64,000 nt of DNA from contig NZ_FOAP01000002.1 in the NCBI RefSeq assembly GCF_900109545.1, positions 310,001 to 374,000 of the forward strand. The letters run 5' to 3'. Shown piece after piece: positions 1-64,000 of the stretch. The notes beneath the pieces are model-generated. The model was not told the origin of the DNA. It did not search any database and saw nothing but the letters and a program-made list of their open reading frames with translations. This DNA comes from Stigmatella aurantiaca. Its GTDB lineage: Bacteria > Myxococcota > Myxococcia > Myxococcales > Myxococcaceae. Position 1 is the first letter of the stretch. Every line of letters begins with the position of its first letter. The position numbers and the translations under genes are program-made.

Positions 1-460
1 ATCCCTCCGTACGGCCACCGCACACCAAGCCAGGGGCGCAGGCGTTCGCTTTGTCCCGGGGGAGCGGAACACACCCCTCTCCCTCTTGGCGTGGGCCCAG
101 GGGGACACACACGCGCACCAAAGGCCCATCTCCCCAAGTAGCAACGCCCTGGCAACTCTGGCCTTCTGGACACTGGTCATCCCCCCAGCACTGGCTGTCT
201 GAGCAGGTTGATCGTGCGTACCGGACATCGAACAAGCAGCCCAGTGGCGGCTCACAGGCTTTGCCGGGCCCGCACGCGCGGCCGTATGTAACCAGGCGCA
301 GGCGCTGCTCGGCGGTGAGCATGGGACTGACTCGTTCCCCGGGGGGAGCACTCACCGGCACATCCAGCTTCAACAGCCCCCCGAGCAGCAGCACGAGCGG
401 GAGTGGTAACAGCACACCCGCGCAGGCAACCACGGCTTTGCGCCAGTTCAACCGCTGCAC
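1..460 (-). CDS. Exported cysteine-rich protein, 3' end beyond the window
   Basis: Reading the minus strand from a GTG at 460 gives 153 codons to the window edge with no stop, so the gene is truncated at its C-terminus. The GTG abuts the TGA of the upstream gene (461-463) and has a clear GGAGGT ribosome site 6 nt before it, inside that gene's end. Residues about 9-32 form a hydrophobic N-terminal signal or anchor (VLLPLPLVLLLGGLL). The rest is exported and rich in cysteine (13 Cys after residue 60), with motifs such as CWGDDQCPEGQSC that resemble the Dickkopf-like cysteine modules common in myxobacterial surface proteins. Codon use (TTA, AAA, ACA, TCA) is less GC-biased than the neighbours. 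Function unknown; I do not recognise a named family. Confidence 0.75.
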   Translation of the reverse strand, partial: MQRLNWRKAVVACAGVLLPLPLVLLLGGLLKLDVPVSAPPGERVSPMLTAEQRLRLVTYGRACGPGKACEPPLGCLFDVRYARSTCSDSQCWGDDQCPEGQSCQGVATWGDGPLVRVCVPLGPRQEGEGCVPLPRDKANACAPGLVCGGRTEG

Positions 461-676
461 TCACGGACCTCCGCACGCGCGGCACTCGTCCGAATGCTCC
501 TTGCCCGGCGAGCAAACTCTCCTGCGTTCCCAGTCCGCACAGCGCTTGAGGATGAGCTGTTCCTGCGTGTCTTTGCGAACCGCCTTGGAAACACGGCCCT
601 CCTTCCCGAATTCAGAGGGGCAGCCGGTCGTTGCTACGACTGAAAGGACTACCACCGTGGCGCGGACTCCTAGCAT
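461..676 (-). CDS. Small putative lipoprotein, 71 aa
   Basis: The ATG at 676 is preferred over an in-frame ATG at 712 because GGAGGGGG lies about 5 nt upstream of it. The product begins with a short signal-like segment (VVVLSVVATTGC) whose Cys19 could be lipidated, though the residue at -3 is Thr rather than the usual Leu/Val. The remaining 52 residues are charged and contain five cysteines, ending in CRACGGP. It sits 56 bp downstream of the histidine kinase and its stop touches the GTG of the next gene in the same reading frame, so the two small genes are probably co-translated. Third-position GC is lower than in the surrounding genes. Function unknown. Confidence 0.6.
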   Translation of the reverse strand: MLGVRATVVVLSVVATTGCPSEFGKEGRVSKAVRKDTQEQLILKRCADWERRRVCSPGKEHSDECRACGGP

Positions 677-732
677 CGGCCCCCTCCCATCAAGAGCGGT
701 GGATGCTATCAACGAAGCCCCTCCTGTTCACG

Positions 733-2046
733 CTATACCCTCGCCACGGGCGCCACGCGAGGCAGCGCCAGGGTGAAAACGGTTCCCTTGCCCAGTTCGC
801 TCTCCACGTCGATGTGGCCTCCATGGGCCCGGACAATTCCATACGCCACGGAGAGCCCCAGCCCCACGCCCTCCCCGGGGGGCTTGGTGGTGAAGAACGG
901 CTCGAACAGCCGCCGCTTCGTCTCCTCGGACATGCCCGCCCCGGTGTCCCGCACCGCCACGAGCACCTGCTCGCCCTCGCGGCGCGTGGTGATGCGCACC
1001 CGTCCGCCGGGGGCAGTGGCTTGCCCCGCGTTGACCATGAGGTTCACCAGCACCTGGACGATCTGCCGCGGATGGCCCACGACCCGGCCCACCTCGCCCA
1101 GCTCCTTCTCCACCTGGACATGGCCGAGCTGCACCTGCGCGAGGCGCAGTCCCATCTCCACCTCGGCGTTGAAGTCGTAGTCCATATTGCGGTCGACCCC
1201 TCCGCCCGAAAAGCGGCGCAGGTCCGCAACGATGGAATTCACCCGCCGGATGCCATCCAGCGTGGCCGGCAGCACATCGTCCACGTACTCGCGCATCACC
1301 TCCGGCAGCGCCTTCTCTTCCTTCAAGTCCCGGAGCAGCGAGCCGACATTGCTCGTCACGAAGCTCATCGGGTTGTTGATTTCATGCGCCACCCCCGCCG
1401 CGAGCAGCCCCAGGCTGGAGAGGTGCTCCTGCTTGAGCGCCCGTTCGTGCATCCGCCGCATTTCATGGTGGGCGTTCTCAAGCTGCACCATCGCCCCGCG
1501 CAACATCTCGACGCGGCGCTCGGACACCACGTAGCCGATGGCGCCAATCAGGGAGAAGGCCAGCGCTATGGAGAAGCTGGCCCCCGTGAGCAGTGCCACC
1601 GTGTTCACCACTCCCAGGTAGAGCACCATGCGCAACCGGATCCACCGGCCGACACCGAAGGACCAGAACATGTTGTAGGGAACGAAGACCCAGAGCAGGA
1701 CGTGCCACTGGGTGGCGATGCCCACGATGCACACTCCTATCGCGTTGGCCCCCATCCGCACCGCGTCCACCCCGAGAGACGAGAGCCTCCTGGACAGCCA
1801 ATCGACGGCAAGGGTGTTGAACAGGGTGAGCACCAGGCCGACCGACACGATGATGGGGACCACGCGCCACTGCCCCCAGAACGCGCAGGCCAAGGACACG
1901 TTGACGGCACACGCACCCATCCCCGCCACTCGCTGAACGGCGCGCCGGGCTTGCTCCGAATCCGCCAGCGCGGTGGCTCCGCCAGGAGCGAGCAGCTCAT
2001 GTTTCATGGGGGAACTAATGGATTTGCTCCTGTTTTCCCTATCCAT
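733..2046 (-). CDS. Membrane-bound sensor histidine kinase
   Basis: A 437-residue two-component sensor. The N-terminal half (about 45-195) holds several hydrophobic helices and acts as an integral-membrane sensor or anchor without a recognisable ligand domain. A coiled linker (about 195-225) leads to a HisKA-type H-box, GVAHEINNPMSFV, whose His is the phosphorylation site. The HATPase domain follows with the N-box (NLMVNAGQA), G1 (DTGAGM), F-box (FFTTKPPGEG) and G2 (VGLGLS) motifs, all intact. No receiver domain or response regulator is adjacent, so it is an orphan kinase. Start: the ATG at 2046 has only a weak AGG upstream; an ATG at 2007 is possible and the 13 extra codons are atypical in base use. 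Confidence 0.93.
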   Translation of the reverse strand: MDRENRSKSISSPMKHELLAPGGATALADSEQARRAVQRVAGMGACAVNVSLACAFWGQWRVVPIIVSVGLVLTLFNTLAVDWLSRRLSSLGVDAVRMGANAIGVCIVGIATQWHVLLWVFVPYNMFWSFGVGRWIRLRMVLYLGVVNTVALLTGASFSIALAFSLIGAIGYVVSERRVEMLRGAMVQLENAHHEMRRMHERALKQEHLSSLGLLAAGVAHEINNPMSFVTSNVGSLLRDLKEEKALPEVMREYVDDVLPATLDGIRRVNSIVADLRRFSGGGVDRNMDYDFNAEVEMGLRLAQVQLGHVQVEKELGEVGRVVGHPRQIVQVLVNLMVNAGQATAPGGRVRITTRREGEQVLVAVRDTGAGMSEETKRRLFEPFFTTKPPGEGVGLGLSVAYGIVRAHGGHIDVESELGKGTVFTLALPRVAPVARV

Positions 2047-2116
2047 TTGAACCTGATTTCAGATGGCAGCCCGCTGAGGCAGGCGCTGCTTACAACCCCT
2101 CGTTCGCCGGGGAACC

Positions 2117-2153
2117 ATAAAAAGAGGGGCGGCCCCTCGCCGGGCCGCCCCTC
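2117..2153 (-). terminator. Intrinsic terminator of the GH3 gene
   Basis: Perfect 12-bp inverted repeat (2124-2135 with 2142-2153) around a 6-nt loop, followed on the minus strand by TTTTTAT. It lies 33 bp after the stop of the GH3 gene and before the kinase gene start, so it ends the GH16-GH3 transcription unit. Confidence 0.88.
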
Positions 2154-2185
2154 CTCACTTCCGGAAACCGCTCCTTCGCCCGCGA

Positions 2186-5100
2186 CTACTTGGTGAAGGA
2201 GAGGGGCCCGTTGGACAGCGTGCTGTTGTTGGCGCCATCCACCGCGCGCACCCGCCAGGTGTGAGCCCCGGCGGCCAGACCGCTCACCGAGGTCTGCTCC
2301 GTGCCCACGCCATACACCTGGAACTCCCAGAACGAGTAGCCAAACGTGGTGAAGCGCTTCACGCCGCGCATCCGCACGTACCGGCCCACGCCGCTCAGGC
2401 CCGTCAGGTCATCGGTGCCACCGTTGCCGGCGCTCTCCGTGTAGAGCGCCTTCCAGCTGGTGCCATCCAGCGAGGCCTCGATGACGTACTGGGAGCCGTA
2501 CGCGGCCTCCCAGTGAATCACCACGCGCTTGAGGGAGTACACGCCGCCCAGATCCACCGTGTAGGTGGCCGCGTCCGGGTTGGTGCCCGTGTTCACGCTG
2601 GACCAGCGCGTGGCCATGTTGCCATCCACACCGTCGTTCGGGCTGCCGAACTCGGTGGAGGAGGCCACGGCGTTCTTGCCCAGCGCCAGGTTGGTGGTGA
2701 TGCCCGTGTAGGCCGTCCCCGTGATGGCGGGCGTGCGGTCCACGTTGTCCACGATGAGGACGTACTTGGACACGCCGGCCCCCACGTCCGAGGTCTGCTC
2801 CCAGATGAACTGCGTGGGATTGGCAGAGGCCGTGGAGCCCGCCGCAGGCACCAGCGCCGAGAAGGCCGCCGGGGGCGTGGTGTCGCTGAGCGTGAAGCTG
2901 AACGTGGCCGAGGTGGTGGAACCGTTGGCCCAGTTGTACGCCTTCACGTACCAGGTGTGCGCGCCATTGGAGAGCGCCAGGCCCGGCACTTCGGCCGTGG
3001 TGCCCTTGGTCGTCGCCGACGGGATGAGGATGCCGTCGATGAACAGCTCGTAGCGCTGGATGCCCGTCTGCGCGTCGCTGCTCGCCGTCCACGCGAACGG
3101 AGGCCGCGTGCCGGTGATAGTGGCGCCGTTGGCGGGCGTCTGGAGCGTGAACGCCGCGGGAGGGGTGGCGTCCGTCAGCCCGAAGCCCTGGATGCCCGCG
3201 CCATACTGGAAGAGCGGATCCCCGTAGACGGGCAGGATGCGCTCACCGGCGGCGATCTTCTGCCGGATGGTGGTGCGCTGGGCCTCGGTGGCGCCCAGGT
3301 CGAACGGCAGGTCCCACTTCTCCAACTGGTTGTTCGGCACGTCGGTGCCGATCTGCGCCATGGAGCGCGGCAGCTGCCAGGGCAGCTGGCCCCGGGGCAG
3401 CACATCGCCGAACAGCAGGTCGGCCACGGCGTAGCCGCCCATGTCGCCCGGCCGGTAGACCGCCAGCAGCGCGTTGGTCTGCGGCACCACGTTCGTCAGG
3501 ATGTAGGGGCGCGGCAGGATGAGCACCGTGGTGGTGGGGATGTTCTTCGACTTGAAGCTGGTGATGACGCCGTACTGGTCTCCCCACTTCGCGTCGTGCG
3601 CGGGACCGATCGGATCGCCCGGCAGGTAGGGCTTCTCCTTGTCCCACTCGGTGCCGTGGGTGAAGTAGCTCTCGCCCACCACCACGATGGCGGCGTTGGG
3701 GGTAACCCCGGCAGGGGCCGCGTCCTTGTACACGGTGATGCCCGCCGCCTCGGCGCGCGCCTTCAGGGCCTGGTAGATGGTGGGATCGCCGAACTCGGTA
3801 CCGTGGAAGTCCGAGCGCCAGGTGACCATGCCGGCCGGATCATCGGCGCGGGGGCCCGCGATGACGATCCGCGAGCCGGCCGCCAGCCGCAGCGGCAGGG
3901 CCCCGTCGTTCTTGAGCAGCGTCAGCGACTCCTGGGCGGCGCGGCGCGCCAGGAACTTGTTCTCCGCGGTGTGCCACGCGGAGGTGCCGGCGGCGCCCTC
4001 GCGGTACGGGTCCTCGAACACGCCCAGGCGGAACTTCAGGTCCAGCACGCGGCGGACGGCCTCATCAAGGCGGGCCAGCGGCACCGCCGTCTCGAAGTTG
4101 CCCATCTGGCCGGGGTTGGCGCCGCCCATCACGTCGGAGCCCGCCTTGGCGGCGTTGATCCACGCGCTGTCGGGCAGCCAGTCCGTGCAGATGATGCCGC
4201 TGTAGCCCATGTTCTGGCGCAGGTAGTTGAGGATGCCGACGTTGTCGCCGGCGCCGCCGCCCTCGGGCCCCAGCAGCGAGCTGCCGGCGTAGCCGGGCAT
4301 GATGCCGGAGGTGTTGGCCTCGATGGCCGCGTGCCACGGACGCATGTGGTAGTGGATGGAGGTGCCGTCGTAGACAATGCCGCCCTCGCCACCGGCGCCC
4401 TGGCCCGGCCAGTGCTTGGTGGTGACCCACACGGAGTGGGGGTTCACCTCGGGGCCGCCCTGGAGGCCGGCGATGAGCGCGCGCGTGAGGCCGGCGGCCA
4501 GATCCGCGTCCTCGCCGCTGCCCTCCTGGATGCGGGGGTAGAGCACCTTGGTGCCCACCTCGGCGAGCGGCGACAGGGTGCCGCGGCTGCCCACGGCGAT
4601 CTGCTCGCGCCGCTGCATGTCGCCCATCTCCCAGGCGTTCTGGATGTTGCGCGAGGCGGCCAGGCCCGGCTGCGTGGGCCAGCTCGTCTTGAAGCCGTGG
4701 ATGGAGTCACCCGCGTCGACAATGGGGACGCCCAGGCGCGTCCCGGCGGCCGTCACCTGGAAGTTGGTGATGTCCTCGGTGGACAGGGGGCCCATGGTGA
4801 AGCCCGCGCCCGGGAACTCCTTGGCGTTGAAGAACAGCTGCAGCGCCTTCTCGTGCAGCGTCAACCGGCCCATCAAGTCATTGACGCGCGTGGCGATGGG
4901 GTTGCGCCAATCCTCGTACGGCTCGATCGTGCCGTTCTTGTTCATGTCACGCGCGCCGTTGATGAGGTTCACGCCGTCGTTGGCGGTCTCGACCTTGGGC
5001 AGGTAGACGCTGAAGGTGCGCAGGTTGGAGCGGCTGGTGCTCCCGCCCGACAGCTGGGCCACGACGTACCACTTGTACGTCCACCGGTCGACGAGGTCCT

Positions 5101-6640
5101 GGTTGAGCGTGAAGGAGGTGCCCGTGACGTTGCCCACCTCGGTGAAGCGGTTGAGCAGGTTGCCCGGGGCCATCCAGTCATAGTCGTTGCGGGTGATGTT
5201 GACGTAGACCTTGTAGCTGGAGGCGCCGGTGACGGCGGCCCACGAGAGCGTGGGGCGGCGGGTGGTGGTGATCATCGCGCCCTCGGCGGGAGCGCTCAGC
5301 GCGAACGCGCCCGTGGTGGGCGGCGGGGCCGGCCGCACGTACGGATCCGGGATGATCGGGCCGCCGGGGGGAGGCGTCGTGGTGCCCGTGGAGAACACCT
5401 CCACCTGCCACAGCGCGTCCTGCACGGCGAGCGCCGTCACGCTCTGCGCGCGCTGGGTGCCCGAGGACGTGGTGACCACCAGGCGGATGTCGGTGTTGGG
5501 CACGGAGCCCGAGTACTGGTTCTTGGACATCGTCACCGTGGTGTTGGGCGGGAAGGTGAGCGTGTAGGTGAAGACGCCCTTGTTGACGACGGACGGGGTC
5601 GCCAGGCCCTCGGGGGGCGTGGGCGAGACGCTGAGGGGCGTGGGCGAGACGTTGATCTTCGCGTAGGCCACATCCGGGAACGTCAGCTGGATGGTCTGGT
5701 TGGTCGTCTGCGGCGGGGGCGTGGTGCCGCCACCGGACTTGTAGACCTCGAACGACCAGATCGAATAGCCATAGCCCGTGCCGCGCTCGCCACCGAGCAT
5801 GCGCACATAGCGCGCGGTGCCCGAGACGTTGATCTCCTCGCGGCCTGGCGCCCCGCTGGTGATGGAGGCCAGGGTGGTCCAGTTCACGTCATCCGTGGAG
5901 CCCTGGATGGTGTACGTCTTGGCGTAGGCACCCTCCCAGTCGAGCACCACTTGGCCGATCTGCTGGGCCGAGCCCAGGTCCACGCGGATCCACTGGGCAT
6001 CGAGCGAGGCCGAGGACCAGCGCGTGCCGGCGTTGCCGTCCACCGCGTAGGTGGCCGCGAGGTTGGGATCATTGTTCTCGGTGCTGGAGGCGGTGGCGGG
6101 CCGGCCCTTGGCCAGGTCCCCAGTGGGGGTGGTGCCGCCGCTGCCGTAGACTTCGAACTCCCACAGGGAGTAGCCGTAGCCGATGGCGCGCTGCACGCCG
6201 AGCATGCGCACGTAGCGGGCGGTGCCGGACACGGTCAAATCGTCGATGCCGCCGTCCCCGTTGGTGACGGTGGCCACATCCGTCCAGCTCGTCGCGTTGG
6301 CGGAGATCTGGATCTTGTAGCTCTTGCCGTAGGCGGTCTCCCAGTTGAGCGTCACCCGGCTGATGGCCGTGGACGCGCCCAGGTCCACGTAGATCCACTC
6401 GTTGTCGGTGAAGCCGCTGCTCCACCGCGTGCCCCCATCGCCGTCCACGGCGGAGGGACCTGTGAAGACACCGTCACTTGAGGACACGGTGACGGGCTTG
6501 CCCTTGGCAAGATTGACTTGGGCTTGCGCGGCCGCTGGCGAGAGCGCCATCAGGCCCACGAGCAACAGGCCCGTGGACGCGCACGCCCACCGGCTCCAGG
6601 CGCTGCGCGCGCCCTGGATGAGATGAGGGATTGGATTCAT
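2186..6640 (-). CDS. Secreted multidomain glycoside hydrolase family 3 enzyme
   Basis: A 1484-residue exported beta-glycosidase, probably acting on beta-glucan or other beta-glucosides. Order: signal peptide (1-40); two F5/8-type C (CBM32-like) domains (43-169, 175-305); Pro/Thr linkers with a beta-rich module; FnIII-like domain (about 445-560); GH3 catalytic region (about 565-1155); Ig-like domain (1159-1254); a second Ig-like domain (1255-1314 plus 1448-1484) split by a third CBM32-like domain (1315-1447). The GH3 part begins with an EF-hand-like loop (DMNKNGTIEPYE, Asp565) and contains KHWPGQGAGGEGG and CTDW, where Asp820 should be the nucleophile (Ser of the usual SDW is Thr). It follows the GH16 gene on the same strand. 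The start at 6640 has no Shine-Dalgarno: its leader is pyrimidine-rich. Substrate is inferred from family and neighbour. Confidence 0.92.
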   Translation of the reverse strand: MNPIPHLIQGARSAWSRWACASTGLLLVGLMALSPAAAQAQVNLAKGKPVTVSSSDGVFTGPSAVDGDGGTRWSSGFTDNEWIYVDLGASTAISRVTLNWETAYGKSYKIQISANATSWTDVATVTNGDGGIDDLTVSGTARYVRMLGVQRAIGYGYSLWEFEVYGSGGTTPTGDLAKGRPATASSTENNDPNLAATYAVDGNAGTRWSSASLDAQWIRVDLGSAQQIGQVVLDWEGAYAKTYTIQGSTDDVNWTTLASITSGAPGREEINVSGTARYVRMLGGERGTGYGYSIWSFEVYKSGGGTTPPPQTTNQTIQLTFPDVAYAKINVSPTPLSVSPTPPEGLATPSVVNKGVFTYTLTFPPNTTVTMSKNQYSGSVPNTDIRLVVTTSSGTQRAQSVTALAVQDALWQVEVFSTGTTTPPPGGPIIPDPYVRPAPPPTTGAFALSAPAEGAMITTTRRPTLSWAAVTGASSYKVYVNITRNDYDWMAPGNLLNRFTEVGNVTGTSFTLNQDLVDRWTYKWYVVAQLSGGSTSRSNLRTFSVYLPKVETANDGVNLINGARDMNKNGTIEPYEDWRNPIATRVNDLMGRLTLHEKALQLFFNAKEFPGAGFTMGPLSTEDITNFQVTAAGTRLGVPIVDAGDSIHGFKTSWPTQPGLAASRNIQNAWEMGDMQRREQIAVGSRGTLSPLAEVGTKVLYPRIQEGSGEDADLAAGLTRALIAGLQGGPEVNPHSVWVTTKHWPGQGAGGEGGIVYDGTSIHYHMRPWHAAIEANTSGIMPGYAGSSLLGPEGGGAGDNVGILNYLRQNMGYSGIICTDWLPDSAWINAAKAGSDVMGGANPGQMGNFETAVPLARLDEAVRRVLDLKFRLGVFEDPYREGAAGTSAWHTAENKFLARRAAQESLTLLKNDGALPLRLAAGSRIVIAGPRADDPAGMVTWRSDFHGTEFGDPTIYQALKARAEAAGITVYKDAAPAGVTPNAAIVVVGESYFTHGTEWDKEKPYLPGDPIGPAHDAKWGDQYGVITSFKSKNIPTTTVLILPRPYILTNVVPQTNALLAVYRPGDMGGYAVADLLFGDVLPRGQLPWQLPRSMAQIGTDVPNNQLEKWDLPFDLGATEAQRTTIRQKIAAGERILPVYGDPLFQYGAGIQGFGLTDATPPAAFTLQTPANGATITGTRPPFAWTASSDAQTGIQRYELFIDGILIPSATTKGTTAEVPGLALSNGAHTWYVKAYNWANGSTTSATFSFTLSDTTPPAAFSALVPAAGSTASANPTQFIWEQTSDVGAGVSKYVLIVDNVDRTPAITGTAYTGITTNLALGKNAVASSTEFGSPNDGVDGNMATRWSSVNTGTNPDAATYTVDLGGVYSLKRVVIHWEAAYGSQYVIEASLDGTSWKALYTESAGNGGTDDLTGLSGVGRYVRMRGVKRFTTFGYSFWEFQVYGVGTEQTSVSGLAAGAHTWRVRAVDGANNSTLSNGPLSFTK

Positions 6641-6774
6641 AAAGGGAGGGGAGGGCTACGAGGGGTGGAACAGCAACAACAGACACGGCTGCGGCACGGC
6701 CCATCCCCCTCCAGCAAACCACACCAGAGAGGGACGGGCCGCGGTGAAGCACGACAGACTGCGGACGGAAACGG

Positions 6775-9387
6775 CTACTTCAGGTCGAGGTAGTCGACCG
6801 AGAAGATCCAGCCGTTCGCGTGGGTAACACCCGCCAGGCACAGCGTGCCCGTGCCGCTGGCGGAGATGCCGGTGGAGATGTCCGTCAGCGTGGGGCTGCT
6901 CCAGCCGCCCGTCGCCGTGGCCAGCTTGAGCGTGCCGATGACGGTGCCGTTGAACTTCAGCTGCGCCTGGCCATTGGCGTAGGGCGCGCCCACGTGCGCC
7001 GTGGCGGAGGTGCGGCCCGTCAGGGTGACGTTGCTCCAGCAGATGGTGTCGTTGCCCTCGAAGGCGACGACCTTGCCACCGCTGTCACCGCCCGCTTCGG
7101 CGAAGCAGCCGGTCAGCGTGGCGCTCTCCGCCTCCAGGCGCACCGCCGTGGGCGTCGACGGGGTGCACTGGCCGGAGGCGTTGCAGGTGTTGCCCGTGGA
7201 GCAGGTGCCGCAGGTGCCGCCGCAGCCGTCGCTGCCACACACCTTGCCGGAGCACTGCGGGGTGCAGGTGCTGGGGGTGCACTGGCCGGAGGCGTTGCAG
7301 GTGTTGCCCGTGGAGCAGGTGCCGCAGGTGCCGCCGCAGCCGTCGCTGCCACACGTCTTGCCGGAGCAGGACGGGGTGCAGGTACCGGAGGAGGCGGTGC
7401 ACTGGCCCCAGCTGCCGCAGGTGGTGCCCGAGCGGCACGAGCCGCACACGCCGCCGCACCCGTCGCTGCCGCACGTCTTGCCCGTGCACTCGGGCTGGCA
7501 GGTGTTGGTGGTGGCGCCCAGGTACATGTCATCCACCCAGATCTGCGAGCCGTTGAAGGCGGCGTTGCCCCCCGCGGTGATCTCGAACTTGTAGATGCCC
7601 GTGGCCTGCGGGGTGAAGTTCGGGCCGGTGCACGTCGTCCAGCCGGTGCCCACGTTGCAGTTGAAGGTGGCGATGACGCCGTAGGGCGCCGCCGGCTGGG
7701 CGATCTTGATGGGCAGGGTGCGGGCCACGCTCGACTTCACGTCCACCTTCCACTTGTAGGTGGTGCCCGCGTTGAGCTGGAAGCCCTCCTGGCGGATCTG
7801 CACGCTGTGCGGCTGCCAGCCGCTGTTGTCGATGCGCACCCACTGCACGTAGCCGCGCGAGCCGCCCTCGTTGTTGATGTCGGTGAGGCCCTGGCCGCCG
7901 TCGAAGAACAGGTCGCTGCGGTGGTAGGTGTAGTCCTCGTTGAAGCCGCAGTTGCGGATGATGTTGTCGGCCGTGCCGTTGCCATCGCTGTCCTGGCACG
8001 CGGCGCGGGTGGCCTGCGGGTAGCCGGAGTTGCGGTGGAACCAGCGCACGTAGTCCACCTCGAGCTTGGCCTTGTCGCCGTGGGCCGCCCAGTCGATGTT
8101 GATGCACGAGCTGGGGGTCTCCTGGCACTTGCCGCCCGAGCACGCGGCGCCGTTGGCGCACTGCGCGCTGGAGGTGCAGGTGCGGCTGGACCAGCCCAGG
8201 CACCCGAGCTCACCGCCCACGGCGTTGTTCAGGATGAGGTACATCGGCTGCTGGAACTCGGTGGAGCTGTCGCCGTTGGTGAAGGTGCCCACGGGCGTGC
8301 CGCCGTTGTACGGCATGTTGTCGATGTAGATCTTGAAGCCCTTCTCGTCCCAGAGGAAACCCCAGGTGTGCCACTGGTGGTAGTCGATGGTCTTGCCGGG
8401 CCACTGGGCGCGCGCACCGCCCACGTCCCCGTCGCACTTGGCATCGCCGCCGTTGGGCCAGTCGCTGCACGCGTTGGCCTGCCAGCCACCGGGGGCCGCC
8501 GCCATCTCGCCCGCCTCGGGAATCTCACGCCACAGGGCGTTGAAGCCCATGGCCTCGTTGGAGGGGTAGAGCGCCCGGTTCTCCTTGATCTGCGTGTACT
8601 CCATGATGTCGATCTCGCCGTTCATCGGCCAGCCGACGCTGTCGTCGCGCGTGCCGTTGGCGATGGCGCCGTTGGCGCCGAGCAGCCAGATGGCCGGCCA
8701 CATGCCGCTCGGCGGCGTGGCGCCCGCGGGAAGATCCGCGAAGGGCATGCGCGCGCGGAACTCGATGTAGCCGTAGCGGAACTCGACCTTCTCGTCGCTC
8801 TTGATGCGGCCCGAGGTGTACTGCTGGCCGTTGGCGGGGAAGTTGGAGATGCCATCCGCCGGCGCGCACTCCTCATGGTCGAACACGCCGTTGCGGTTCT
8901 GGTCGTAGACGCAGTAGCCGGTGGCGGCACAGGTGCCGTTGGTGCCGCACTGGCTGGTGGCGGTACATTGCTGCCACACGACGCAGTCCAGCGGCTCCTT
9001 GCGGGCAAGCAGCGTCAGCTTGCCGTTCTCCACACAGTAGTTCCAGTTGTTGGGATGGGTGACACATTCCCGGTTCGTATAGGCCTGCTGCTCGAAGTTG
9101 ACGCCCAGGTTCTCCTTCTTCCAGTTGGCGCTGTTGAGCAGGGACTTGGGCTGGCCCTTGTTCAGGTCGCCACCGAAGTCATCCTCCCACGTGAGGGTGA
9201 ACGGCTGGCCCGCGATGGTGAGCGTCCGCGAGCCGTAGGACTCGAGCGGAGCCTCGCTCTGAAGCACCTCGGCCTCTTCCGGGGCCTGGGTGTCGTCCAC
9301 CACGCAACTCACCGCGCCCAGCCCCAAGGCCCAAACGCTGCTTCCCAAAACCAGCCGCTTCCAGGCGGCGCTCCAGCCAGGTTTCAT
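6775..9387 (-). CDS. Lipoprotein/secreted GH16 beta-glucanase with CBMs
   Basis: An 870-residue exported endo-glucanase, likely a laminarinase (beta-1,3-glucan). The start is placed at 9387, giving a lipoprotein-like signal ending in GAVSC. The GH16 domain (about 50-450) carries GEIDIMEY, with Glu258 as nucleophile and Glu263 as acid/base. It is interrupted by cysteine-rich inserts (near 140-175 and 385-420), one of which holds an EF-hand-like loop DQNRNGVFDHEE from Asp162. A CBM4/9-like domain (about 470-620), three 38-residue cysteine repeats (about 628-745) and a C-terminal CBM6-like domain (from VRLEAES, about 746-870) follow. The frame stays open for 81 codons upstream to 9630, but that stretch lacks coding bias and a signal peptide. 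It lies upstream of the GH3 gene with a 134-bp gap, suggesting joint action. Confidence 0.92.
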   Translation of the reverse strand: MKPGWSAAWKRLVLGSSVWALGLGAVSCVVDDTQAPEEAEVLQSEAPLESYGSRTLTIAGQPFTLTWEDDFGGDLNKGQPKSLLNSANWKKENLGVNFEQQAYTNRECVTHPNNWNYCVENGKLTLLARKEPLDCVVWQQCTATSQCGTNGTCAATGYCVYDQNRNGVFDHEECAPADGISNFPANGQQYTSGRIKSDEKVEFRYGYIEFRARMPFADLPAGATPPSGMWPAIWLLGANGAIANGTRDDSVGWPMNGEIDIMEYTQIKENRALYPSNEAMGFNALWREIPEAGEMAAAPGGWQANACSDWPNGGDAKCDGDVGGARAQWPGKTIDYHQWHTWGFLWDEKGFKIYIDNMPYNGGTPVGTFTNGDSSTEFQQPMYLILNNAVGGELGCLGWSSRTCTSSAQCANGAACSGGKCQETPSSCINIDWAAHGDKAKLEVDYVRWFHRNSGYPQATRAACQDSDGNGTADNIIRNCGFNEDYTYHRSDLFFDGGQGLTDINNEGGSRGYVQWVRIDNSGWQPHSVQIRQEGFQLNAGTTYKWKVDVKSSVARTLPIKIAQPAAPYGVIATFNCNVGTGWTTCTGPNFTPQATGIYKFEITAGGNAAFNGSQIWVDDMYLGATTNTCQPECTGKTCGSDGCGGVCGSCRSGTTCGSWGQCTASSGTCTPSCSGKTCGSDGCGGTCGTCSTGNTCNASGQCTPSTCTPQCSGKVCGSDGCGGTCGTCSTGNTCNASGQCTPSTPTAVRLEAESATLTGCFAEAGGDSGGKVVAFEGNDTICWSNVTLTGRTSATAHVGAPYANGQAQLKFNGTVIGTLKLATATGGWSSPTLTDISTGISASGTGTLCLAGVTHANGWIFSVDYLDLK
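7161..7354. repeat. Exact 80-bp direct repeat inside the GH16 gene
   Basis: Bases 7161-7240 and 7275-7354 are identical over 80 bp with a 114-bp period, equal to 38 codons. They encode two copies of the module CGSDGCGGTCGTC...; a third, diverged copy lies at about 7389-7500. Confidence 0.9.
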
Positions 9388-9450
9388 AATCTCAGACTCT
9401 TTTCTTGAAGGTCGGGAAACGGGAACCAGTCCGTAAGACCCGGTAAAAAA

Positions 9451-9460
9451 GTTTATATCA
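9451..9460 (-). promoter_or_regulatory. Candidate extended -10 promoter of the GH16 gene
   Basis: On the minus strand this reads TGATATAAAC, an extended -10 (TGn followed by TATAAA). It would give a 5' leader of about 58 nt. No good -35 is visible at normal spacing. The same ten bases occur before the HEAT-repeat lipoprotein gene at 17085-17094. Confidence 0.4.
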
Positions 9461-9600
9461 CTCTCCAGTTCCGGGAAATGTGAATCAACTGACGCGTTGC
9501 GGCACAGGAGGGCAGCTCGATACAAACATTCACATTGCCCTGCCGTGACTTGCCGCGTCATGTCTACAGGGTGCTCCTCCAAGGCAGGAAATTCCACACC

Positions 9601-9621
9601 CCGAGTGAAGTCTCCACTCGG
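9601..9621. promoter_or_regulatory. Operator-like inverted repeat
   Basis: CCGAGTG (9601-9607) and CACTCGG (9615-9621) form a perfect 7-bp inverted repeat with a 7-bp spacer in the divergent region upstream of GH16 and the phosphoesterase. The geometry suits a dimeric regulator; none is encoded nearby. Confidence 0.35.
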
Positions 9622-9838
9622 AGATGACACGCGGCGTTATTCACTCCAGGTCCGCGTTGGTGTTTCAGTCTTCAAGGCCGTGGAGCCCGAAAACAATCGA
9701 AACGTTTTCATTCACAGACAGCCAATCCGTCCGCTCGCCCACAGTCGGCTGCGCCCGGGCAGGGAATGTCTGAGTTCTCGGGACCAGCCCGGAGGCCAGA
9801 GACTTGAGGTTGGCCCCGCACCATCTAGGCTGGAGGCC

Positions 9839-10660
9839 GTGACTTCCCGCCTCCTCAGGCTTCCGGATTCCGGCCGGCTCCTGGTCGCCACCGACATCCA
9901 GGGAAACCTGCGGGATTTTCAGCGCATGGTCACGCTGCTGGAGCGCTCGCCCGAGGACAGCATCCTCGTGTTCACCGGAGACATGGTGCACGGGCCGGAC
10001 CCGGTCACGGAAGCGCAATGGCCGGACTACCTGGGCACCCCCTACAAGGACGAGTCCCCCCAGGTCATCCAGGCCTTCCTCCAGGCCCAGGCCCGCTTCC
10101 CGGGGCGCGTCCACTGCCTCATGGGCAACCACGAGCACGCCCACGTGGGGGGCCCGCGCACCGCGAAGTTCCACGCGGACGAGGCCCAGGTGCTGGAGGA
10201 GCGCATGAGCCCGGAGGAGGTGAAGGCGCTTCGCCGCCTCATCCAGGAGCTGCCCCTGGTGGCCGCGGCCCCCAACGGCGTCGTCCTCTTGCACGCGGCG
10301 CCCTCGGCGCCCCTGAAGAACCTGGCCCAGCTCGAGAACGTGAAGCTGGATGGCTACTTCGGCTGGGGCATCGAGGAGTTCTTCCGCGAGACGGTGCTGG
10401 GCCCCATGCTCTGGAGCCGCATGGCCACCGCGGAGCAGGCCCGCGCGTTCCTGGCCACGCTGGGCGGGCGCATCGCCATCTACGGCCACGACGTGGTGCG
10501 CGAGGGCTACGAGCGCATGGGCCTGGAGCAGCTGTGCGTCTCCACCAGCTTCGCGCTCCTGGACGAGCACAAGACGTACGTGCAGCTGGACCTGGGCACG
10601 GTCTACCCGGACGTCCAGATGCTGCGCGAGGGCATCGAGCTGCGGCGGCTGTACGGCTGA
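9839..10660 (+). CDS. Metallophosphoesterase (calcineurin-like)
   Basis: A 273-residue cytosolic phosphoesterase related to the PPP/calcineurin-like superfamily. Motif 1 reads TDIQGN (Asp19, Gln21) where the family normally has D-x-H-G; motif 2 is TGDMVHG, motif 3 GNHEHAH, and a late GHDVV supplies another His ligand. The His-to-Gln change at a metal ligand is directly visible. The GTG at 9839 is the last start before the conserved domain; GGAGG sits only 2 nt before it, so the start is uncertain and no better candidate was found. It converges on the DUF4388 gene across a short hairpin. Substrate (protein phosphate or nucleotide) cannot be told from the sequence. Confidence 0.85.
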   Translation: MTSRLLRLPDSGRLLVATDIQGNLRDFQRMVTLLERSPEDSILVFTGDMVHGPDPVTEAQWPDYLGTPYKDESPQVIQAFLQAQARFPGRVHCLMGNHEHAHVGGPRTAKFHADEAQVLEERMSPEEVKALRRLIQELPLVAAAPNGVVLLHAAPSAPLKNLAQLENVKLDGYFGWGIEEFFRETVLGPMLWSRMATAEQARAFLATLGGRIAIYGHDVVREGYERMGLEQLCVSTSFALLDEHKTYVQLDLGTVYPDVQMLREGIELRRLYG

Positions 10661-10682
10661 GCGGGCCCCCGGAAGGGCCCGC
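10661..10682. terminator. GC hairpin between convergent genes
   Basis: Perfect 8-bp stem (GCGGGCCC with GGGCCCGC, 6-nt loop) starts directly after the phosphoesterase stop codon and ends 8 bp before the end of the converging DUF4388 gene. There is no T tract on either side, so it may be a Rho-assisted or stabilising structure. Confidence 0.4.
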
Positions 10683-10690
10683 CCGCAGGC

Positions 10691-11857
10691 TCAGACTTCC
10701 AGCGTGGGCAGGAAGCCGTAGGGGTCCGTCTTGCGCTGCGGCCCCAGGTCATCCAGCGGCGGGGCGATGCGCAGCAGGCCCATGGCCAGCAGCCGGTGCA
10801 TCGACCGGGAGGCAGCCGCCTCCCCCATGGCCGCGGTCCGCAAGGCCTGGCGGATGGTGCCGGTGCCCCGGAGCTTGGAATACAGGTAGAGATCGTCCGC
10901 CGTGAGCGAGGGCGGCAGCGGGCGGGGCAGGGGCTCGAAGTGCAGCCGCCCGTCCAGCGCGAACAGCTCGTCACACGAGGCCAGCGTCAGGGAGACCTCC
11001 GCCGCGCGGTACAGCGCGTGCGCCTCCTGGACCGGGCCCCGCTCGAGCACCTGCGCGGCCACCTCCAGCGCGTGCTCGTACTTGCCGATCTCCATGAACC
11101 GCCGGGCCACGGAGAGCATCTCCGGCACGTCCGCGGCCTCGCCGATCTGCGAGTGCCGGTCCACGTGGGGCGAGATGGCCCCGCGCCGGTACAGGTGCAG
11201 GAGCCGCCGCGCCACGTAAATGCGGGGCTCCGCGCCCGAGGCGAGCAGCTCCGCCAGCGTGGCGCCGCCCTCCGCGCGGCTCAGCAGCGAGGACTCCTCG
11301 TCGGAGAAGCTGCCCAGCGCGTACTCGTGGAAGACGCGGAAGGTGGTGTCCATGCCGGTGAAGATCTCCCGGAACACCTTCCACTCGCGCAGCCGCTCCA
11401 GCGCGTCCCGGTGCAGGCTCGCCAGGGACAGCTTCAGCTCCACCGCCTGCTCCAGGGAGGGCATCTGCAGGGTGAACTCCACCTCGCCCGAGTCCCAGTT
11501 GTAGCAGTCGAAGAAGGCCTCGCGCGCCTTGTGCTCCAGCGCCTCCTGGAGCCGGGACAGCTCCACGAACTGCTGCCGCACCAGGAACGCCCCGTAGGGC
11601 AGCCGCGCCAGCTCCGCCGCCTCGTACGCCAGCGCCGCCCGGGGCGCATCGAGGATGTCCAGATCCACCAGCACCTGCGCCAGGTGCTCGGCGGGCACAT
11701 TGGAGCTCTCGCCCACCACGTAGCCGTCGCGGAAGAGGAAATACCGGGCCACCGCGCCACGCTCCACGCGCAGGGTGCCTTCGACCTTCCGAGCCAGGAG
11801 GGCCGGCACCGTGACGTCCATCGGGTAGTGGCTCAAGCTCCCCTTGAAGTGCTCCAT
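10691..11857 (-). CDS. DUF4388 (PATAN-type) domain protein
   Basis: A 388-residue soluble protein. The N-terminal about 100 residues match DUF4388, seen in myxobacterial and cyanobacterial signalling proteins: a beta-rich start (GTLRVERGAVARYFLFRDG) followed by helices and LPYGAFLVRQ. The middle (about 105-330) is helical with a second VFHEYALGSFSDEESSLLS segment, and the C-terminus (about 335-388) resembles a winged helix (YLYSKLRGTGTIRQAL). No catalytic motif or membrane helix is present. Start at 11857 has GAGG 4 nt upstream. It converges on the phosphoesterase gene. In this family the domain is usually a scaffold or receiver partner; a specific role is not known. Confidence 0.8.
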   Translation of the reverse strand: MEHFKGSLSHYPMDVTVPALLARKVEGTLRVERGAVARYFLFRDGYVVGESSNVPAEHLAQVLVDLDILDAPRAALAYEAAELARLPYGAFLVRQQFVELSRLQEALEHKAREAFFDCYNWDSGEVEFTLQMPSLEQAVELKLSLASLHRDALERLREWKVFREIFTGMDTTFRVFHEYALGSFSDEESSLLSRAEGGATLAELLASGAEPRIYVARRLLHLYRRGAISPHVDRHSQIGEAADVPEMLSVARRFMEIGKYEHALEVAAQVLERGPVQEAHALYRAAEVSLTLASCDELFALDGRLHFEPLPRPLPPSLTADDLYLYSKLRGTGTIRQALRTAAMGEAAASRSMHRLLAMGLLRIAPPLDDLGPQRKTDPYGFLPTLEV

Positions 11858-11933
11858 TCGACCTCTCTCCCAGGCGGACGGCGGCCTGCGCGCAACACAT
11901 GTGAGATTAGCGTTCCCCCTGCCGCTTCACAAC

Positions 11934-11982
11934 CCACTGAAATTTCAGCCTTTTTTATGCAGTGGACACAAAGATCCAGTGG
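11934..11982. promoter_or_regulatory. Palindrome cluster between DUF4388 and trpS genes
   Basis: Contains the perfect 12-bp palindrome CTGAAATTTCAG (11937-11948), a CCACTG at 11934 and two CAGTGG hexamers (11960, 11977) that can pair with it, with an AT-rich TTTTTTAT run between. This is unusually AT-rich for the window and looks like a regulator site for one of the divergent genes. Confidence 0.3.
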
Positions 11983-12093
11983 GAGGTGCCCCCCTGCGTT
12001 GATTGACGAACGTGGGGTGTTGCCCAGAGCACCCGGAGTCCGGGGGAAAAGGCGGTTGCAGTGTGGGCTTCGGGTATGCGAACGAGAGCGCCC

Positions 12094-13107
12094 ATGCGGA
12101 TTCTCTCCGGCGTTCAATCCTCGGGACGGCTGCACATCGGCAACTACTACGGCGCCATCCGGCAGTTCATCCAACTGCAGAGCGAGGGCGAGGCGCTCTA
12201 CTTCATCGCCGACCTGCACGCGCTCACCACGGTGAGGGATCCGGCCAAGGCGCGGGAGTTCACCCGCGAGGCGGCGCTCGCGTACCTGTCGCTGGGGTTG
12301 GACCCCAGCCGGGCCATCCTCTTCCGGCAGAGCGACGTGCGCGAGGTGACGGAGCTGTACTGGATTCTGGGCACGGTGGTGCCGCACGCGAACCTGGAGC
12401 GGGCCCATAGCTACAAGGACAAGACGGCCAAGGGCATCAGCGCGGACTTCGGCCTCTTCGCCTACCCGGTGCTGATGGCCGCCGACATCCTCCTGTACAG
12501 CGCGGACGCGGTGCCCGTGGGCAAGGACCAGGTGCAGCACATCGAGTTCGCGCGCGACTGGGCGGTGAAGTTCAACCTCACCTACGTGCCGGGGTATGAC
12601 CCGGCCGACCCCGAGGGCAAGGAGAAGGGCCACGCGCCCGGCATCCTCAAGCTGCCCGAGGCCCGGCTCCAGGAGAACACCGCCACGGTGATGGGCATCG
12701 ACGGGCAGAAGATGTCCAAGTCCTACAACAACACCATCGACCTGTTCGGGGACGAGAAGGAGATCAAGAAGCGCTTCATGAGCATCAAGTCGGACTCCAC
12801 CCCGGTGGAGGCCCCCAAGCCCACCGAGGGCAGCGCGCTTTACGACTTGATGAAGGTGATGCTGCCGCCGGCCGAGTTCGCCGCGGCGGATGCCACCTGG
12901 CGCGCGGGCGGCAAGGGCTATGGGGAGTACAAGAAGCTGCTCCTGGAGGCCTTCCACGCCACCTTCGGGCCCGCGCGCCAGCGCCGCGAGGAGCTGCTCA
13001 AGGACCCGGCCGAGCTGGAGCGCATCCTCCAGGACGGCGCCCGGCGGGCCCGCGAGAAGGCCGCCCCCCTGATGGAGCAGGTCCGCCGCGCGGTGGGTAT
13101 CTCCTGA
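12094..13107 (+). CDS. trpS: Tryptophanyl-tRNA synthetase
   Basis: A 337-residue class I aminoacyl-tRNA synthetase that charges tRNA-Trp in the cytosol. The ATP-binding signatures are intact: HIGN in SSGRLHIGNYYG near residue 14, and KMSKS at 206-210 (DGQKMSKSYNN). Length is normal for a bacterial TrpRS. In-frame starts also exist at 12061 (GTG) and 12076 (ATG); 12094 is chosen because homologues begin directly with the MRILSG-type strand and GAGAG lies about 6 nt upstream. It is followed after 83 bp by the scpA promoter region, so it is probably transcribed separately. No T-box or Trp-rich leader peptide was seen before it. Confidence 0.95.
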   Translation: MRILSGVQSSGRLHIGNYYGAIRQFIQLQSEGEALYFIADLHALTTVRDPAKAREFTREAALAYLSLGLDPSRAILFRQSDVREVTELYWILGTVVPHANLERAHSYKDKTAKGISADFGLFAYPVLMAADILLYSADAVPVGKDQVQHIEFARDWAVKFNLTYVPGYDPADPEGKEKGHAPGILKLPEARLQENTATVMGIDGQKMSKSYNNTIDLFGDEKEIKKRFMSIKSDSTPVEAPKPTEGSALYDLMKVMLPPAEFAAADATWRAGGKGYGEYKKLLLEAFHATFGPARQRREELLKDPAELERILQDGARRAREKAAPLMEQVRRAVGIS

Positions 13108-13131
13108 GGTTGGCCCCGGGCGGTGGAAAGT

Positions 13132-13160
13132 TTGACCCCTTGGGAGGCCACTGCTAAGGG
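13132..13160 (+). promoter_or_regulatory. Candidate sigma-70-type promoter of scpA
   Basis: TTGACC (13132-13137), a 17-bp spacer and TAAGGG (13155-13160) lie 30 bp upstream of the scpA start codon, in the trpS-scpA gap. Confidence 0.5.
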
Positions 13161-13190
13161 GTTCAGTCCGATGTTCCCCAAGGATGACCG

Positions 13191-14045
13191 GTGACCGATG
13201 AGCGCCGGGAGCCGCCCGAAGAGGGCTCCGGCGACACCGAGGTGCCCCGCTCGCCCGGGGACGCCTTCCGGATTGCCCTGCCCAATTTCGAGGGTCCGCT
13301 GGACCTGCTGCTCCACCTCATCCGGGAGCACCGCCTCGACATCTTCGACATCCCCATTGCGCTGATTGTCGAGAAGTACCTGGAATACCTGGAGCGGATG
13401 CGGGAGCTGAACCTCGACATCGCCGGGGAGTTCCTGGTGATGGCCGCCACCCTGGCGCACCTCAAGAGCCGCATGCTCCTGCCGCGCCAGGAGGCTGCCC
13501 CCCTGGAGGCCACCGAGGCGGCCGTGGAGGAGGCGAACGATCCGCGTGCCGAATTGGTGCGCCGGTTGTTGGAGTACCAAAAGTACAAGGACGCGGCGGA
13601 GCAGCTCGCCCGGCAGGACTTGCTGGGCCGGGACGTGTACACGCGCAACGTGCCGGTGGAGGCGGTGCCCATCCCCGAGGAGGAGGTGGGGCTGCAGGAG
13701 TTCTCGGTCCTCAAGCTCATCGAGGCGCTGGACCGGGTGCTCGAGCGGCTGGTCCCCAAGGTGCAGCACGAGGTGGTACTGGAGCGGGTGAGCCTCTCGG
13801 ACGCCCTGCTGAAGGTAGCCGAGCGGGTGCGCGCCGAGGGCCAGGTGGTGTTCCTGAGCCTGTTCACCGAGGCCAGCACGCGGCAGGAAGTCGTTGTGAC
13901 GTTCCTCGCGATCCTGGAGATGGTAAAGCGGCGCCTCATCCGCGTGGTTCAAGAGGAACCGTTGAAGGACATCATCCTGACCGCCAACGGCGACGCCCTG
14001 GAGCGTCTGGTCCCCACGGAGGTGGACGAGAGTGACTACCGGTAG
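13191..14045 (+). CDS. scpA: Segregation and condensation protein A
   Basis: A 284-residue kleisin that bridges the SMC heads in the bacterial condensin complex and works in chromosome compaction and segregation. The N-terminal SMC-neck-binding helix region is clear (NFEGPLDLLLHLIREHRLDI, residues about 28-47), followed by IPIALIVEKYLEYLE and LAHLKSRMLLP, and the C-terminal winged helix ends near 284. The GTG start at 13191 has AGGA 6 nt upstream. The last 14 bp overlap scpB, an arrangement expected for subunits made in step. The smc gene itself is not in the window. Confidence 0.95.
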   Translation: MTDERREPPEEGSGDTEVPRSPGDAFRIALPNFEGPLDLLLHLIREHRLDIFDIPIALIVEKYLEYLERMRELNLDIAGEFLVMAATLAHLKSRMLLPRQEAAPLEATEAAVEEANDPRAELVRRLLEYQKYKDAAEQLARQDLLGRDVYTRNVPVEAVPIPEEEVGLQEFSVLKLIEALDRVLERLVPKVQHEVVLERVSLSDALLKVAERVRAEGQVVFLSLFTEASTRQEVVVTFLAILEMVKRRLIRVVQEEPLKDIILTANGDALERLVPTEVDESDYR

Positions 14046-15018
14046 GAAGACGGACAAGGGAACGCCCGCTGGCCCGCCCGCTGGGACGCCCGGGGGCCCC
14101 GGGCCCTTCTCCGAGGACGAGATCGCCGCCGTCACCGGGCCCGGGGGCGACAGCGACCTGGACGAGGTGGAGGCCATCGCCATCGAGGAGGACGCCGGGC
14201 CGGACTTGGAGACGTCCTTCGAGAAGCTCGTCCAGAAGAGCCGCCGGCTGTCCGAGGACCGCATCCGCACGGTGCTCCAGAGCGTGCTGTTCGTGGCCGA
14301 CAAGCCGCTCACGGTGGACCAGCTCTTCGAGAGCACCGGCATCGACCGGGAGCTCATCGCCAAGGCGCTCAACCAGATTTCTGGCCTCCACCGGGACGGC
14401 GTCAACGGCATCGTCCTGCACGAGGTGGCCGACGGGTGGCAATTCCGCACGGACCCGCATTCGGCGGAATACGTGCGGCGCTACCTCCGGGTGAAGCCGC
14501 AGCGGCTGACCCGGGCCGCGGTGGAGACGCTGGCCATCATCGCCTACCGGCAGCCCGTCACCCGGCCCGAGGTGGAGGACATCCGGGGCGTGGATTGCGG
14601 AGCGGTCATCAAGGCGTTGATGGACCGGAAGCTGGTAAAGATTCTCGGGAAGAAGGAAGAGGTGGGACGGCCCATCCTCTATGGCACCACGCGCGAATTC
14701 CTGGAGTTCTTCGCGCTCAAGGACCTGGCCTCCCTGCCCACGCTCCGGGAATTCCACGAGCTGACGCAGGAGCACCGGGAAATCGTCGAGAAGGAAGCCG
14801 CGCCGGTGCCCGGGGCCGCCGGCACGGTGGAAGCCCTGTCGGACCCAGGCTTTCAGAAGCGCCTGGACAAGAACGCAGCGGCGTCAGAGGCCGCGCTGGA
14901 CAAGCTGGAAGAGGCCATCGCGGCCGCCGAGAAGACGCAGAAGGCCACCAGCGGCCTGTTGACGAACACGCCCCCGGCACCTCCCGAAGAGGGGAGCCCG
15001 GGGCCCAAGCCCGAATAA
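14032..15018 (+). CDS. scpB: Segregation and condensation protein B
   Basis: A 328-residue partner of ScpA and SMC. Residues about 78-250 hold the tandem winged helices typical of ScpB, with AAVETLAIIAYRQPVTRPEV and ILYGTTREFLEFFALKDLASLP. Both ends are long: an acidic 75-residue N-terminal extension rich in Gly, Pro, Asp and Glu and a 70-residue Ala/Pro-rich tail, so it is well above the usual about 200 residues. The GTG start lies inside scpA with GGAGGTGG just upstream. The pseudouridine synthase gene follows after 22 bp, making a scpA-scpB-rluB operon as seen in many bacteria. Confidence 0.95.
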   Translation: MTTGRKTDKGTPAGPPAGTPGGPGPFSEDEIAAVTGPGGDSDLDEVEAIAIEEDAGPDLETSFEKLVQKSRRLSEDRIRTVLQSVLFVADKPLTVDQLFESTGIDRELIAKALNQISGLHRDGVNGIVLHEVADGWQFRTDPHSAEYVRRYLRVKPQRLTRAAVETLAIIAYRQPVTRPEVEDIRGVDCGAVIKALMDRKLVKILGKKEEVGRPILYGTTREFLEFFALKDLASLPTLREFHELTQEHREIVEKEAAPVPGAAGTVEALSDPGFQKRLDKNAAASEAALDKLEEAIAAAEKTQKATSGLLTNTPPAPPEEGSPGPKPE

Positions 15019-15040
15019 CGGGCACGAAGGCATCACGAGA

Positions 15041-17053
15041 ATGGCTGAACGATTGCAGAAGTACCTGGCCCGCGCGGGAGTCGCTTCGCGCCGGCACGCC
15101 GAAGAGCTCATCACCGCCGGCCGGGTGATGGTGAACAACCAGAAGGTGACCGAGCTGGGCAGCCGGGTGGAGCCCGGCACGGACCTGGTCAGCGTGGATG
15201 GCGAGCTGGTGTCGCTGCCCGAAACCTCTTCCTACTACCTGCTGTACAAGCCGGCCGGCGTCGTGACGACGCTGTCGGACCCCCAGGGCCGACCCACGGT
15301 GGCCAACTACGTGGAGTCCACCGGCAAGCGGCTCTTCCCCGTGGGCCGCCTGGACTATGACGCCGAGGGCGCGCTGCTCTTCACGGACGACGGGGCGCTG
15401 GCGCACAAGCTCACGCACCCCAGCTTCCAGGTGCCGCGCACGTACCTGGCCAAGGTGAAGGGCGTGCCGGACCGGGCCACGCTGGAGAAGCTGCGCGGCG
15501 GCGTGCGGCTCGAGGACGGCATGGCCACCCCCCTGTCGGTGGACCTGTTCGAGCAGGCCGAGCGCAACACGTGGCTGAAGATTGTCGTCGCCGAGGGGCG
15601 GCCCCACCTCATCAAGCGGCTGTGCGCCGCAGTGGGGCACCCCGTGGTGCGCCTGTTCCGGCCGGCCTACGCCGGGGTGGGCGTGAGTGGCGTGCGCCCA
15701 GGTGAGCTGCGCGCGCTGTCCGCCACCGAGGTGCGCCTGCTGCAGGACGTGGCCGAGGCGCGTACGGCCCCCCCCGAGGGCGAGCTGAACCTGCCGCCCC
15801 GGCGGCACGGTCGCGCGGCCCCGGGCTTCGAGGGAGACGACGACGACGAGGGGTTCGAGGTGGGGGATGGGGCCCCGGCCGCTGCGAAGAAGGCGCCTGC
15901 CCGGTCCGCCGCGGCGAAGCGTCCGGAGCGCAAACCGGCTGGGAAGCCGGCTCGCAAGGAGGAGGGTGGCAGCCGCCTGGTGCGCTTCGACCGGACCCGG
16001 CCCGCGCCCCAGGACGAAGAGGACAGCGATCGTCCCCGCCGCGCGGAGTGGAAGAAGGATGAGGGCAGTGCCCGTCCGGAGCGCAAGGAGTGGAAGCCTC
16101 GCGGCGAGGGCTCCGAGCGTCCCGAGCGCAAGTCCTACGCGCCTCGCGGTGAAGGCGCGGGCCGTCCGGAGCGCAAGTCCTGGGCGCCCCGGGGTGAAGG
16201 CGCGGGCCGCCCCGAGCGCAAGCCCTACGCGCCCCGGGGTGAAAGCGCAGGCCGTCCAGAGCGCAAGTCCTACGCACCCCGGGGTGAGGGCTCCGAGCGT
16301 CCCGAGCGCAAGTCCTGGGCTCCCCGTGGTGAGAGCGCGGGCCGTCCCGAGCGCAAGCCCTACGCACCCCGGGGTGAGGGCTCCGAGCGTCCCGAGCGCA
16401 AGTCCTGGGCTCCCCGTGGCGAGAGCGCGGGCCGTCCCGAGCGCAAGCCCTACGCACCCCGGGGTGAAGGGGAGGGCCGTCCCGAGCGCAAGCCCTACGC
16501 GCCTCGCGGTGAGGGCTCCGAGCGTCCCGAGCGCAAGTCCTGGGCTCCCCGTGGCGAGAGCGCGGGCCGTCCTGAGCGGAAGTCCTATGCGCCTCGCGGC
16601 GAAGGCGCGGGCCGTCCCGAGCGCAAGCCCTACACGCCCCGTGGAGAAGGCGCGGGCCGTCCCGAGCGCCGGGAGTGGAAGCCTCGTGGCGAAGGCTCCG
16701 AGCGTCCCGAGCGCAAGCCCTACGCCCCCCGTGGCGAAGGCGCGGGCCGTCCCGAGCGCAAGCCCTACGCCCCCCGTGGCGAAAGCGCGGGCCGTCCCGA
16801 GCGCCGGGAGTGGAAGCCTCGCGGTGAGGGGCCGGAACGCCCGCGCGCGCCCCGCTTCGGCGGTGCCGCGGGAGCGGACCGTCCTGCCCGCCGGGCCCCC
16901 CGTGCCGAAGGCGGCGAGGGAGGCGGCAAGGGGTTCACCGACTGGAACAAGAACAAGAAGCGGGGGACGGAGACCTCTTGGGATTCCCGCCGCCCCAGTA
17001 CGGCCGGAAGCCGGGGGCCTCGCAAGCCTCCGGGCCCCCGCCGCCCCCGCTGA
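15041..17053 (+). CDS. rluB: RsuA/RluB-family pseudouridine synthase with repeat tail
   Basis: A 670-residue rRNA-modifying enzyme. Residues 1-60 are an S4 RNA-binding domain (RLQKYLARAGVASRRHAEEL); residues about 65-240 are the catalytic domain, with Asp105 in GRLDYDAEG as nucleophile. The family normally ends near 240-300 residues. Here about 100 acidic and Lys/Ala-rich residues are followed by 17 tandem 15-residue repeats (345-599) of the type RPERKxYAPRGEGAG, then a Gly/Arg-rich end. The tail is predicted to be disordered and strongly but evenly charged (Arg, Lys, Glu), probably an RNA- or ribosome-contacting extension. Position after scpB agrees with RluB (23S rRNA), but RsuA or RluE/F specificity cannot be excluded. 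Confidence 0.9.
   Translation: MAERLQKYLARAGVASRRHAEELITAGRVMVNNQKVTELGSRVEPGTDLVSVDGELVSLPETSSYYLLYKPAGVVTTLSDPQGRPTVANYVESTGKRLFPVGRLDYDAEGALLFTDDGALAHKLTHPSFQVPRTYLAKVKGVPDRATLEKLRGGVRLEDGMATPLSVDLFEQAERNTWLKIVVAEGRPHLIKRLCAAVGHPVVRLFRPAYAGVGVSGVRPGELRALSATEVRLLQDVAEARTAPPEGELNLPPRRHGRAAPGFEGDDDDEGFEVGDGAPAAAKKAPARSAAAKRPERKPAGKPARKEEGGSRLVRFDRTRPAPQDEEDSDRPRRAEWKKDEGSARPERKEWKPRGEGSERPERKSYAPRGEGAGRPERKSWAPRGEGAGRPERKPYAPRGESAGRPERKSYAPRGEGSERPERKSWAPRGESAGRPERKPYAPRGEGSERPERKSWAPRGESAGRPERKPYAPRGEGEGRPERKPYAPRGEGSERPERKSWAPRGESAGRPERKSYAPRGEGAGRPERKPYTPRGEGAGRPERREWKPRGEGSERPERKPYAPRGEGAGRPERKPYAPRGESAGRPERREWKPRGEGPERPRAPRFGGAAGADRPARRAPRAEGGEGGGKGFTDWNKNKKRGTETSWDSRRPSTAGSRGPRKPPGPRRPR
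16073..16837 (+). repeat. 17 tandem 45-bp coding repeats
   Basis: Seventeen in-frame 45-bp units encode RPERK-x-[YW]-x-PRGE-[GS]-x-x. Sub-types (SYA, SWA, PYA, EWK at the variable centre; GAG, SAG, GSE at the end) recur in blocks, so units were copied in groups. Bases are almost identical between units. Confidence 0.95.
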
Positions 17054-17074
17054 CGCGCGGGAACGAGGCTCCCG

Positions 17075-17107
17075 CCGTGGGGACTGATATAAACGGGTTC
17101 CCCACGG
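17075..17107 (+). promoter_or_regulatory. Promoter enclosed by a 9-bp inverted repeat
   Basis: CCGTGGGGA (17075-17083) and TCCCCACGG (17099-17107) are perfect inverted arms. The 15-bp spacer contains TGATATAAA (17085-17093), an extended -10. A start of transcription near 17100 would leave a leader of about 24 nt before the HEAT-repeat lipoprotein ATG. The arms may be an operator or a leader hairpin. Confidence 0.5.
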
Positions 17108-17123
17108 CTTCCCTCGGAGTGCG

Positions 17124-19229
17124 ATGAGACCCGGTGTTCGCTCCCTCTTCGTCGTCCTGACCCTCGGCCTGGCCCCCGCGTGCCAGGGCAACCGGGATCA
17201 GCTCCTCGCGGATCTCCAGAGCCCCCGGCCCGAGGTCCGCGCCCAGGCGGTGCAAGCCCTGGCCAAGCAGGGCAACGCCGACGACCTGGTCCTCTTCACG
17301 CGGTCCGCCAAGGACATGGCCTCCATCGTCCGGGGCGAGGCCGCCGAGGCGCTGGGCGGCAGCCAGGATCCCCGCGTGGTGGATCTGCTCGGCGAGCTGC
17401 TCGAGGACCCCGACGAGAGCGTCCAGGGCCGCGCCGCCATGGCGCTCTCGAAGATCAAGAACGACAAGGCCAAGGCCTACCTCACGCTCCAGTACAGCCG
17501 GCGGGCCCGGAACACCCGGCAGATCATCGTCCAGGCGCTCAAGTCCGCGAACGTGCCGGGCGCCATGGCCGAGGCCGTCGCCGCGGAGTCCAAGGCCATC
17601 TGGGAGCGCAACCTGCTGACCCTCCACGAGGGCTCGCTCCCCGAGCGCGTGGGGGCCGCCGAGGAGCTGGGCAAGAGTGGCCGCCCCGAGGCCATCACCC
17701 GCCTGTTGCCGCTCGTCCGGGACAGCCAGGTCATCCTCGCCGCCGCCGCCGTGCGCGGCCTGGGAGACGCGGGGGACCGGCGCGCCGTGGCCGCCATCCT
17801 CCCGCTGCTCGACGAGAACTTCCCCCAACTGCGCGAGGCCTCCCTCACGGCGCTCAGCAAGCTCCAGGACCCCTCGGCGGTGGCCCGCCTCCAGGCGGTC
17901 GCCCTGGAGAAGAGCGCCGTCAGCTCGCTGGCCAGCGACGCGCTGATCTCCATGCCCCGGGGGCCGGAGACCAACACGGCCCTGTGCACCATCTCCCTGG
18001 AGGGGACGCTGGCGGAGTCCCTCGCGGCCGGCCGCGCCATGCGCGCCCACGGCGGTTGCCCGCTGGAGCCCATCGCCGAGCGGCTCTCCCGGCCCGCGGG
18101 AATCGACAGCGGACTGCAAGCGGTGGCCGGCCTGGGCCCCGCCGCGCAGCCCCTGCTGTCCCGGGTGCTGCCCTTGCTCGCCTCGGCGGATCCCCACCAG
18201 CGGCGGCTCGCCCTGGAGGCCGTGACGGCCATCGGCGATGCCTCCGCGGCCCCCGCCGTCCAGAAGCTCTATGAGCAGGAGACCAAGGCGCTCGAGCCCC
18301 TGCGCCAGGACTGGGTGCCCTCCGCGCTGCCACAGACCTACGCCCCCGGGTTCGACCCTTCCGCCCCTCAGGACGAGAAGGACGCCCGGAACACGAAGAC
18401 CGCCCAGCTCTTCGACCGGGTCCGCAGCCTCAACGCCCAGCGCGCCCGCGAGGCGGGCCGGGTGCAGGTGCAGGCCCGGGTGCCCTCGGAGCTGTATGAC
18501 GAGGTGGAGCCCCAGCGCCTGGAGCCGCTCGCCGCCGTGCTGCGCGCCCTGGGCGCGGTGAAGGCCCCGGGGGCCCTGGAGGTGCTCAAGCAGTACGCGG
18601 GCGACTCCAGCGTCACCCTGCGCTCCGCGGCCCTGGCCGGACTGGCGCGCCTGGGGCCCGAGGGCGTGGAGGTGGCCAAGGGCGGCATGTTCGAGTCCGA
18701 GCGCGAGCTCCAGAAGGCGCTCGCCCAGGCCCTGGCGGAGCAGGGCGAGGCGGGCCAGTCCGCGCTGGTCTCCCTGCTGCCCCAGTTCTCCAGCGAGAAG
18801 CTGGTCCTGCTCGATGCCCTGAACCGCTTCGGCGCGCCCGCGTCGGCCTCGCCCGTCTTGCAGGAGGTGGTGCGCGGCGGGGGCGCGGAGGCGGTGCTGG
18901 CCGCCAGCATCCTCGGCAGGCTCCAGGCGAAGGACGCCGTGGAGACGCTCATCAAGGCCCTGGAGGATCCGGCCGGCGTGGCGCGGCGGGAGGTGCTCCT
19001 GGCCCTGGGCGAGATGGGCGACTCGCGCGCGGCCGAAGGGGTGGCGAAGGATTTGTACCATGATCAGCCGGAGATCCGGGCCGCCGCCGCCACGGCCCTC
19101 CAGCGCATGGGCACCAGCGCCCAGGCCGAGGCGCTGGATGCGCTCAAGAGCGACTACTACCGGCGCGTCCGCGAGGCAGCGAGCGCGGCGCTGGCCAAGG
19201 GCGGTACCGCCGGGGAGGGCGCCCGCTGA
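17124..19229 (+). CDS. HEAT-repeat lipoprotein
   Basis: A 701-residue protein with a lipoprotein signal (VVLTLGLAPAC, Cys20) and then almost entirely HEAT-like helical pairs: units such as PRPEVRAQAVQALAKQG, DPRVVDLLGELLEDPDESVQ and DSRAAEGVAKDLYHDQPEIR recur about every 30-35 residues. HEAT solenoids bind other proteins; this one would sit in the periplasm anchored to a membrane. A less regular stretch at about 395-460 separates two solenoid halves. The start has GGAG 4 nt upstream. The next gene starts 2 bp after its stop, so the two are probably co-expressed. The binding partner is unknown. Confidence 0.85.
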   Translation: MRPGVRSLFVVLTLGLAPACQGNRDQLLADLQSPRPEVRAQAVQALAKQGNADDLVLFTRSAKDMASIVRGEAAEALGGSQDPRVVDLLGELLEDPDESVQGRAAMALSKIKNDKAKAYLTLQYSRRARNTRQIIVQALKSANVPGAMAEAVAAESKAIWERNLLTLHEGSLPERVGAAEELGKSGRPEAITRLLPLVRDSQVILAAAAVRGLGDAGDRRAVAAILPLLDENFPQLREASLTALSKLQDPSAVARLQAVALEKSAVSSLASDALISMPRGPETNTALCTISLEGTLAESLAAGRAMRAHGGCPLEPIAERLSRPAGIDSGLQAVAGLGPAAQPLLSRVLPLLASADPHQRRLALEAVTAIGDASAAPAVQKLYEQETKALEPLRQDWVPSALPQTYAPGFDPSAPQDEKDARNTKTAQLFDRVRSLNAQRAREAGRVQVQARVPSELYDEVEPQRLEPLAAVLRALGAVKAPGALEVLKQYAGDSSVTLRSAALAGLARLGPEGVEVAKGGMFESERELQKALAQALAEQGEAGQSALVSLLPQFSSEKLVLLDALNRFGAPASASPVLQEVVRGGGAEAVLAASILGRLQAKDAVETLIKALEDPAGVARREVLLALGEMGDSRAAEGVAKDLYHDQPEIRAAAATALQRMGTSAQAEALDALKSDYYRRVREAASAALAKGGTAGEGAR

Positions 19230-19230
19230 C

Positions 19231-20667
19231 ATGGATCCCGGCTCGCTCCTGGCACAGGCCGCCGAGGCCTTCTCGCAGGGCCGCTTCTCCCAGGCCGCGG
19301 AGTTCTACGAGCGGTATTGCCAGGGGCGGCCCACGGACCACTTCGCCCAGGCACGCCTGGGCGAGTCCTGGGCCCGGACCGGCCAGCGGGCACGCGCCGC
19401 CTCCGCCTACCGGATCGCCGCCGAGGGCTTCGCCCGCGAGGGGCTCCTGCCGCGCGCGCTCGCCGCGAGCAAGCGGCTCCTGGAGCTGGATCCCTCGCAA
19501 CGGGGCGTCCCGCAGATGCTCGCGGATCTGTACGCGCGCCGGAGCGAGCCCCCGGAGGAGACCCGCTTCGACGTCGACCTGGGGGAGGGCAGGATGCAGT
19601 TGGCCCTGAAGGCCGCCGGCGACCTGCTCCTGCCGCATGCCGCCGTCTGGAGCCCCCCGGCGCCCGAAGCCGCCGCCCCCGAGGCGCCACCCGCGCCGGA
19701 ACCCGAGTCCACGGACACGCTGCTCCAGACGGTGGAGCAGGCCGCGCGGGCGGGCCTGCGGCAGCAGGGCACCGGGGGGTCCTCCTCGCTGGAGGAGGCC
19801 CTCTTCAGCCTCGCGGAGGAGGTGTCCTCGCGGACGCCCTCGCTGGAGGCCCTGCCGGACATCCCCCTGTTCTCGGACCTGCCGCGCGATGCCTTCATCG
19901 AGTTCTTCGAGGGCTGCCCGCTGCGGCACTTCGCGCGGGGCCAGCAGGTCTTCGAGCGGGGCAGCCGGGGCACTGCCTTCTATGTCATCTGCGAGGGCTC
20001 GGTGCGCGTCTTCCGGGACGCGGACAAGGAGCTCGCGGCCCTGGGCAGCGGCGCCTTCTTCGGGGAGATGGCGCTCCTGTCCGGAGCACCCCGCATGGCC
20101 ACGGTGGAGAGCACCTCCGACGAGACGCTCCTCCTGGAGGTCCCCGCCTCGGTGCTGGCGCACCTGTCCCGCCGCTATCCCCAGGTGGCCCGGGCGCTCA
20201 AGAAGTTCTGCCGGGACCGGCTGCTGACGAACGTGATGAGCACCTCGGCGCTGTTCCAGCCCTTCAGCCGCAAGGACCGGCGCATCCTCGTGGAGCGCTT
20301 CCGGGCCCGCGACGTGAAGAAGAACGAAACCGTCGTCCGGGAAGGGGACCGCGTCGAAGGGCTCTACGTGGTGCTCTCCGGCGAGGTGGAAGCGAGCAAG
20401 GGCGGCCAGGTCCTCTCGCGCCTCCGGGAGGGCGAGCTCTTCGGGGAGATCTCCCTGCTGCTGAAGACGCCCGCCACGGCCACGGTGATGGCCACCCGGC
20501 GCACCTCGCTGCTGCGGTTGCCGCGCGAGGACTTCGACTCGCTCATCCTGACGCACCCGCAGGTGCTCGAGCTCGTCTCCCGGCTGTCCGAGCAGCGCCT
20601 GCGCCGCACCGAGGCGCTCACGAGCGGGCCGGACACGGCCCCCCCGGCGGAGCACCTGCTGGTCTGA
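19231..20667 (+). CDS. TPR protein with two cyclic-nucleotide-binding domains
   Basis: A 478-residue cytosolic protein. The N-terminus (about 1-110) has TPR-like helices (AAEAFSQGRFSQAAEFYERY), then a Pro/Ala linker, then two CRP-type beta-barrel domains (about 205-325 and 335-455). The first has a near-complete phosphate-binding cassette, FFGEMALLSGAPRMATV, including the Arg that contacts the cyclic phosphate; the second, LFGEISLLLKTPATATV, has Ala in place of that Arg. There is no DNA-binding helix-turn-helix, so it is not a CRP regulator. The ATG at 19231 directly follows the stop of the HEAT-repeat gene, and upstream in-frame codons belong to that gene. Role probably a cNMP-responsive scaffold. 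Confidence 0.85.
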   Translation: MDPGSLLAQAAEAFSQGRFSQAAEFYERYCQGRPTDHFAQARLGESWARTGQRARAASAYRIAAEGFAREGLLPRALAASKRLLELDPSQRGVPQMLADLYARRSEPPEETRFDVDLGEGRMQLALKAAGDLLLPHAAVWSPPAPEAAAPEAPPAPEPESTDTLLQTVEQAARAGLRQQGTGGSSSLEEALFSLAEEVSSRTPSLEALPDIPLFSDLPRDAFIEFFEGCPLRHFARGQQVFERGSRGTAFYVICEGSVRVFRDADKELAALGSGAFFGEMALLSGAPRMATVESTSDETLLLEVPASVLAHLSRRYPQVARALKKFCRDRLLTNVMSTSALFQPFSRKDRRILVERFRARDVKKNETVVREGDRVEGLYVVLSGEVEASKGGQVLSRLREGELFGEISLLLKTPATATVMATRRTSLLRLPREDFDSLILTHPQVLELVSRLSEQRLRRTEALTSGPDTAPPAEHLLV

Positions 20668-20674
20668 GGGGCGC

Positions 20675-21406
20675 TCAGGAGCGCGAGACGTTGCGCATCC
20701 GGGCGAAGTACTCCTGGCGGGAGACGGTGCCCCCGGCCTCCAGCATCTCGATGAGCGTGCTCAGGGAGCGGGCCTGGTTGGCCACCATGCGCTCCAGATC
20801 GGCCACCTGCTGGGTGAGCACCTCCACGCGCTGCACCAGCTCGGCCTCCCGGGGCGAGCGCGGGACGGGGGCCGACGGCGGGGTGAACTCGTAGAAGGGC
20901 TCCTGGAACCCGAACGCCTCCGGAGGGGCGGTGGGGGTGCCGGTGCCGCCGTGGTAGTGCTGGCGGATGGCGTGCTCGATGGCGGAGACGCTGCTGACCA
21001 CCACCTGGATGCGGTGATCCGTGTGGAAGGCCAGCTCGTGCAGGGCCTCCACGTTGGTGGGATCCTCGCTGGCCAGGGTGATGACCTTCTGGGGCACGTC
21101 CACCGCCACGGGGAAGACGGTGTAGCGCTCGGCCAGCGCCACCGGGAAGAGCTTGAGCAGGTGCGCGGGCGGTGTCACCCGGGAGAGGTCCACCGAGGGA
21201 ATCTGGAGCTGGCGCGACAGGGCCTGCACCATGGCGCCCTCGTCCACGAAGCCCATCTGCACCAGGGTGTGGCCAAGCTTGCCGCCCCACTTGCGCTGCT
21301 CGGCCAGGGCCGTGCGCAGCTGCGTCTCGGACAGCAGGGCGGCGTTCAGGAGGATTTCGCCGAGCCGCTTCTTGCGGACAGGAGGAGACGGATTCGAGGC
21401 GCTCAT
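20675..21406 (-). CDS. Stand-alone MshEN domain protein
   Basis: A 243-residue protein consisting of the N-terminal domain of GspE/PilB/MshE ATPases without the ATPase. Two adjacent MshEN motifs are visible: RLGEILLNAALLSETQLRTA (Ala where Gly is usual) and KLGHTLVQMGFVDEGAMVQA, each followed by the downstream Gln. MshEN motifs bind cyclic di-GMP in other proteins, so binding is plausible here. After a Pro-rich linker the C-terminus (about 180-230) is a coiled coil (VQRVEVLTQQVADLERMV). The start ATG at 21406 has only a weak GGGA. It converges on the TPR/cNMP gene with 7 bp between stops. Likely an adaptor or regulator of motility or secretion; not proven. Confidence 0.8.
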   Translation of the reverse strand: MSASNPSPPVRKKRLGEILLNAALLSETQLRTALAEQRKWGGKLGHTLVQMGFVDEGAMVQALSRQLQIPSVDLSRVTPPAHLLKLFPVALAERYTVFPVAVDVPQKVITLASEDPTNVEALHELAFHTDHRIQVVVSSVSAIEHAIRQHYHGGTGTPTAPPEAFGFQEPFYEFTPPSAPVPRSPREAELVQRVEVLTQQVADLERMVANQARSLSTLIEMLEAGGTVSRQEYFARMRNVSRS

Positions 21407-21496
21407 GGTCCCAAGGTACCAGGGGCGCCCGGGGCCGCAACTCCGGGGGCCCCCATGGGAAGGGACCGGCGGCACGGGTTGCGATATGTGTAGGGC

Positions 21497-22327
21497 ATGA
21501 CGCGAGGCTCGGCCTTTCTCCTTCTGATCCTTCTCTCGGCATGCACGTCGTCCCGGCTGTCCGGCGCGAACCTGGACCGCGTGGTGCAACCTGCTTTCGT
21601 CTCCCGCATCGAGGATGGGGCGGGCCCCAAGAGCCTCGTCTTCCGGGAAGACGGTTCCTACTCGGAAAAGCTCAAGAAGCTGGAGCCCAAGGAGGCCGAC
21701 CGGCGCCTCCAGGCGAAGCTCGCCGCGGCGGTGACGCGCTTCGAGATCTCCGAGCGGCTGCGCGTGAACACCATCATCCAGCTGCCCCGCGAGCGCCCCT
21801 GGACGAACATCATCGATCCGGCGCGGGTGGCCACCGCGCTGGAGAGCTTCCTCGTGGAGGAGGTGCCCGCGAACGCGCCGGACTATGACTTGCTCGTGCC
21901 GCTGGGCGCGGATGCCATCGTCGAGTTCGTCGTCCAGGACTACGGCATGCGCAGCGAGAAGGGACGGGCGGGGGCGTACATCAAGGGCTATGGGCGCATG
22001 TTCTGGCTGGATGGCCGGACCGAGGTGTGGCGGCGGGCCTTCGATGCGGATCAGGTCCAGCTCGGCGACGAGCACCTGGATCCGTTCCGGGTGGGCAAGA
22101 ACCCGGAGCTGTTCCAGCGGGCCATGTCGTCCCTGGTGGATGCGGTGTCGGCCCAGTTCACCCAGGACCTGACGCCCAAGGACCGCCGGGGCGGGCCGCC
22201 GCTGCCGGAAGGGGTGGCACCGGCCCTGCCGGACAGCACCCACCGCACGGGCCGCGAGAACCAACTCCCGCCCGCGCCTCAGGGCCCGGAGCTGGCCCCC
22301 GGCGAGCTGCCCGACCCGGACCCCTGA
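21497..22327 (+). CDS. Putative lipoprotein, unknown function
   Basis: A 276-residue protein with a textbook lipoprotein signal (FLLLILLSAC, Cys16). The mature part is an alpha/beta domain (about 60-220) with SERLRVNTIIQLP, DLLVPLGADAIVEFVVQDYG and a GRMFWLDGRTEVWRRAF strand pattern, followed by a 50-residue Pro-rich tail. It is 90 bp from the divergent MshEN gene. The pattern of a lipoprotein that computes a per-gene sensitivity to parameters is not recognisable as a named family. Envelope location is the only firm inference. Confidence 0.75.
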   Translation: MTRGSAFLLLILLSACTSSRLSGANLDRVVQPAFVSRIEDGAGPKSLVFREDGSYSEKLKKLEPKEADRRLQAKLAAAVTRFEISERLRVNTIIQLPRERPWTNIIDPARVATALESFLVEEVPANAPDYDLLVPLGADAIVEFVVQDYGMRSEKGRAGAYIKGYGRMFWLDGRTEVWRRAFDADQVQLGDEHLDPFRVGKNPELFQRAMSSLVDAVSAQFTQDLTPKDRRGGPPLPEGVAPALPDSTHRTGRENQLPPAPQGPELAPGELPDPDP

Positions 22328-22459
22328 CGCGCTTGCCCGCCTGCTGTATGGGCAGTCAGAAAAGCGAGCCCCGTCCCCGGAGGAAATGCGTTTCGTCCAT
22401 TTCCCCGCCCCTGAGCGCTGAAAGGGGTGAAGGAAAAAATTCCCAGGAGGGGGACACAG

Positions 22460-24034
22460 ATGAAGACGGGCCAAGGGCGGCGGTGGGGGAAGGGCGGCGG
22501 GAAGGTGGGGCGGGGATGGAAGGCGTGCGGTCTGGCGCTGATGCTGGCCGCATGCGGTGGGAACGAGGTCTCCAGCGGGGAGGAGCCGCCTCCCGTCGAA
22601 CGGGGAGCGGACACGCCCACCCCGGAGGTGCCCTCCGGCGTCTTACCCACGCCGGAGCCCCCCGCGGCGGCACAGCCCGATCCGGCACCTCCGGCGAACA
22701 CCATCCCGGAGGTAACGGCCACCTGGCCGCGTCACTATGGCGGCAAGGGTGTCGAGTGGCTCCAGGCCCTGGCTTCCGATAGCTCGGGCGGGTTCGTGGC
22801 AGGGGGCCTCTTCGGCAGCGTGCCCTTTCCGCAGAACACCGGCTTCGCGCTGGCGCGCTACTCCGCCACGGGCGCCCCCGTGTGGGTCCGGCAAATCACC
22901 ACCGAGGATGTCCAGTTGAGCGCCCTCACCGTCACCCCGGAGGGCAACATCCTCGCGGTGGGCAACTACCGGGGCGCGCCCAACATCGGCGCGGGCACGC
23001 TTCCGTATGCCGGCTCGCATTTCGGCTCGAGCCCCTATTCAGGCGCCTTCATCGCGAAGTTCTCCCCCAACGGGAACATCGTCTGGAGCCGGGGCTTCGT
23101 GCCCACCTATTTCGATGAAGACCGGGGGCAGCTCTACCACTGGGCCATCTCCGCGGACTCGGTGACCACCGATGCCAACGGAAGCCTGATTGTCGCGGGC
23201 AACTTCCATGGCGAGGTGAACTTCGGCACGGGCACGCTCTACGCGGGTGAGGCCAGCACCTATGGGGAGGACCCCTATCCGGGTGGCTTCGTGGCCAAGT
23301 TCACCTGGCAGGGGACACCGGTTTGGTCCCGGGCCTTCCGGGCTACGCCCAACGAGCCCGTCAACCTCGTGCGCACCGTGACCACCGACACGGCGGGCAA
23401 CATCCTCGTGGGAGGCCGGGCAGGCGCCGGAGCCAACCTGGGAGATGGGCTGCTCCCGTACACCTCGGCCTTCATCGTGAAGTACGCCCCCACGGGTGGG
23501 CTGCTCTGGAAGCGGCTGTTCAGCAATGCCTACGGCGAAGTCACGGCCCTGCGCACCCTGGCCACGGGTCAGGTGGCGTTCACCGCCAACCTCGGAGGCA
23601 GCTTCTCGTTCGGCGGGCAGGGCTACACCGGAGGCGATCCAGGTGACCAGGGCTATCCCCTGAACCGCAGCGGCTACATCGGCGCGCTGAGTGCCCAGGG
23701 GGCCGATCAGTGGATCCGCGATCAGGGGCTCTTCACGCTCACGGGGCTCGCCACGGGGGACAACGGCACCGTCACCCTCACGGGCTTCCGTCCCGGTGGC
23801 CCCAGTTCCCACTTGCTCGTGCGCTACAACACCTCGGGCAGCCTGCTCTGGACCCAGAGCATCGACGGCAACTTCGGCAAGAACTCCGCGCCCCGTAGGC
23901 TCTTCCTCGTCCCACAGCCGGGAGGCTCCGTGGTGGCGGGCACCGACTTCGAGGGGACCGTCCAGTACAACGGGACGGCCTACACCTCGCGGGGCGCCAC
24001 CGACCTGTTCTACTTCACCCTCCTGCCGGATTAG
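22460..24034 (+). CDS. Lipoprotein with beta-propeller (SBBP-like) repeats
   Basis: A 524-residue exported protein. The start at 22460 is preferred over an in-frame GTG at 22427 because AGGAGGGGG lies 8 nt upstream. A basic leader and hydrophobic segment end in LMLAACGG (lipidation Cys). A Pro/Glu-rich spacer of about 60 residues is followed by repeated blades of the kind seen in SBBP/delta-60 repeat proteins: GNILAVGNYRG, GSLIVAGNFHG, GNILVGGRAG, each with FALARYS or FIAKFSPNGNIVWSR elements. These fold as beta-propellers, usually for binding. Its stop TAG overlaps the stop of the converging gene. Ligand unknown. Confidence 0.82.
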   Translation: MKTGQGRRWGKGGGKVGRGWKACGLALMLAACGGNEVSSGEEPPPVERGADTPTPEVPSGVLPTPEPPAAAQPDPAPPANTIPEVTATWPRHYGGKGVEWLQALASDSSGGFVAGGLFGSVPFPQNTGFALARYSATGAPVWVRQITTEDVQLSALTVTPEGNILAVGNYRGAPNIGAGTLPYAGSHFGSSPYSGAFIAKFSPNGNIVWSRGFVPTYFDEDRGQLYHWAISADSVTTDANGSLIVAGNFHGEVNFGTGTLYAGEASTYGEDPYPGGFVAKFTWQGTPVWSRAFRATPNEPVNLVRTVTTDTAGNILVGGRAGAGANLGDGLLPYTSAFIVKYAPTGGLLWKRLFSNAYGEVTALRTLATGQVAFTANLGGSFSFGGQGYTGGDPGDQGYPLNRSGYIGALSAQGADQWIRDQGLFTLTGLATGDNGTVTLTGFRPGGPSSHLLVRYNTSGSLLWTQSIDGNFGKNSAPRRLFLVPQPGGSVVAGTDFEGTVQYNGTAYTSRGATDLFYFTLLPD

Positions 24035-24687
24035 CCGCCACTCAGCCGGGAGTGCAGCACCGCCCCGAGCAGCTCGGCGGTCTCCGGGGGCAGGCGGGAC
24101 AGGTGGGTGTAGAGCAACGCCTCGGCCTGGGCGAGCGCTTCGGGCGCCGCCCCGGCCTCCCGCATTCCCGCCAGCACCGCGTAGGCGGCTACCCCGAGCC
24201 GCCCCGCGTAGCCGCACGACTCATCCCAGAACTCCTCGAAGCAGGGCAGGGCCTCGCCGGCCGCCACGCGGGACAGGCGCTCCAGGCTGGCCTTCCAGTA
24301 AGCCCGATGGGCCTCCAAGGATTCTGGGCGCGAGAAGGGCCCCTGAATCACCTCGAAGCGGGTGCCGTCCCCGTCCGGGTGCAAGCGCAGCTCCGCCCGC
24401 GTCACCTCCGGGCCTCCCAGCGGCCCGCCCTCCCAGGACATCTCCAGCTCCAGGCGCTCGGCGGGGACCACGTCGAGGATTCGTCCCCGCTGCACGAAGG
24501 GGACGCCCTGCGAGTCGATCAGGTTCACCTGGAACGGCTCACCCGTGCCCACGTCGCCTTCCGCCCCGGTCCGGAAGCAGCCCGGCGGGGCCCCGTACCA
24601 GCGGCGCAGCAGGAATGGCGTCTCGAAGGCCGCGAAGACCTGGCCCGGGGAGGAGGCCATCCGCACTTCCATCACCAGCTCGCTCAT
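24031..24687 (-). CDS. SRPBCC (AHSA1/START-like) domain protein
   Basis: A 218-residue cytosolic protein. Residues about 5-145 follow the Aha1/SRPBCC pattern: a first strand, then VFAAFETPFLLRRWYGAPPG, RGRILDVVPAERLELEMSW and a C-terminal helix YWKASLERLSR. This fold encloses a hydrophobic ligand cavity. An extra 70-residue helical tail is less usual. Its ATG overlaps the TGA of the 2OG-oxygenase gene in an ATGA, so the two are translated together and probably work on one substrate pathway. At the other end its stop overlaps the stop of the propeller lipoprotein gene. Confidence 0.85.
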   Translation of the reverse strand: MSELVMEVRMASSPGQVFAAFETPFLLRRWYGAPPGCFRTGAEGDVGTGEPFQVNLIDSQGVPFVQRGRILDVVPAERLELEMSWEGGPLGGPEVTRAELRLHPDGDGTRFEVIQGPFSRPESLEAHRAYWKASLERLSRVAAGEALPCFEEFWDESCGYAGRLGVAAYAVLAGMREAGAAPEALAQAEALLYTHLSRLPPETAELLGAVLHSRLSGG

Positions 24688-25334
24688 GCCAGGGCTCCCG
24701 AGCGGGTGCGCAGCTCGAAGGTGGGCAGCCGCGCCTTCACCGAGGCGGGCACGCGGTATTGCTCGACCACCAGGCTCACGCGGGCCTCCGAGAGCACGGG
24801 GGCCCCAGCCTCCACCGCCACCACCTCATGGGCCACATCCCCCCGGAAGGTGACGAGCGATCGCGGCAGCGGCGTCAGGGCCGCCACGCGCTGGCCCCGG
24901 TGGTACAGCCGCAGCTCGCCGCCCGCGAGCCGCTCCGGCACCTGCACATAGAGGACGCTGACGGCGATGGGGCAGCCGGTGCCCGCGCCGTAGAACTCCA
25001 GGCTCCGGTCGATGTGAGCCGCCACCCCGCGCCCGTTCTGGATGAGCAGCGGGTTGAGCAGGAACGCGTCACAGTCCGGCAGCAGCGCCTTGTCCAGGAA
25101 GGGGGCGAAGGCGGGAAAGCGGTCCTTCACCTGGCCCAGGGCCTCGCGCACGAAGGTGATGGAGAAGCCGTAGGTGCCCGAGAACTGCCGGGACAGGTTC
25201 GTCTCCCCGAGCAGGGGAGAGCCCAGGATGGTCTCCCGGATGGCGTCGATGGCCGGAGCGGGCAGGGCCTCCGGCGTGCGGTGGACGAAGCTCTGGAGGC
25301 GAAAGGCCCCGCCCCAGGGTGGCTGGAAGGACAT
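24684..25334 (-). CDS. 2-oxoglutarate/Fe(II)-dependent oxygenase
   Basis: A 216-residue prolyl-4-hydroxylase-type dioxygenase. The iron site is intact: His107-x-Asp109 (AAHIDRSLEF) and distal His169 (GDVAHE), with Arg185 (EARVSLVV) placed to hold 2-oxoglutarate. The double-stranded beta-helix core spans about 85-195. It would hydroxylate an unknown protein or small molecule using O2. It is the first gene of a two-gene unit with the START-like gene downstream (4-bp overlap). The start at 25334 has a weak ribosome site. Confidence 0.87.
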   Translation of the reverse strand: MSFQPPWGGAFRLQSFVHRTPEALPAPAIDAIRETILGSPLLGETNLSRQFSGTYGFSITFVREALGQVKDRFPAFAPFLDKALLPDCDAFLLNPLLIQNGRGVAAHIDRSLEFYGAGTGCPIAVSVLYVQVPERLAGGELRLYHRGQRVAALTPLPRSLVTFRGDVAHEVVAVEAGAPVLSEARVSLVVEQYRVPASVKARLPTFELRTRSGALA

Positions 25335-25388
25335 GGTCCCGAGATTATCGCAGGGCCCGGCCTCCGGGATTCCTCCCCGGCGCCTTCC

Positions 25389-26705
25389 TCAGAACAGCGC
25401 GTGCTCCGCCAGCAGCACCGCCAGGCCCACGGCGAAGCTCAAGAGCGTCACCGGCACGCCGATGCGCAGGTAGCCCATGAAGGACATCTTCACCCGGCCG
25501 CGCGCCGCCTCGAAGACGATGAGGTTGGCCACGCTGCCCACCAGCGTGAGGTTGCCGGCCAGCGTGGAGCCCAGCGCCAGCACGTGCCAGCCCAGCTCCA
25601 CGTTCTGCAGCGTGGGCACCCACGTGCGCGCCAGCATCACGAAGGGCACGTTGCTGAACAGGTTCGAGGCCACCAGCGTCAGCGCCGCGAACCCCAGCGT
25701 CTCGCGCCACGGGGGGCCCGCCATCAGCGGGGCGAACAGCTCGCGGATCTCTCCGGCCCAGCCGTGCTTGTTCACCCCATAGACGACGACGAACAGGCTG
25801 GCGAAGAACACCAGCAGCACGTAGTCCACCCGCTCCAGCGCCGCGCGCGGCTCGCGGCGCGCCAGCGCCATCACCAGCACCGCCCCCGCCAGGGCGCTCC
25901 AGCTCATGGGGAACCCCGCGAAGAAGGCCACCACCACCCCCGCCAGCACCCCCAGCGTCACCCCCATCAGCGGCCGGTCCACCGCGGGGGGCGGGGGTTG
26001 AGGGTCAAAGCGCCGGGAGGGCAGCTCCTTGCGGAACAGGTACAGCAGCGCCGCGATGACGATGGCGGTGGAGAGCAGCGCCGGCAGGGCCATGTACGCG
26101 GCGAAGCTCGCGTAGGACAGCCCCGAGGCGCCCTGGATGAGCATGTTCTGGGGGTTGCCGGTGAAGGTGGCCACCGAGCCGCTGTTGGAGCCCATGCACA
26201 CCGCCAGCAGGTAGGGCACGGGCGGCAGCCGGGCGTCGTCCACCACCACCAACACCAGGGGCGTGAGCATCAAGCACACGGTGTCATTGACGAGGAAGGC
26301 GGACAGGAAGGCGCTGATGGCCGTCACCGCCACCAGGAGCAGCCGGGGCGTGTGCGCCAGCCGCACCGTGTACGCGCCGCACGCGCGGAAGAAGGAGGCC
26401 TGGGCCAGGTACTCCGCCAGCAGCATCATCCCCAGCAGCAGGATGAGGGTGTCGAAGTCCACCGCGTGACGGGATGGGTCGTCACTGTGGTTGAAGACCT
26501 CCGCGGGGGTGACGGCGCCCAGCACCACCATGAGCACCGCGCCGAGCAGTGCCCCTCCGGGACGATCCAGCTTGAGCCCGGGCAAGCGAGCCCCGGCGAT
26601 GAAGACATAGGTGAAAAGGAAGATCGCGAGCGCCACGAAGCCGGACGGTAGCCCAGAGGCTTCTGCTACGCTGTAAATCCCACGTGGTGTCACAGGGAGC
26701 GTCAT
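25389..26705 (-). CDS. ArsB/NhaD-type anion or ion permease
   Basis: A polytopic inner-membrane transporter of up to 438 residues in the ion transporter (IT) superfamily, with about 11-12 hydrophobic helices. The two pseudo-repeats each have the family hairpin: FLVNDTVCLMLTPLV and GNPQNMLI in the first half, ASNLFSNVPFVML and AGNLTLVGSVANLIV in the second. Members export arsenite, exchange Na+/H+ or import dicarboxylates; no ars genes are nearby, so the substrate is open. Start: the ATG at 26705 overlaps the start codon of the divergent rtcA gene. The first 23 codons have non-coding-like third positions, so a GTG at 26636 just before the first helix is a serious alternative. Confidence 0.88.
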   Translation of the reverse strand: MTLPVTPRGIYSVAEASGLPSGFVALAIFLFTYVFIAGARLPGLKLDRPGGALLGAVLMVVLGAVTPAEVFNHSDDPSRHAVDFDTLILLLGMMLLAEYLAQASFFRACGAYTVRLAHTPRLLLVAVTAISAFLSAFLVNDTVCLMLTPLVLVVVDDARLPPVPYLLAVCMGSNSGSVATFTGNPQNMLIQGASGLSYASFAAYMALPALLSTAIVIAALLYLFRKELPSRRFDPQPPPPAVDRPLMGVTLGVLAGVVVAFFAGFPMSWSALAGAVLVMALARREPRAALERVDYVLLVFFASLFVVVYGVNKHGWAGEIRELFAPLMAGPPWRETLGFAALTLVASNLFSNVPFVMLARTWVPTLQNVELGWHVLALGSTLAGNLTLVGSVANLIVFEAARGRVKMSFMGYLRIGVPVTLLSFAVGLAVLLAEHALF

Positions 26706-27780
26706 GACCGGCCCCAGCAGGTCCGGAGAAGACTGGGTGCTGCTGGACGGGAGCGGGGGAGAGGCGGGAGGTCAGCTCCTGCGCTCGGCCCTGTCCTTGT
26801 CACTCATCACCGGCCGTCCATTCCACCTCACCGGCCTGCGGGAGCAGCAGGACCCCCGGGGCCTGCGCCCCCACCACCTGGCGTGCGTGCGCGGGGCCGA
26901 GGCCATCAGCCAGAGCACCAGCGAGGGGGCCGCCGTGGGCGCCTCGGAGCTGCGCTTCACGCCGGGGCCCGTGCGGCCCGGGGACTACATCCTGGAGGCA
27001 GGCACCGCCGGGGGAACGCCCCTCGTCTTTCAGTGCCTCTTCTTCCCGCTGGCGCTCGCGGGGGGAGGGCGGCTCACCCTGCGCGGGGGCACGCACGTGG
27101 CGCATGGGCCCAGCTACCCCTACCTGAGCAGCGTGTGGATGCCGGCGATGCACGCCTATGGGCTGGGCGCCTCGCTGAGCCTCACCCATGCCGGCTTCTA
27201 CCCGGAAGGGGGCGGCGAGTTTCAGGCGGAGGTGCTCGCCCCCGAGCCGCCCCCGGTGCTCGTGGAGCTGCCCTCGCGGGGCACGCTGCACGACATCGCC
27301 GTGAGCACCTACGTGGGGGGGCTGCCCTTTGCCCTCGCCGACCGGCAGTCCCGCGCCGCCGAGGCCGCGCTGCGGGAGCGGGGGCTCTACTGCCACACGA
27401 AGAACCGGCCCTTGCCCGTCACGCGCTCGGCCGGCAGCGTCACCTTCATCCTGGCGCAGTTCGAGAACACCTTCGCCGGCTTCGAGGCCCTGGGCGAGCG
27501 GGGCCAATCCCCGGAGGAGGTGGGGCGCGAGGCCGCCGGGCGGATGACGCGCTTCATGGAGTCCGGCGGTGCCATCGACGAGCACCTGGGCGATCAGCTC
27601 CTGCTGCCCGCGGCGCTGCTGGCCTCGGGCCGGCTCGGGCCCGTCACGCCGGGCACCACCCGCTTCACCACCGCGCGCGTCACCGAGCACCTCCAGGCGC
27701 AGGTACGGGCCGTGGAGCACTTCCTGCCCGTGCGCGTGGAGGTGGAGCCGGGCGGCGAGGTGCTCATCCGGCCCGCCTGA
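26704..27780 (+). CDS. rtcA: RNA 3'-terminal phosphate cyclase
   Basis: A 358-residue enzyme that converts RNA 3'-phosphate to 2',3'-cyclic phosphate with ATP, through an enzyme-AMP intermediate. It opens with LLDGSGGEAGGQLLRSALSL and has the family loop GLRPHHLACVRGAEAI, GFYPEGGGEF, and AIDEHLGDQLLLPAAL, in which His294 is the adenylated residue. Length fits RtcA. The ATG at 26704 has GGGAG 5 nt upstream. Neither RtcB ligase nor the RtcR activator is next to it, unlike the enterobacterial operon. Likely an RNA repair or end-healing function. Confidence 0.95.
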   Translation: MTGPSRSGEDWVLLDGSGGEAGGQLLRSALSLSLITGRPFHLTGLREQQDPRGLRPHHLACVRGAEAISQSTSEGAAVGASELRFTPGPVRPGDYILEAGTAGGTPLVFQCLFFPLALAGGGRLTLRGGTHVAHGPSYPYLSSVWMPAMHAYGLGASLSLTHAGFYPEGGGEFQAEVLAPEPPPVLVELPSRGTLHDIAVSTYVGGLPFALADRQSRAAEAALRERGLYCHTKNRPLPVTRSAGSVTFILAQFENTFAGFEALGERGQSPEEVGREAAGRMTRFMESGGAIDEHLGDQLLLPAALLASGRLGPVTPGTTRFTTARVTEHLQAQVRAVEHFLPVRVEVEPGGEVLIRPA

Positions 27781-27795
27781 GCGGACCGCCGGGCC

Positions 27796-28131
27796 TCAGG
27801 ACTCGTCTTCGGCCTGGCGCGAGTTGCCGAAGGTGTTCGCCCCGGCGATCTCCTGCGAGGTGTTGCGGTAGGCCTTCCACGCGAAGGGGACCGCGGCCAG
27901 CAGCACCAGCGCCCCCAGTCCGAGGGCCGCCCAGGGCACGGGCGTCTCTTCGATCTGGATGTCGCGGTTGTAGGAGTTGATGTTGCCGCCGAGCTCGCGG
28001 ACCTTGTTGGCCTCCCGCTGCTCCTTCGTCATCTCGGGCGGGGGCTGGTACTCGGTCACGGGACGGCCCGCGAGCGCGGCCCCGCCAAAGAGCAGGGCGG
28101 ACACAATCATGAGCTGGGAAAGCGGACGCAT
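27796..28131 (-). CDS. Small single-pass membrane protein, unknown
   Basis: A 111-residue protein starting at ATG 28131 with a signal peptide (MIVSALLFGGAALA), a 45-residue periplasmic segment with MTKEQREANKVRELGGNI, one transmembrane helix (ALGLGALVLLAAVPFAW, about 70-92) and a short cytoplasmic tail. A frame extends to 28191 but the extra residues are not signal-like. It converges on rtcA (15 bp between stops) and diverges from sppA. No known family recognised. Confidence 0.65.
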   Translation of the reverse strand: MRPLSQLMIVSALLFGGAALAGRPVTEYQPPPEMTKEQREANKVRELGGNINSYNRDIQIEETPVPWAALGLGALVLLAAVPFAWKAYRNTSQEIAGANTFGNSRQAEDES

Positions 28132-28251
28132 GGGCGCCAGCCTACCACGTTCGCCCCCATGAAAAGTTCCAGGCGGCCCACCAGGGGCCACGCCCCCTGC
28201 TCAAACCCCGCTTGCGTCCCCGCCAGCCGTCCATTACGCGCCAGCACACCT

Positions 28252-29970
28252 ATGGTGCGACTTGTCTTCGTGGCCCTCGCCAACCTGTTCTTGCTCGCAC
28301 GGACCCTGCTCGGGCTGCCGTTCCGCCTGCTGGCGTCCCGGCACCGCCCCGCCTATGTGCGCTTCCGCCTCTCGGGGGACTTGCCCTACCGCGAGCGGCG
28401 CCGCAACCGGTGGCGCTGGGGCCTGAGGAACGCCGCGCCCGAGCCCGCCACGGTCTCCTCGCTGGAGGCCTTCCGGGAAGCCCTGGGCCTGCTGGCGAAG
28501 GACCCCCGGGTGAAGGGCATCCTGCTGGAGCTGGAGGGGCTCGCCGTGCCGTCCGCCAAGAAGGACGCGCTGGTGGAGCAGCTCCTGGCCTTCCGCGCCG
28601 CGGGCAAGCGGGTGGTGGGCTGGGCCGTCAGCGTGGACAACCTGGGCTTCCAGGTGCTGTGCGCGGCGGACGAGGTGCTGCTGGCGCCCGCGGGCCGGGT
28701 GGACCTGGTGGGCTACGCGGCGGAGGCCACGGCGCTGGGCGAGGGCCTGGCGCGCGTGGGCATCCAGGCGCACTTCATCCGGCGCGGGGCCTACAAGACG
28801 GCGCCGGAGCTCTTCACCCACGGGGAGATCTCCGACATCCAGCGGCAGACGCTGGAGACGTTCCTCGACGAGCGGTACGCGGAGCTGGTCAAGGCGGTGG
28901 CCACCGGGCGCAAGCGCTCCCCCGAGGAGGCCCAGGCGCTGATCGACGGGGGGCCCTACAGCGCCCAGCGCGCGGTGACCGCGGGGCTGGTGGACGCGCT
29001 GTGCACCGAGGCGGAGCTGCCGGCGCGGCTGAATCCCCCGCCTGCTGGGAAGAAGGACGCGGACGCGGACGAGGAGCCCCTGGAGTCCATGGAGAGCTGG
29101 CTGGGGGCGGTGCCGTTCCCGCCGGTGAAGTGGCGGCCGGTGAGGCGCCGGCCCCGGCTGGGCCTCATCTCGCTGTCGGGGATGATCGTCCCCGGCAAGG
29201 GCTCCAGCAACCCGCTGGGGCCGAAGACTGCGGGCTCGGACGCGGTGGTGAAGGCGGTGCGCGCGGCGGGGCGGGACAAGCGCGCCAAGGCGGTGGTGCT
29301 CTACATCAACAGCCCCGGGGGCTCGGCGCTGGCCTCGGAACTCATCCTGGAGGCCATCCAGCGCGTGGCGCGCAAGAAGCCGGTGATTGCCTACGTGGAT
29401 CAGGTGGCCGCCAGCGGCGGGTACATGGCGGCGCTGGGGGCGCAGGAGATCTGGTCCTCCCCGCACGCGGTGGTGGGCTCCATCGGCGTCTTCGCGGGCA
29501 AGTTCGAGGCCTCCGGGCTGCTGGAGCACCTGGGCATCCACCGCACGCTGCTCACCCGGGGGCAGAACGCGGGCATCTTCTCCGTCTCGCGCGGCTTCAC
29601 CCCCCACGAGCGGGCCTCGATGGAGGCGGAGGTGGAGGAGACGTACCAGGCGTTCCTGGGCCACGTGGCCAAGGCCCGCGGCCGGACGAAGGAGGAGATC
29701 CACGAGCGCGGCGAGGGGCGGGTCTACTCGGGCACGCGCGGGCTGGCCGCGGGGCTGGTGGACCGCCTGGGCAGCTTCGAGGACGTCTGCCGGCATGCGC
29801 TGGAGCGGGCCGGGGTGAAGACGGAGCACTTCGAGCTGGCCTTCTATGGAGGCGCCGAGCGCCGGGCCTCCCTCCTGCAGTTGCTCCTGAGCGGGGCGCG
29901 CACCCAGCTCTACGCCTTCTGCCCGGCGGCCTGGTCCCTCACGGGGGAGACGGAGCGGGGAGGGCCTTAG
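28252..29970 (+). CDS. sppA: Signal peptide peptidase SppA, 67-kDa type
   Basis: A 572-residue inner-membrane serine protease that degrades cleaved signal peptides on the periplasmic side. An N-terminal anchor (VFVALANLFLLARTLLG) is followed by two crotonase-like halves, as in the long E. coli-type SppA. The catalytic dyad is split between them: Lys182 in RRGAYKTAPELF in the first half and Ser388 in QVAASGGYMAAL in the second; INSPGGSALASE precedes it. The ATG at 28252 directly precedes the anchor. Its stop overlaps the stop of menF in TTAG. Confidence 0.93.
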   Translation: MVRLVFVALANLFLLARTLLGLPFRLLASRHRPAYVRFRLSGDLPYRERRRNRWRWGLRNAAPEPATVSSLEAFREALGLLAKDPRVKGILLELEGLAVPSAKKDALVEQLLAFRAAGKRVVGWAVSVDNLGFQVLCAADEVLLAPAGRVDLVGYAAEATALGEGLARVGIQAHFIRRGAYKTAPELFTHGEISDIQRQTLETFLDERYAELVKAVATGRKRSPEEAQALIDGGPYSAQRAVTAGLVDALCTEAELPARLNPPPAGKKDADADEEPLESMESWLGAVPFPPVKWRPVRRRPRLGLISLSGMIVPGKGSSNPLGPKTAGSDAVVKAVRAAGRDKRAKAVVLYINSPGGSALASELILEAIQRVARKKPVIAYVDQVAASGGYMAALGAQEIWSSPHAVVGSIGVFAGKFEASGLLEHLGIHRTLLTRGQNAGIFSVSRGFTPHERASMEAEVEETYQAFLGHVAKARGRTKEEIHERGEGRVYSGTRGLAAGLVDRLGSFEDVCRHALERAGVKTEHFELAFYGGAERRASLLQLLLSGARTQLYAFCPAAWSLTGETERGGP

Positions 29971-31223
29971 CCCTCCGAGCCCCCGAGGGCCCGCGCCATC
30001 GTGAGGCTCTTCAGCTCGGTCTCCCGCCACTCCGCCTCGGCCTTGGAGCCCGCGACGATGCCCGCGCCGACGTAGAGCCGGGCCTGGGCGCCCTTCACGC
30101 GCGCCGAGCGCAGCGCCACCATCTGGTGGGCCCGGCCCGGCCCCACCCAGCCCACGGGCGCGGCGTACCAGCCCCGGTCCAGCCCCTCATGCTCGAGCAG
30201 GAAGGACATCGCCACGGCGCTGGGGGTGCCGCCCACGGCGGGGGTGGGGTGCATCGCCGCCACCAGCTCGGCCACCCCCACGCCCTCGCGCAGCGAGGCC
30301 TGGATGCCGGTGCGCAGGTGCACCATGCCGCGCAGGGTCAGCAGCAGGGGCGCCGCATCCGCGTCGATGTGCTCGGCCAGGGGGCTGAGCACCTCCAGGA
30401 TGTAGCGCACCACCGCCTCGTGCTCGCGCCGCTCCTTGTCCCGCCCCACCAGCTCCATGGCCTGCGCGGCCGGCGCGGTCCCCGCGAGCGCCTCCGTACG
30501 CAGCTCCCGGCCCTCCACCCGGCACAGCGTCTCCGGGGTGGCGCCCAGGAAGGCGGTGTCATCCGGGGCGCGGAACAGGAAGGTGGCGCACCGGGGGTTC
30601 TGCTCGCGCAGCCGGGCCAGCACTTCCACCTGGTCGAAGGGGCGCTCGCCCTCGATTTCCACCGCCCGGGCCAGCACCACCTTCTGGAAATACCCGCTGG
30701 CGATGGCCTCCGTGGCCCGCTCCACGCTCTGCTCGAAGGCGGAGCGGCCGGCGGACACGCGCAGCGCCTGGGGCTCGCTCCGCACGGAGAGGGGGCCTGC
30801 CGGAAACTTCGACCCGAGGCCCACCAGCATCGACCGGACCTTGTCCTCCGCGCCGGGCCCCGCGGGGACGAAGACGGCCGCGGCCAGCCGGTCCCCCTCG
30901 CGCCACACCAGCCGCTCCGGCAGGGTCCAGCGCCCGAAGCCGAACGCCCCCCAGCCCGCATCCGTGGCCTCCGCCGCGAAGCGCCTGCCCCCGAACCAGG
31001 GCCCAGGCAGGCAAGCGGGCGCCTGGTCCAACCAGCGCACCGTGCTGGCGGAGGACAACCGCTGGAGAATCTCCTGGGCCTCCTGGGCACTGTGGGCCTC
31101 CAGGGCCCCGGCCTCGCCCCAGCCCGCCACCACCTCTTGCGCGGGGGGGTAATCCCAGTAGACCGAGGGCTCGCCCAGCAGCTCCGCCCCGGCCAACGGG
31201 TCCACCGCAGCCAGGTAGCGCAT
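29967..31223 (-). CDS. menF: Isochorismate synthase
   Basis: A 418-residue chorismate-utilising enzyme making isochorismate, the first step toward menaquinone. The C-terminal 260 residues carry the family core: FQKVVLAR (general base Lys), GATPETLCRV, TEALAGT, ERREHEAVVRYI, MHPTPAVGGTPS and GWYAAPVGW. The N-terminal 150 residues are variable as usual. ATG 31223 is used; an in-frame ATG at 31385 adds 54 residues without coding bias. The divergent neighbour ubiE supports a menaquinone rather than a siderophore role; EntC-type function is the alternative. Confidence 0.9.
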   Translation of the reverse strand: MRYLAAVDPLAGAELLGEPSVYWDYPPAQEVVAGWGEAGALEAHSAQEAQEILQRLSSASTVRWLDQAPACLPGPWFGGRRFAAEATDAGWGAFGFGRWTLPERLVWREGDRLAAAVFVPAGPGAEDKVRSMLVGLGSKFPAGPLSVRSEPQALRVSAGRSAFEQSVERATEAIASGYFQKVVLARAVEIEGERPFDQVEVLARLREQNPRCATFLFRAPDDTAFLGATPETLCRVEGRELRTEALAGTAPAAQAMELVGRDKERREHEAVVRYILEVLSPLAEHIDADAAPLLLTLRGMVHLRTGIQASLREGVGVAELVAAMHPTPAVGGTPSAVAMSFLLEHEGLDRGWYAAPVGWVGPGRAHQMVALRSARVKGAQARLYVGAGIVAGSKAEAEWRETELKSLTMARALGGSEG

Positions 31224-31356
31224 GCCACCGACCCAGGATTCCTGCCCAGCCCGTAAGGGCAGCGCCGCGGATGCGCTTCCAGGAGATGCTCCGGCCACTG
31301 CGGCTCCTAGCCTCGCCTGGGGCCGAGCCCCGCTGAGCGGCGAGATGCGATGTATA

Positions 31357-31385
31357 AGCCTTGGTTGTTTCAAGGCTGTGTACAC
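31357..31385. promoter_or_regulatory. Inverted repeat and palindrome between menF and ubiE
   Basis: AGCCTTG (31357-31363) and CAAGGCT (31371-31377) form a perfect 7-bp inverted repeat with a 7-bp spacer, followed at once by the 8-bp palindrome GTGTACAC (31378-31385). It sits in the 262-bp divergent region and could control both menaquinone genes. Confidence 0.4.
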
Positions 31386-31485
31386 CCCCCGCCGAGGGGG
31401 CGCGGGAAGGCTTCAGCTTCGCCTGGGCCGGGCGCCGAGTAAAGACTCCCCGCCCCCGGCCACCGGGGTGGTACCCTCCCCGCCG

Positions 31486-32223
31486 ATGAACTCCCCAACC
31501 CGCCCTGTGACGCCGCAGCCGTCTGACATCAACGGTTCCGGGAGAATGTTCGACCAGATCGCCCCCCGCTACGACTTGCTCAACCGGATGATGTCCCTGG
31601 GCATCGACCAGCGCTGGCGCCGCAAGACGGTGAAGGCCCTGGCGCTGAAGCCGGGCTACCGGGTGCTGGACCTGGCCACCGGGACGGGCGACCTGGCGCT
31701 GAAGGTGCTGAAGTACCACCCGGACGGGACGGTGGTGGGGCTGGACCCTTCCGAGGGCATGATGGAGATCGGCCGGCAGAAGGTGGCCGCGCAGGGGCTG
31801 TCCGCCCAGTGCGAGCTGAAGCGGGGCGATGCCCAGGCGCTGCCCTTCGAGGACAACAGCTTCGACGGCATCTGCATGGCGTTCGGCATCCGCAACGTCC
31901 CCGACCGGCCCAAGGCCCTGCGGGAGATGGCGCGCGTGACGCGCCCGGGCGGCCGCATCGCCATCCTGGAGCTGTCCGAGCCCCAGGGCGGGCTGCTGGG
32001 CCCCCTGCTGCGCTTTCAGATCCGCACGGTCGTCCCCTGGCTGGGCGCCAAGCTCTCCGGCTCCGGCGAGTACCGCTACCTCCAGGAGTCCATCGCCGCC
32101 TTCCCCCAGCCGGAGGCCTTCGCGGACATCATGCGCGAGGCGGGCCTGGAGGTGCTCCAGGTGCACAAGCTGACCCTGGGCGTGTGCTGCCTGTTCGTGG
32201 CCCAGCCGCGCGCGAAGCCGTGA
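31486..32223 (+). CDS. ubiE: Demethylmenaquinone/ubiquinone methyltransferase
   Basis: A 245-residue SAM-dependent C-methyltransferase (UbiE/MenG) that finishes menaquinone. Signature I is FDQIAPRYDLLNRMMSLG and the SAM loop is VLDLATGTGDLAL; FGIRNVPDRPKALREMARV and SGEYRYLQESIAAFP are typical of the family. The frame is open from 31222 but the ATG at 31486 fits homologue length. No clear ribosome site precedes it. Myxobacteria respire with menaquinone, so the MenG reaction is expected. Confidence 0.95.
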   Translation: MNSPTRPVTPQPSDINGSGRMFDQIAPRYDLLNRMMSLGIDQRWRRKTVKALALKPGYRVLDLATGTGDLALKVLKYHPDGTVVGLDPSEGMMEIGRQKVAAQGLSAQCELKRGDAQALPFEDNSFDGICMAFGIRNVPDRPKALREMARVTRPGGRIAILELSEPQGGLLGPLLRFQIRTVVPWLGAKLSGSGEYRYLQESIAAFPQPEAFADIMREAGLEVLQVHKLTLGVCCLFVAQPRAKP

Positions 32224-32240
32224 GGACCCCGGGGGGCACC

Positions 32241-32849
32241 ATGACGTTCCGTCACCCGCTCCTGGGGCTCCTGGCCCTGGCCTTCACCGGGTGCGTCACC
32301 GCGCCCCGGGGCCCCGAGCGCACCGCGGAGGCCTACGCGAAGGCGCTGGAGGACAACCGCCTGCCCCAGGCCTATGCCCTCACCACCGGCCTGCCCGAGG
32401 GGGAGGCGGCCTTCCGCGGCCGCTATGCGGACCCGGCCGCGCGCCGGGAGCGGGCCGCCGCGGTGCGCGCGGGCCTTCCGCTGCTGGAGGGCCATGCGCC
32501 GGCGCTACGGCTGGAGCGCCGGGAGTCCACCTGGCGCGTGGTGGAGACGCTGCCCACGGACGAGGTGAAGGCCACCCTGGCCCGCTTCCTCAACGCGGCC
32601 GAAGGCACCGACTGGGAGAAGGCCTGGAGCCTGCTGAGCGCGCCGCTGCGCGCGCGCTACACCCCGGACCGCCTGCGCGAGGACTTCCAGCGCGAGCCCC
32701 TGGCCCGGGAGCGCCTGCGCCGCGCCCGGCTGGCGCTCAAGGGCGAGGTGAAGGTGCAGGGCACCGAGGCCACGCTGCCGCTGGGGGCGGAGCGCGCGGT
32801 GCGGCTGGTGTTGGAGGGCGAGGAGTACCGGGTCGCCGCCATCGAGTAA
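32241..32849 (+). CDS. Small lipoprotein, unknown function
   Basis: A 202-residue protein beginning at ATG 32241, 17 bp after ubiE. The signal LLALAFTGC gives Cys18 as lipidation site. Two similar helical/beta halves follow: AEAYAKALEDNRLPQAYALT and FLNAAEGTDWEKAWSLLSAP, each ending in a strand pair (RLERRESTWRVVETLP and RLVLEGEEYRVAAIE), so the protein seems to be an internal duplication of an NTF2-like or DUF4878-like unit. Function unknown. Confidence 0.75.
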   Translation: MTFRHPLLGLLALAFTGCVTAPRGPERTAEAYAKALEDNRLPQAYALTTGLPEGEAAFRGRYADPAARRERAAAVRAGLPLLEGHAPALRLERRESTWRVVETLPTDEVKATLARFLNAAEGTDWEKAWSLLSAPLRARYTPDRLREDFQREPLARERLRRARLALKGEVKVQGTEATLPLGAERAVRLVLEGEEYRVAAIE

Positions 32850-32922
32850 CCGGGAAAACCCGGGCAAGGCGTGCGGACGAGCGCCGGCCCGTGCGCGGGG
32901 AGGGCAGCGGCGTTAAACGTCG

Positions 32923-32952
32923 TTGACAGGCCCCGAGGGGGCTGACCATCCT
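32923..32952 (+). promoter_or_regulatory. Candidate promoter of the mrp gene
   Basis: A consensus TTGACA (32923-32928) is followed after 18 bp by CATCCT, which keeps the conserved A2 and T6 of the -10. It lies 56 bp before the ATG. Confidence 0.35.
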
Positions 32953-33007
32953 CCGCGCCCCTCCCGTCACGCAACTGCGCGATTTCCAAAAGGTTTCAGG
33001 TGTACCG

Positions 33008-34096
33008 ATGAGCGTTTCCGAGCGCGATGTCCTCGCGGCGATGTCCAAGGTGATCGATCCCGAGCTGCACGTGGATCTGGTGAAGGCGGGGATGGTCAAG
33101 GACATCCGCATCAGCGGCGACGCGGTGAAGCTGAAGATCGAGCTGACGACGCCCGCCTGTCCCATGAAGGGGAAGATCCAGGCGGACACGGAGGCGGCGC
33201 TCAAGGCGGTGCCGGGGCTGAAGTCCTTCGAGCTGGAGTGGGGCGCCCAGGTGCGCGCCACGGGCGGCGCGGGGCAGGGCCCGGGCCAGGCGCTGCTGCC
33301 GGGCGTGAAGAACATCATCCTGGTGGGCGCCGGCAAGGGTGGGGTGGGCAAGAGCACCGTGGCGGTGAACCTGGCGGTGGGCCTGGCCAAGCACGGCGCC
33401 AAGGTGGGCCTGCTGGATGCGGACTTCTACGGCCCGTCCGTGCCGATGATGACGGGCATCACCGAGAAGCCGGTGAGCCCGGATGGCAAGACGCTCACCC
33501 CCATGAACAAGCATGGGCTGAAGGTCATGTCCATTGGCTTCCTGGTGGAGCCGGACCAGGCGCTCATCTGGCGCGGCCCCATGCTGCACGGGGCGCTGAT
33601 GCAGCTCGTGCGGGACGTGAACTGGGGCGAGCTGGACTACCTGGTGCTGGACTTGCCGCCGGGCACGGGCGACGTGGCGCTGTCGCTCTCCCAGTCGGTG
33701 CGGGCCGCCGGCGCGGTGCTGGTGACGACGCCGCAGGACGTGGCGCTGGCCGACGTGGTGCGCGCCAAGAGCATGTTCGACAAGGTGCACATCCCGGTGC
33801 TGGGCATCGTCGAGAACATGAGCCAGTTCATCTGCCCGAACTGCTCCCACGCGACGAACATCTTCCACCGGGGCGGCGGCCGCAAGGCGGCGGAGATGTT
33901 CCAGATCCCGTTCCTGGGCGAGGTGCCGCTGGAGCTGAAGGTGCGCGAGGCCGGGGACGCGGGGCTGCCCGTGGTGGCCGGGGCCCCGGACAGCCGCGAG
34001 GCCCAGGCCTTCCTGGAGATTGCCCGCAACGTGGCCGGCCGCGTCTCCGCGCAGAGCGTGCGCTCGATTCCACTGCCGGTGATGCAGGCGCGCTAA
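33008..34096 (+). CDS. apbC: Mrp/ApbC-family Fe-S cluster carrier ATPase
   Basis: A 362-residue P-loop protein that holds and delivers Fe-S clusters. Residues about 5-80 are a MIP18/DUF59 domain (VIDPELHVDLVKAGMV, TTPACPMK). The NTPase domain starts near 98 with the deviant Walker A GAGKGGVGKST, then DADFYGPSVPMM, DLPPGTGDVALSL and the metal-binding CPNC (about residues 276-279). All expected motifs are present and length is normal. No isc/suf genes are nearby. It is transcribed away from the lipoprotein with its own 158-bp gap. Confidence 0.93.
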   Translation: MSVSERDVLAAMSKVIDPELHVDLVKAGMVKDIRISGDAVKLKIELTTPACPMKGKIQADTEAALKAVPGLKSFELEWGAQVRATGGAGQGPGQALLPGVKNIILVGAGKGGVGKSTVAVNLAVGLAKHGAKVGLLDADFYGPSVPMMTGITEKPVSPDGKTLTPMNKHGLKVMSIGFLVEPDQALIWRGPMLHGALMQLVRDVNWGELDYLVLDLPPGTGDVALSLSQSVRAAGAVLVTTPQDVALADVVRAKSMFDKVHIPVLGIVENMSQFICPNCSHATNIFHRGGGRKAAEMFQIPFLGEVPLELKVREAGDAGLPVVAGAPDSREAQAFLEIARNVAGRVSAQSVRSIPLPVMQAR

Positions 34097-34120
34097 TGTC
34101 CTGAGCAACCGAGGTGCCCC

Positions 34121-34618
34121 ATGCCGGGTGACAGAGATGAGTTTCCGCCGGATCCGCTGGATGACGCGCACCACCCCGATCGCGAGGGCCGGCCCGGCTT
34201 CGTGCCGGAGTTCGTGCGCAAGGCCGCCGTCGCCGGGCTGGGTGCCATCTTCATGACGGAGGAGGGCATCCGGGGCCTCGCCGGGCAGCTCAAGCTGCCC
34301 AAGGAGATGCTCGGCCACATCGTCAACCAGGCCGAGAAGACCAAGGAAGAGATCGGCCGCGTCGTCAGCGAGGAGGTCCGCCGCTTCCTCCAGTCGGAGA
34401 AGCTGCGCGAGGAGTTCATCAAGCTCCTGTCCGGGATGACCCTGGAGGTGAAGGCGCAGATCCGCCTCCTGCCCCCGGACGAGAAGCCCCTGGAGACGAA
34501 GGACGCCTCCGGCGAGCCCGCCGCCCCGGCGCAGGCGGCCCCTGCGGCCGCGCCCAAGGTGGTCGTCACCGAGATCAACACGCGGCGCGGCGGCAAGCGG
34601 ACCCCGAAGAAGGAGTGA
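34121..34618 (+). CDS. Conserved hypothetical protein, 165 aa
   Basis: The product has an acidic N-terminus (PGDRDEFPPDPLDDAHHPD), a helical centre (about 25-110) with RKAAVAGLGAIFMTEEGIRG and long amphipathic helices VNQAEKTKEEIGRVVSEEVR, and an Ala/Pro-rich basic tail. The pattern resembles the poly(hydroxyalkanoate) granule/phasin-like or DUF helical proteins but I cannot assign a family. GAGG lies 6 nt upstream of the ATG. The following gene starts within a few bases of its stop. Confidence 0.65.
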   Translation: MPGDRDEFPPDPLDDAHHPDREGRPGFVPEFVRKAAVAGLGAIFMTEEGIRGLAGQLKLPKEMLGHIVNQAEKTKEEIGRVVSEEVRRFLQSEKLREEFIKLLSGMTLEVKAQIRLLPPDEKPLETKDASGEPAAPAQAAPAAAPKVVVTEINTRRGGKRTPKKE

Positions 34619-34620
34619 GG

Positions 34621-35022
34621 GTGGAACCCGAAGCCAAGCCCGCCCGGGGACGCCACCCGCTCTTGCGGCGCCTGCCGCTCCTGGCGCTCGTGGGCGTGGG
34701 CCTGTGGCTGTGGCGGGCCACCGAGACGCCCGAGCACTCCCTGGTCTGGCGGCTCGACGGCGCCGGCTGGAGCGCGGTGCGGGGGCTGGAGTTCCAAGTG
34801 ACCGGGCCGGACGGGCAGACCCTCAAGCGCGAGGAGCACTTCTTCCCGGCGGCCCCGCCCTCGGAGGTGACGCTGAAGGTGGACCTGCCCGAGGGCTCCT
34901 ACCGGGCGCTCATCTTCGTGAAGGAGCCGGGGCAGCCCGCCCGGCCCCCACTTGTAGAGGGGCTGACGATTGGCGAGGAGCCCTACATCCTGAAGACGCT
35001 GCGCCTGCCCGCGAGCCGTTGA
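34621..35022 (+). CDS. Membrane-anchored hypothetical protein
   Basis: A 133-residue protein with one N-terminal transmembrane helix (LPLLALVGVGLWLW) and a periplasmic beta domain of about 90 residues (LEFQVTGPDGQTLKREEHFF, TLKVDLPEGSYRALIFVKEP) like a small transthyretin/Ig-type fold. GTG 34621 is chosen because GGAG of the preceding gene end is 6 nt away; GTG 34615, overlapping the previous stop, is the alternative. Function unknown. Confidence 0.65.
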   Translation: MEPEAKPARGRHPLLRRLPLLALVGVGLWLWRATETPEHSLVWRLDGAGWSAVRGLEFQVTGPDGQTLKREEHFFPAAPPSEVTLKVDLPEGSYRALIFVKEPGQPARPPLVEGLTIGEEPYILKTLRLPASR

Positions 35023-35082
35023 CCGGCCGGGGGGTGGCGGCTATAGGCGCCAGACTCTCTTTTGACCGGGAAATCGAACGCC

Positions 35083-35934
35083 ATGGCAACCACCCAGCAC
35101 ATCGTCGTCGTCGGGGCAGGGCAGATGGGGGCGGGCATCGCGCAGGTCGCGCTGCAAACGGGGCTGCGCGTCACGTTGGTGGACGTCTCCGAGGAAGGAC
35201 TGGCCAAGGGCGCAAGCCGCATCCGCGCGGGCCTGGCCAAGCTCGTGGAGAAGGGCAAGCTGGACGACGCCCGGCGCAAGGCCGCCGAGGCGAACCTCGC
35301 CACCTCCCCGCGCCTCGCCGAGGTGAAGGACGTGGACTTCGCCATCGAGGCCGCCACCGAGAACGAGGAGCTCAAGAAGCGCATCTTCCGGGACCTGGAC
35401 GCGGTGGTGCGGCCCGGCGGCGTGCTCGCCTCGAACACCTCCTCGATTCCCATCACCCGCATCGCGGCGGTGACGAAGCGGCCCGAGTCCGTCATCGGCA
35501 TGCACTTCATGAACCCGGTGCCGGTGATGCAGCTCGTGGAGATCATCCGAGGGGCGGCCACCTCGGATGAGACGTACACCACGACGCGCGCCCTGGCCGA
35601 GCAGATGGGCAAGACGACGGTGGTGTCGCGCGACATGCCGGGCTTCATCGTCAACCGCATCCTCATCCCCATGCTGAACGAGGCGTGCTTCGCGCTGATG
35701 GAGGGGCTGGGCACGGCGGAGGACATCGACACGGCGATGAAGCTGGGCACCAACCAGCCCATGGGCCCGCTGCAGCTCGCGGACTTCATCGGCCTGGACA
35801 CGTGCCTGTCCATCGCCGAGGTGCTCCACAAGGGCCTGGGCGATGACAAGTACCGCCCGTGCCCGCTGCTGCGGCAGTACGTGGATGCCGGCTGGTACGG
35901 CAAGAAGAGCGGCCGCGGCTTCTACAAGTACTGA
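35083..35934 (+). CDS. hbd: 3-hydroxybutyryl-CoA dehydrogenase
   Basis: A 283-residue NAD(P)-dependent enzyme interconverting 3-hydroxybutyryl-CoA and acetoacetyl-CoA. The Rossmann motif is VVVGAGQMGAGIA near the N-terminus; SNTSSIPITRIA, GMHFMNPVPVMQLVEII and PGFIVNRILIPMLNEA carry the active-site Ser, His and Asn of the family. Length equals clostridial Hbd. An in-frame ATG at 35062 adds 7 residues. It opens a run of acyl-CoA genes on this strand to 39603. Confidence 0.95.
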   Translation: MATTQHIVVVGAGQMGAGIAQVALQTGLRVTLVDVSEEGLAKGASRIRAGLAKLVEKGKLDDARRKAAEANLATSPRLAEVKDVDFAIEAATENEELKKRIFRDLDAVVRPGGVLASNTSSIPITRIAAVTKRPESVIGMHFMNPVPVMQLVEIIRGAATSDETYTTTRALAEQMGKTTVVSRDMPGFIVNRILIPMLNEACFALMEGLGTAEDIDTAMKLGTNQPMGPLQLADFIGLDTCLSIAEVLHKGLGDDKYRPCPLLRQYVDAGWYGKKSGRGFYKY

Positions 35935-35970
35935 GAGACTTCTTTTCCCCCCTCTTCGAGGAGCTTTCCC

Positions 35971-36747
35971 ATGGCCTACGACAACATCCGGCTGGAGAAG
36001 CAGGGCGCCATCGCGACCCTCACGATTGACCGGCCCAAGGCGCTCAACGCGCTCAACACCCAGACGTTCCACGAGATCGAGGCCGCGCTGCTGTCGCTGG
36101 GCACGGACACCCGCGTCCTCATCGTCACCGGCGGGGGCGAGAAGGCCTTCGTGGCGGGGGCGGACATCGCCGAGATGGCCACCATCTCCGCGGACAAGGC
36201 CCGCGAGTTCTCCGCGTTGGGACAGCGCGTCATGGGCCTCTTGGAGCAGCGGCCCTTTCCCACCATCGCGGCGGTGAACGGCTTCGCGCTGGGCGGCGGC
36301 TGCGAGCTCGCCATGGCGTGCGATCTCATCTACGCCTCGGAGAAGGCGAAGCTGGGCGTGCCCGAGTCGACGCTGGGCGTCATCCCCGGCTTCGGCGGCA
36401 CGCAGCGGCTCACCCGGCTGGTGGGGAAGATGCGCGCCAAGGAGCTCATCCTCACGGGCAGCCACGTGACGGCGGCCCAGGCCAAGGAGTACGGGCTGGT
36501 GCTGGACGTGCTGCCCCCCGAGAAGCTGATGGAGCACTGCCTGGCGGTGGCGGGCAAGCTCATCAAGAATGGCCCCCTGGCGCTCGCCCAGGCCAAGCGC
36601 GTCGTCGAGTTCGGCGCGGACCAGGACCTCCGCTCAGCCAACGAGCTGGAGAGCCAGGGCTTCGGCGTCCTCTTCGGGACCGAGGACCAGCGCGAGGGCA
36701 TGAAGGCTTTCCTCGAGAAGCGCCCCGCGGCCTTCGCGGGTAAGTAA
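35971..36747 (+). CDS. Enoyl-CoA hydratase (crotonase family)
   Basis: A 258-residue hydratase that adds water to crotonyl-CoA and similar short 2-enoyl-CoAs. Both catalytic glutamates are present: Glu112 in GGGCELAMACD and Glu132 in GVPESTLGVIPG; the oxyanion residues are in GADIAEM and LGGGCEL. It lies 36 bp after hbd and works on the product side of the next acyl-CoA dehydrogenase. GAGGAG is 8 nt upstream of the ATG. Confidence 0.94.
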   Translation: MAYDNIRLEKQGAIATLTIDRPKALNALNTQTFHEIEAALLSLGTDTRVLIVTGGGEKAFVAGADIAEMATISADKAREFSALGQRVMGLLEQRPFPTIAAVNGFALGGGCELAMACDLIYASEKAKLGVPESTLGVIPGFGGTQRLTRLVGKMRAKELILTGSHVTAAQAKEYGLVLDVLPPEKLMEHCLAVAGKLIKNGPLALAQAKRVVEFGADQDLRSANELESQGFGVLFGTEDQREGMKAFLEKRPAAFAGK

Positions 36748-36783
36748 CACCGTTTCCGTTCTCTAATAGGCACGGCAATTCCT

Positions 36784-36806
36784 CCTCCAGGGCAGGTCCC
36801 TGGAGG
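36784..36806. repeat. 9-bp hairpin between hydratase and dehydrogenase genes
   Basis: CCTCCAGGG (36784-36792) and CCCTGGAGG (36798-36806) form a perfect stem with a 5-nt loop in the 120-bp gap. No T run follows on either strand, so it is not a classical terminator; it may tune the ratio of upstream to downstream mRNA. Confidence 0.5.
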
Positions 36807-36867
36807 GGCCGCCATGCCCCCCCGGGCGCCGCGTAGACTGCGGCCGCGCCTTGCCCCCAGGAGTGCC

Positions 36868-38010
36868 ATGAACTTCGAGCTGACCGACATCCAGCGGGAA
36901 ACCCAGCGGATGTGCCGCGAGTTCGCCGCGCGCGAGCTCATCCCCAACGCCCGGAAGTGGGACGAGACCCACGCGTGGCCCACCGAGGCGGTGAAGAAGC
37001 TCGCCGAGCTGTCGCTCCTGGGCGTGGCGGTGCCCGAGCAGCACGGCGGCGCCGGGCTGGACAACGTCTGCTACGCCATCGCCATGGAGGAGATCAGCCG
37101 CGGCTGCGCTTCCACCGGCGTCATCATGAGCGTGAACAACTCGCTCTACTGCGATCCGGTGTCCAAGTACGGCACCGAGGCGCAGAAGAAGGAGTTCCTC
37201 ACCCCGTACGCCAGCGGCGAGAAGCTCGGCTGCTTCGGCCTCACCGAGCCCGAGGCCGGCAGCGACGCGGCGGCCCAGCAGACCGTCGCGGTGCGCAAGG
37301 GTGACGAGTACATCATCAACGGCTCGAAGAACTGGATCACCAACGGCCCCAAGGCCGACGCCATCGTGCTGTTCACGATGACGAACAAGGAGGCGGGCAA
37401 CAAGGGCATCACCGCCTTCATCGTGCCCACCAACACCCCGGGCTTCATCCGGGCCGAGCCCGACAAGAAGATGGGCATCAGCGCGGCGCACTCCTGCTCC
37501 ATGTTCTTCGAGGACATGCGCGTGCCGGCCAAGTACCTCCTGGGCAAGGAGGGCGAGGGCTTCAAGGTCGCCATGAGCACGCTGGACGGGGGCCGCATCG
37601 GCATCGCCGCGCAGGCGCTGGGCATCGCCCGGGCGGCCTTCGAGGAGGCAGTGCGCTACTCGGGCGAGCGCAAGACGTTCGGCAAGCCCATCCGGGACCA
37701 CCAGGCCATCCAGTTCATGCTGGCGGACATGGCCACGGAGATCGACGCGGCGCGCCTGCTGGTGCACCAGGCCGCGGTGCTCAAGGACAAGGGCGTGCGC
37801 CACTCGATGGAGAGCGCCATGGCGAAGCTGTACGCCAGCGAGATGGCCAGCCGCGTGGCCAACAAGGCCCTCCAGGTGCATGGCGGCATGGGCTACAGCA
37901 AGGAGATGGACGCCGAGCGCCACGTGCGCGACGCGCGCATCACCGAAATCTACGAGGGGACGAGCGAGATCCAGCGCATCGTCATCTCGGCCAACCTGCT
38001 GAAGGAGTAA
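36868..38010 (+). CDS. Acyl-CoA dehydrogenase (short-chain type)
   Basis: A 380-residue FAD flavoenzyme oxidising acyl-CoA to 2-enoyl-CoA and passing electrons to ETF (not encoded here). The FAD/substrate loop GCFGLTEPEAGSDA, SKNWITNG, and the C-terminal EIYEGTSEIQRIVI with catalytic Glu363 are all intact. The catalytic Glu position matches butyryl/short-chain enzymes rather than isovaleryl. GGAG lies 5 nt before ATG 36868. Context (hbd, hydratase) suggests butyryl-CoA as substrate. Confidence 0.94.
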   Translation: MNFELTDIQRETQRMCREFAARELIPNARKWDETHAWPTEAVKKLAELSLLGVAVPEQHGGAGLDNVCYAIAMEEISRGCASTGVIMSVNNSLYCDPVSKYGTEAQKKEFLTPYASGEKLGCFGLTEPEAGSDAAAQQTVAVRKGDEYIINGSKNWITNGPKADAIVLFTMTNKEAGNKGITAFIVPTNTPGFIRAEPDKKMGISAAHSCSMFFEDMRVPAKYLLGKEGEGFKVAMSTLDGGRIGIAAQALGIARAAFEEAVRYSGERKTFGKPIRDHQAIQFMLADMATEIDAARLLVHQAAVLKDKGVRHSMESAMAKLYASEMASRVANKALQVHGGMGYSKEMDAERHVRDARITEIYEGTSEIQRIVISANLLKE

Positions 38011-38013
38011 GCC

Positions 38014-38448
38014 ATGAGGGGGATTTTCGCCGCGGCGCTGTTGCTGGCTTCCACCGGGGCACTCGGGCAGGACGAGCCCGGGTCCAGGCCCGCCAAGAAG
38101 AAGGCCGCGCCCAAGGCCCGCGAGGTGCTGGATGTGAACCGGCTGCCCTTCACGCCGGACTCCATCCAGCAGGTGATTGCCTACCACCGGGAGAAGATCC
38201 AGGCCTGCTACGAGGACACGCTCGTGGAGCAGGACAAGAAGGTGGAGGGCAAGCTCATGACGACCTTCACCATCTCCGCGGTGGGCATGGTGAAGAACGC
38301 GAAGGTAATCAAAAAGGGCACCACGCTGAAGGACGCCGGACTGCATGACTGCGTGGTGGCGGTGCTCACGGCGATGAGCTTCCCCAAGCCGCCGGATGGC
38401 CGCGACCACCCCATCGAGTACCCTTTCAACCTCAAGGCCATCGAGTAG
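38014..38448 (+). CDS. AgmX/PglI C-terminal domain protein
   Basis: A 144-residue exported protein with a signal peptide (GIFAAALLLASTGALG) and a Lys/Ala-rich linker. Residues about 45-144 match the TonB-C-like domain found at the C-terminus of the gliding-motility proteins AgmX/PglI: the paired cysteines in KIQACYEDTL and LHDCVVAVL, FTISAVGMVKNAKV, and the end FPKPPDGRDHPIEYPFNL. The ribosome site GGAG sits in the end of the upstream dehydrogenase gene, 3 bp away, and the second dehydrogenase follows 9 bp later, so it is inside the operon. A motility role is only inferred from the domain. Confidence 0.85.
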   Translation: MRGIFAAALLLASTGALGQDEPGSRPAKKKAAPKAREVLDVNRLPFTPDSIQQVIAYHREKIQACYEDTLVEQDKKVEGKLMTTFTISAVGMVKNAKVIKKGTTLKDAGLHDCVVAVLTAMSFPKPPDGRDHPIEYPFNLKAIE

Positions 38449-38457
38449 GACGCCCCC

Positions 38458-39603
38458 GTGAACCTCGAGCTGACCGAAACCCAGACGCTCATCCGTGACA
38501 CCGCCCGCAAGGTGGCCCGCGAGCGCGTGGCCCCCCAGGCCCGCGCCGCCGACCGCGAGGAGCGCTTCTCGCCGGCGCTCTTCAAGGAGCTGGCGGAGCT
38601 GGGGCTGATGGGCGTGAACCTGCCCTCGCGCTTCGGCGGCTCCGAGGCCGGGGTGGTGTCCTACTCGCTGGCGGTGATGGAGCTGTCGGCCGCGTGTGCC
38701 TCCACCTCCGTGGCCATGGCCGTGACGAACATGTGCGGGGAGCTGATCAACGCCTTCGGCACCGAGGCCCAGAAGGAGAAGTTCCTGCCCCGGCTCACCT
38801 CGGGCGAGGCGGTGGTGGGCGCGTTCGCGCTCTCCGAGCCCCATGCGGGCTCGGACCCGGGCGCGCTGCACACCACGGCGGTGCGCCAGGGTGACAGCTG
38901 GGTGCTCAACGGCAGCAAGCAGTGGATCACCTCCGGGGCGTACGCGGGGGTGATGGTGGTGTGGGCGCGCACCTCGGGCACGGGCAACAAGGGCCTGTCC
39001 GCCTTCATCGTCGAGGGCGGGACGAAGGGCCTGCACGTGGGCAAGCACGAGGACAAGATGGGCCTGCGCGGCTCGAACACGGTGGGGCTCACGTTCGAGG
39101 ACTGCCGGATTCCGGCGGACCAGCTCCTGGGCAAGGAAGGGGAGGGCTTCAAGTTGGCGATGGTGGCGCTGGATGGCGGCCGCATCGGCATCGCCTCCCA
39201 GGCGTGCGGCGTGGCCCGGGCCGCGCTGGAGGCCTCGGTGCGGTACACGAAGGACCGCAAGGCCTTCAACCAGCCGGTGAGCGAGTTCCAGGGCCCGCGC
39301 TTCATGATGGCGGACATGAAGGTGCAGATCGCCGCGGCGGAGCTGCTGACGTTCCGGGCGGCCGCGCTGAAGGAGCAGGGCAAGCCGTTCACGCGCGAGG
39401 CCTCCATGGCGAAGCTGTTCGCCAGCGAGATGGCCAACCGCGTGTGCGACAAGGCCGTGCAGCTCCACGGCGGCTACGGCTACATCGACGAGTTCCCGGT
39501 GGAGCGCTACTACCGGGACGCGCGCGTGCAGACCATCTACGAGGGCACCAGCGAGGTGCAGCGCATGGTCATCGCCCGGGAGACGTTCAAGCTCTTCAGC
39601 TGA
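38458..39603 (+). CDS. Acyl-CoA dehydrogenase, second copy
   Basis: A 381-residue paralogue of the preceding enzyme, sharing GAFALSEPHAGSDPGA, SKQWITSGAYAG and TIYEGTSEVQRMVI with catalytic Glu362. GTG start with AGGA upstream. The two copies differ enough in the substrate loop (ACASTSVAMAVTNMCGE versus CASTGVIMSVNNSLYC) to expect different chain preference. It closes the acyl-CoA run. Confidence 0.94.
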   Translation: MNLELTETQTLIRDTARKVARERVAPQARAADREERFSPALFKELAELGLMGVNLPSRFGGSEAGVVSYSLAVMELSAACASTSVAMAVTNMCGELINAFGTEAQKEKFLPRLTSGEAVVGAFALSEPHAGSDPGALHTTAVRQGDSWVLNGSKQWITSGAYAGVMVVWARTSGTGNKGLSAFIVEGGTKGLHVGKHEDKMGLRGSNTVGLTFEDCRIPADQLLGKEGEGFKLAMVALDGGRIGIASQACGVARAALEASVRYTKDRKAFNQPVSEFQGPRFMMADMKVQIAAAELLTFRAAALKEQGKPFTREASMAKLFASEMANRVCDKAVQLHGGYGYIDEFPVERYYRDARVQTIYEGTSEVQRMVIARETFKLFS

Positions 39604-39626
39604 TCCGCCGCCTGGACGGCCGTGCC

Positions 39627-39998
39627 ATGAATCCCCAGCTACGCGGACACTTCGAGCGGGAACTCCACGACTCCCGGGAGGCCGAGGCGCGCGGGGAGCT
39701 GGCCGCCGCGTGGCGGTTCCTGGAGCGGGCCCACATCCTGAGTCAGGCCTATGCCGGGCCGCACCTCCGGGTGCACGGGGCCATGTTCGCGTTCGCCTGG
39801 CGGCGGCGGGACTGGCGCGAGTGGCGGGGACAATGGCCCCGGCTGCTGCTCGCGGCCCCCGGCTCGTGGACCGGGAGGGCCCCCCGGGGGAATACCGGGG
39901 GGGCCAACGTGGGCCTCTTCACCCCCATGGCCATTCCCGAGGACCTTCAGGAATGGCTCCGGGAGGCGCCGGCTAGCCCTTCACGGCGCCTGCGGTGA
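39627..39998 (+). CDS. DUF3703 family protein
   Basis: A 123-residue protein with the DUF3703 pattern: a helical RELHDSREAEARGELAAAWR, the invariant LERAHILSQ, paired His in GPHLRVHGAMF, GQWPRLL and the ending GNTGGANVGLFTPMAIPEDL. The histidine and Gln set suggests a metal site, but no activity is established for the family. It begins 23 bp after the second dehydrogenase and its last 26 bp overlap the end of the converging permease gene. Confidence 0.85.
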   Translation: MNPQLRGHFERELHDSREAEARGELAAAWRFLERAHILSQAYAGPHLRVHGAMFAFAWRRRDWREWRGQWPRLLLAAPGSWTGRAPRGNTGGANVGLFTPMAIPEDLQEWLREAPASPSRRLR

Positions 39999-40797
39999 GG
40001 CCGGAGATGATCTTCCGCTGGAAGATCAGCACCAGCACCACGAGCGGCACGGTGACGATGACGGAGGCGGCCATGATGATGCCCCAGGGCGTCTCGAACG
40101 CGCTGCCGCCGCTGAACAGGGCGATGGCCACCGGCACCGTGCGGACATCGTCCGACAGGGTGAAGGTGAGCGCGAAGAGGAACTCGTTCCACGCGGAGAT
40201 GAACGCCAGGAGGCCCGTGGTCGCCATGGCGGGCCCCAAGAGCGGCAGGAACACCTTCGTGACGACCATCCACGGCGTGGCGCCGTCCACGATGGCCGCT
40301 TCCTCCAGGTCCTTCGGCAGCTCGCGCATGAACGTGGTGAGCACCCAGATGGTGAAGGGCAGGGTGAGGATGAGGTTCGAGAGGATGAGCGACGGCAGCT
40401 TGTTGTAGATGCCCAGCCACCGCACCAGCTCGAACATGCCCGACAGCACGGCGATCTGCGGGAACATGGACACGCCCAGCACCGTGAGCAGCAGCATGCT
40501 GCGGCCCCGGAACTGGATGCGCGCCAACGCGAACGAGGCCGTCAGCCCCAGCAGCAGCGACACCAGCACCACCGCGGTGGCGACGATGACCGAGTTGACG
40601 ATGTTCTGCCCGAAGGGCTGGGCAGTGAACACCGCCGTGTAGTTGCTCCACGCGGGCTCCTTCGGCCACGGGGAGACCTCGAACAGCTCGCTGCCCGTCT
40701 TCAGGGACGAGACGATCGCCCAGTAGAAGGGAAAGAGCGTGTAGAGGACGATGACCAGCAGCAGCAGCCCAAAGGCGATCTTCTTCAGCCAGCCCAT
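39973..40797 (-). CDS. Carbohydrate ABC transporter permease, MalG type
   Basis: A 274-residue inner-membrane permease with six hydrophobic helices. The EAA loop that contacts the ATPase is EEAAIVDGATPWMVVTKVFL (about 185-204). It is the last gene of a binding protein-permease-permease operon, 3 bp after the MalF-type gene. It would pair with that subunit to import a sugar, most likely a disaccharide such as trehalose or maltose by family likeness. No ATP-binding subunit is in the window, so a shared MsmX/MalK-type ATPase elsewhere is required. Confidence 0.93.
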   Translation of the reverse strand: MGWLKKIAFGLLLLVIVLYTLFPFYWAIVSSLKTGSELFEVSPWPKEPAWSNYTAVFTAQPFGQNIVNSVIVATAVVLVSLLLGLTASFALARIQFRGRSMLLLTVLGVSMFPQIAVLSGMFELVRWLGIYNKLPSLILSNLILTLPFTIWVLTTFMRELPKDLEEAAIVDGATPWMVVTKVFLPLLGPAMATTGLLAFISAWNEFLFALTFTLSDDVRTVPVAIALFSGGSAFETPWGIIMAASVIVTVPLVVLVLIFQRKIISGLTAGAVKG

Positions 40798-40800
40798 GCC

Positions 40801-41745
40801 CTAGTCTCCCAGCTTCACCCGGCCCACCACCATGTAGAGGGCGGTGAACACGGCGATGATCGCGAACAACAAGGAGGCCGCGGCCGAGCCGACCCCGATC
40901 TCCTGGTACTCGAACATGCGCTGCCGCGCGTAGCCCGCCATGGGCATCGTGTCCGTGCCACCGCCGGTGAGCACAAAGAAGATGTCGAAGACGCGCAGCG
41001 CATCCAGGATGCGGAAGATGATGGCCACCATCAGCGGCCCCTTCAGCATGGGCAGCGTCACCTGGAAGAAGGCCCGGATGGGCCCCGCCCCGTCGATGCG
41101 GGCCGCCTCGTAGACGTCCCCGGGCAGCATCTGCAGCGCCGCCAGGATGAGCAGCGTCATGAACGGCGTCGTCTTCCACACGTCCACGGCCACCACCGCC
41201 CCGAAGGCCAGGGAGGGCTCGGCCGTCCACGCCATGGGCTCGGAGATGAGCCCCACGGACATGAAGATGGCGTTCACCACGCCGTAGATGTCGTTGAACA
41301 TCCAGGCCCACATCCTCGCCGAGACAACGGTGGGGATGGCCCAGGGCACGAGGACCGCGGCGCGCAGCAGGCCACGGCCCCCGAACTTCGCGTTCAGCGC
41401 CAGGGCGATGATCATCCCCAGCACCGTCTCCAGAAAGACCGACACCCCCGCGAACTTGAAGGTGGTGACCACCGTGGTCCACCAGTCCGGATCGTCCAGG
41501 ACCTGGCGGATGCTGTCCAACCCCACGAACTGCGAGGCGGCCATGTCCGTGAGGTTCGCGTCCGTGAACGAGAACCAGAAGGTCCGCGCCAGCGGCCAGC
41601 CCGCCACCAGCAGCATCACCACCAGGGTGGGGGCCAGGAACAGCCAGGCGGCGCGGGTGCGCTCGCGCAGCAGGGCGGAGGCGCCTTCCGGCGGTCCGGA
41701 AGAGCCCCCTTCGCCAGGAACGATCGGGGTCGCGGGGTGGGCCAT
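40801..41745 (-). CDS. Carbohydrate ABC transporter permease, MalF type
   Basis: A 314-residue permease with a Pro/Ser-rich N-terminus, six helices and the EAA loop YEAARIDGAGPIRAFFQVTL (about 226-245). It starts 10 bp after the binding-protein gene and ends 3 bp before the MalG-type gene, so the three are one transcript. The order and sequence agree with ThuF/MalF-like subunits of family 1 sugar importers. Confidence 0.93.
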   Translation of the reverse strand: MAHPATPIVPGEGGSSGPPEGASALLRERTRAAWLFLAPTLVVMLLVAGWPLARTFWFSFTDANLTDMAASQFVGLDSIRQVLDDPDWWTTVVTTFKFAGVSVFLETVLGMIIALALNAKFGGRGLLRAAVLVPWAIPTVVSARMWAWMFNDIYGVVNAIFMSVGLISEPMAWTAEPSLAFGAVVAVDVWKTTPFMTLLILAALQMLPGDVYEAARIDGAGPIRAFFQVTLPMLKGPLMVAIIFRILDALRVFDIFFVLTGGGTDTMPMAGYARQRMFEYQEIGVGSAAASLLFAIIAVFTALYMVVGRVKLGD

Positions 41746-41755
41746 TACCGCCTCC

Positions 41756-43021
41756 TTACCACTTCCCGTTCTTGCCCAGGCTCTTGAGCTTCGTGTCCAC
41801 GCGCTTCAGGTTGTCGGCCGCCTTACCTTTGCCCGACAGCGTGGAGTAGACCGCGTTGCGGAACTCGGTGCTCACCTGGTTGTACTTGGTGCCGGTGATG
41901 GTGGGCCGCGGCACGGCGTTCACGAACGTGTCGTAGAGGCTGCCGAAGAAGGGGTTGGCCTTGAGCAGTTCCTCGTCCTTGTAGAGGCTCATGATGGTGG
42001 GGTTGAAGGCGCCCACCAGCGCGCGGCGCTTCTGCTCCTCGGGGCCCGTGAGGTACTTCACCAGGTCCACGGCGATCTCCGGGTTCTTGGAGTACTTGGA
42101 CACCCCGAGCTGCCAGCCGCCCAGCGCGCCCGTGGCCTTGCCGTCCGCGCCGCCCTTGGGCAGCGCCATCACTTCCACCTTGCCCTTGATCTGGCTGTCC
42201 TTGGAGTTCGCCAGCGCCCAGGCGTACGGCCAGTTGCGCATGAACACCGCGTTGCCGGACTGGAACGCGCCGCGCGCGCCCTCTTCCTCGTAGGCCAGCA
42301 CGCCCTTGGGCACCACGTTGCCCACCAGCGAGGCCATGAAGTCAACGGCCTGCACCGCCTTCGGGTTGTTGATGGTGACCTGGCCGCTGGAGTCCACAAT
42401 CGTCCCGCCGCCGAAGGAGTCCACCCACTCCAGCGCGTTGCACGTCAGGCCCTCGTACGACTTGCCCTGGAACACGAAGCCCACGAGCTTGTCGTTGCCC
42501 CCCTTCTTCTCCGCGTCCACGATGGTCTTGGCCGACTGCGCCAGCTCCTGCCACGTGGTGGGCGGCTTCTGCCCGTGCTTCTCCAGCAGGTCCTTGCGGT
42601 AGTAGAGCAGGCCCGCCTCGGTGAACCAGGGCATCGCCACCAGCTTGCCGTTCACCGTGTTGTTCTTCACGATGGGCTGGAAGTGCTGCTTGAGCACGTC
42701 CTCGGGGAAGTGCGGCTTCAGGTCGATGAAGTGGTTGGCCACGATGCCCGGCCAGATGATGTCGATGCGCACCACGTCCAGGTCCGTGGAGCCCGCCGCC
42801 AAGAGCTGCTGGAACTGCGCGAGCTGCTGCCCGGCGTCCGTCGGCACGCTCATGATCTGCACCGTGTGCCCGCTCTTCTTCGCCCAGGCCTGAGCCCCCT
42901 GGGTGCAGAGCTCCTGCTCCTGGCCCACGCTGCCACAGGCAATGACGATCTTCTCCGCCTGCGCCAGCTCCGGGGTGATGAATGCCGCCGCGGCCACAAG
43001 CCCTGCCAGTACCTTTTTCAT
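41756..43021 (-). CDS. Sugar ABC transporter substrate-binding protein
   Basis: A 421-residue periplasmic family 1 binding protein. The start ATG at 43021 follows GGAGG by 8 nt and gives a signal peptide ending in ELAQAE. Motifs include VVRIDIIWPGIVANHFIDL, TEAGLLYYRKDLLEKHG, PPTTWQEL and GGWQLGVSKYSKNPEIAVDL, all typical of ThuE/LpqY-like trehalose or maltose binders. It is first in its operon, with a structured leader. The frame is open further to 43189 but that part overlaps the operator sites and lacks coding bias. Confidence 0.92.
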   Translation of the reverse strand: MKKVLAGLVAAAAFITPELAQAEKIVIACGSVGQEQELCTQGAQAWAKKSGHTVQIMSVPTDAGQQLAQFQQLLAAGSTDLDVVRIDIIWPGIVANHFIDLKPHFPEDVLKQHFQPIVKNNTVNGKLVAMPWFTEAGLLYYRKDLLEKHGQKPPTTWQELAQSAKTIVDAEKKGGNDKLVGFVFQGKSYEGLTCNALEWVDSFGGGTIVDSSGQVTINNPKAVQAVDFMASLVGNVVPKGVLAYEEEGARGAFQSGNAVFMRNWPYAWALANSKDSQIKGKVEVMALPKGGADGKATGALGGWQLGVSKYSKNPEIAVDLVKYLTGPEEQKRRALVGAFNPTIMSLYKDEELLKANPFFGSLYDTFVNAVPRPTITGTKYNQVSTEFRNAVYSTLSGKGKAADNLKRVDTKLKSLGKNGKW

Positions 43022-43025
43022 ACGT

Positions 43026-43060
43026 GTTTCCTCCAAGGAAACGCTCCGCCCCTGGAGCGT
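43026..43060 (-). promoter_or_regulatory. Paired leader hairpins over the ribosome site of the binding protein
   Basis: On the minus-strand mRNA a 7-bp stem (43041-43047 with 43054-43060) is followed directly by GUUUCC-UUGGA-GGAAAC (43042-43026), whose loop and 3' arm include the GGAGG ribosome site. The second stem could hide the site; the two stems share the C at 43042 and the A at 43041, so they may be alternatives. Confidence 0.4.
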
Positions 43061-43091
43061 CGAGAACGCGTTCACACGGGCTGGGCAAACC

Positions 43092-43143
43092 TTGACGCGA
43101 GAGGTCAACGTTTTGCTGAGCAATCTTTGACGCGAGAGGTCAA
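43092..43143. promoter_or_regulatory. Two identical 17-bp operator-like sites
   Basis: TTGACGCGAGAGGTCAA occurs at 43092-43108 and 43127-43143, 35 bp apart. Each copy is itself an inverted repeat (TTGAC, 7-bp centre, GTCAA), as expected for a dimeric repressor or activator. The spacing is about 3.3 helical turns. They lie 71-122 bp upstream of the binding-protein ATG and 203-254 bp upstream of the porin start. Confidence 0.75.
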
Positions 43144-43215
43144 GAACGCTCGCAGCGGCCCACCCCATGGGGCGTGCAACCCGTATCACGATTTATCCAT
43201 GATCAAGAGACTTGA

Positions 43216-43238
43216 ATAGAACAACTATCAAGTTCTAT
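43216..43238. promoter_or_regulatory. 7-bp inverted repeat upstream of the porin gene
   Basis: ATAGAAC (43216-43222) and GTTCTAT (43232-43238) flank 9 bp in the AT-rich part of the control region. It could be a second operator or part of the porin promoter. Confidence 0.3.
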
Positions 43239-43345
43239 GAGGAGGCCCGCTTTGGCCGGCCCACCGAGGAAGGGAGAGGTCTCCCTCCGGTCTCACTCCT
43301 CACATCTCGACTTTTGTTGTCTGCCACACGTTTGGGGGCTGCATC

Positions 43346-44761
43346 GTGCTTTCTTCCCGAAGACTGCGTTCTTGCGTCACCTCGTTCCTCTCCGCCGCGA
43401 CCCTCCTGGCAGTGCCCACCACCGCGTCCGCGTGGATTGGCTCTGAGAACCTGGAGATCGGCATGTACGGCCGCATTGGCGCCTCCTGGAATCCCCAGAC
43501 GGGCCGGTACGTGCACGGCAAGTCCCTGAACCTCCTCGGCAACCCCCTGGGTGGCCGCTTCGAGGAAGGCGACTACATGGAGCCGACGATCAAGCTGCAC
43601 ATCGTCAAGCCCGTGGTGGAGGAGCCCACCAAGCCCTGGTACCAGGTGGTGGTCACCCCCGCCTTCTACTCGAGCACGGGCTCGTTCCTGGGCGCCTCGC
43701 CCCCGGGCTTCTCCATCTCGCAGGCGTACCTGGAGGCGGGCAACGTGCTCACCCCGGACCTGACGATGTGGGTGGGCCAGCGCTTCTACCGCAGCACCGA
43801 CGTGCACATCGCCGATATCTTCTTCTTCAACCAGCTGGTCTCGCAGGGCGCGGGCGTGAAGTACAAGGGCCTGGACCTGGCGGTGCTGCTGCAGACCTCC
43901 CAGGCGCCCGGCCTCTACAGCGTGCCGGCGGGCCCGGAGACGGGCAACATGCGCATCGACCGTCAGCGCACGGTGTTCGTCGGCCAGTACGTGCTGCCGG
44001 TGGCCGAGAAGCACTCGCTGAACTTCCTGGCCGAGTTCCACCTGCTGCCCTCCAGCAAGTCCCTGCTCACCGATGAGGGCACCACGGTGCAGGAGGCCGA
44101 CATCGGCTACGTGGGCGGCGTGAAGGGCCGCCTGGACCTGGGCAACGGCAGCTTCAACGAGCTGTCGGTGCGCGTCGGCGGCGGCATCGCCAACGGCGCC
44201 TTCAGCGCCTCGCCCACCTTCGCCACCTTCGGCCGTGCCAACGAGGACGGCAAGTACAGCGGCGCGCTGGGCATCGAGGCGGTGGAGCACCTGCTCATCA
44301 ACGTGAGCCCGCTGCTCACCCTGAACGCCTACGGCATCCTCGAGTACAGCAAGGGCGCCGATGACGGGGAGCGGACCTCGGCCACCACCGCCATCAACAA
44401 CGGCACGAACTTCGCGGTGGGCGTGCGCAGCTTCCTGTACCTGACCGACAACTTCCACCTCATCAACGAGGCGACGTTCCAGGGCTTCAAGGCGGAGCTG
44501 CCCGAGGGCGTGGAAGACCCGGGCATGCCCACGGCCTTCCGCTTCTCCATCGTCCCCACGCTCGTGCCCTCCGGCCTGCGCTCGGCCTGGGCCCGCCCGC
44601 ACATCCGCCTCATCTACTCGCTGGCCGTCTACAACCAGGCCGAGGTGGACCTCTACACGGACCGCGGCACCATCGGCCTGCCCGTGTCGCCGTACCTCAA
44701 CGACTTCGGCGCCAAGAAGTTCGGCCACTTCGTGGGCACCCGCGCCGAGTGGTGGTTCTAG
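43346..44761 (+). CDS. LamB-like outer-membrane carbohydrate porin
   Basis: A 471-residue outer-membrane protein with a signal peptide (FLSAATLLAVPTTASA) and alternating hydrophobic strands of a beta-barrel. Start and end match the maltoporin family: EIGMYGRIGASWNPQTG near the mature N-terminus and GTRAEWWF at the C-terminus with the terminal Phe needed for barrel assembly. Length fits an 18-strand LamB barrel. GTG start with GGGGG about 8 nt upstream. It is divergent from the sugar ABC operon, so porin and importer probably take the same oligosaccharide across both membranes. The exact sugar is not shown. Confidence 0.82.
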   Translation: MLSSRRLRSCVTSFLSAATLLAVPTTASAWIGSENLEIGMYGRIGASWNPQTGRYVHGKSLNLLGNPLGGRFEEGDYMEPTIKLHIVKPVVEEPTKPWYQVVVTPAFYSSTGSFLGASPPGFSISQAYLEAGNVLTPDLTMWVGQRFYRSTDVHIADIFFFNQLVSQGAGVKYKGLDLAVLLQTSQAPGLYSVPAGPETGNMRIDRQRTVFVGQYVLPVAEKHSLNFLAEFHLLPSSKSLLTDEGTTVQEADIGYVGGVKGRLDLGNGSFNELSVRVGGGIANGAFSASPTFATFGRANEDGKYSGALGIEAVEHLLINVSPLLTLNAYGILEYSKGADDGERTSATTAINNGTNFAVGVRSFLYLTDNFHLINEATFQGFKAELPEGVEDPGMPTAFRFSIVPTLVPSGLRSAWARPHIRLIYSLAVYNQAEVDLYTDRGTIGLPVSPYLNDFGAKKFGHFVGTRAEWWF

Positions 44762-45097
44762 CCACTCGCCTCGCTTCCGGGAGGGCAAGCAGCCGTCCTC
44801 CCTGGAAAGTTCCGCCCCCCGGGCAGCTTGCACGGGGGAGCAGGCGTTCCTAGAACTCAAGGGGGCTTGTGAAGTGTGAGCCGGGAAACGCGTCCGGTTC
44901 GCCAGGCAGGGCCCCCGGGCAGGTCCGCAGGACTTTCGCGTGCTCGCTTGACTGCCGGAATCACCGGCGTCTAGGGTGCGCGGCTTCTTTTTTTTCAGTC
45001 CCCGAGGTGGGGACACACGTGGCCTCCGTCGCGCCCCGCGGCTGGCCCACGTGAATCAACAGGGGCTGCTGTACCCGTTTCAAAGGACTTCCCATTC
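44762..45097. other. 336-bp gap between porin and rpsA genes
   Basis: Begins with an imperfect stem (TTCCGGGAGG near 44775 with CCTCCCTGGAA) without a T tract, a possible porin mRNA end. Then the rpsA promoter and a leader of about 110 nt containing a TTTTTTTTC run. A 61-codon frame at 44869-45054 has no ribosome site or coding bias. No gene seen. Confidence 0.6.
44948..44977 (+). promoter_or_regulatory. Candidate rpsA promoter
   Basis: TTGACT (44948-44953), 18-bp spacer and TAGGGT (44972-44977). Transcription would start near 44984, leaving a leader of about 114 nt. S1 genes are often autoregulated through such leaders. Confidence 0.55.
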
Positions 45098-46813
<1,716 letters not shown>

Positions 46814-46830
46814 GCAGCCTGCTTCCCCGA

Positions 46831-46852
46831 GCCTCTCCCTCCCGGGAGAGGC
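46831..46852 (+). repeat. Hairpin just after rpsA
   Basis: GCCTCTCC pairs perfectly with GGAGAGGC around 6 nt, 17 bp after the rpsA stop. It precedes the terminator and may protect the mRNA 3' end. Confidence 0.55.
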
Positions 46853-46858
46853 CCTGGC

Positions 46859-46895
46859 GGCCGGGTCCCCTTTCGGGGCCCGGCCGTTTGCGTTT
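46859..46895 (+). terminator. Intrinsic terminator of rpsA
   Basis: GGCCGGG-T-CCCC pairs with GGGG-CCCGGCC (11 bp, one bulged T) around TTTC, followed by GTTTGCGTTT. It ends one base before the stop codon of the converging cytochrome gene. Confidence 0.8.
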
Positions 46896-47948
46896 CTACT
46901 TCATGCCGTCGATCCAAGCCTGGATGAGCGCCTTGCCCTCCAGGTCCACGGCGCGCGAGGCCGTGGGGGGCATCTGCTCCACCGTGCCGCGGATGGTCAT
47001 CCGGTGGTGCACGCAGCTCTGCTCCGCGTTGCCCGGATCGATGCGCAGGTTGACCCCCGGCGTGACGAACTTCTCCACCGGCACGTTGACCGCCGTGCGG
47101 TAGGTGCCCGTGTCCGCCACGGTCTTGTCCTTCACGGACAGCCGCAGGTCGAACACGTTGTTGAACTCGATGCCCTGGGGGTGGTGGCAGTTGCCGCAGT
47201 TGGAGTGGAGGTAGCCGAGCGCCGCGGCCTCCACGCTGTTGCCCGGCGCGGTGAAGCGCTGCGTGGGGTTCACCGTGAGCCGGCCCTCCGCGGCGAGCGT
47301 GCCCAGCGTCACCCCCGTGCCGTCATGGTCGAGCTGGAGCGCGCTGAAGCCCAGCGCCTGCTCGGGCAGGTACGAGTGGCAGCTCTTGCAGTCCTTGGCG
47401 GCGGGGATGGAGTGCTGCGTGCCCAGCGGGTTCACGGCCCCGTAGCGCACGTAGTCCGCGTCCGAGCCGTCCGCGCGCCAGGCATAGGCGCCCAGGATGA
47501 AGTCCTCGGGGCCCGAGCCGTGGCGGGCGATGAAGCGCGTCTCCACGAGCTTGCCGTCGACGATGAACTCCTTCCACAGGCGCGCGCCCACCGGGAGCAC
47601 CCAGTGGTCCATGTCGCCCGTGTCGATGTGGCACCCGTCTGGCAGTTGCACGAAGCGGCGCTTCTGCGCCGAGTCGGACCAGAGCGGGTAGCGCGGGGTG
47701 AACTCGCGCACGCCCGGCGCGAGCGTCCGGGCGGCGAAGTCCTGGTACAGCCCCGTGTCCGACAGGGTGGCCGGCACCCCCGCCTCCAGCCCCGTCCGCA
47801 GGCCCGCGCAGGGGACCTTCGACTCCGCGGGCGGTGCGGGGGGCTTCTCCTCATCCGAGGAGCAGGCCGTGAGGGGGAGCGCTGCCAGAAGGCCGGTGAG
47901 GCACAGCGCCCGGGAGGGCTTGAGGGAGGAAGGGATGCCGGTTTTCAT
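46896..47948 (-). CDS. Di-haem cytochrome c lipoprotein (SO2930-like)
   Basis: A 350-residue exported protein with lipoprotein signal LLAALPLTAC. Two haem-binding CxxCH sites are seen, CKSCH and CGNCH, plus RYPLWSDSAQKRRFVQLP and DFILGAYAW, typical of the SO2930-like family of membrane-bound di-haem proteins. The C-terminal QSCVHHRMTIRGTVEQMP supplies Met/His residues for axial ligands. It follows the other cytochrome gene by 9 bp and ends against the rpsA terminator. Likely an electron carrier or part of an extracellular oxidation system. Confidence 0.88.
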   Translation of the reverse strand: MKTGIPSSLKPSRALCLTGLLAALPLTACSSDEEKPPAPPAESKVPCAGLRTGLEAGVPATLSDTGLYQDFAARTLAPGVREFTPRYPLWSDSAQKRRFVQLPDGCHIDTGDMDHWVLPVGARLWKEFIVDGKLVETRFIARHGSGPEDFILGAYAWRADGSDADYVRYGAVNPLGTQHSIPAAKDCKSCHSYLPEQALGFSALQLDHDGTGVTLGTLAAEGRLTVNPTQRFTAPGNSVEAAALGYLHSNCGNCHHPQGIEFNNVFDLRLSVKDKTVADTGTYRTAVNVPVEKFVTPGVNLRIDPGNAEQSCVHHRMTIRGTVEQMPPTASRAVDLEGKALIQAWIDGMK

Positions 47949-47957
47949 CGGTGTTCC

Positions 47958-49385
47958 TTAGATGCCGCTCACCGCGCAGGTGGACGAGGCCGGGGGGGCC
48001 TCACACTTGCCGGCCGTGCAGACCTGGCAGGCACCACAGTCGATGTCCTGCGTGCAGGCGCTGCCCACGCACTGGTTGATGCCCTGGCCCGGGGTGGAGC
48101 TCATGTTGCACGTCCCGCCGTGGTTGGCGCAGTCCGCGTCGCCCATGCAGAAGTACGTGGGCGCCTGCGGCTGCTTGTCGGCGGCCCCCGTGAGGCGCGT
48201 CTGGGTCTTCAGGTAGAAGTAGATGGCCTCCAGGTCGCTATCGAGCATCTTCGCGTAGGCCTCGGCCGCGGAGTACATCGGGAAGGCCAGGTCACGCCGG
48301 GGCTCGGGGCCCGCCACCTTCTTGGTGGTCATGATGTCGCGGAAGGCCTCGTAGGTGTCCGGCAGGCGGCTGTGGGTGGCCCCCAGCAGGTTGGCGCCCA
48401 GCGTGCGCGAGTAGCCCGTCATGGCGTTGAGCCCAGGGGGCACGTCGAACACGCGGCCTCCGGTGAGGTAGCCCGCCGTGGTGATCTTCCCGAAGTCCGG
48501 GTTCGGGCCCGGGGCGTAGTTGCGGTCCGGATTGGTGTGGCAGCTGTTGCACTCGGCCACCATGACCAGGTAGCTGCCGCGCCCGTACTTCTCGCGGTCC
48601 GCGGCGCTGAAGCCCGCCAGGGCGGGGGGATCCGCCAGCGGCTGCACGGCAAGCCCGCGCGTGGCGTGGCCCGGGTAGTCCCCCTCTTCGGACGGCAGCG
48701 GCCGGGAGACGGCCCCGTCGACGAAGTTGGAGGGGAAGGGGATGGGGCGCGCGGCGCCGGCGGGGCCCTTGATGTCCGCGGGCACCGCGTTCTTCACGGC
48801 CGGCACCTTGGTGAAGAAGGCGTACATGGCCTTCAGGTCCTCGGTGGACATCCAGCGGTAGCCCACCCAGGGCATGACGATCAGCGCCTCGGCGTCATCC
48901 TCGCTGAGGTAGTCCCGGCCCGTGCGCATGGTGTCGATGAACTGCGCCTCGGTCAGCCGCATGCCGACGTCCGGATCCGAGGTCAGGTTGCGCGCGTAGA
49001 CGACCGCGCCCGGCCCGATGGGGTAGGGCGTGCCGCCGCCCATGTACTGCGGGGGGCCGTTGGCGGAGTTGTAGTTGTGGCATCCGCTGCACTCGCCCAC
49101 CGCGTTGACCAGGTAGCTGCCGCGGCCAATGCGCTCCTTCTCGGCCACGGACATGCCGCTCACGTCGAGCGGGAACCCCAGAATCTCCAGGCCCTTCTTC
49201 GCGGACTCCGAGAGCACCTGCTCCGGGGGCGGCGGGGGGGGCACCACCTCGTCCTCATCGTCACAGGCCGCGGAGCCCAGCAGCGCTCCGGCCAGGGACA
49301 GGGTGGCGCCCAGGCGCCTCCACCCACCCCAGGACCCAGGGACCGGCAAGGCGGTCCGGTGGTTCTTCGGCTTCATCACAGTCAC
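47958..49385 (-). CDS. Di-haem cytochrome c lipoprotein with Cys-rich tail
   Basis: A 475-residue lipoprotein (signal LAGALLGSAAC). It has two cytochrome c domains, each with GRGSYLV before the haem site: CSGCH (about residue 97) and CNSCH (about residue 283). The last 75 residues form a cysteine-rich Dickkopf-like tail with CMGDADCANHGGTC and CTQDIDCGACQVCTAGKC, unusual for a cytochrome. The GTG at 49385 has GGAG 8 nt upstream; an ATG at 49376 has none. It leads the two-cytochrome operon. Confidence 0.88.
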   Translation of the reverse strand: MTVMKPKNHRTALPVPGSWGGWRRLGATLSLAGALLGSAACDDEDEVVPPPPPPEQVLSESAKKGLEILGFPLDVSGMSVAEKERIGRGSYLVNAVGECSGCHNYNSANGPPQYMGGGTPYPIGPGAVVYARNLTSDPDVGMRLTEAQFIDTMRTGRDYLSEDDAEALIVMPWVGYRWMSTEDLKAMYAFFTKVPAVKNAVPADIKGPAGAARPIPFPSNFVDGAVSRPLPSEEGDYPGHATRGLAVQPLADPPALAGFSAADREKYGRGSYLVMVAECNSCHTNPDRNYAPGPNPDFGKITTAGYLTGGRVFDVPPGLNAMTGYSRTLGANLLGATHSRLPDTYEAFRDIMTTKKVAGPEPRRDLAFPMYSAAEAYAKMLDSDLEAIYFYLKTQTRLTGAADKQPQAPTYFCMGDADCANHGGTCNMSSTPGQGINQCVGSACTQDIDCGACQVCTAGKCEAPPASSTCAVSGI

Positions 49386-49545
49386 AGTGCTTTCTCCTCA
49401 GGGGGGACAGGAACATCCCCACCCGGGACGATAGACGTGCCCCCTGTCCCACTCAATGAACCCCGTGGAAAAGAGGAGAGACGGGGAGAGTCCGCCTCCA
49501 GGCGGCCAGGCGGGGGCGGGCGGTGGAATGACACATGTGACGCAG

Positions 49546-49584
49546 GGCGCCGGCCGTTATCCAACAGGAAAACGGCCCGGCGCC
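49546..49584. repeat. 13-bp hairpin upstream of the thiolase operon
   Basis: GGCGCCGGCCGTT (49546-49558) pairs with AACGGCCCGGCGCC (49571-49584), with one bulged base and a 12-nt loop. It lies in the 290-bp divergent gap, upstream of the thiolase promoter, so it is not in that mRNA; it may be in the leader of the cytochrome operon or act as a DNA element. Confidence 0.6.
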
Positions 49585-49604
49585 GCTGGGTTGCTCCTGC
49601 TCCC

Positions 49605-49633
49605 TTGACCCTCCCCAGGGGGGCGGGGATAAG
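49605..49633 (+). promoter_or_regulatory. Candidate promoter of the thiolase-CoA transferase operon
   Basis: TTGACC (49605-49610), a 17-bp G-rich spacer and GATAAG (49628-49633), 43 bp before the start codon. The -35 is identical to that before scpA. Confidence 0.5.
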
Positions 49634-49675
49634 GGCCCAGCCGTTCATTCCGCCGGTTCCCAAGGAGGCATTTCC

Positions 49676-50857
49676 ATGGCTCGAACAGTCGTCATCGTGG
49701 GCGCGGCCCGTACCCCCATCGGTGCTTTCCAGGGCTCCCTGTCCAAGCTCACGGCGCCGCAGCTCGGCGCGGTGGCCATCAAGGCGGCGCTGGAGCGCGC
49801 CGGCGTCAAGCCCGAGGCCGTCCAGGAGGTCCTCATGGGCTGCGTGCTGCAAGCGGGCGTGGGCCAGGCCCCCGCGCGCCAGGCCCTGCGGCTCGCGGGC
49901 ATCCCGGACAGCGTGCCGGCCACCACCGTCAACAAGGTGTGCGGCTCGGGGCTCAAGGCCGTCATCGCCGGGGCCCAGTCCATCGCCCTGGGTGACGCGG
50001 ACGTCGTCGTCGTGGGCGGCATGGAGTCCATGAGCAACGCGCCCTACATCAGCCACTCGCTGCGCGGCGGGGCCCGCATGGGCAACGTGGAGTTCAAGGA
50101 CGCCATGATTCATGACGGCCTGTGGGACCCCTACGACAACGTCCACATGGGCAGCTGCGCCGAGGAGTGCGCGGTGACGCAGGACGTCAGCCGGGCCCAG
50201 CAGGACGAGTACGCGCTGGAGTCCACGAACCGGGCCATCCGGGCGCAGAAGGAGGGGCTGTTCACCTCGGAAATCGTTCCGGTGGCCGTGCCCGGCAAGA
50301 AGCCCGAGGACACCGTCATCGTCACCGAGGACGAGGGCCCCCGCAACGCCCGGCCGGAGAAGATCGCCACCCTCAAGCCCGTCTTCAAGAAGGACGGCAC
50401 GGTGACGGCCGCCAACGCCTCGTCCATCAATGACGGCGCCGCGGCGCTGGTGCTCATGAGCGAGGAGCGCGCCAAGGCCGAGGGGCGCACCATCCTGGGC
50501 CGCATCAGCGGCTACGCCGAGGCGGCGCGCAAGCCGGTGGAGTTCACCATCGCCCCCGCGGACGCCATCAACAAGCTGCTCACCAAGAAGGGGCTGAAGG
50601 CCGAGACGGTGGACCTCTGGGAGATCAACGAGGCGTTCGCCGTGGTGTCCGTCGCCAACAACCGGCTGCTCAAGCTGGACCCGGCCAAGGTGAACGTGCG
50701 CGGCGGTGCGGTGGTGCTGGGCCACCCCATCGGGGCCTCGGGCGCGCGCGTGCTGGTGACGCTGCTGCACACCCTGAAGGACCAGGACAAGAAGCGGGGC
50801 GTGGCCTCGTTGTGCATCGGCGGTGGAGAAGGCATTGCCCTGATGGTCGAGCGGTGA
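49676..50857 (+). CDS. atoB: Acetyl-CoA acetyltransferase (thiolase)
   Basis: A 393-residue thiolase that splits or forms acetoacetyl-CoA. Cys89 (TVNKVCGSGLKA) is the acylated nucleophile; NEAFAVV, GHPIGASGAR and CIGGGEG carry the other catalytic His and Cys. Length is that of degradative/biosynthetic class II thiolases. AAGGAGG lies 6 nt before the ATG. It is followed by both subunits of a 3-oxoacid CoA-transferase, so the operon most likely uses acetoacetate or feeds acetyl-CoA. Confidence 0.95.
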   Translation: MARTVVIVGAARTPIGAFQGSLSKLTAPQLGAVAIKAALERAGVKPEAVQEVLMGCVLQAGVGQAPARQALRLAGIPDSVPATTVNKVCGSGLKAVIAGAQSIALGDADVVVVGGMESMSNAPYISHSLRGGARMGNVEFKDAMIHDGLWDPYDNVHMGSCAEECAVTQDVSRAQQDEYALESTNRAIRAQKEGLFTSEIVPVAVPGKKPEDTVIVTEDEGPRNARPEKIATLKPVFKKDGTVTAANASSINDGAAALVLMSEERAKAEGRTILGRISGYAEAARKPVEFTIAPADAINKLLTKKGLKAETVDLWEINEAFAVVSVANNRLLKLDPAKVNVRGGAVVLGHPIGASGARVLVTLLHTLKDQDKKRGVASLCIGGGEGIALMVER

Positions 50858-50888
50858 TTCTCTCTCCTTCCGGAGAACGAGGAGACGG

Positions 50889-51587
50889 ATGAACAAGGTC
50901 ATCGCGAGCGCGGACGAAGCGGTCGCCGACATGCCCGACGGCTGTACGCTCATGAGCGGCGGCTTCGGGCTGTGCGGCAACCCGGAGAATTTGATCGAGG
51001 CGATTCACCGCAAGAACGTGAAGCGCCTCACGATCATCTCCAACAACTGTGGCACCACCGACCTGGGGCTGGGGATTCTTCTCCAGAACAAGCAGGTCAA
51101 GCGGATGGTGTCCAGCTACGTGGGGGAGAACAAGGAGTTCGAGCGCCAGTTCCTCTCCGGGGAGCTGGAGGTGGAGCTCAACCCCCAGGGCACGCTCGCC
51201 GAGCGCATCCGCGCGGGGGGCTGCGGCATTGGCGGCTTCTTCACCCCCACGGGCGCCGGCACCCAGGTCTCCGAGGGCAAGGAGACGCGGATGATCGACG
51301 GGCGGCTGCACGTGCTGGAGACGCCGCTCAAGGCGGACTTCGCCATCGTGCGGGCCTGGAAGGCGGACCGCTGGGGCAACCTGGTGTTCCGCAAGACGGC
51401 GCGCAACTTCTCGCCGATGATGTGCATGGCCGCGAAAGTCACCATCGTGGAGGCCGAGCACATCGTGGAGCCCGGAGAGCTGGACGGGGACCTGATTCAC
51501 ATCCCCAACATCTTCGTGCACCGCATCATCCAGGCGAAGAACCTGAAGAAGTGGATCGAGCGGCGCACCGTCCGCAAGCAGGCGTGA
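50889..51587 (+). CDS. scoA: 3-oxoacid CoA-transferase subunit A
   Basis: A 232-residue alpha subunit. Family motifs include [18 protein letters not shown] at the N-terminus (CoA-binding loop) and [38 protein letters not shown] is near the end. It transfers CoA between succinyl-CoA (or acetyl-CoA) and acetoacetate with subunit B. GAGGAG is 4 nt upstream of the ATG. It lies 31 bp after the thiolase and 10 bp before subunit B. Confidence 0.95.
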
Positions 51588-51597
51588 GGACCTTCCG

Positions 51598-52254
<657 letters not shown>

Positions 52255-52266
52255 GGGACCGGCGCA

Positions 52267-52635
52267 TTGGCTCCCTCCGAGAAGCTTCCCCCCCGGCCGC
52301 CGCGGCTCGAGTACGAGCTGCCGGTGGCCTACCAGTCGGTGTCCGGCTTCATCACCGACTGGGCCGTCAACATCTCCCGCGGCGGCCTCTTCATCAACAC
52401 GAAGAAGCCGCTGTCGGTGGGCTCTCCCGTGCGGCTCATCGTCTCGCTGCCCGGCACGAAGTTCCCGTTCGATCTCACCGGGCGGGTGACGCGCATCAAC
52501 ACCGCCCACAACGGGGCCAACCACGTGCCCGGCATGGCCATCGAGTTCGTGAACGTGGATGACGAGAAGCGGGCCCTCATCGAGCAGTTCGTCGAGCGGT
52601 TGCGCGCGGAGCTGCCCACGGACGATGCGGGCTAG
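52267..52635 (+). CDS. PilZ-domain protein (TIGR02266 type)
   Basis: A 122-residue protein starting at TTG 52267 with GAGGGA about 8 nt before. The PilZ barrel carries the D/NxSxxG part (VNISRGGLFI) and GMAIEFVNV, but the preceding RxxxR element needed for tight cyclic di-GMP binding is not clear (RPPRLEYELP). This agrees with the TIGR02266 subgroup found in myxobacteria, whose members may work as protein-interaction domains. It is alone, without an effector domain. Confidence 0.8.
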   Translation: MAPSEKLPPRPPRLEYELPVAYQSVSGFITDWAVNISRGGLFINTKKPLSVGSPVRLIVSLPGTKFPFDLTGRVTRINTAHNGANHVPGMAIEFVNVDDEKRALIEQFVERLRAELPTDDAG

Positions 52636-52660
52636 GACTCACCCCTGAGCGTTCCCCCCC

Positions 52661-53947
52661 ATGCAGCCCCTGCCTGACACCCCCATCGAGCTGACCATCG
52701 AGCGCCTCGGACAGCTCGGTGAGGGCGTGGCCTCCTGGCAGGGCCGCACCGTCTTCATCCCCGGCGCATTCCCGGGCGATGTGGTGCGCGTGCACCTGGA
52801 GCAGCAGGGCCGGGTGCTCCGGGGGCACCTGCGCCAGGTGCTCTCGGACAGCGCGGACCGGCGCCCGGCGCCCTGTCCCGTGAGCTCGGAGTGCGGCGGG
52901 TGTGACTGGCTGGAGCTGGCCGAGCCCGCCCAGCGCGCCGCGAAGCAGGAGATCGTCCTCTCCACCCTGGAGCACCTGGGCCACCTGCCGAGAAACACCT
53001 ACACGGTGCGCCCCCTGCTCGTGGCCCCCCGGGACTTCGGGTACCGGCGGCGCTCGGTGCTGCACTTCGCCAAGGGCGCCCTGGGCTTCTTCGGGCGGCG
53101 GAGCCACGAGCGGGTGCCCATCTCCGTGTGCGGCGCCCTCACCCCGGTGCTGACGGCGCTGCCGGGCAAGCTCGCCCCCCTGCTCAAGCCCCTGGCCAAG
53201 GACGCCGAGGAGGTGCACCTGCTGGCCGAAGGGGAGAAGGCCTCCTTCGCGGTGATGATGACCGGGCCGGTGTCCGCCCGGCACGTGGAGGCCGCCGAGG
53301 CCGCCCTCCGGGCGCTCCGGCTGGAGGGGGCGGTGCTCGTCCCCAAAGAGGGTTCGCCCCGGCTCCTGGGCAAGCCCGCCCTGCGCTCGCTGTCCCCGCT
53401 GCGGCCTGAAGTCCCCCTGTACCTGCGGCCGGATGCCTTCGCCCAGGCGCACGCGGAGGCCAATGTGGGCCTGGTCACCTCGGCCATCTACGAGCTGGGC
53501 GCCCGGGAGACGGACCGCGTGCTGGAGCTGTACTCGGGCAACGGCAACTTCACCTTCCCACTCGCCGCCACCGCCGCCTCGGTGCTAGGCGTGGAGTCCT
53601 CCCCCGTGGGCGTGGAGCTGGCCCAGCGCAGCGCCCGGGAGGGCGGGGTGGCCAACGTCCGCTTCATCCAGGGCGATGCCCGCCGGGTAGTCCAGGGCCT
53701 CATCGGCGAGCGGCGCACGTTCGAGCTCTGCCTGGCGGACCCGCCCCGCACCGGCGCCCCTGGACTCGCACTCCAAGTATTATCACTGGGAGTGAAACGG
53801 GTGGTGTACGTGGCCTGCGATCCAGCGTCCCTGGCGCGGGATGCGGCGAACCTGGTGAAGGCGGGGTACCAGCCCCGGGCCTTGCAGGTGGTGGACATGT
53901 TCCCGCAGACGCACCACGTGGAAGCGGTCATGTCGTTCGAGCGTTGA
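52661..53947 (+). CDS. rlmD: RlmD/TrmA-family RNA uracil-C5 methyltransferase
   Basis: A 428-residue SAM enzyme that methylates uracil C5 in rRNA (or tRNA). Residues 5-65 are a TRAM domain. The Fe-S cysteines are in PCPVSSECGGCDWL and VPISVCG. The SAM loop is LELYSGNGNFTF; DPPRTG and the nucleophile Cys386 in VYVACDPAS are intact. RlmD is the closest match because of the Fe-S set, but RlmC cannot be excluded. A short run of rare AT-rich codons (TTA, TCA) lies at about 53776-53787. Confidence 0.9.
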   Translation: MQPLPDTPIELTIERLGQLGEGVASWQGRTVFIPGAFPGDVVRVHLEQQGRVLRGHLRQVLSDSADRRPAPCPVSSECGGCDWLELAEPAQRAAKQEIVLSTLEHLGHLPRNTYTVRPLLVAPRDFGYRRRSVLHFAKGALGFFGRRSHERVPISVCGALTPVLTALPGKLAPLLKPLAKDAEEVHLLAEGEKASFAVMMTGPVSARHVEAAEAALRALRLEGAVLVPKEGSPRLLGKPALRSLSPLRPEVPLYLRPDAFAQAHAEANVGLVTSAIYELGARETDRVLELYSGNGNFTFPLAATAASVLGVESSPVGVELAQRSAREGGVANVRFIQGDARRVVQGLIGERRTFELCLADPPRTGAPGLALQVLSLGVKRVVYVACDPASLARDAANLVKAGYQPRALQVVDMFPQTHHVEAVMSFER

Positions 53948-53959
53948 GGGGGAAGTCCC

Positions 53960-55357
53960 ATGGACGCCCGTATCGTCGAGTTCGCCGAGGTGCTGCGCCA
54001 GAACGGTGTTCGCGTGAGCACCTCCGAGGTGCAGGACGCGCTGCGCGCCGCCTCGGAGGTGGGCCTCAAGGAGCGCGCCGTCTTCCGCGCTGTGCTGCGC
54101 ACCACGCTCATCAAGCGCGAGCTGGACGTGGACGTGTTCAACCGGGCCTTCGACTTCTACTTCTCGGGCGCGGCGAAGACGTTCGAGGCGCTCGACAAGT
54201 CCCTCTTCAAGCAGCTCGAGGAGGAGGGCTACCTGAAGGGCGATGAGCTGACGATGGTGCTCTACCAGATGCACCTGCTCTTCCCGGAGATGTCGCCCCT
54301 GGCCCAGGCCATCCTGGAAGGGGACCGGGCGAAGCTGGCGCGCATCTTCCGCTCCGCCACGCTCCAGCTCGACTTGTCCCGCATGGAGAGTGGCCTCCAA
54401 ACAGGCTTCTTCTCCCGGCGCCTGCTGGCGGCGGCCGGCATGGAGAAGGCCCGCACGGACCTGAGCGCCATGGAGAACGAGCTGTCCGCCCGGGGCCTGT
54501 CCACCGAGGGGCTGGAGATCGTCTCGCGCTACGTGGCGGACGCGATGCGGAAGATCGAAGACGCCGCGCGCCAGGAGGTGAAGCGCCAGGGCGAGGCGCG
54601 GATCCGCATGCGCGGGGACTCGGCGGAGGACAAGCCCCTGCACCTGCTCAGCCAGGCGGAGGTGGACCAGATGCAGTCCGCCGTGCGCACCCTGGCCGAG
54701 AAGCTCAAGAGCCGGCTCATCCGCAAGCAGCGCTCGCACCGCAAGGGCACCCTCAACGTGCGCCGCACGCTGCGCCGCAACCTGCCCTGGGGCGGGGTGC
54801 CCATGGTGCCCCTGTTCCGCTCCCGCCGCCCCGAGCGCCCCGAGGTGGTGGTGCTCTGCGACGTGTCGGACTCGGTGCGCACCGCGGCCCGGATGATGCT
54901 GCTGTTCACCTACACGCTGCAGGAGCTGTTCGTGCGCGTGCGCTCCTTCGTCTTCGTCTCGGACGTGGGCGAGGTGACGCGCTACTTCCAGGACCTGGAG
55001 GTGGACCAGGCCATCGACCTGGCCACCGCGGGCAAGGCCGTCTCCCTGAGCGGCAACTCCAACTATGGCCGGGCGCTCGCGGAGTTCACGAGGGACCACC
55101 TGGGCAGCATCACCCGGCGCACCACGGTCATGGTCATCGGGGATGGCCGCAACAACTACAACCCCGCCAACGTCTGGGCGCTGAAGGACCTGAAGCGCAA
55201 GGCCAAGCGGCTGCTGTGGATCTGCCCCGAGCCCCGGGGCAACTGGGGCATCGGCGACAGCGAGATGCTCACCTATGAGAAGCACTGCCACCAGGCGGTG
55301 GTGGTCAATTCCGTGACGGAGCTGGCCCGCATCGCCGACCAGCTCGTCCCTTCCTAG
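53960..55357 (+). CDS. CoxE-like VWA-domain protein
   Basis: A 465-residue protein. The N-terminal 260 residues are helical and charged; residues about 295-450 are a VWA domain of the CoxE type with a complete MIDAS start, CDVSDSVR (Asp301, Ser303, Ser305), and later VIGDGRNNYNP. A basic RRTLRRNLPWGG segment precedes it, as in other CoxE-like proteins. Such proteins usually partner a MoxR AAA ATPase in metal-cofactor insertion, but none is adjacent. The gene starts 12 bp after the methyltransferase. Confidence 0.88.
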   Translation: MDARIVEFAEVLRQNGVRVSTSEVQDALRAASEVGLKERAVFRAVLRTTLIKRELDVDVFNRAFDFYFSGAAKTFEALDKSLFKQLEEEGYLKGDELTMVLYQMHLLFPEMSPLAQAILEGDRAKLARIFRSATLQLDLSRMESGLQTGFFSRRLLAAAGMEKARTDLSAMENELSARGLSTEGLEIVSRYVADAMRKIEDAARQEVKRQGEARIRMRGDSAEDKPLHLLSQAEVDQMQSAVRTLAEKLKSRLIRKQRSHRKGTLNVRRTLRRNLPWGGVPMVPLFRSRRPERPEVVVLCDVSDSVRTAARMMLLFTYTLQELFVRVRSFVFVSDVGEVTRYFQDLEVDQAIDLATAGKAVSLSGNSNYGRALAEFTRDHLGSITRRTTVMVIGDGRNNYNPANVWALKDLKRKAKRLLWICPEPRGNWGIGDSEMLTYEKHCHQAVVVNSVTELARIADQLVPS

Positions 55358-55368
55358 AGGATTCCCCC

Positions 55369-55875
55369 ATGGCCCCGTCCTACTTCGACGAACTCAATGC
55401 CTCCGTCACCAGCGAGGTGCTCGCCGCGGACGACCGGACGCTGCGGCTGGCCGCCGCCCCCCTGACCGGGGAGGAAGTCGCCGGGCTGCTTCGCTACCAG
55501 GAGACCTTCCTGGGCATCGCCGAGGCGGACCGGAGCTCCGAGGGGCTCGCCCGGGCCCACACGGAGGCAATCAAAGCCTCGGGGCTGCCGGAGGCCCGGC
55601 GGGTGGACCAGGGCAATGCCATCATCCGCACCTTCGCGGGCCAGCGCTGGGCCGCGGGCCAGCTCCGGGAGAAGCTGAAGCAGCTGGAGGCCCAGCCCGG
55701 TGCCGAGGCGCAGGAGCGCCACCAGCGCATCCAGAAGGATCTGGCCAAGCTGGAACAGCGCACCGCGCTGCTCGCCCGGCGGTACGGGGACGAGACGCTC
55801 GCGCTGCTGCGCCAGCACGAGGCGCGGCTGCTGCCGCTCCACGTCCGGATGGCCCAGGTGCTCAGCCAGGGGTGA
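55369..55875 (+). CDS. Hypothetical helical protein, 168 aa
   Basis: Almost entirely alpha-helical. It contains LTGEEVAGLLRYQETFLGIA near the N-terminus, then long charged helices (LREKLKQLEAQPGAEAQERH, LAKLEQRTALLARRYGDET) that suggest a coiled-coil or bundle. It starts 11 bp after the VWA gene and is probably co-transcribed. No family recognised. Confidence 0.6.
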   Translation: MAPSYFDELNASVTSEVLAADDRTLRLAAAPLTGEEVAGLLRYQETFLGIAEADRSSEGLARAHTEAIKASGLPEARRVDQGNAIIRTFAGQRWAAGQLREKLKQLEAQPGAEAQERHQRIQKDLAKLEQRTALLARRYGDETLALLRQHEARLLPLHVRMAQVLSQG

Positions 55876-55894
55876 GGCAGGCGCCCATCGGCGG

Positions 55895-55923
55895 TTGCAT
55901 TCCCACTCCAGGCAGCGCATAAA
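55895..55923 (+). promoter_or_regulatory. Candidate promoter of miaB
   Basis: TTGCAT (55895-55900), exactly 17 bp, then CATAAA (55918-55923). A 6-bp hairpin TCCGTT/AACGGA (55926-55941) lies just downstream in the leader, 8 nt before the ATG. Confidence 0.5.
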
Positions 55924-55949
55924 GGTCCGTTTTTCAACGGAAAAAGCCC

Positions 55950-57353
55950 ATGAAGCGATACTTCATCCATACCTTCGGCTGTCAGATGAACGTCAACGAC
56001 TCGCTTCGAATGAGCGAGGCGCTGGCGCAGATCGCCTACACCCCGACGCCGACGCCGGACAACGCGGACCTCATCATCCTCAACACCTGCTCCATCCGGG
56101 AGAAGGCCGAGGACAAGATGCTGTCGGCGCTGGGCCGCTACCGGCCGGTGAAGGTCAGCCGCGGGGCGCTCATTGGCGTAGGCGGCTGCGTGGCCCAGCA
56201 GGAGAAGGACAAGCTGCTGAAGAAAGTGCCCTACGTGGACTTCGTCTTCGGGCCGGACAACATCGGCAAGCTGCCGGAGATCATCTCCCGCGTGACGCAG
56301 GACCGCGAGCGGGTGGTGGAGACGGCCTTCGTGGACTCCGAGGAGTACGTCTTCCCGCGCGCCGACGCCGAAACCTCGCGCGGCAAGGTGACCGAGTTCG
56401 TCACGGTGATGAAGGGCTGCGACAACGTCTGCTCGTTCTGCGTGGTGCCGCACACGCGCGGCCGCGAGGTCAGCCGGGCCTTCCCGGACGTGCTCACCGA
56501 GGTGGCGGACCTGGCGCGCGTGGGCGTGCGCGAGGTGACGCTCATCGGGCAGAACGTCAACTCGTACCGGGGCGGCATCAGCTTCGCCCAGCTGCTCTTG
56601 CGCACCGCGGAGGTGCCCGGCATCGAGCGCGTGCGCTTCACCACCAGCCACCCGCATGACCTATCCGACGAGCTGATCGACGCGTTCCGCACCCAGCCGA
56701 AGATCGCCCCGCACTTCCACCTGCCGGTGCAGTGCGGCTCGGACCGCATCCTGAAGATGATGCGCCGGGACTACACGGTGGAGCAGTACCTGGAGCGGCT
56801 GGCGAAGCTGCGCGCCGCCCGGCCCGGCATCGCCGTCACCACCGACATCATCGTGGGCTTCCCCGGGGAGACCGAGGAGGACTTCGAGATGACGATGAAG
56901 CTCACCGAGCAGGTGCGCTACGAGAGCCAGTTCTCCTTCATCTACAGCCCCCGGCCCAAGACGGGCGCCGCCCTGCGCGAGAAGGACTGGGGCCCGGTGC
57001 CCCACGAGGTGAAGATCGCCCGGCTGGAGCGGCTCCAGAAGGTGCAGCGCAAGATCTGCGGAGACATCGCCGCCAGCCAGGTGGGGCTCGAGGTGGAGGT
57101 GCTCGTGGAGGGCCACTCCAAGTACGACGCCGGCAAGCGGTTCGGGCGCACCCCGGAGAACCGCACGGTGAACTTCGACGGGGATGCTCCCGCCGGGGCC
57201 ATCGTGAAGGTGCTCGTGGAGAAGGCCACCCCCAACCACCTGATGGGTAGGCAGGTGGCCCTGCTGATGTCACCCACGGTGATACCTCCTGCCACCGAGA
57301 CCTTGCCCGCCGGAATCGTTCCGCCCGTCCGCCTTCCCCTCGTCGAGGCGTGA
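55950..57353 (+). CDS. miaB: tRNA-2-methylthio-N6-dimethylallyladenosine synthase
   Basis: A 467-residue radical-SAM methylthiotransferase acting at A37 of tRNAs reading UNN codons. The auxiliary cluster cysteines are Cys11, Cys47 and Cys80; the radical-SAM CxxxCxxC is Cys157-Cys161-Cys164 (CDNVCSFC). A C-terminal TRAM domain spans about 370-440, followed by an extra Pro-rich tail of 25 residues. Length and motif set fit MiaB rather than RimO. Confidence 0.95.
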   Translation: MKRYFIHTFGCQMNVNDSLRMSEALAQIAYTPTPTPDNADLIILNTCSIREKAEDKMLSALGRYRPVKVSRGALIGVGGCVAQQEKDKLLKKVPYVDFVFGPDNIGKLPEIISRVTQDRERVVETAFVDSEEYVFPRADAETSRGKVTEFVTVMKGCDNVCSFCVVPHTRGREVSRAFPDVLTEVADLARVGVREVTLIGQNVNSYRGGISFAQLLLRTAEVPGIERVRFTTSHPHDLSDELIDAFRTQPKIAPHFHLPVQCGSDRILKMMRRDYTVEQYLERLAKLRAARPGIAVTTDIIVGFPGETEEDFEMTMKLTEQVRYESQFSFIYSPRPKTGAALREKDWGPVPHEVKIARLERLQKVQRKICGDIAASQVGLEVEVLVEGHSKYDAGKRFGRTPENRTVNFDGDAPAGAIVKVLVEKATPNHLMGRQVALLMSPTVIPPATETLPAGIVPPVRLPLVEA

Positions 57354-57424
57354 GCGTCCCCCTGTTTCCCAGGGAGCCCGTGCCAAACGCTGACGTGGGA
57401 AGAGGGACGTGGTAGGACCAACCC

Positions 57425-57898
57425 ATGGCCCTTGTGGTGCCCGAGACCGTGCTGAAGGCGTGCCCCATCTTCAAGGGGTTCACCGATACTGGCATCGCGA
57501 TCTTCGCCAGCATCGCCGTCCCGCGCGCCTTCCCGAAGGGCTCCCAGCTCTTCGCGGAAGGGAAGATGGGCGAGTCGCTCATCATCGTGGGCGAGGGCAC
57601 CGTCCGCCTCAGCGCGAAGAGCCCCACCGGCGAGGAGATCTCGCTCGGGGATGTGGGCGCCGGTGAGCCCCTGGGCGAGCTCGCGCTCGTGCAGAAGGGG
57701 GAGCGGCTGTGCAGCGCCACCGCCATGACGGATGTGGCCGCGCTGGAGATCCGCCACGCGGACTTCCAGAAGCTCCTCATCCAGAAGCCCCAGGCGTGCG
57801 TGAAGCTGCTGATGGGCATCGTCGCCTTCTTCGGCCAGAAGGCCCGCGACAACCGGGACATGCTCCGCACGCTCGTGGGGAAGGCGCCCGCGGCCTGA
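57425..57898 (+). CDS. Cyclic-nucleotide-binding-domain protein
   Basis: A 157-residue single CRP-type beta-barrel without a DNA-binding domain. The phosphate cassette reads GEPLGELALVQKGERLCSAT; the Arg that normally precedes xAT is shifted or replaced by Cys, so cyclic nucleotide binding is doubtful. It resembles the second barrel of the TPR protein at 19231. It stands between miaB and a secreted hypothetical, with 71 bp upstream. Confidence 0.85.
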   Translation: MALVVPETVLKACPIFKGFTDTGIAIFASIAVPRAFPKGSQLFAEGKMGESLIIVGEGTVRLSAKSPTGEEISLGDVGAGEPLGELALVQKGERLCSATAMTDVAALEIRHADFQKLLIQKPQACVKLLMGIVAFFGQKARDNRDMLRTLVGKAPAA

Positions 57899-57917
57899 GT
57901 GCCGCGTGCTAGCCTGC

Positions 57918-58916
57918 ATGCCCCTCATGCGTGCGTGCGCTCCGCTGCTCGGCATCCTCCTGCTCCTCGGGGCGCCCCCGGCCCACGCCCAGGAGGACTG
58001 GTTCGCCAGCCTGTACACCCCGGGCGGCATCGAGCTGCGCGCCGACTCCCGGGTCTTCTCGCTCTACGCCCTGCTCAATCGCACCGGGTACGACACGGGC
58101 ACGCTGCGGCGTGAGCACCCGGTGCCCGCCTGGCAGTACGCGCCCGCCCGGGCCCGGGTGCGCGAGGCGCTGGGCGGTGCGGACCCTTCCGTGGCGCAGC
58201 GGGCCCAGGCCTTCTTCGACGCCCACCCGGTGCCCCTGGAGCGCTACCTCGCCGTCACCGTCCGCATGCAGGACGAGGACGCCCCGCCCGAGCCCCGCGA
58301 GCTGGCGGGCCTGGAGGTGCTGCTCGACCGGGTGGAGGCCCACTGGCCCGTGCCCGCCCTGCGCGCGGAGACCTTCGCGGACCACCGGGCGGCGATGCGC
58401 GCCTACCTTCCCTTACTGGACGCGCCCTGGCGGCGGACACACCAACTGCTTCGTTTGCCGGAAGGGCAGCCCGCGCTGAGGGTCGTGGTTAACCTGCTGG
58501 ACGCCGAGGGACAGGCCCACGGCTTCCGGACCGGCCAGGGGGCCGTGGTGGTGGTAGGCCCCAGTCAGACACCCGCACTGGAGACGGTGATGTGGGAGTA
58601 CGCCCGAGCCATGCTGCCCCCTCGGATTGCCGAGCAGGCCCAGGCGCGTTGGGCCGCGGGGCCCGCGCTGCTCCGGGAGGCCCAGGCCCTGGGGGCGAAG
58701 GAGACGACGGTGGGTGCTTATGCCACCGCGCTGCTCAGCCGCGCCCTGGCGCTCGCGGCCCTCGGGGCACCGCCTTCCGCCTATGACAAGGCAGGGCGGG
58801 AAGGCTATTTTGGCCTCAAAGAGCTGGCTGGGAGTTTTGATAACCCGCGCCCGGTTGATGGCTGGGCACTGGAAGGGCTGGCTCGTGTAGGTTCTGAGCG
58901 CCCCTCCCGGAAGTGA
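57918..58916 (+). CDS. Secreted hypothetical protein
   Basis: An exported protein of about 332 residues with a Sec signal (APLLGILLLLGAPPAHAQ). The mature part is mainly helical with WQYAPARARVREALGG, EVLLDRVEAHWPVPALR and a C-terminal YFGLKELAGSFDNPRPVDGW. Starts at 57906 (GTG), 57918 and 57927 (ATG) are all possible and none has a clear ribosome site. The layout resembles DUF4932-like putative peptidases but I see no HExxH, so no function is given. Confidence 0.65.
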   Translation: MPLMRACAPLLGILLLLGAPPAHAQEDWFASLYTPGGIELRADSRVFSLYALLNRTGYDTGTLRREHPVPAWQYAPARARVREALGGADPSVAQRAQAFFDAHPVPLERYLAVTVRMQDEDAPPEPRELAGLEVLLDRVEAHWPVPALRAETFADHRAAMRAYLPLLDAPWRRTHQLLRLPEGQPALRVVVNLLDAEGQAHGFRTGQGAVVVVGPSQTPALETVMWEYARAMLPPRIAEQAQARWAAGPALLREAQALGAKETTVGAYATALLSRALALAALGAPPSAYDKAGREGYFGLKELAGSFDNPRPVDGWALEGLARVGSERPSRK

Positions 58917-58935
58917 ACGAGAGCGAAGGACAAGC

Positions 58936-59706
58936 GTGCAAGAGCTCCTCACCAATCTGCTGGGTAACACTCAGGGCTTCCTGGCCTATGCGGCCGTGTT
59001 CGGCATCCTCGTGGCCTGCGGGCTGGGGGTGCCGCTGCCCGAGGACATCTCCCTGATTCTCGGAGGGTTCCTGGCCCACAAGGGCGCCGCGAGCCTGCCG
59101 GTGATGATGGCCGTGGGCTTTGGCGGCATCCTCGTGGGCGACAGCCTCATCTTCTACGCGGGGCGCCGGCTGGGCACCAACGTGGGGAAGAACCAGAAGG
59201 GGGGCTTCTTCGCCCGCCTCATCACCCCCGAGAAGCGGGCCAAGGTGGAGGGCCTGTTCGGCATCCACGGGCAGAAGATCGTCATGATCGCCCGCTTCAT
59301 GCCGGGGGTGCGCGCGGTGACGTACTTCACCGCCGGCTCGGTGGGCATGCCCTACTGGCGCTTCATCTTCTGGGACGGGCTGGCGGCGCTCCTGTCCGCG
59401 CCCGTCTTCGTGTGGCTGGGCTTCCACTTCGGCAGCGAGCTGGACTTCCTCATCGGCAAGTTCAAGGAAGGGCAGTACGTGGTGATGGCCGCCCTGGCGG
59501 TGGGTGGGGTGGGCTTCTTCCTCTGGCGGCGGCGCAAGGCGAAGGCGGCATTAAACGCCGCCGCGGCCCAGTCCGTGGCGCAGCCCCCCGTGGTGCGCGT
59601 CCCGGTGGAGGGCCCCGTGGCCTCCGCTCCCCGCGCCGCCCCGTTCATGGATGCCGCCGAGAAGCAGACCGCGTCCCTGTCACGGGCCCCCGAGCTGCAG
59701 AAGTAG
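58936..59706 (+). CDS. DedA-family membrane protein
   Basis: A 256-residue inner-membrane protein. The conserved N-terminal helix pair CGLGVPLPEDISLILGGF, the loop GDSLIFYAGRRLG, and RFMPGVRAVTYFTAGSVGM are DedA/SNARE-associated signatures; members flip or transport lipids such as undecaprenyl phosphate. A last helix (VVMAALAVGGVGFFLW) is followed by a 70-residue Ala/Pro-rich cytoplasmic tail. GTG start with AAGGA 6 nt upstream. Confidence 0.9.
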   Translation: MQELLTNLLGNTQGFLAYAAVFGILVACGLGVPLPEDISLILGGFLAHKGAASLPVMMAVGFGGILVGDSLIFYAGRRLGTNVGKNQKGGFFARLITPEKRAKVEGLFGIHGQKIVMIARFMPGVRAVTYFTAGSVGMPYWRFIFWDGLAALLSAPVFVWLGFHFGSELDFLIGKFKEGQYVVMAALAVGGVGFFLWRRRKAKAALNAAAAQSVAQPPVVRVPVEGPVASAPRAAPFMDAAEKQTASLSRAPELQK

Positions 59707-59724
59707 GCAGGCCCTCCGCGCCGC

Positions 59725-63483
<3,759 letters not shown>

Positions 63484-63515
63484 GGCGCCTCACCCGCGGT
63501 GAAGCCGGGGAAGGG

Positions 63516-64000
63516 CTACTTGCCGCCCCGGCGCTTGGTGCCACCCGTGCTGCCGGCCTCCTCCTCGGGGGCCTTGGCGGCCGGGGAGACCTTCTTCTCC
63601 GCGTTGGCCACGCGGTTGAGCAACTGCTCCTTGTCATCCGGGGCGAGCGTCTCGATGGCCTGGCGGAGGGTGTCGAAGTCCAGGCGCGCGATGGTGACGG
63701 CGTTGCCACCCTTGATTTCCTGCACCGTGGGCACGTCCACCAGCTCGCGCATGTAGGTCTCGAACTCGACCTTCACGTCCTCGGTCTGCTGGATGCAGGT
63801 GTCCTTGGCGGCGACGATGGCGCCGGCCCCCTCGCGGTACTGGAGGTCGGGGTTGCGCAGCATCGCCTCCTCGAAGGTCTGCGTGCGCTTGCGCAGGGAG
63901 CTGAAGAGGGTGATGTAGTCCATGAGCCGGTCCGTCTCGGGCCGGTTCACGTTGCGTGCCTTGAGCAGGTCCTCGTCCGTGTTCTGGCAGGACACCTTCT
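63516..64000 (-). CDS. Hypothetical protein, probably 5'-truncated by the window
   Basis: The minus-strand frame is open to the right edge; a GTG at 63995 could start it but the preceding codon is AAG and no ribosome site is visible, so the gene probably begins outside. About 160 residues are seen: SCQNTDEDLLKARNVNRPET, a helical region with FEEAMLRNPDLQYREG, DVKVEFETYMRELVD, and a Lys/Gly-rich end GGTKRRGGK. It is mostly helical and charged. It converges on guaB. No family recognised. Confidence 0.65.
   Translation of the reverse strand, partial: KVSCQNTDEDLLKARNVNRPETDRLMDYITLFSSLRKRTQTFEEAMLRNPDLQYREGAGAIVAAKDTCIQQTEDVKVEFETYMRELVDVPTVQEIKGGNAVTIARLDFDTLRQAIETLAPDDKEQLLNRVANAEKKVSPAAKAPEEEAGSTGGTKRRGGK

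Follow-up and report, generated by a model that had tools for sequence, protein, structure and literature searches.

Introduction

Operators of MarR-family regulators are palindromes with half-sites ~11 bp apart. In the LacI family, AglR of Rhizobiales and Rhodobacterales regulates alpha-glucoside operons via tcAAAGCGCTTTga, an even palindrome (PMC4052901). The same paper describes GapR and GluR, also of the LacI family, as regulators of unlinked global sugar regulons, in which one factor acts on many operons through conserved upstream palindromes (PMC4052901).

The pair of palindromes described here, upstream of a sugar uptake operon, can be compared with each of these systems. Like MarR-family operators, the sites are palindromes with an ~11-bp half-site distance, and a MarR gene of the same genome has TTGACAATTGTTGTCAA upstream; in contrast, the candidate MarR protein considered for the present sites is conserved where the motif is absent. 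The likeness to AglR lies in the related binding-protein/permease operon and the palindromic operator upstream of it, but the AglR gene divergently adjoins its operon (PMC4052901), whereas the palindrome here is odd (17 bp), its sequence bears no relation to tcAAAGCGCTTTga, and a linked regulator was not recognized. With GapR and GluR, the locus would share one factor, many operons, and conserved upstream palindromes; however, their palindromes are 20 bp long and serve central sugar metabolism, while the genes here encode mainly secreted glucan hydrolases and uptake functions (PMC4052901).

Results

The window, i.e., the whole stretch of 64,000 nt that was analyzed, contains two exact copies of TTGACGCGAGAGGTCAA, at positions 43092 to 43108 (copy A) and 43127 to 43143 (copy B; neither assigned to a strand), with a start-to-start distance of 35 bp. 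Each copy is an odd 17-bp palindrome of the form TTGAC-N7-GTCAA, with arms of 5 bp and without a central CG. A preliminary description of this DNA had reported two exact copies with 5-bp inverted arms, 35 bp apart, between divergent ABC and LamB-like genes. Direct sequence matching reproduced the pair, and the placement also held, the ABC gene encoding a solute-binding protein and the porin matching PF02264. The twin palindromes exceed chance expectation: no further match at ≤3 mismatches was found in the window, two matches to TTGACGCGAGAGGTCAA arose in 0/100 dinucleotide shuffles of the window, and both an exact 17-bp repeat and any TTGAC-N7-GTCAA arose in 0/5000 dinucleotide shuffles of the intergenic region.

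The twin sits in a 324-bp divergent intergenic region, with genes for a sugar solute-binding protein and two permeases on one side and a LamB-family porin gene on the other. The binding protein, read as AglE-like (alpha-glucoside), is encoded at 41756 to 43021 on the minus strand (PF01547, 7.5e-36); its start was set at 43021 from a ribosome-binding site and a signal peptide, and the mechanical open reading frame (ORF) extends to 43189. Two ABC sugar permeases, AglF/MalF-like (40801 to 41745) and AglG/MalG-like (39973 to 40797), are encoded on the same strand, both matching PF00528 with sugar-permease models below cutoffs, and the porin gene occupies 43346 to 44761 on the plus strand (PF02264, 4.8e-40). 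The best solved relatives of the binding protein (6j9w and related entries) are named only "ABC transporter, periplasmic substrate-binding protein," and the next are MalE3 and a trehalose/maltose-binding protein. Because binding-protein homologs in other proteobacteria adjoin two permeases, an amylase-like enzyme, and an ATPase (17 of 80 loci, read by eye), the importer is read as an alpha-glucoside (AglEFG-like) system. No ATPase gene was seen beside the binding-protein operon, and four MalK-type ATPases are encoded elsewhere in the same genome. The exact site was upstream of none of these 4 MalK-type sugar ABC loci and a one-mismatch site was present at one; as further targets, the loci were rejected, one nearby site falling within a coding sequence. 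The uptake (binding) protein was present in 22 of 96 genomes.

A candidate lamB promoter, TTGAAT-N18-TATGAG (43212 to 43241, plus strand), was identified by eye from the alignment and the sequence and was not listed by the automatic scan. Eight orthologs show good conservation of this block; the spacer sequence varies among them, and some differ at one or two hexamer positions. Since it lies ~70 bp from the nearer palindrome, any control of lamB would work from upstream. A reading of the twin as a sigma-54 enhancer pair found no support, in that the 8 orthologs have no -24/-12 promoter (GG-N10-GC, listed from 7 matches upward) in common. A search of Rfam gave nothing close to a gathering score.

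Both sites are retained at exactly 35 bp in G036, G037, and G038, which together with the genome of the window (G000) form the core genomes (four of four with this spacing) and which we take to be predatory soil bacteria. Their cores have changed, copy B of G038 has one arm change (TTGGC), and the distance from site to start codon shifts by 1 to 2 bp among the core genomes while the 35-bp spacing stays. Conserved positions across the four genomes were 19/20 in the arms, 10/14 in the cores, 15/18 between the sites, and 16/31 and 36/46 in the flanks. Only the contrast between the arms and the first flank (16/31) was significant at the locus (P = 0.0015); at this locus alone, the arms were indistinguishable from the cores (P = 0.13) and from the other flank (P = 0.15). 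More distant orthologs have two sites 20 bp apart (L018) or one site (L016 and L017), and L015/G042 is the only one of 8 orthologous loci where no site was found. The preliminary description would have been abandoned had there been no conservation upstream of orthologous loci; instead, a site lies upstream of the binding-protein gene at 7 of the 8. In genus g7, a one-mismatch site precedes the binding-protein gene in three of four loci, the match in the fourth appearing to fall in lamB. A scan of 29 solute-binding-protein loci gave 14 with a match, four matches (L021, L025, L028, and L038) being uncounted as seemingly in or derived from coding sequence. Between a T-G-(A)-C (TGAC-like) block and a GCGTCA block, both common to twelve sites of 7 genomes, the core varies. 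An inverted repeat conserved in orthologous promoters with a variable spacer, as expected of a dimeric-factor operator, is therefore present.

Genome-wide, we searched with the relaxed motif TGACGC-N5-GTCA, whose definition was sharpened after seeing the data and whose frequency in coding sequence is reduced by the TGA within it. This motif had 36 to 55 strand matches per genome in four genomes versus 8 to 15 for the reversed pattern used as a control. In G000, it occurred at 38 places (41 strand matches, three palindromic, versus 9 reversed), and in G037, it occurred at 41 places (48 strand matches, seven palindromic, versus 11 reversed). The context of every place was read in these two genomes. 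Leaving the twin aside, we judged 15 places in G000 and 14 in G037 to be noncoding, corresponding to 23 noncoding loci once orthologs were merged and three ambiguous loci kept. A carbohydrate gene faced the site at 7 of the 23 loci compared with 0 of 20 control genes (Fisher P = 0.008); because the 23 loci have 30 facing genes, the per-gene contrast is weaker (7/30 versus 0/20, P ~0.02 by hand calculation). The seven loci carry two alpha-1,3-glucanases, a GH3 enzyme (beside GH30), a GH13 alpha-amylase, a GH16 enzyme, and CBM56 and CBM96 proteins. The motif is thus found in front of related genes at other places in the genome, as expected of a multi-operon regulon. It is possible that secreted-enzyme genes merely have longer intergenic regions, which may bias the carbohydrate excess.

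Several choices define these counts. The controls were a small set, a random 20 of 27 candidate genes from the same fetched stretches, and one of them, a PIG-L de-N-acetylase, was not counted as glycan-degrading; neither were the subtilase with a ricin-type lectin and the nucleotide-sugar enzyme at L383 (a coding site) counted as carbohydrate genes. The facing genes of L358/L400, L339/L402, and L372 fell outside the Pfam scan. Sites within 200 nt of an ORF start were left out at L333 (in the window near 9546, ambiguous), L342, and L343 (coding) in G000 and at L366, L377, L383, L390, and L391 in G037. The 23-locus count keeps L329, L390, and L352/L375 (coding in G000, intergenic in G037), all noncarbohydrate, and adding L333 would give 7 of 24. 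In the window itself, a relaxed site of ambiguous coding status, GTGACTTGCCGCGTCAT, is present at 9546 to 9560, close to where two ORFs that overlap on opposite strands have their 5' ends. In G036, sites at chosen places again flank alpha-1,3-glucanase, GH3, GH16, GH2, and CBM56-type genes (L404, L435, L437, L440, and L444 assigned by likeness of protein starts, without Pfam), and as a chosen, incomplete set, these loci stand outside the enrichment count. Contig C22 of G000 has four sites judged noncoding within 85 kb (43772 to 128455; subtilase, hydroxylase/YebC, PAS kinase, and TetR), the first three in the same order in G037.

In 11 other genomes, the perfect form TGACGC-N3-GCGTCA was present at 1 to 4 places per genome versus 0 to 4 for the reversed control, being about equally common or commoner, and sugar genes were found at only a few of the 19 places whose context was read. 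Since the perfect form has no clear excess elsewhere, the proposed regulon is supported only for the close relatives of G000. The palindromic variant TTGnCGC-N3-GCGnCAA had 1 to 4 sites per genome versus 0 to 3 for its control across 14 genomes.

Noncoding sites are retained between species and are clustered at particular promoters. Eight of the 19 candidate noncoding sites of G000 have an orthologous noncoding site in G037, and in these eight, 18 of 56 core positions and 7 of 16 outer positions have changed. A ninth noncoding pair (L342/L377) was dropped as coding, and L329, with its site at an ORF start, was kept out of the site alignment. Assuming neutral divergence of 20% at the ten required bases, at least 8 of 19 sites would survive with a probability of 4e-4; for 30%, this probability falls to 2e-8. 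Five more G000/G037 pairs, in which the G000 site is labeled coding, are also retained, which is unsurprising within coding sequence. Additional one-mismatch sites at a distance of up to 120 bp were found at 7 of 40 noncoding loci, where 0.034 was expected per locus, and all seven, which represent three distinct loci in up to three species, are GH3, alpha-1,3-glucanase, or CBM56-type promoters. Paired or clustered sites, as in the twin, are thus a feature of glucan promoters, with varied spacing. The preliminary description suggested a cooperative or looping operator, but the spacings give no sign of a fixed cooperative distance: the 35 bp of the twin does not correspond to complete helical turns, and neighboring sites elsewhere are 16, 20, 24, 30 to 31, 52, or 105 bp apart.

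A narrower reading is that the twin is a local operator whose regulator serves this locus, with the genome-wide relaxed sites belonging to other factors or to chance. The exact 17-mer is indeed confined to this locus: G000 has the 2 exact copies and 8 other places with 2 to 3 mismatches, and the sole other exact copy among 96 family genomes is at the same locus of G036. TTGAC-N7-GTCAA occurs at 7 places in G000, five of them beyond the twin and in or near unrelated genes, and searches with the exact 17-mer and with this pattern alone yielded no regulon. We nevertheless consider purely local control unlikely, as the relaxed sites are kept between species and are both enriched and clustered at glucan genes. 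The same distinction applies to the concern, raised in the preliminary description, that many random copies might be unrelated to sugar genes. The exact 17-mer, private to its locus, escapes it; of the noncoding loci with the relaxed motif, 16 of 23 were not counted as carbohydrate loci (MarR, PAS kinase, subtilase, ribonucleotide reductase, and others).

No regulator gene was recognized beside the 8 orthologous loci, as judged by eye from gene-call translations in the fetched flanks. The proposal that the twin serves as an operator for an unlinked regulator therefore agrees with the conservation of the sites, with a wider related set rich in sugar and glucan genes, and with the absence of a recognized adjacent regulator, the operator role itself being a prediction. 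One special case of this explanation is that the regulator is the MarR-family protein encoded at G000:C20:82837-83463, which would also control its own gene. A site lies ~95 to 106 bp upstream of the aligned MarR start in G038, G000, and G037 and is nearly perfect in G037 (ATGACGCATCGCGTCAT); G036 has a degenerate form, ATAACGCATTGCGTCAT, seen by eye only and under the limit of the scan. An 11-bp half-site distance also fits winged-helix dimers, which counts for MarR. In contrast, the DNA-binding domain of this protein hardly varies among 30 orthologs, some of them from genera that lack the site; 0 of 22 scanned orthologs outside g1 and g8 have a site with <2 arm mismatches; and the protein is present in 73 of 96 genomes versus 22 of 96 for the uptake protein. 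Since its DNA-binding domain is nearly unchanged where the site is absent, this MarR protein may be only a target, and we assign a small probability to its being the regulator. At another MarR gene of G000 (L083:5061; G000:C2:536060), TTGACAATTGTTGTCAA lies between the MarR gene and an outer-membrane efflux gene, with the same or nearly the same sequence in G036, G037, and G038, and is probably the operator of the neighboring MarR protein. A TetR gene with a site nearby (L359) was also considered and rejected: G000 and G038 retain the site whereas G037 has lost it, and another palindrome, TACCGACCGGTCGGTA, adjoins, so this TetR protein is probably not the binder. TACCGACCGGTCGGTA itself is kept upstream of the TetR gene in three genomes (L359, L428, and L429) and is likely TetR's own operator.

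The origin of the twin bears on a further alternative, namely, a neutral and functionless 35-bp tandem duplication. Copies A and B are included in a 29-nt direct repeat (units at 43080 to 43108 and 43115 to 43143, 90% identical, neither assigned to a strand), for which reason the twin may have been born by local tandem duplication. Lack of function is nonetheless quite improbable, given that spacing and arms are kept in four genomes and that distant orthologs have sites without that duplication.

That the twin elements work as RNA hairpins, within the 5' leader of the mRNA for the binding protein, is in our view very improbable. The elements can fold in the sense strand and the single inner arm change (in L012) is a G-U wobble, but no stem pair has changed on both sides in 11 distinct rows, i.e., compensatory changes were not found in the twin stems, and the same motif occurs in either orientation at many unlinked promoters. 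A nearby hairpin of the same leader differs in this respect. Located at 43041 to 43060 (minus strand) just upstream of the ribosome-binding site, it pairs in all 70 cells of 10 loci (8 orthologs and 2 paralogs), with both-side changes in 3 of 7 pairs, and may act on the stability or translation of the mRNA.

The sole LacI-family protein of G000, encoded on another contig than the twin, has an ortholog in 11 of 96 genomes, each of which belongs to the 22 that encode the uptake protein, but is extremely improbable as the regulator. It was rejected as the binder on operator type and on linkage: its gene lies directly behind a GH1-like gene in 8 of 10 other carrier genomes (by sequence, with Pfam GH1 confirmed for one; linkage not seen in G038 and no clear reading in G004), and CG-centered LacI-like sequences, e.g., TCGTAACGTTTCGA or AACGTTACGA, are present in the 8 upstream regions of GH1 genes that were read. 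Of the LacI motifs studied, 96% are even palindromes and 4% are exceptions (PMC4052901); a LacI/AglR-type operator was rejected for the twin, which is not an even palindrome with a central CG and beside which no regulator gene was recognized by eye in the fetched flanks. Several of the GH1 upstream regions with LacI-like palindromes (L245, L246, L248 to L252, and L254) add tandem repeats like GACGCGGTGCGACAAGG, which resemble the twin-site motif and score weakly against the site matrix. A one-mismatch twin-type site precedes the GH1 gene by 99 bp in both L245 and L246 and by 41 bp in L254.

Two other site types were observed. In genus g7 (L098 to L102; G033 and G034), TTGACTCGA[AC]AGGTCAA-like sites precede members of an apparent paralogous family of unknown proteins and were set aside as lying beside a paralogous gene family; similar ones were listed in G032. 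[CT]TGACGCGAGGCGTCAG precedes a lipoyl-synthase-like gene in L421 and L427, which represent two other genera, and falls within called coding sequence in L409.

Discussion

From the computed positions, conservation, genomic distribution, and clustering of the sites, we infer that a protein binds them, that one regulator is shared, that control is likelier to be by repression, and that sugar is sensed. The most probable reading of these sequences is that the twin palindromes are operators of an unlinked dimeric factor controlling alpha-glucoside uptake and a glucan-enzyme regulon. A dimeric transcription factor encoded elsewhere would bind both palindromes, reading half-sites TGACGC arranged as TGACGC-N3-GCGTCA and accepting, as at the twin, that the inner GC of one half is weak. 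The paired sites would control the uptake operon (the binding protein and two permeases) and probably also the divergent LamB porin, and the same factor would act on the alpha-1,3-glucanases, GH3, GH16, and GH13 enzymes, and CBM56/CBM96 proteins. With one factor on both sets of genes, uptake and extracellular hydrolysis would be switched together. The factor would be sugar responsive and probably a repressor, repression being the likelier sign of control because most sites read are within ~200 bp of a called start codon.

In literature searches on myxobacterial sugar and glycoside-hydrolase regulation, no such regulon was found among the titles listed, and searches with the motif in several spellings returned no paper, or only plant, diatom, and vertebrate titles. 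We tentatively suggest that a so-far-undescribed myxobacterial regulator might couple alpha-glucoside uptake with secretion of enzymes degrading alpha-1,3- and beta-1,3-glucans through clustered TGACGC-N3-GCGTCA sites, forming a regulon for fungal cell walls and storage glucans. The motif and its predicted targets (the uptake operon, the porin, alpha-1,3-glucanases, GH3, GH13, and GH16) make the regulator findable, and with this motif and target list, the idea of a coordinated fungal-wall regulon becomes directly testable.
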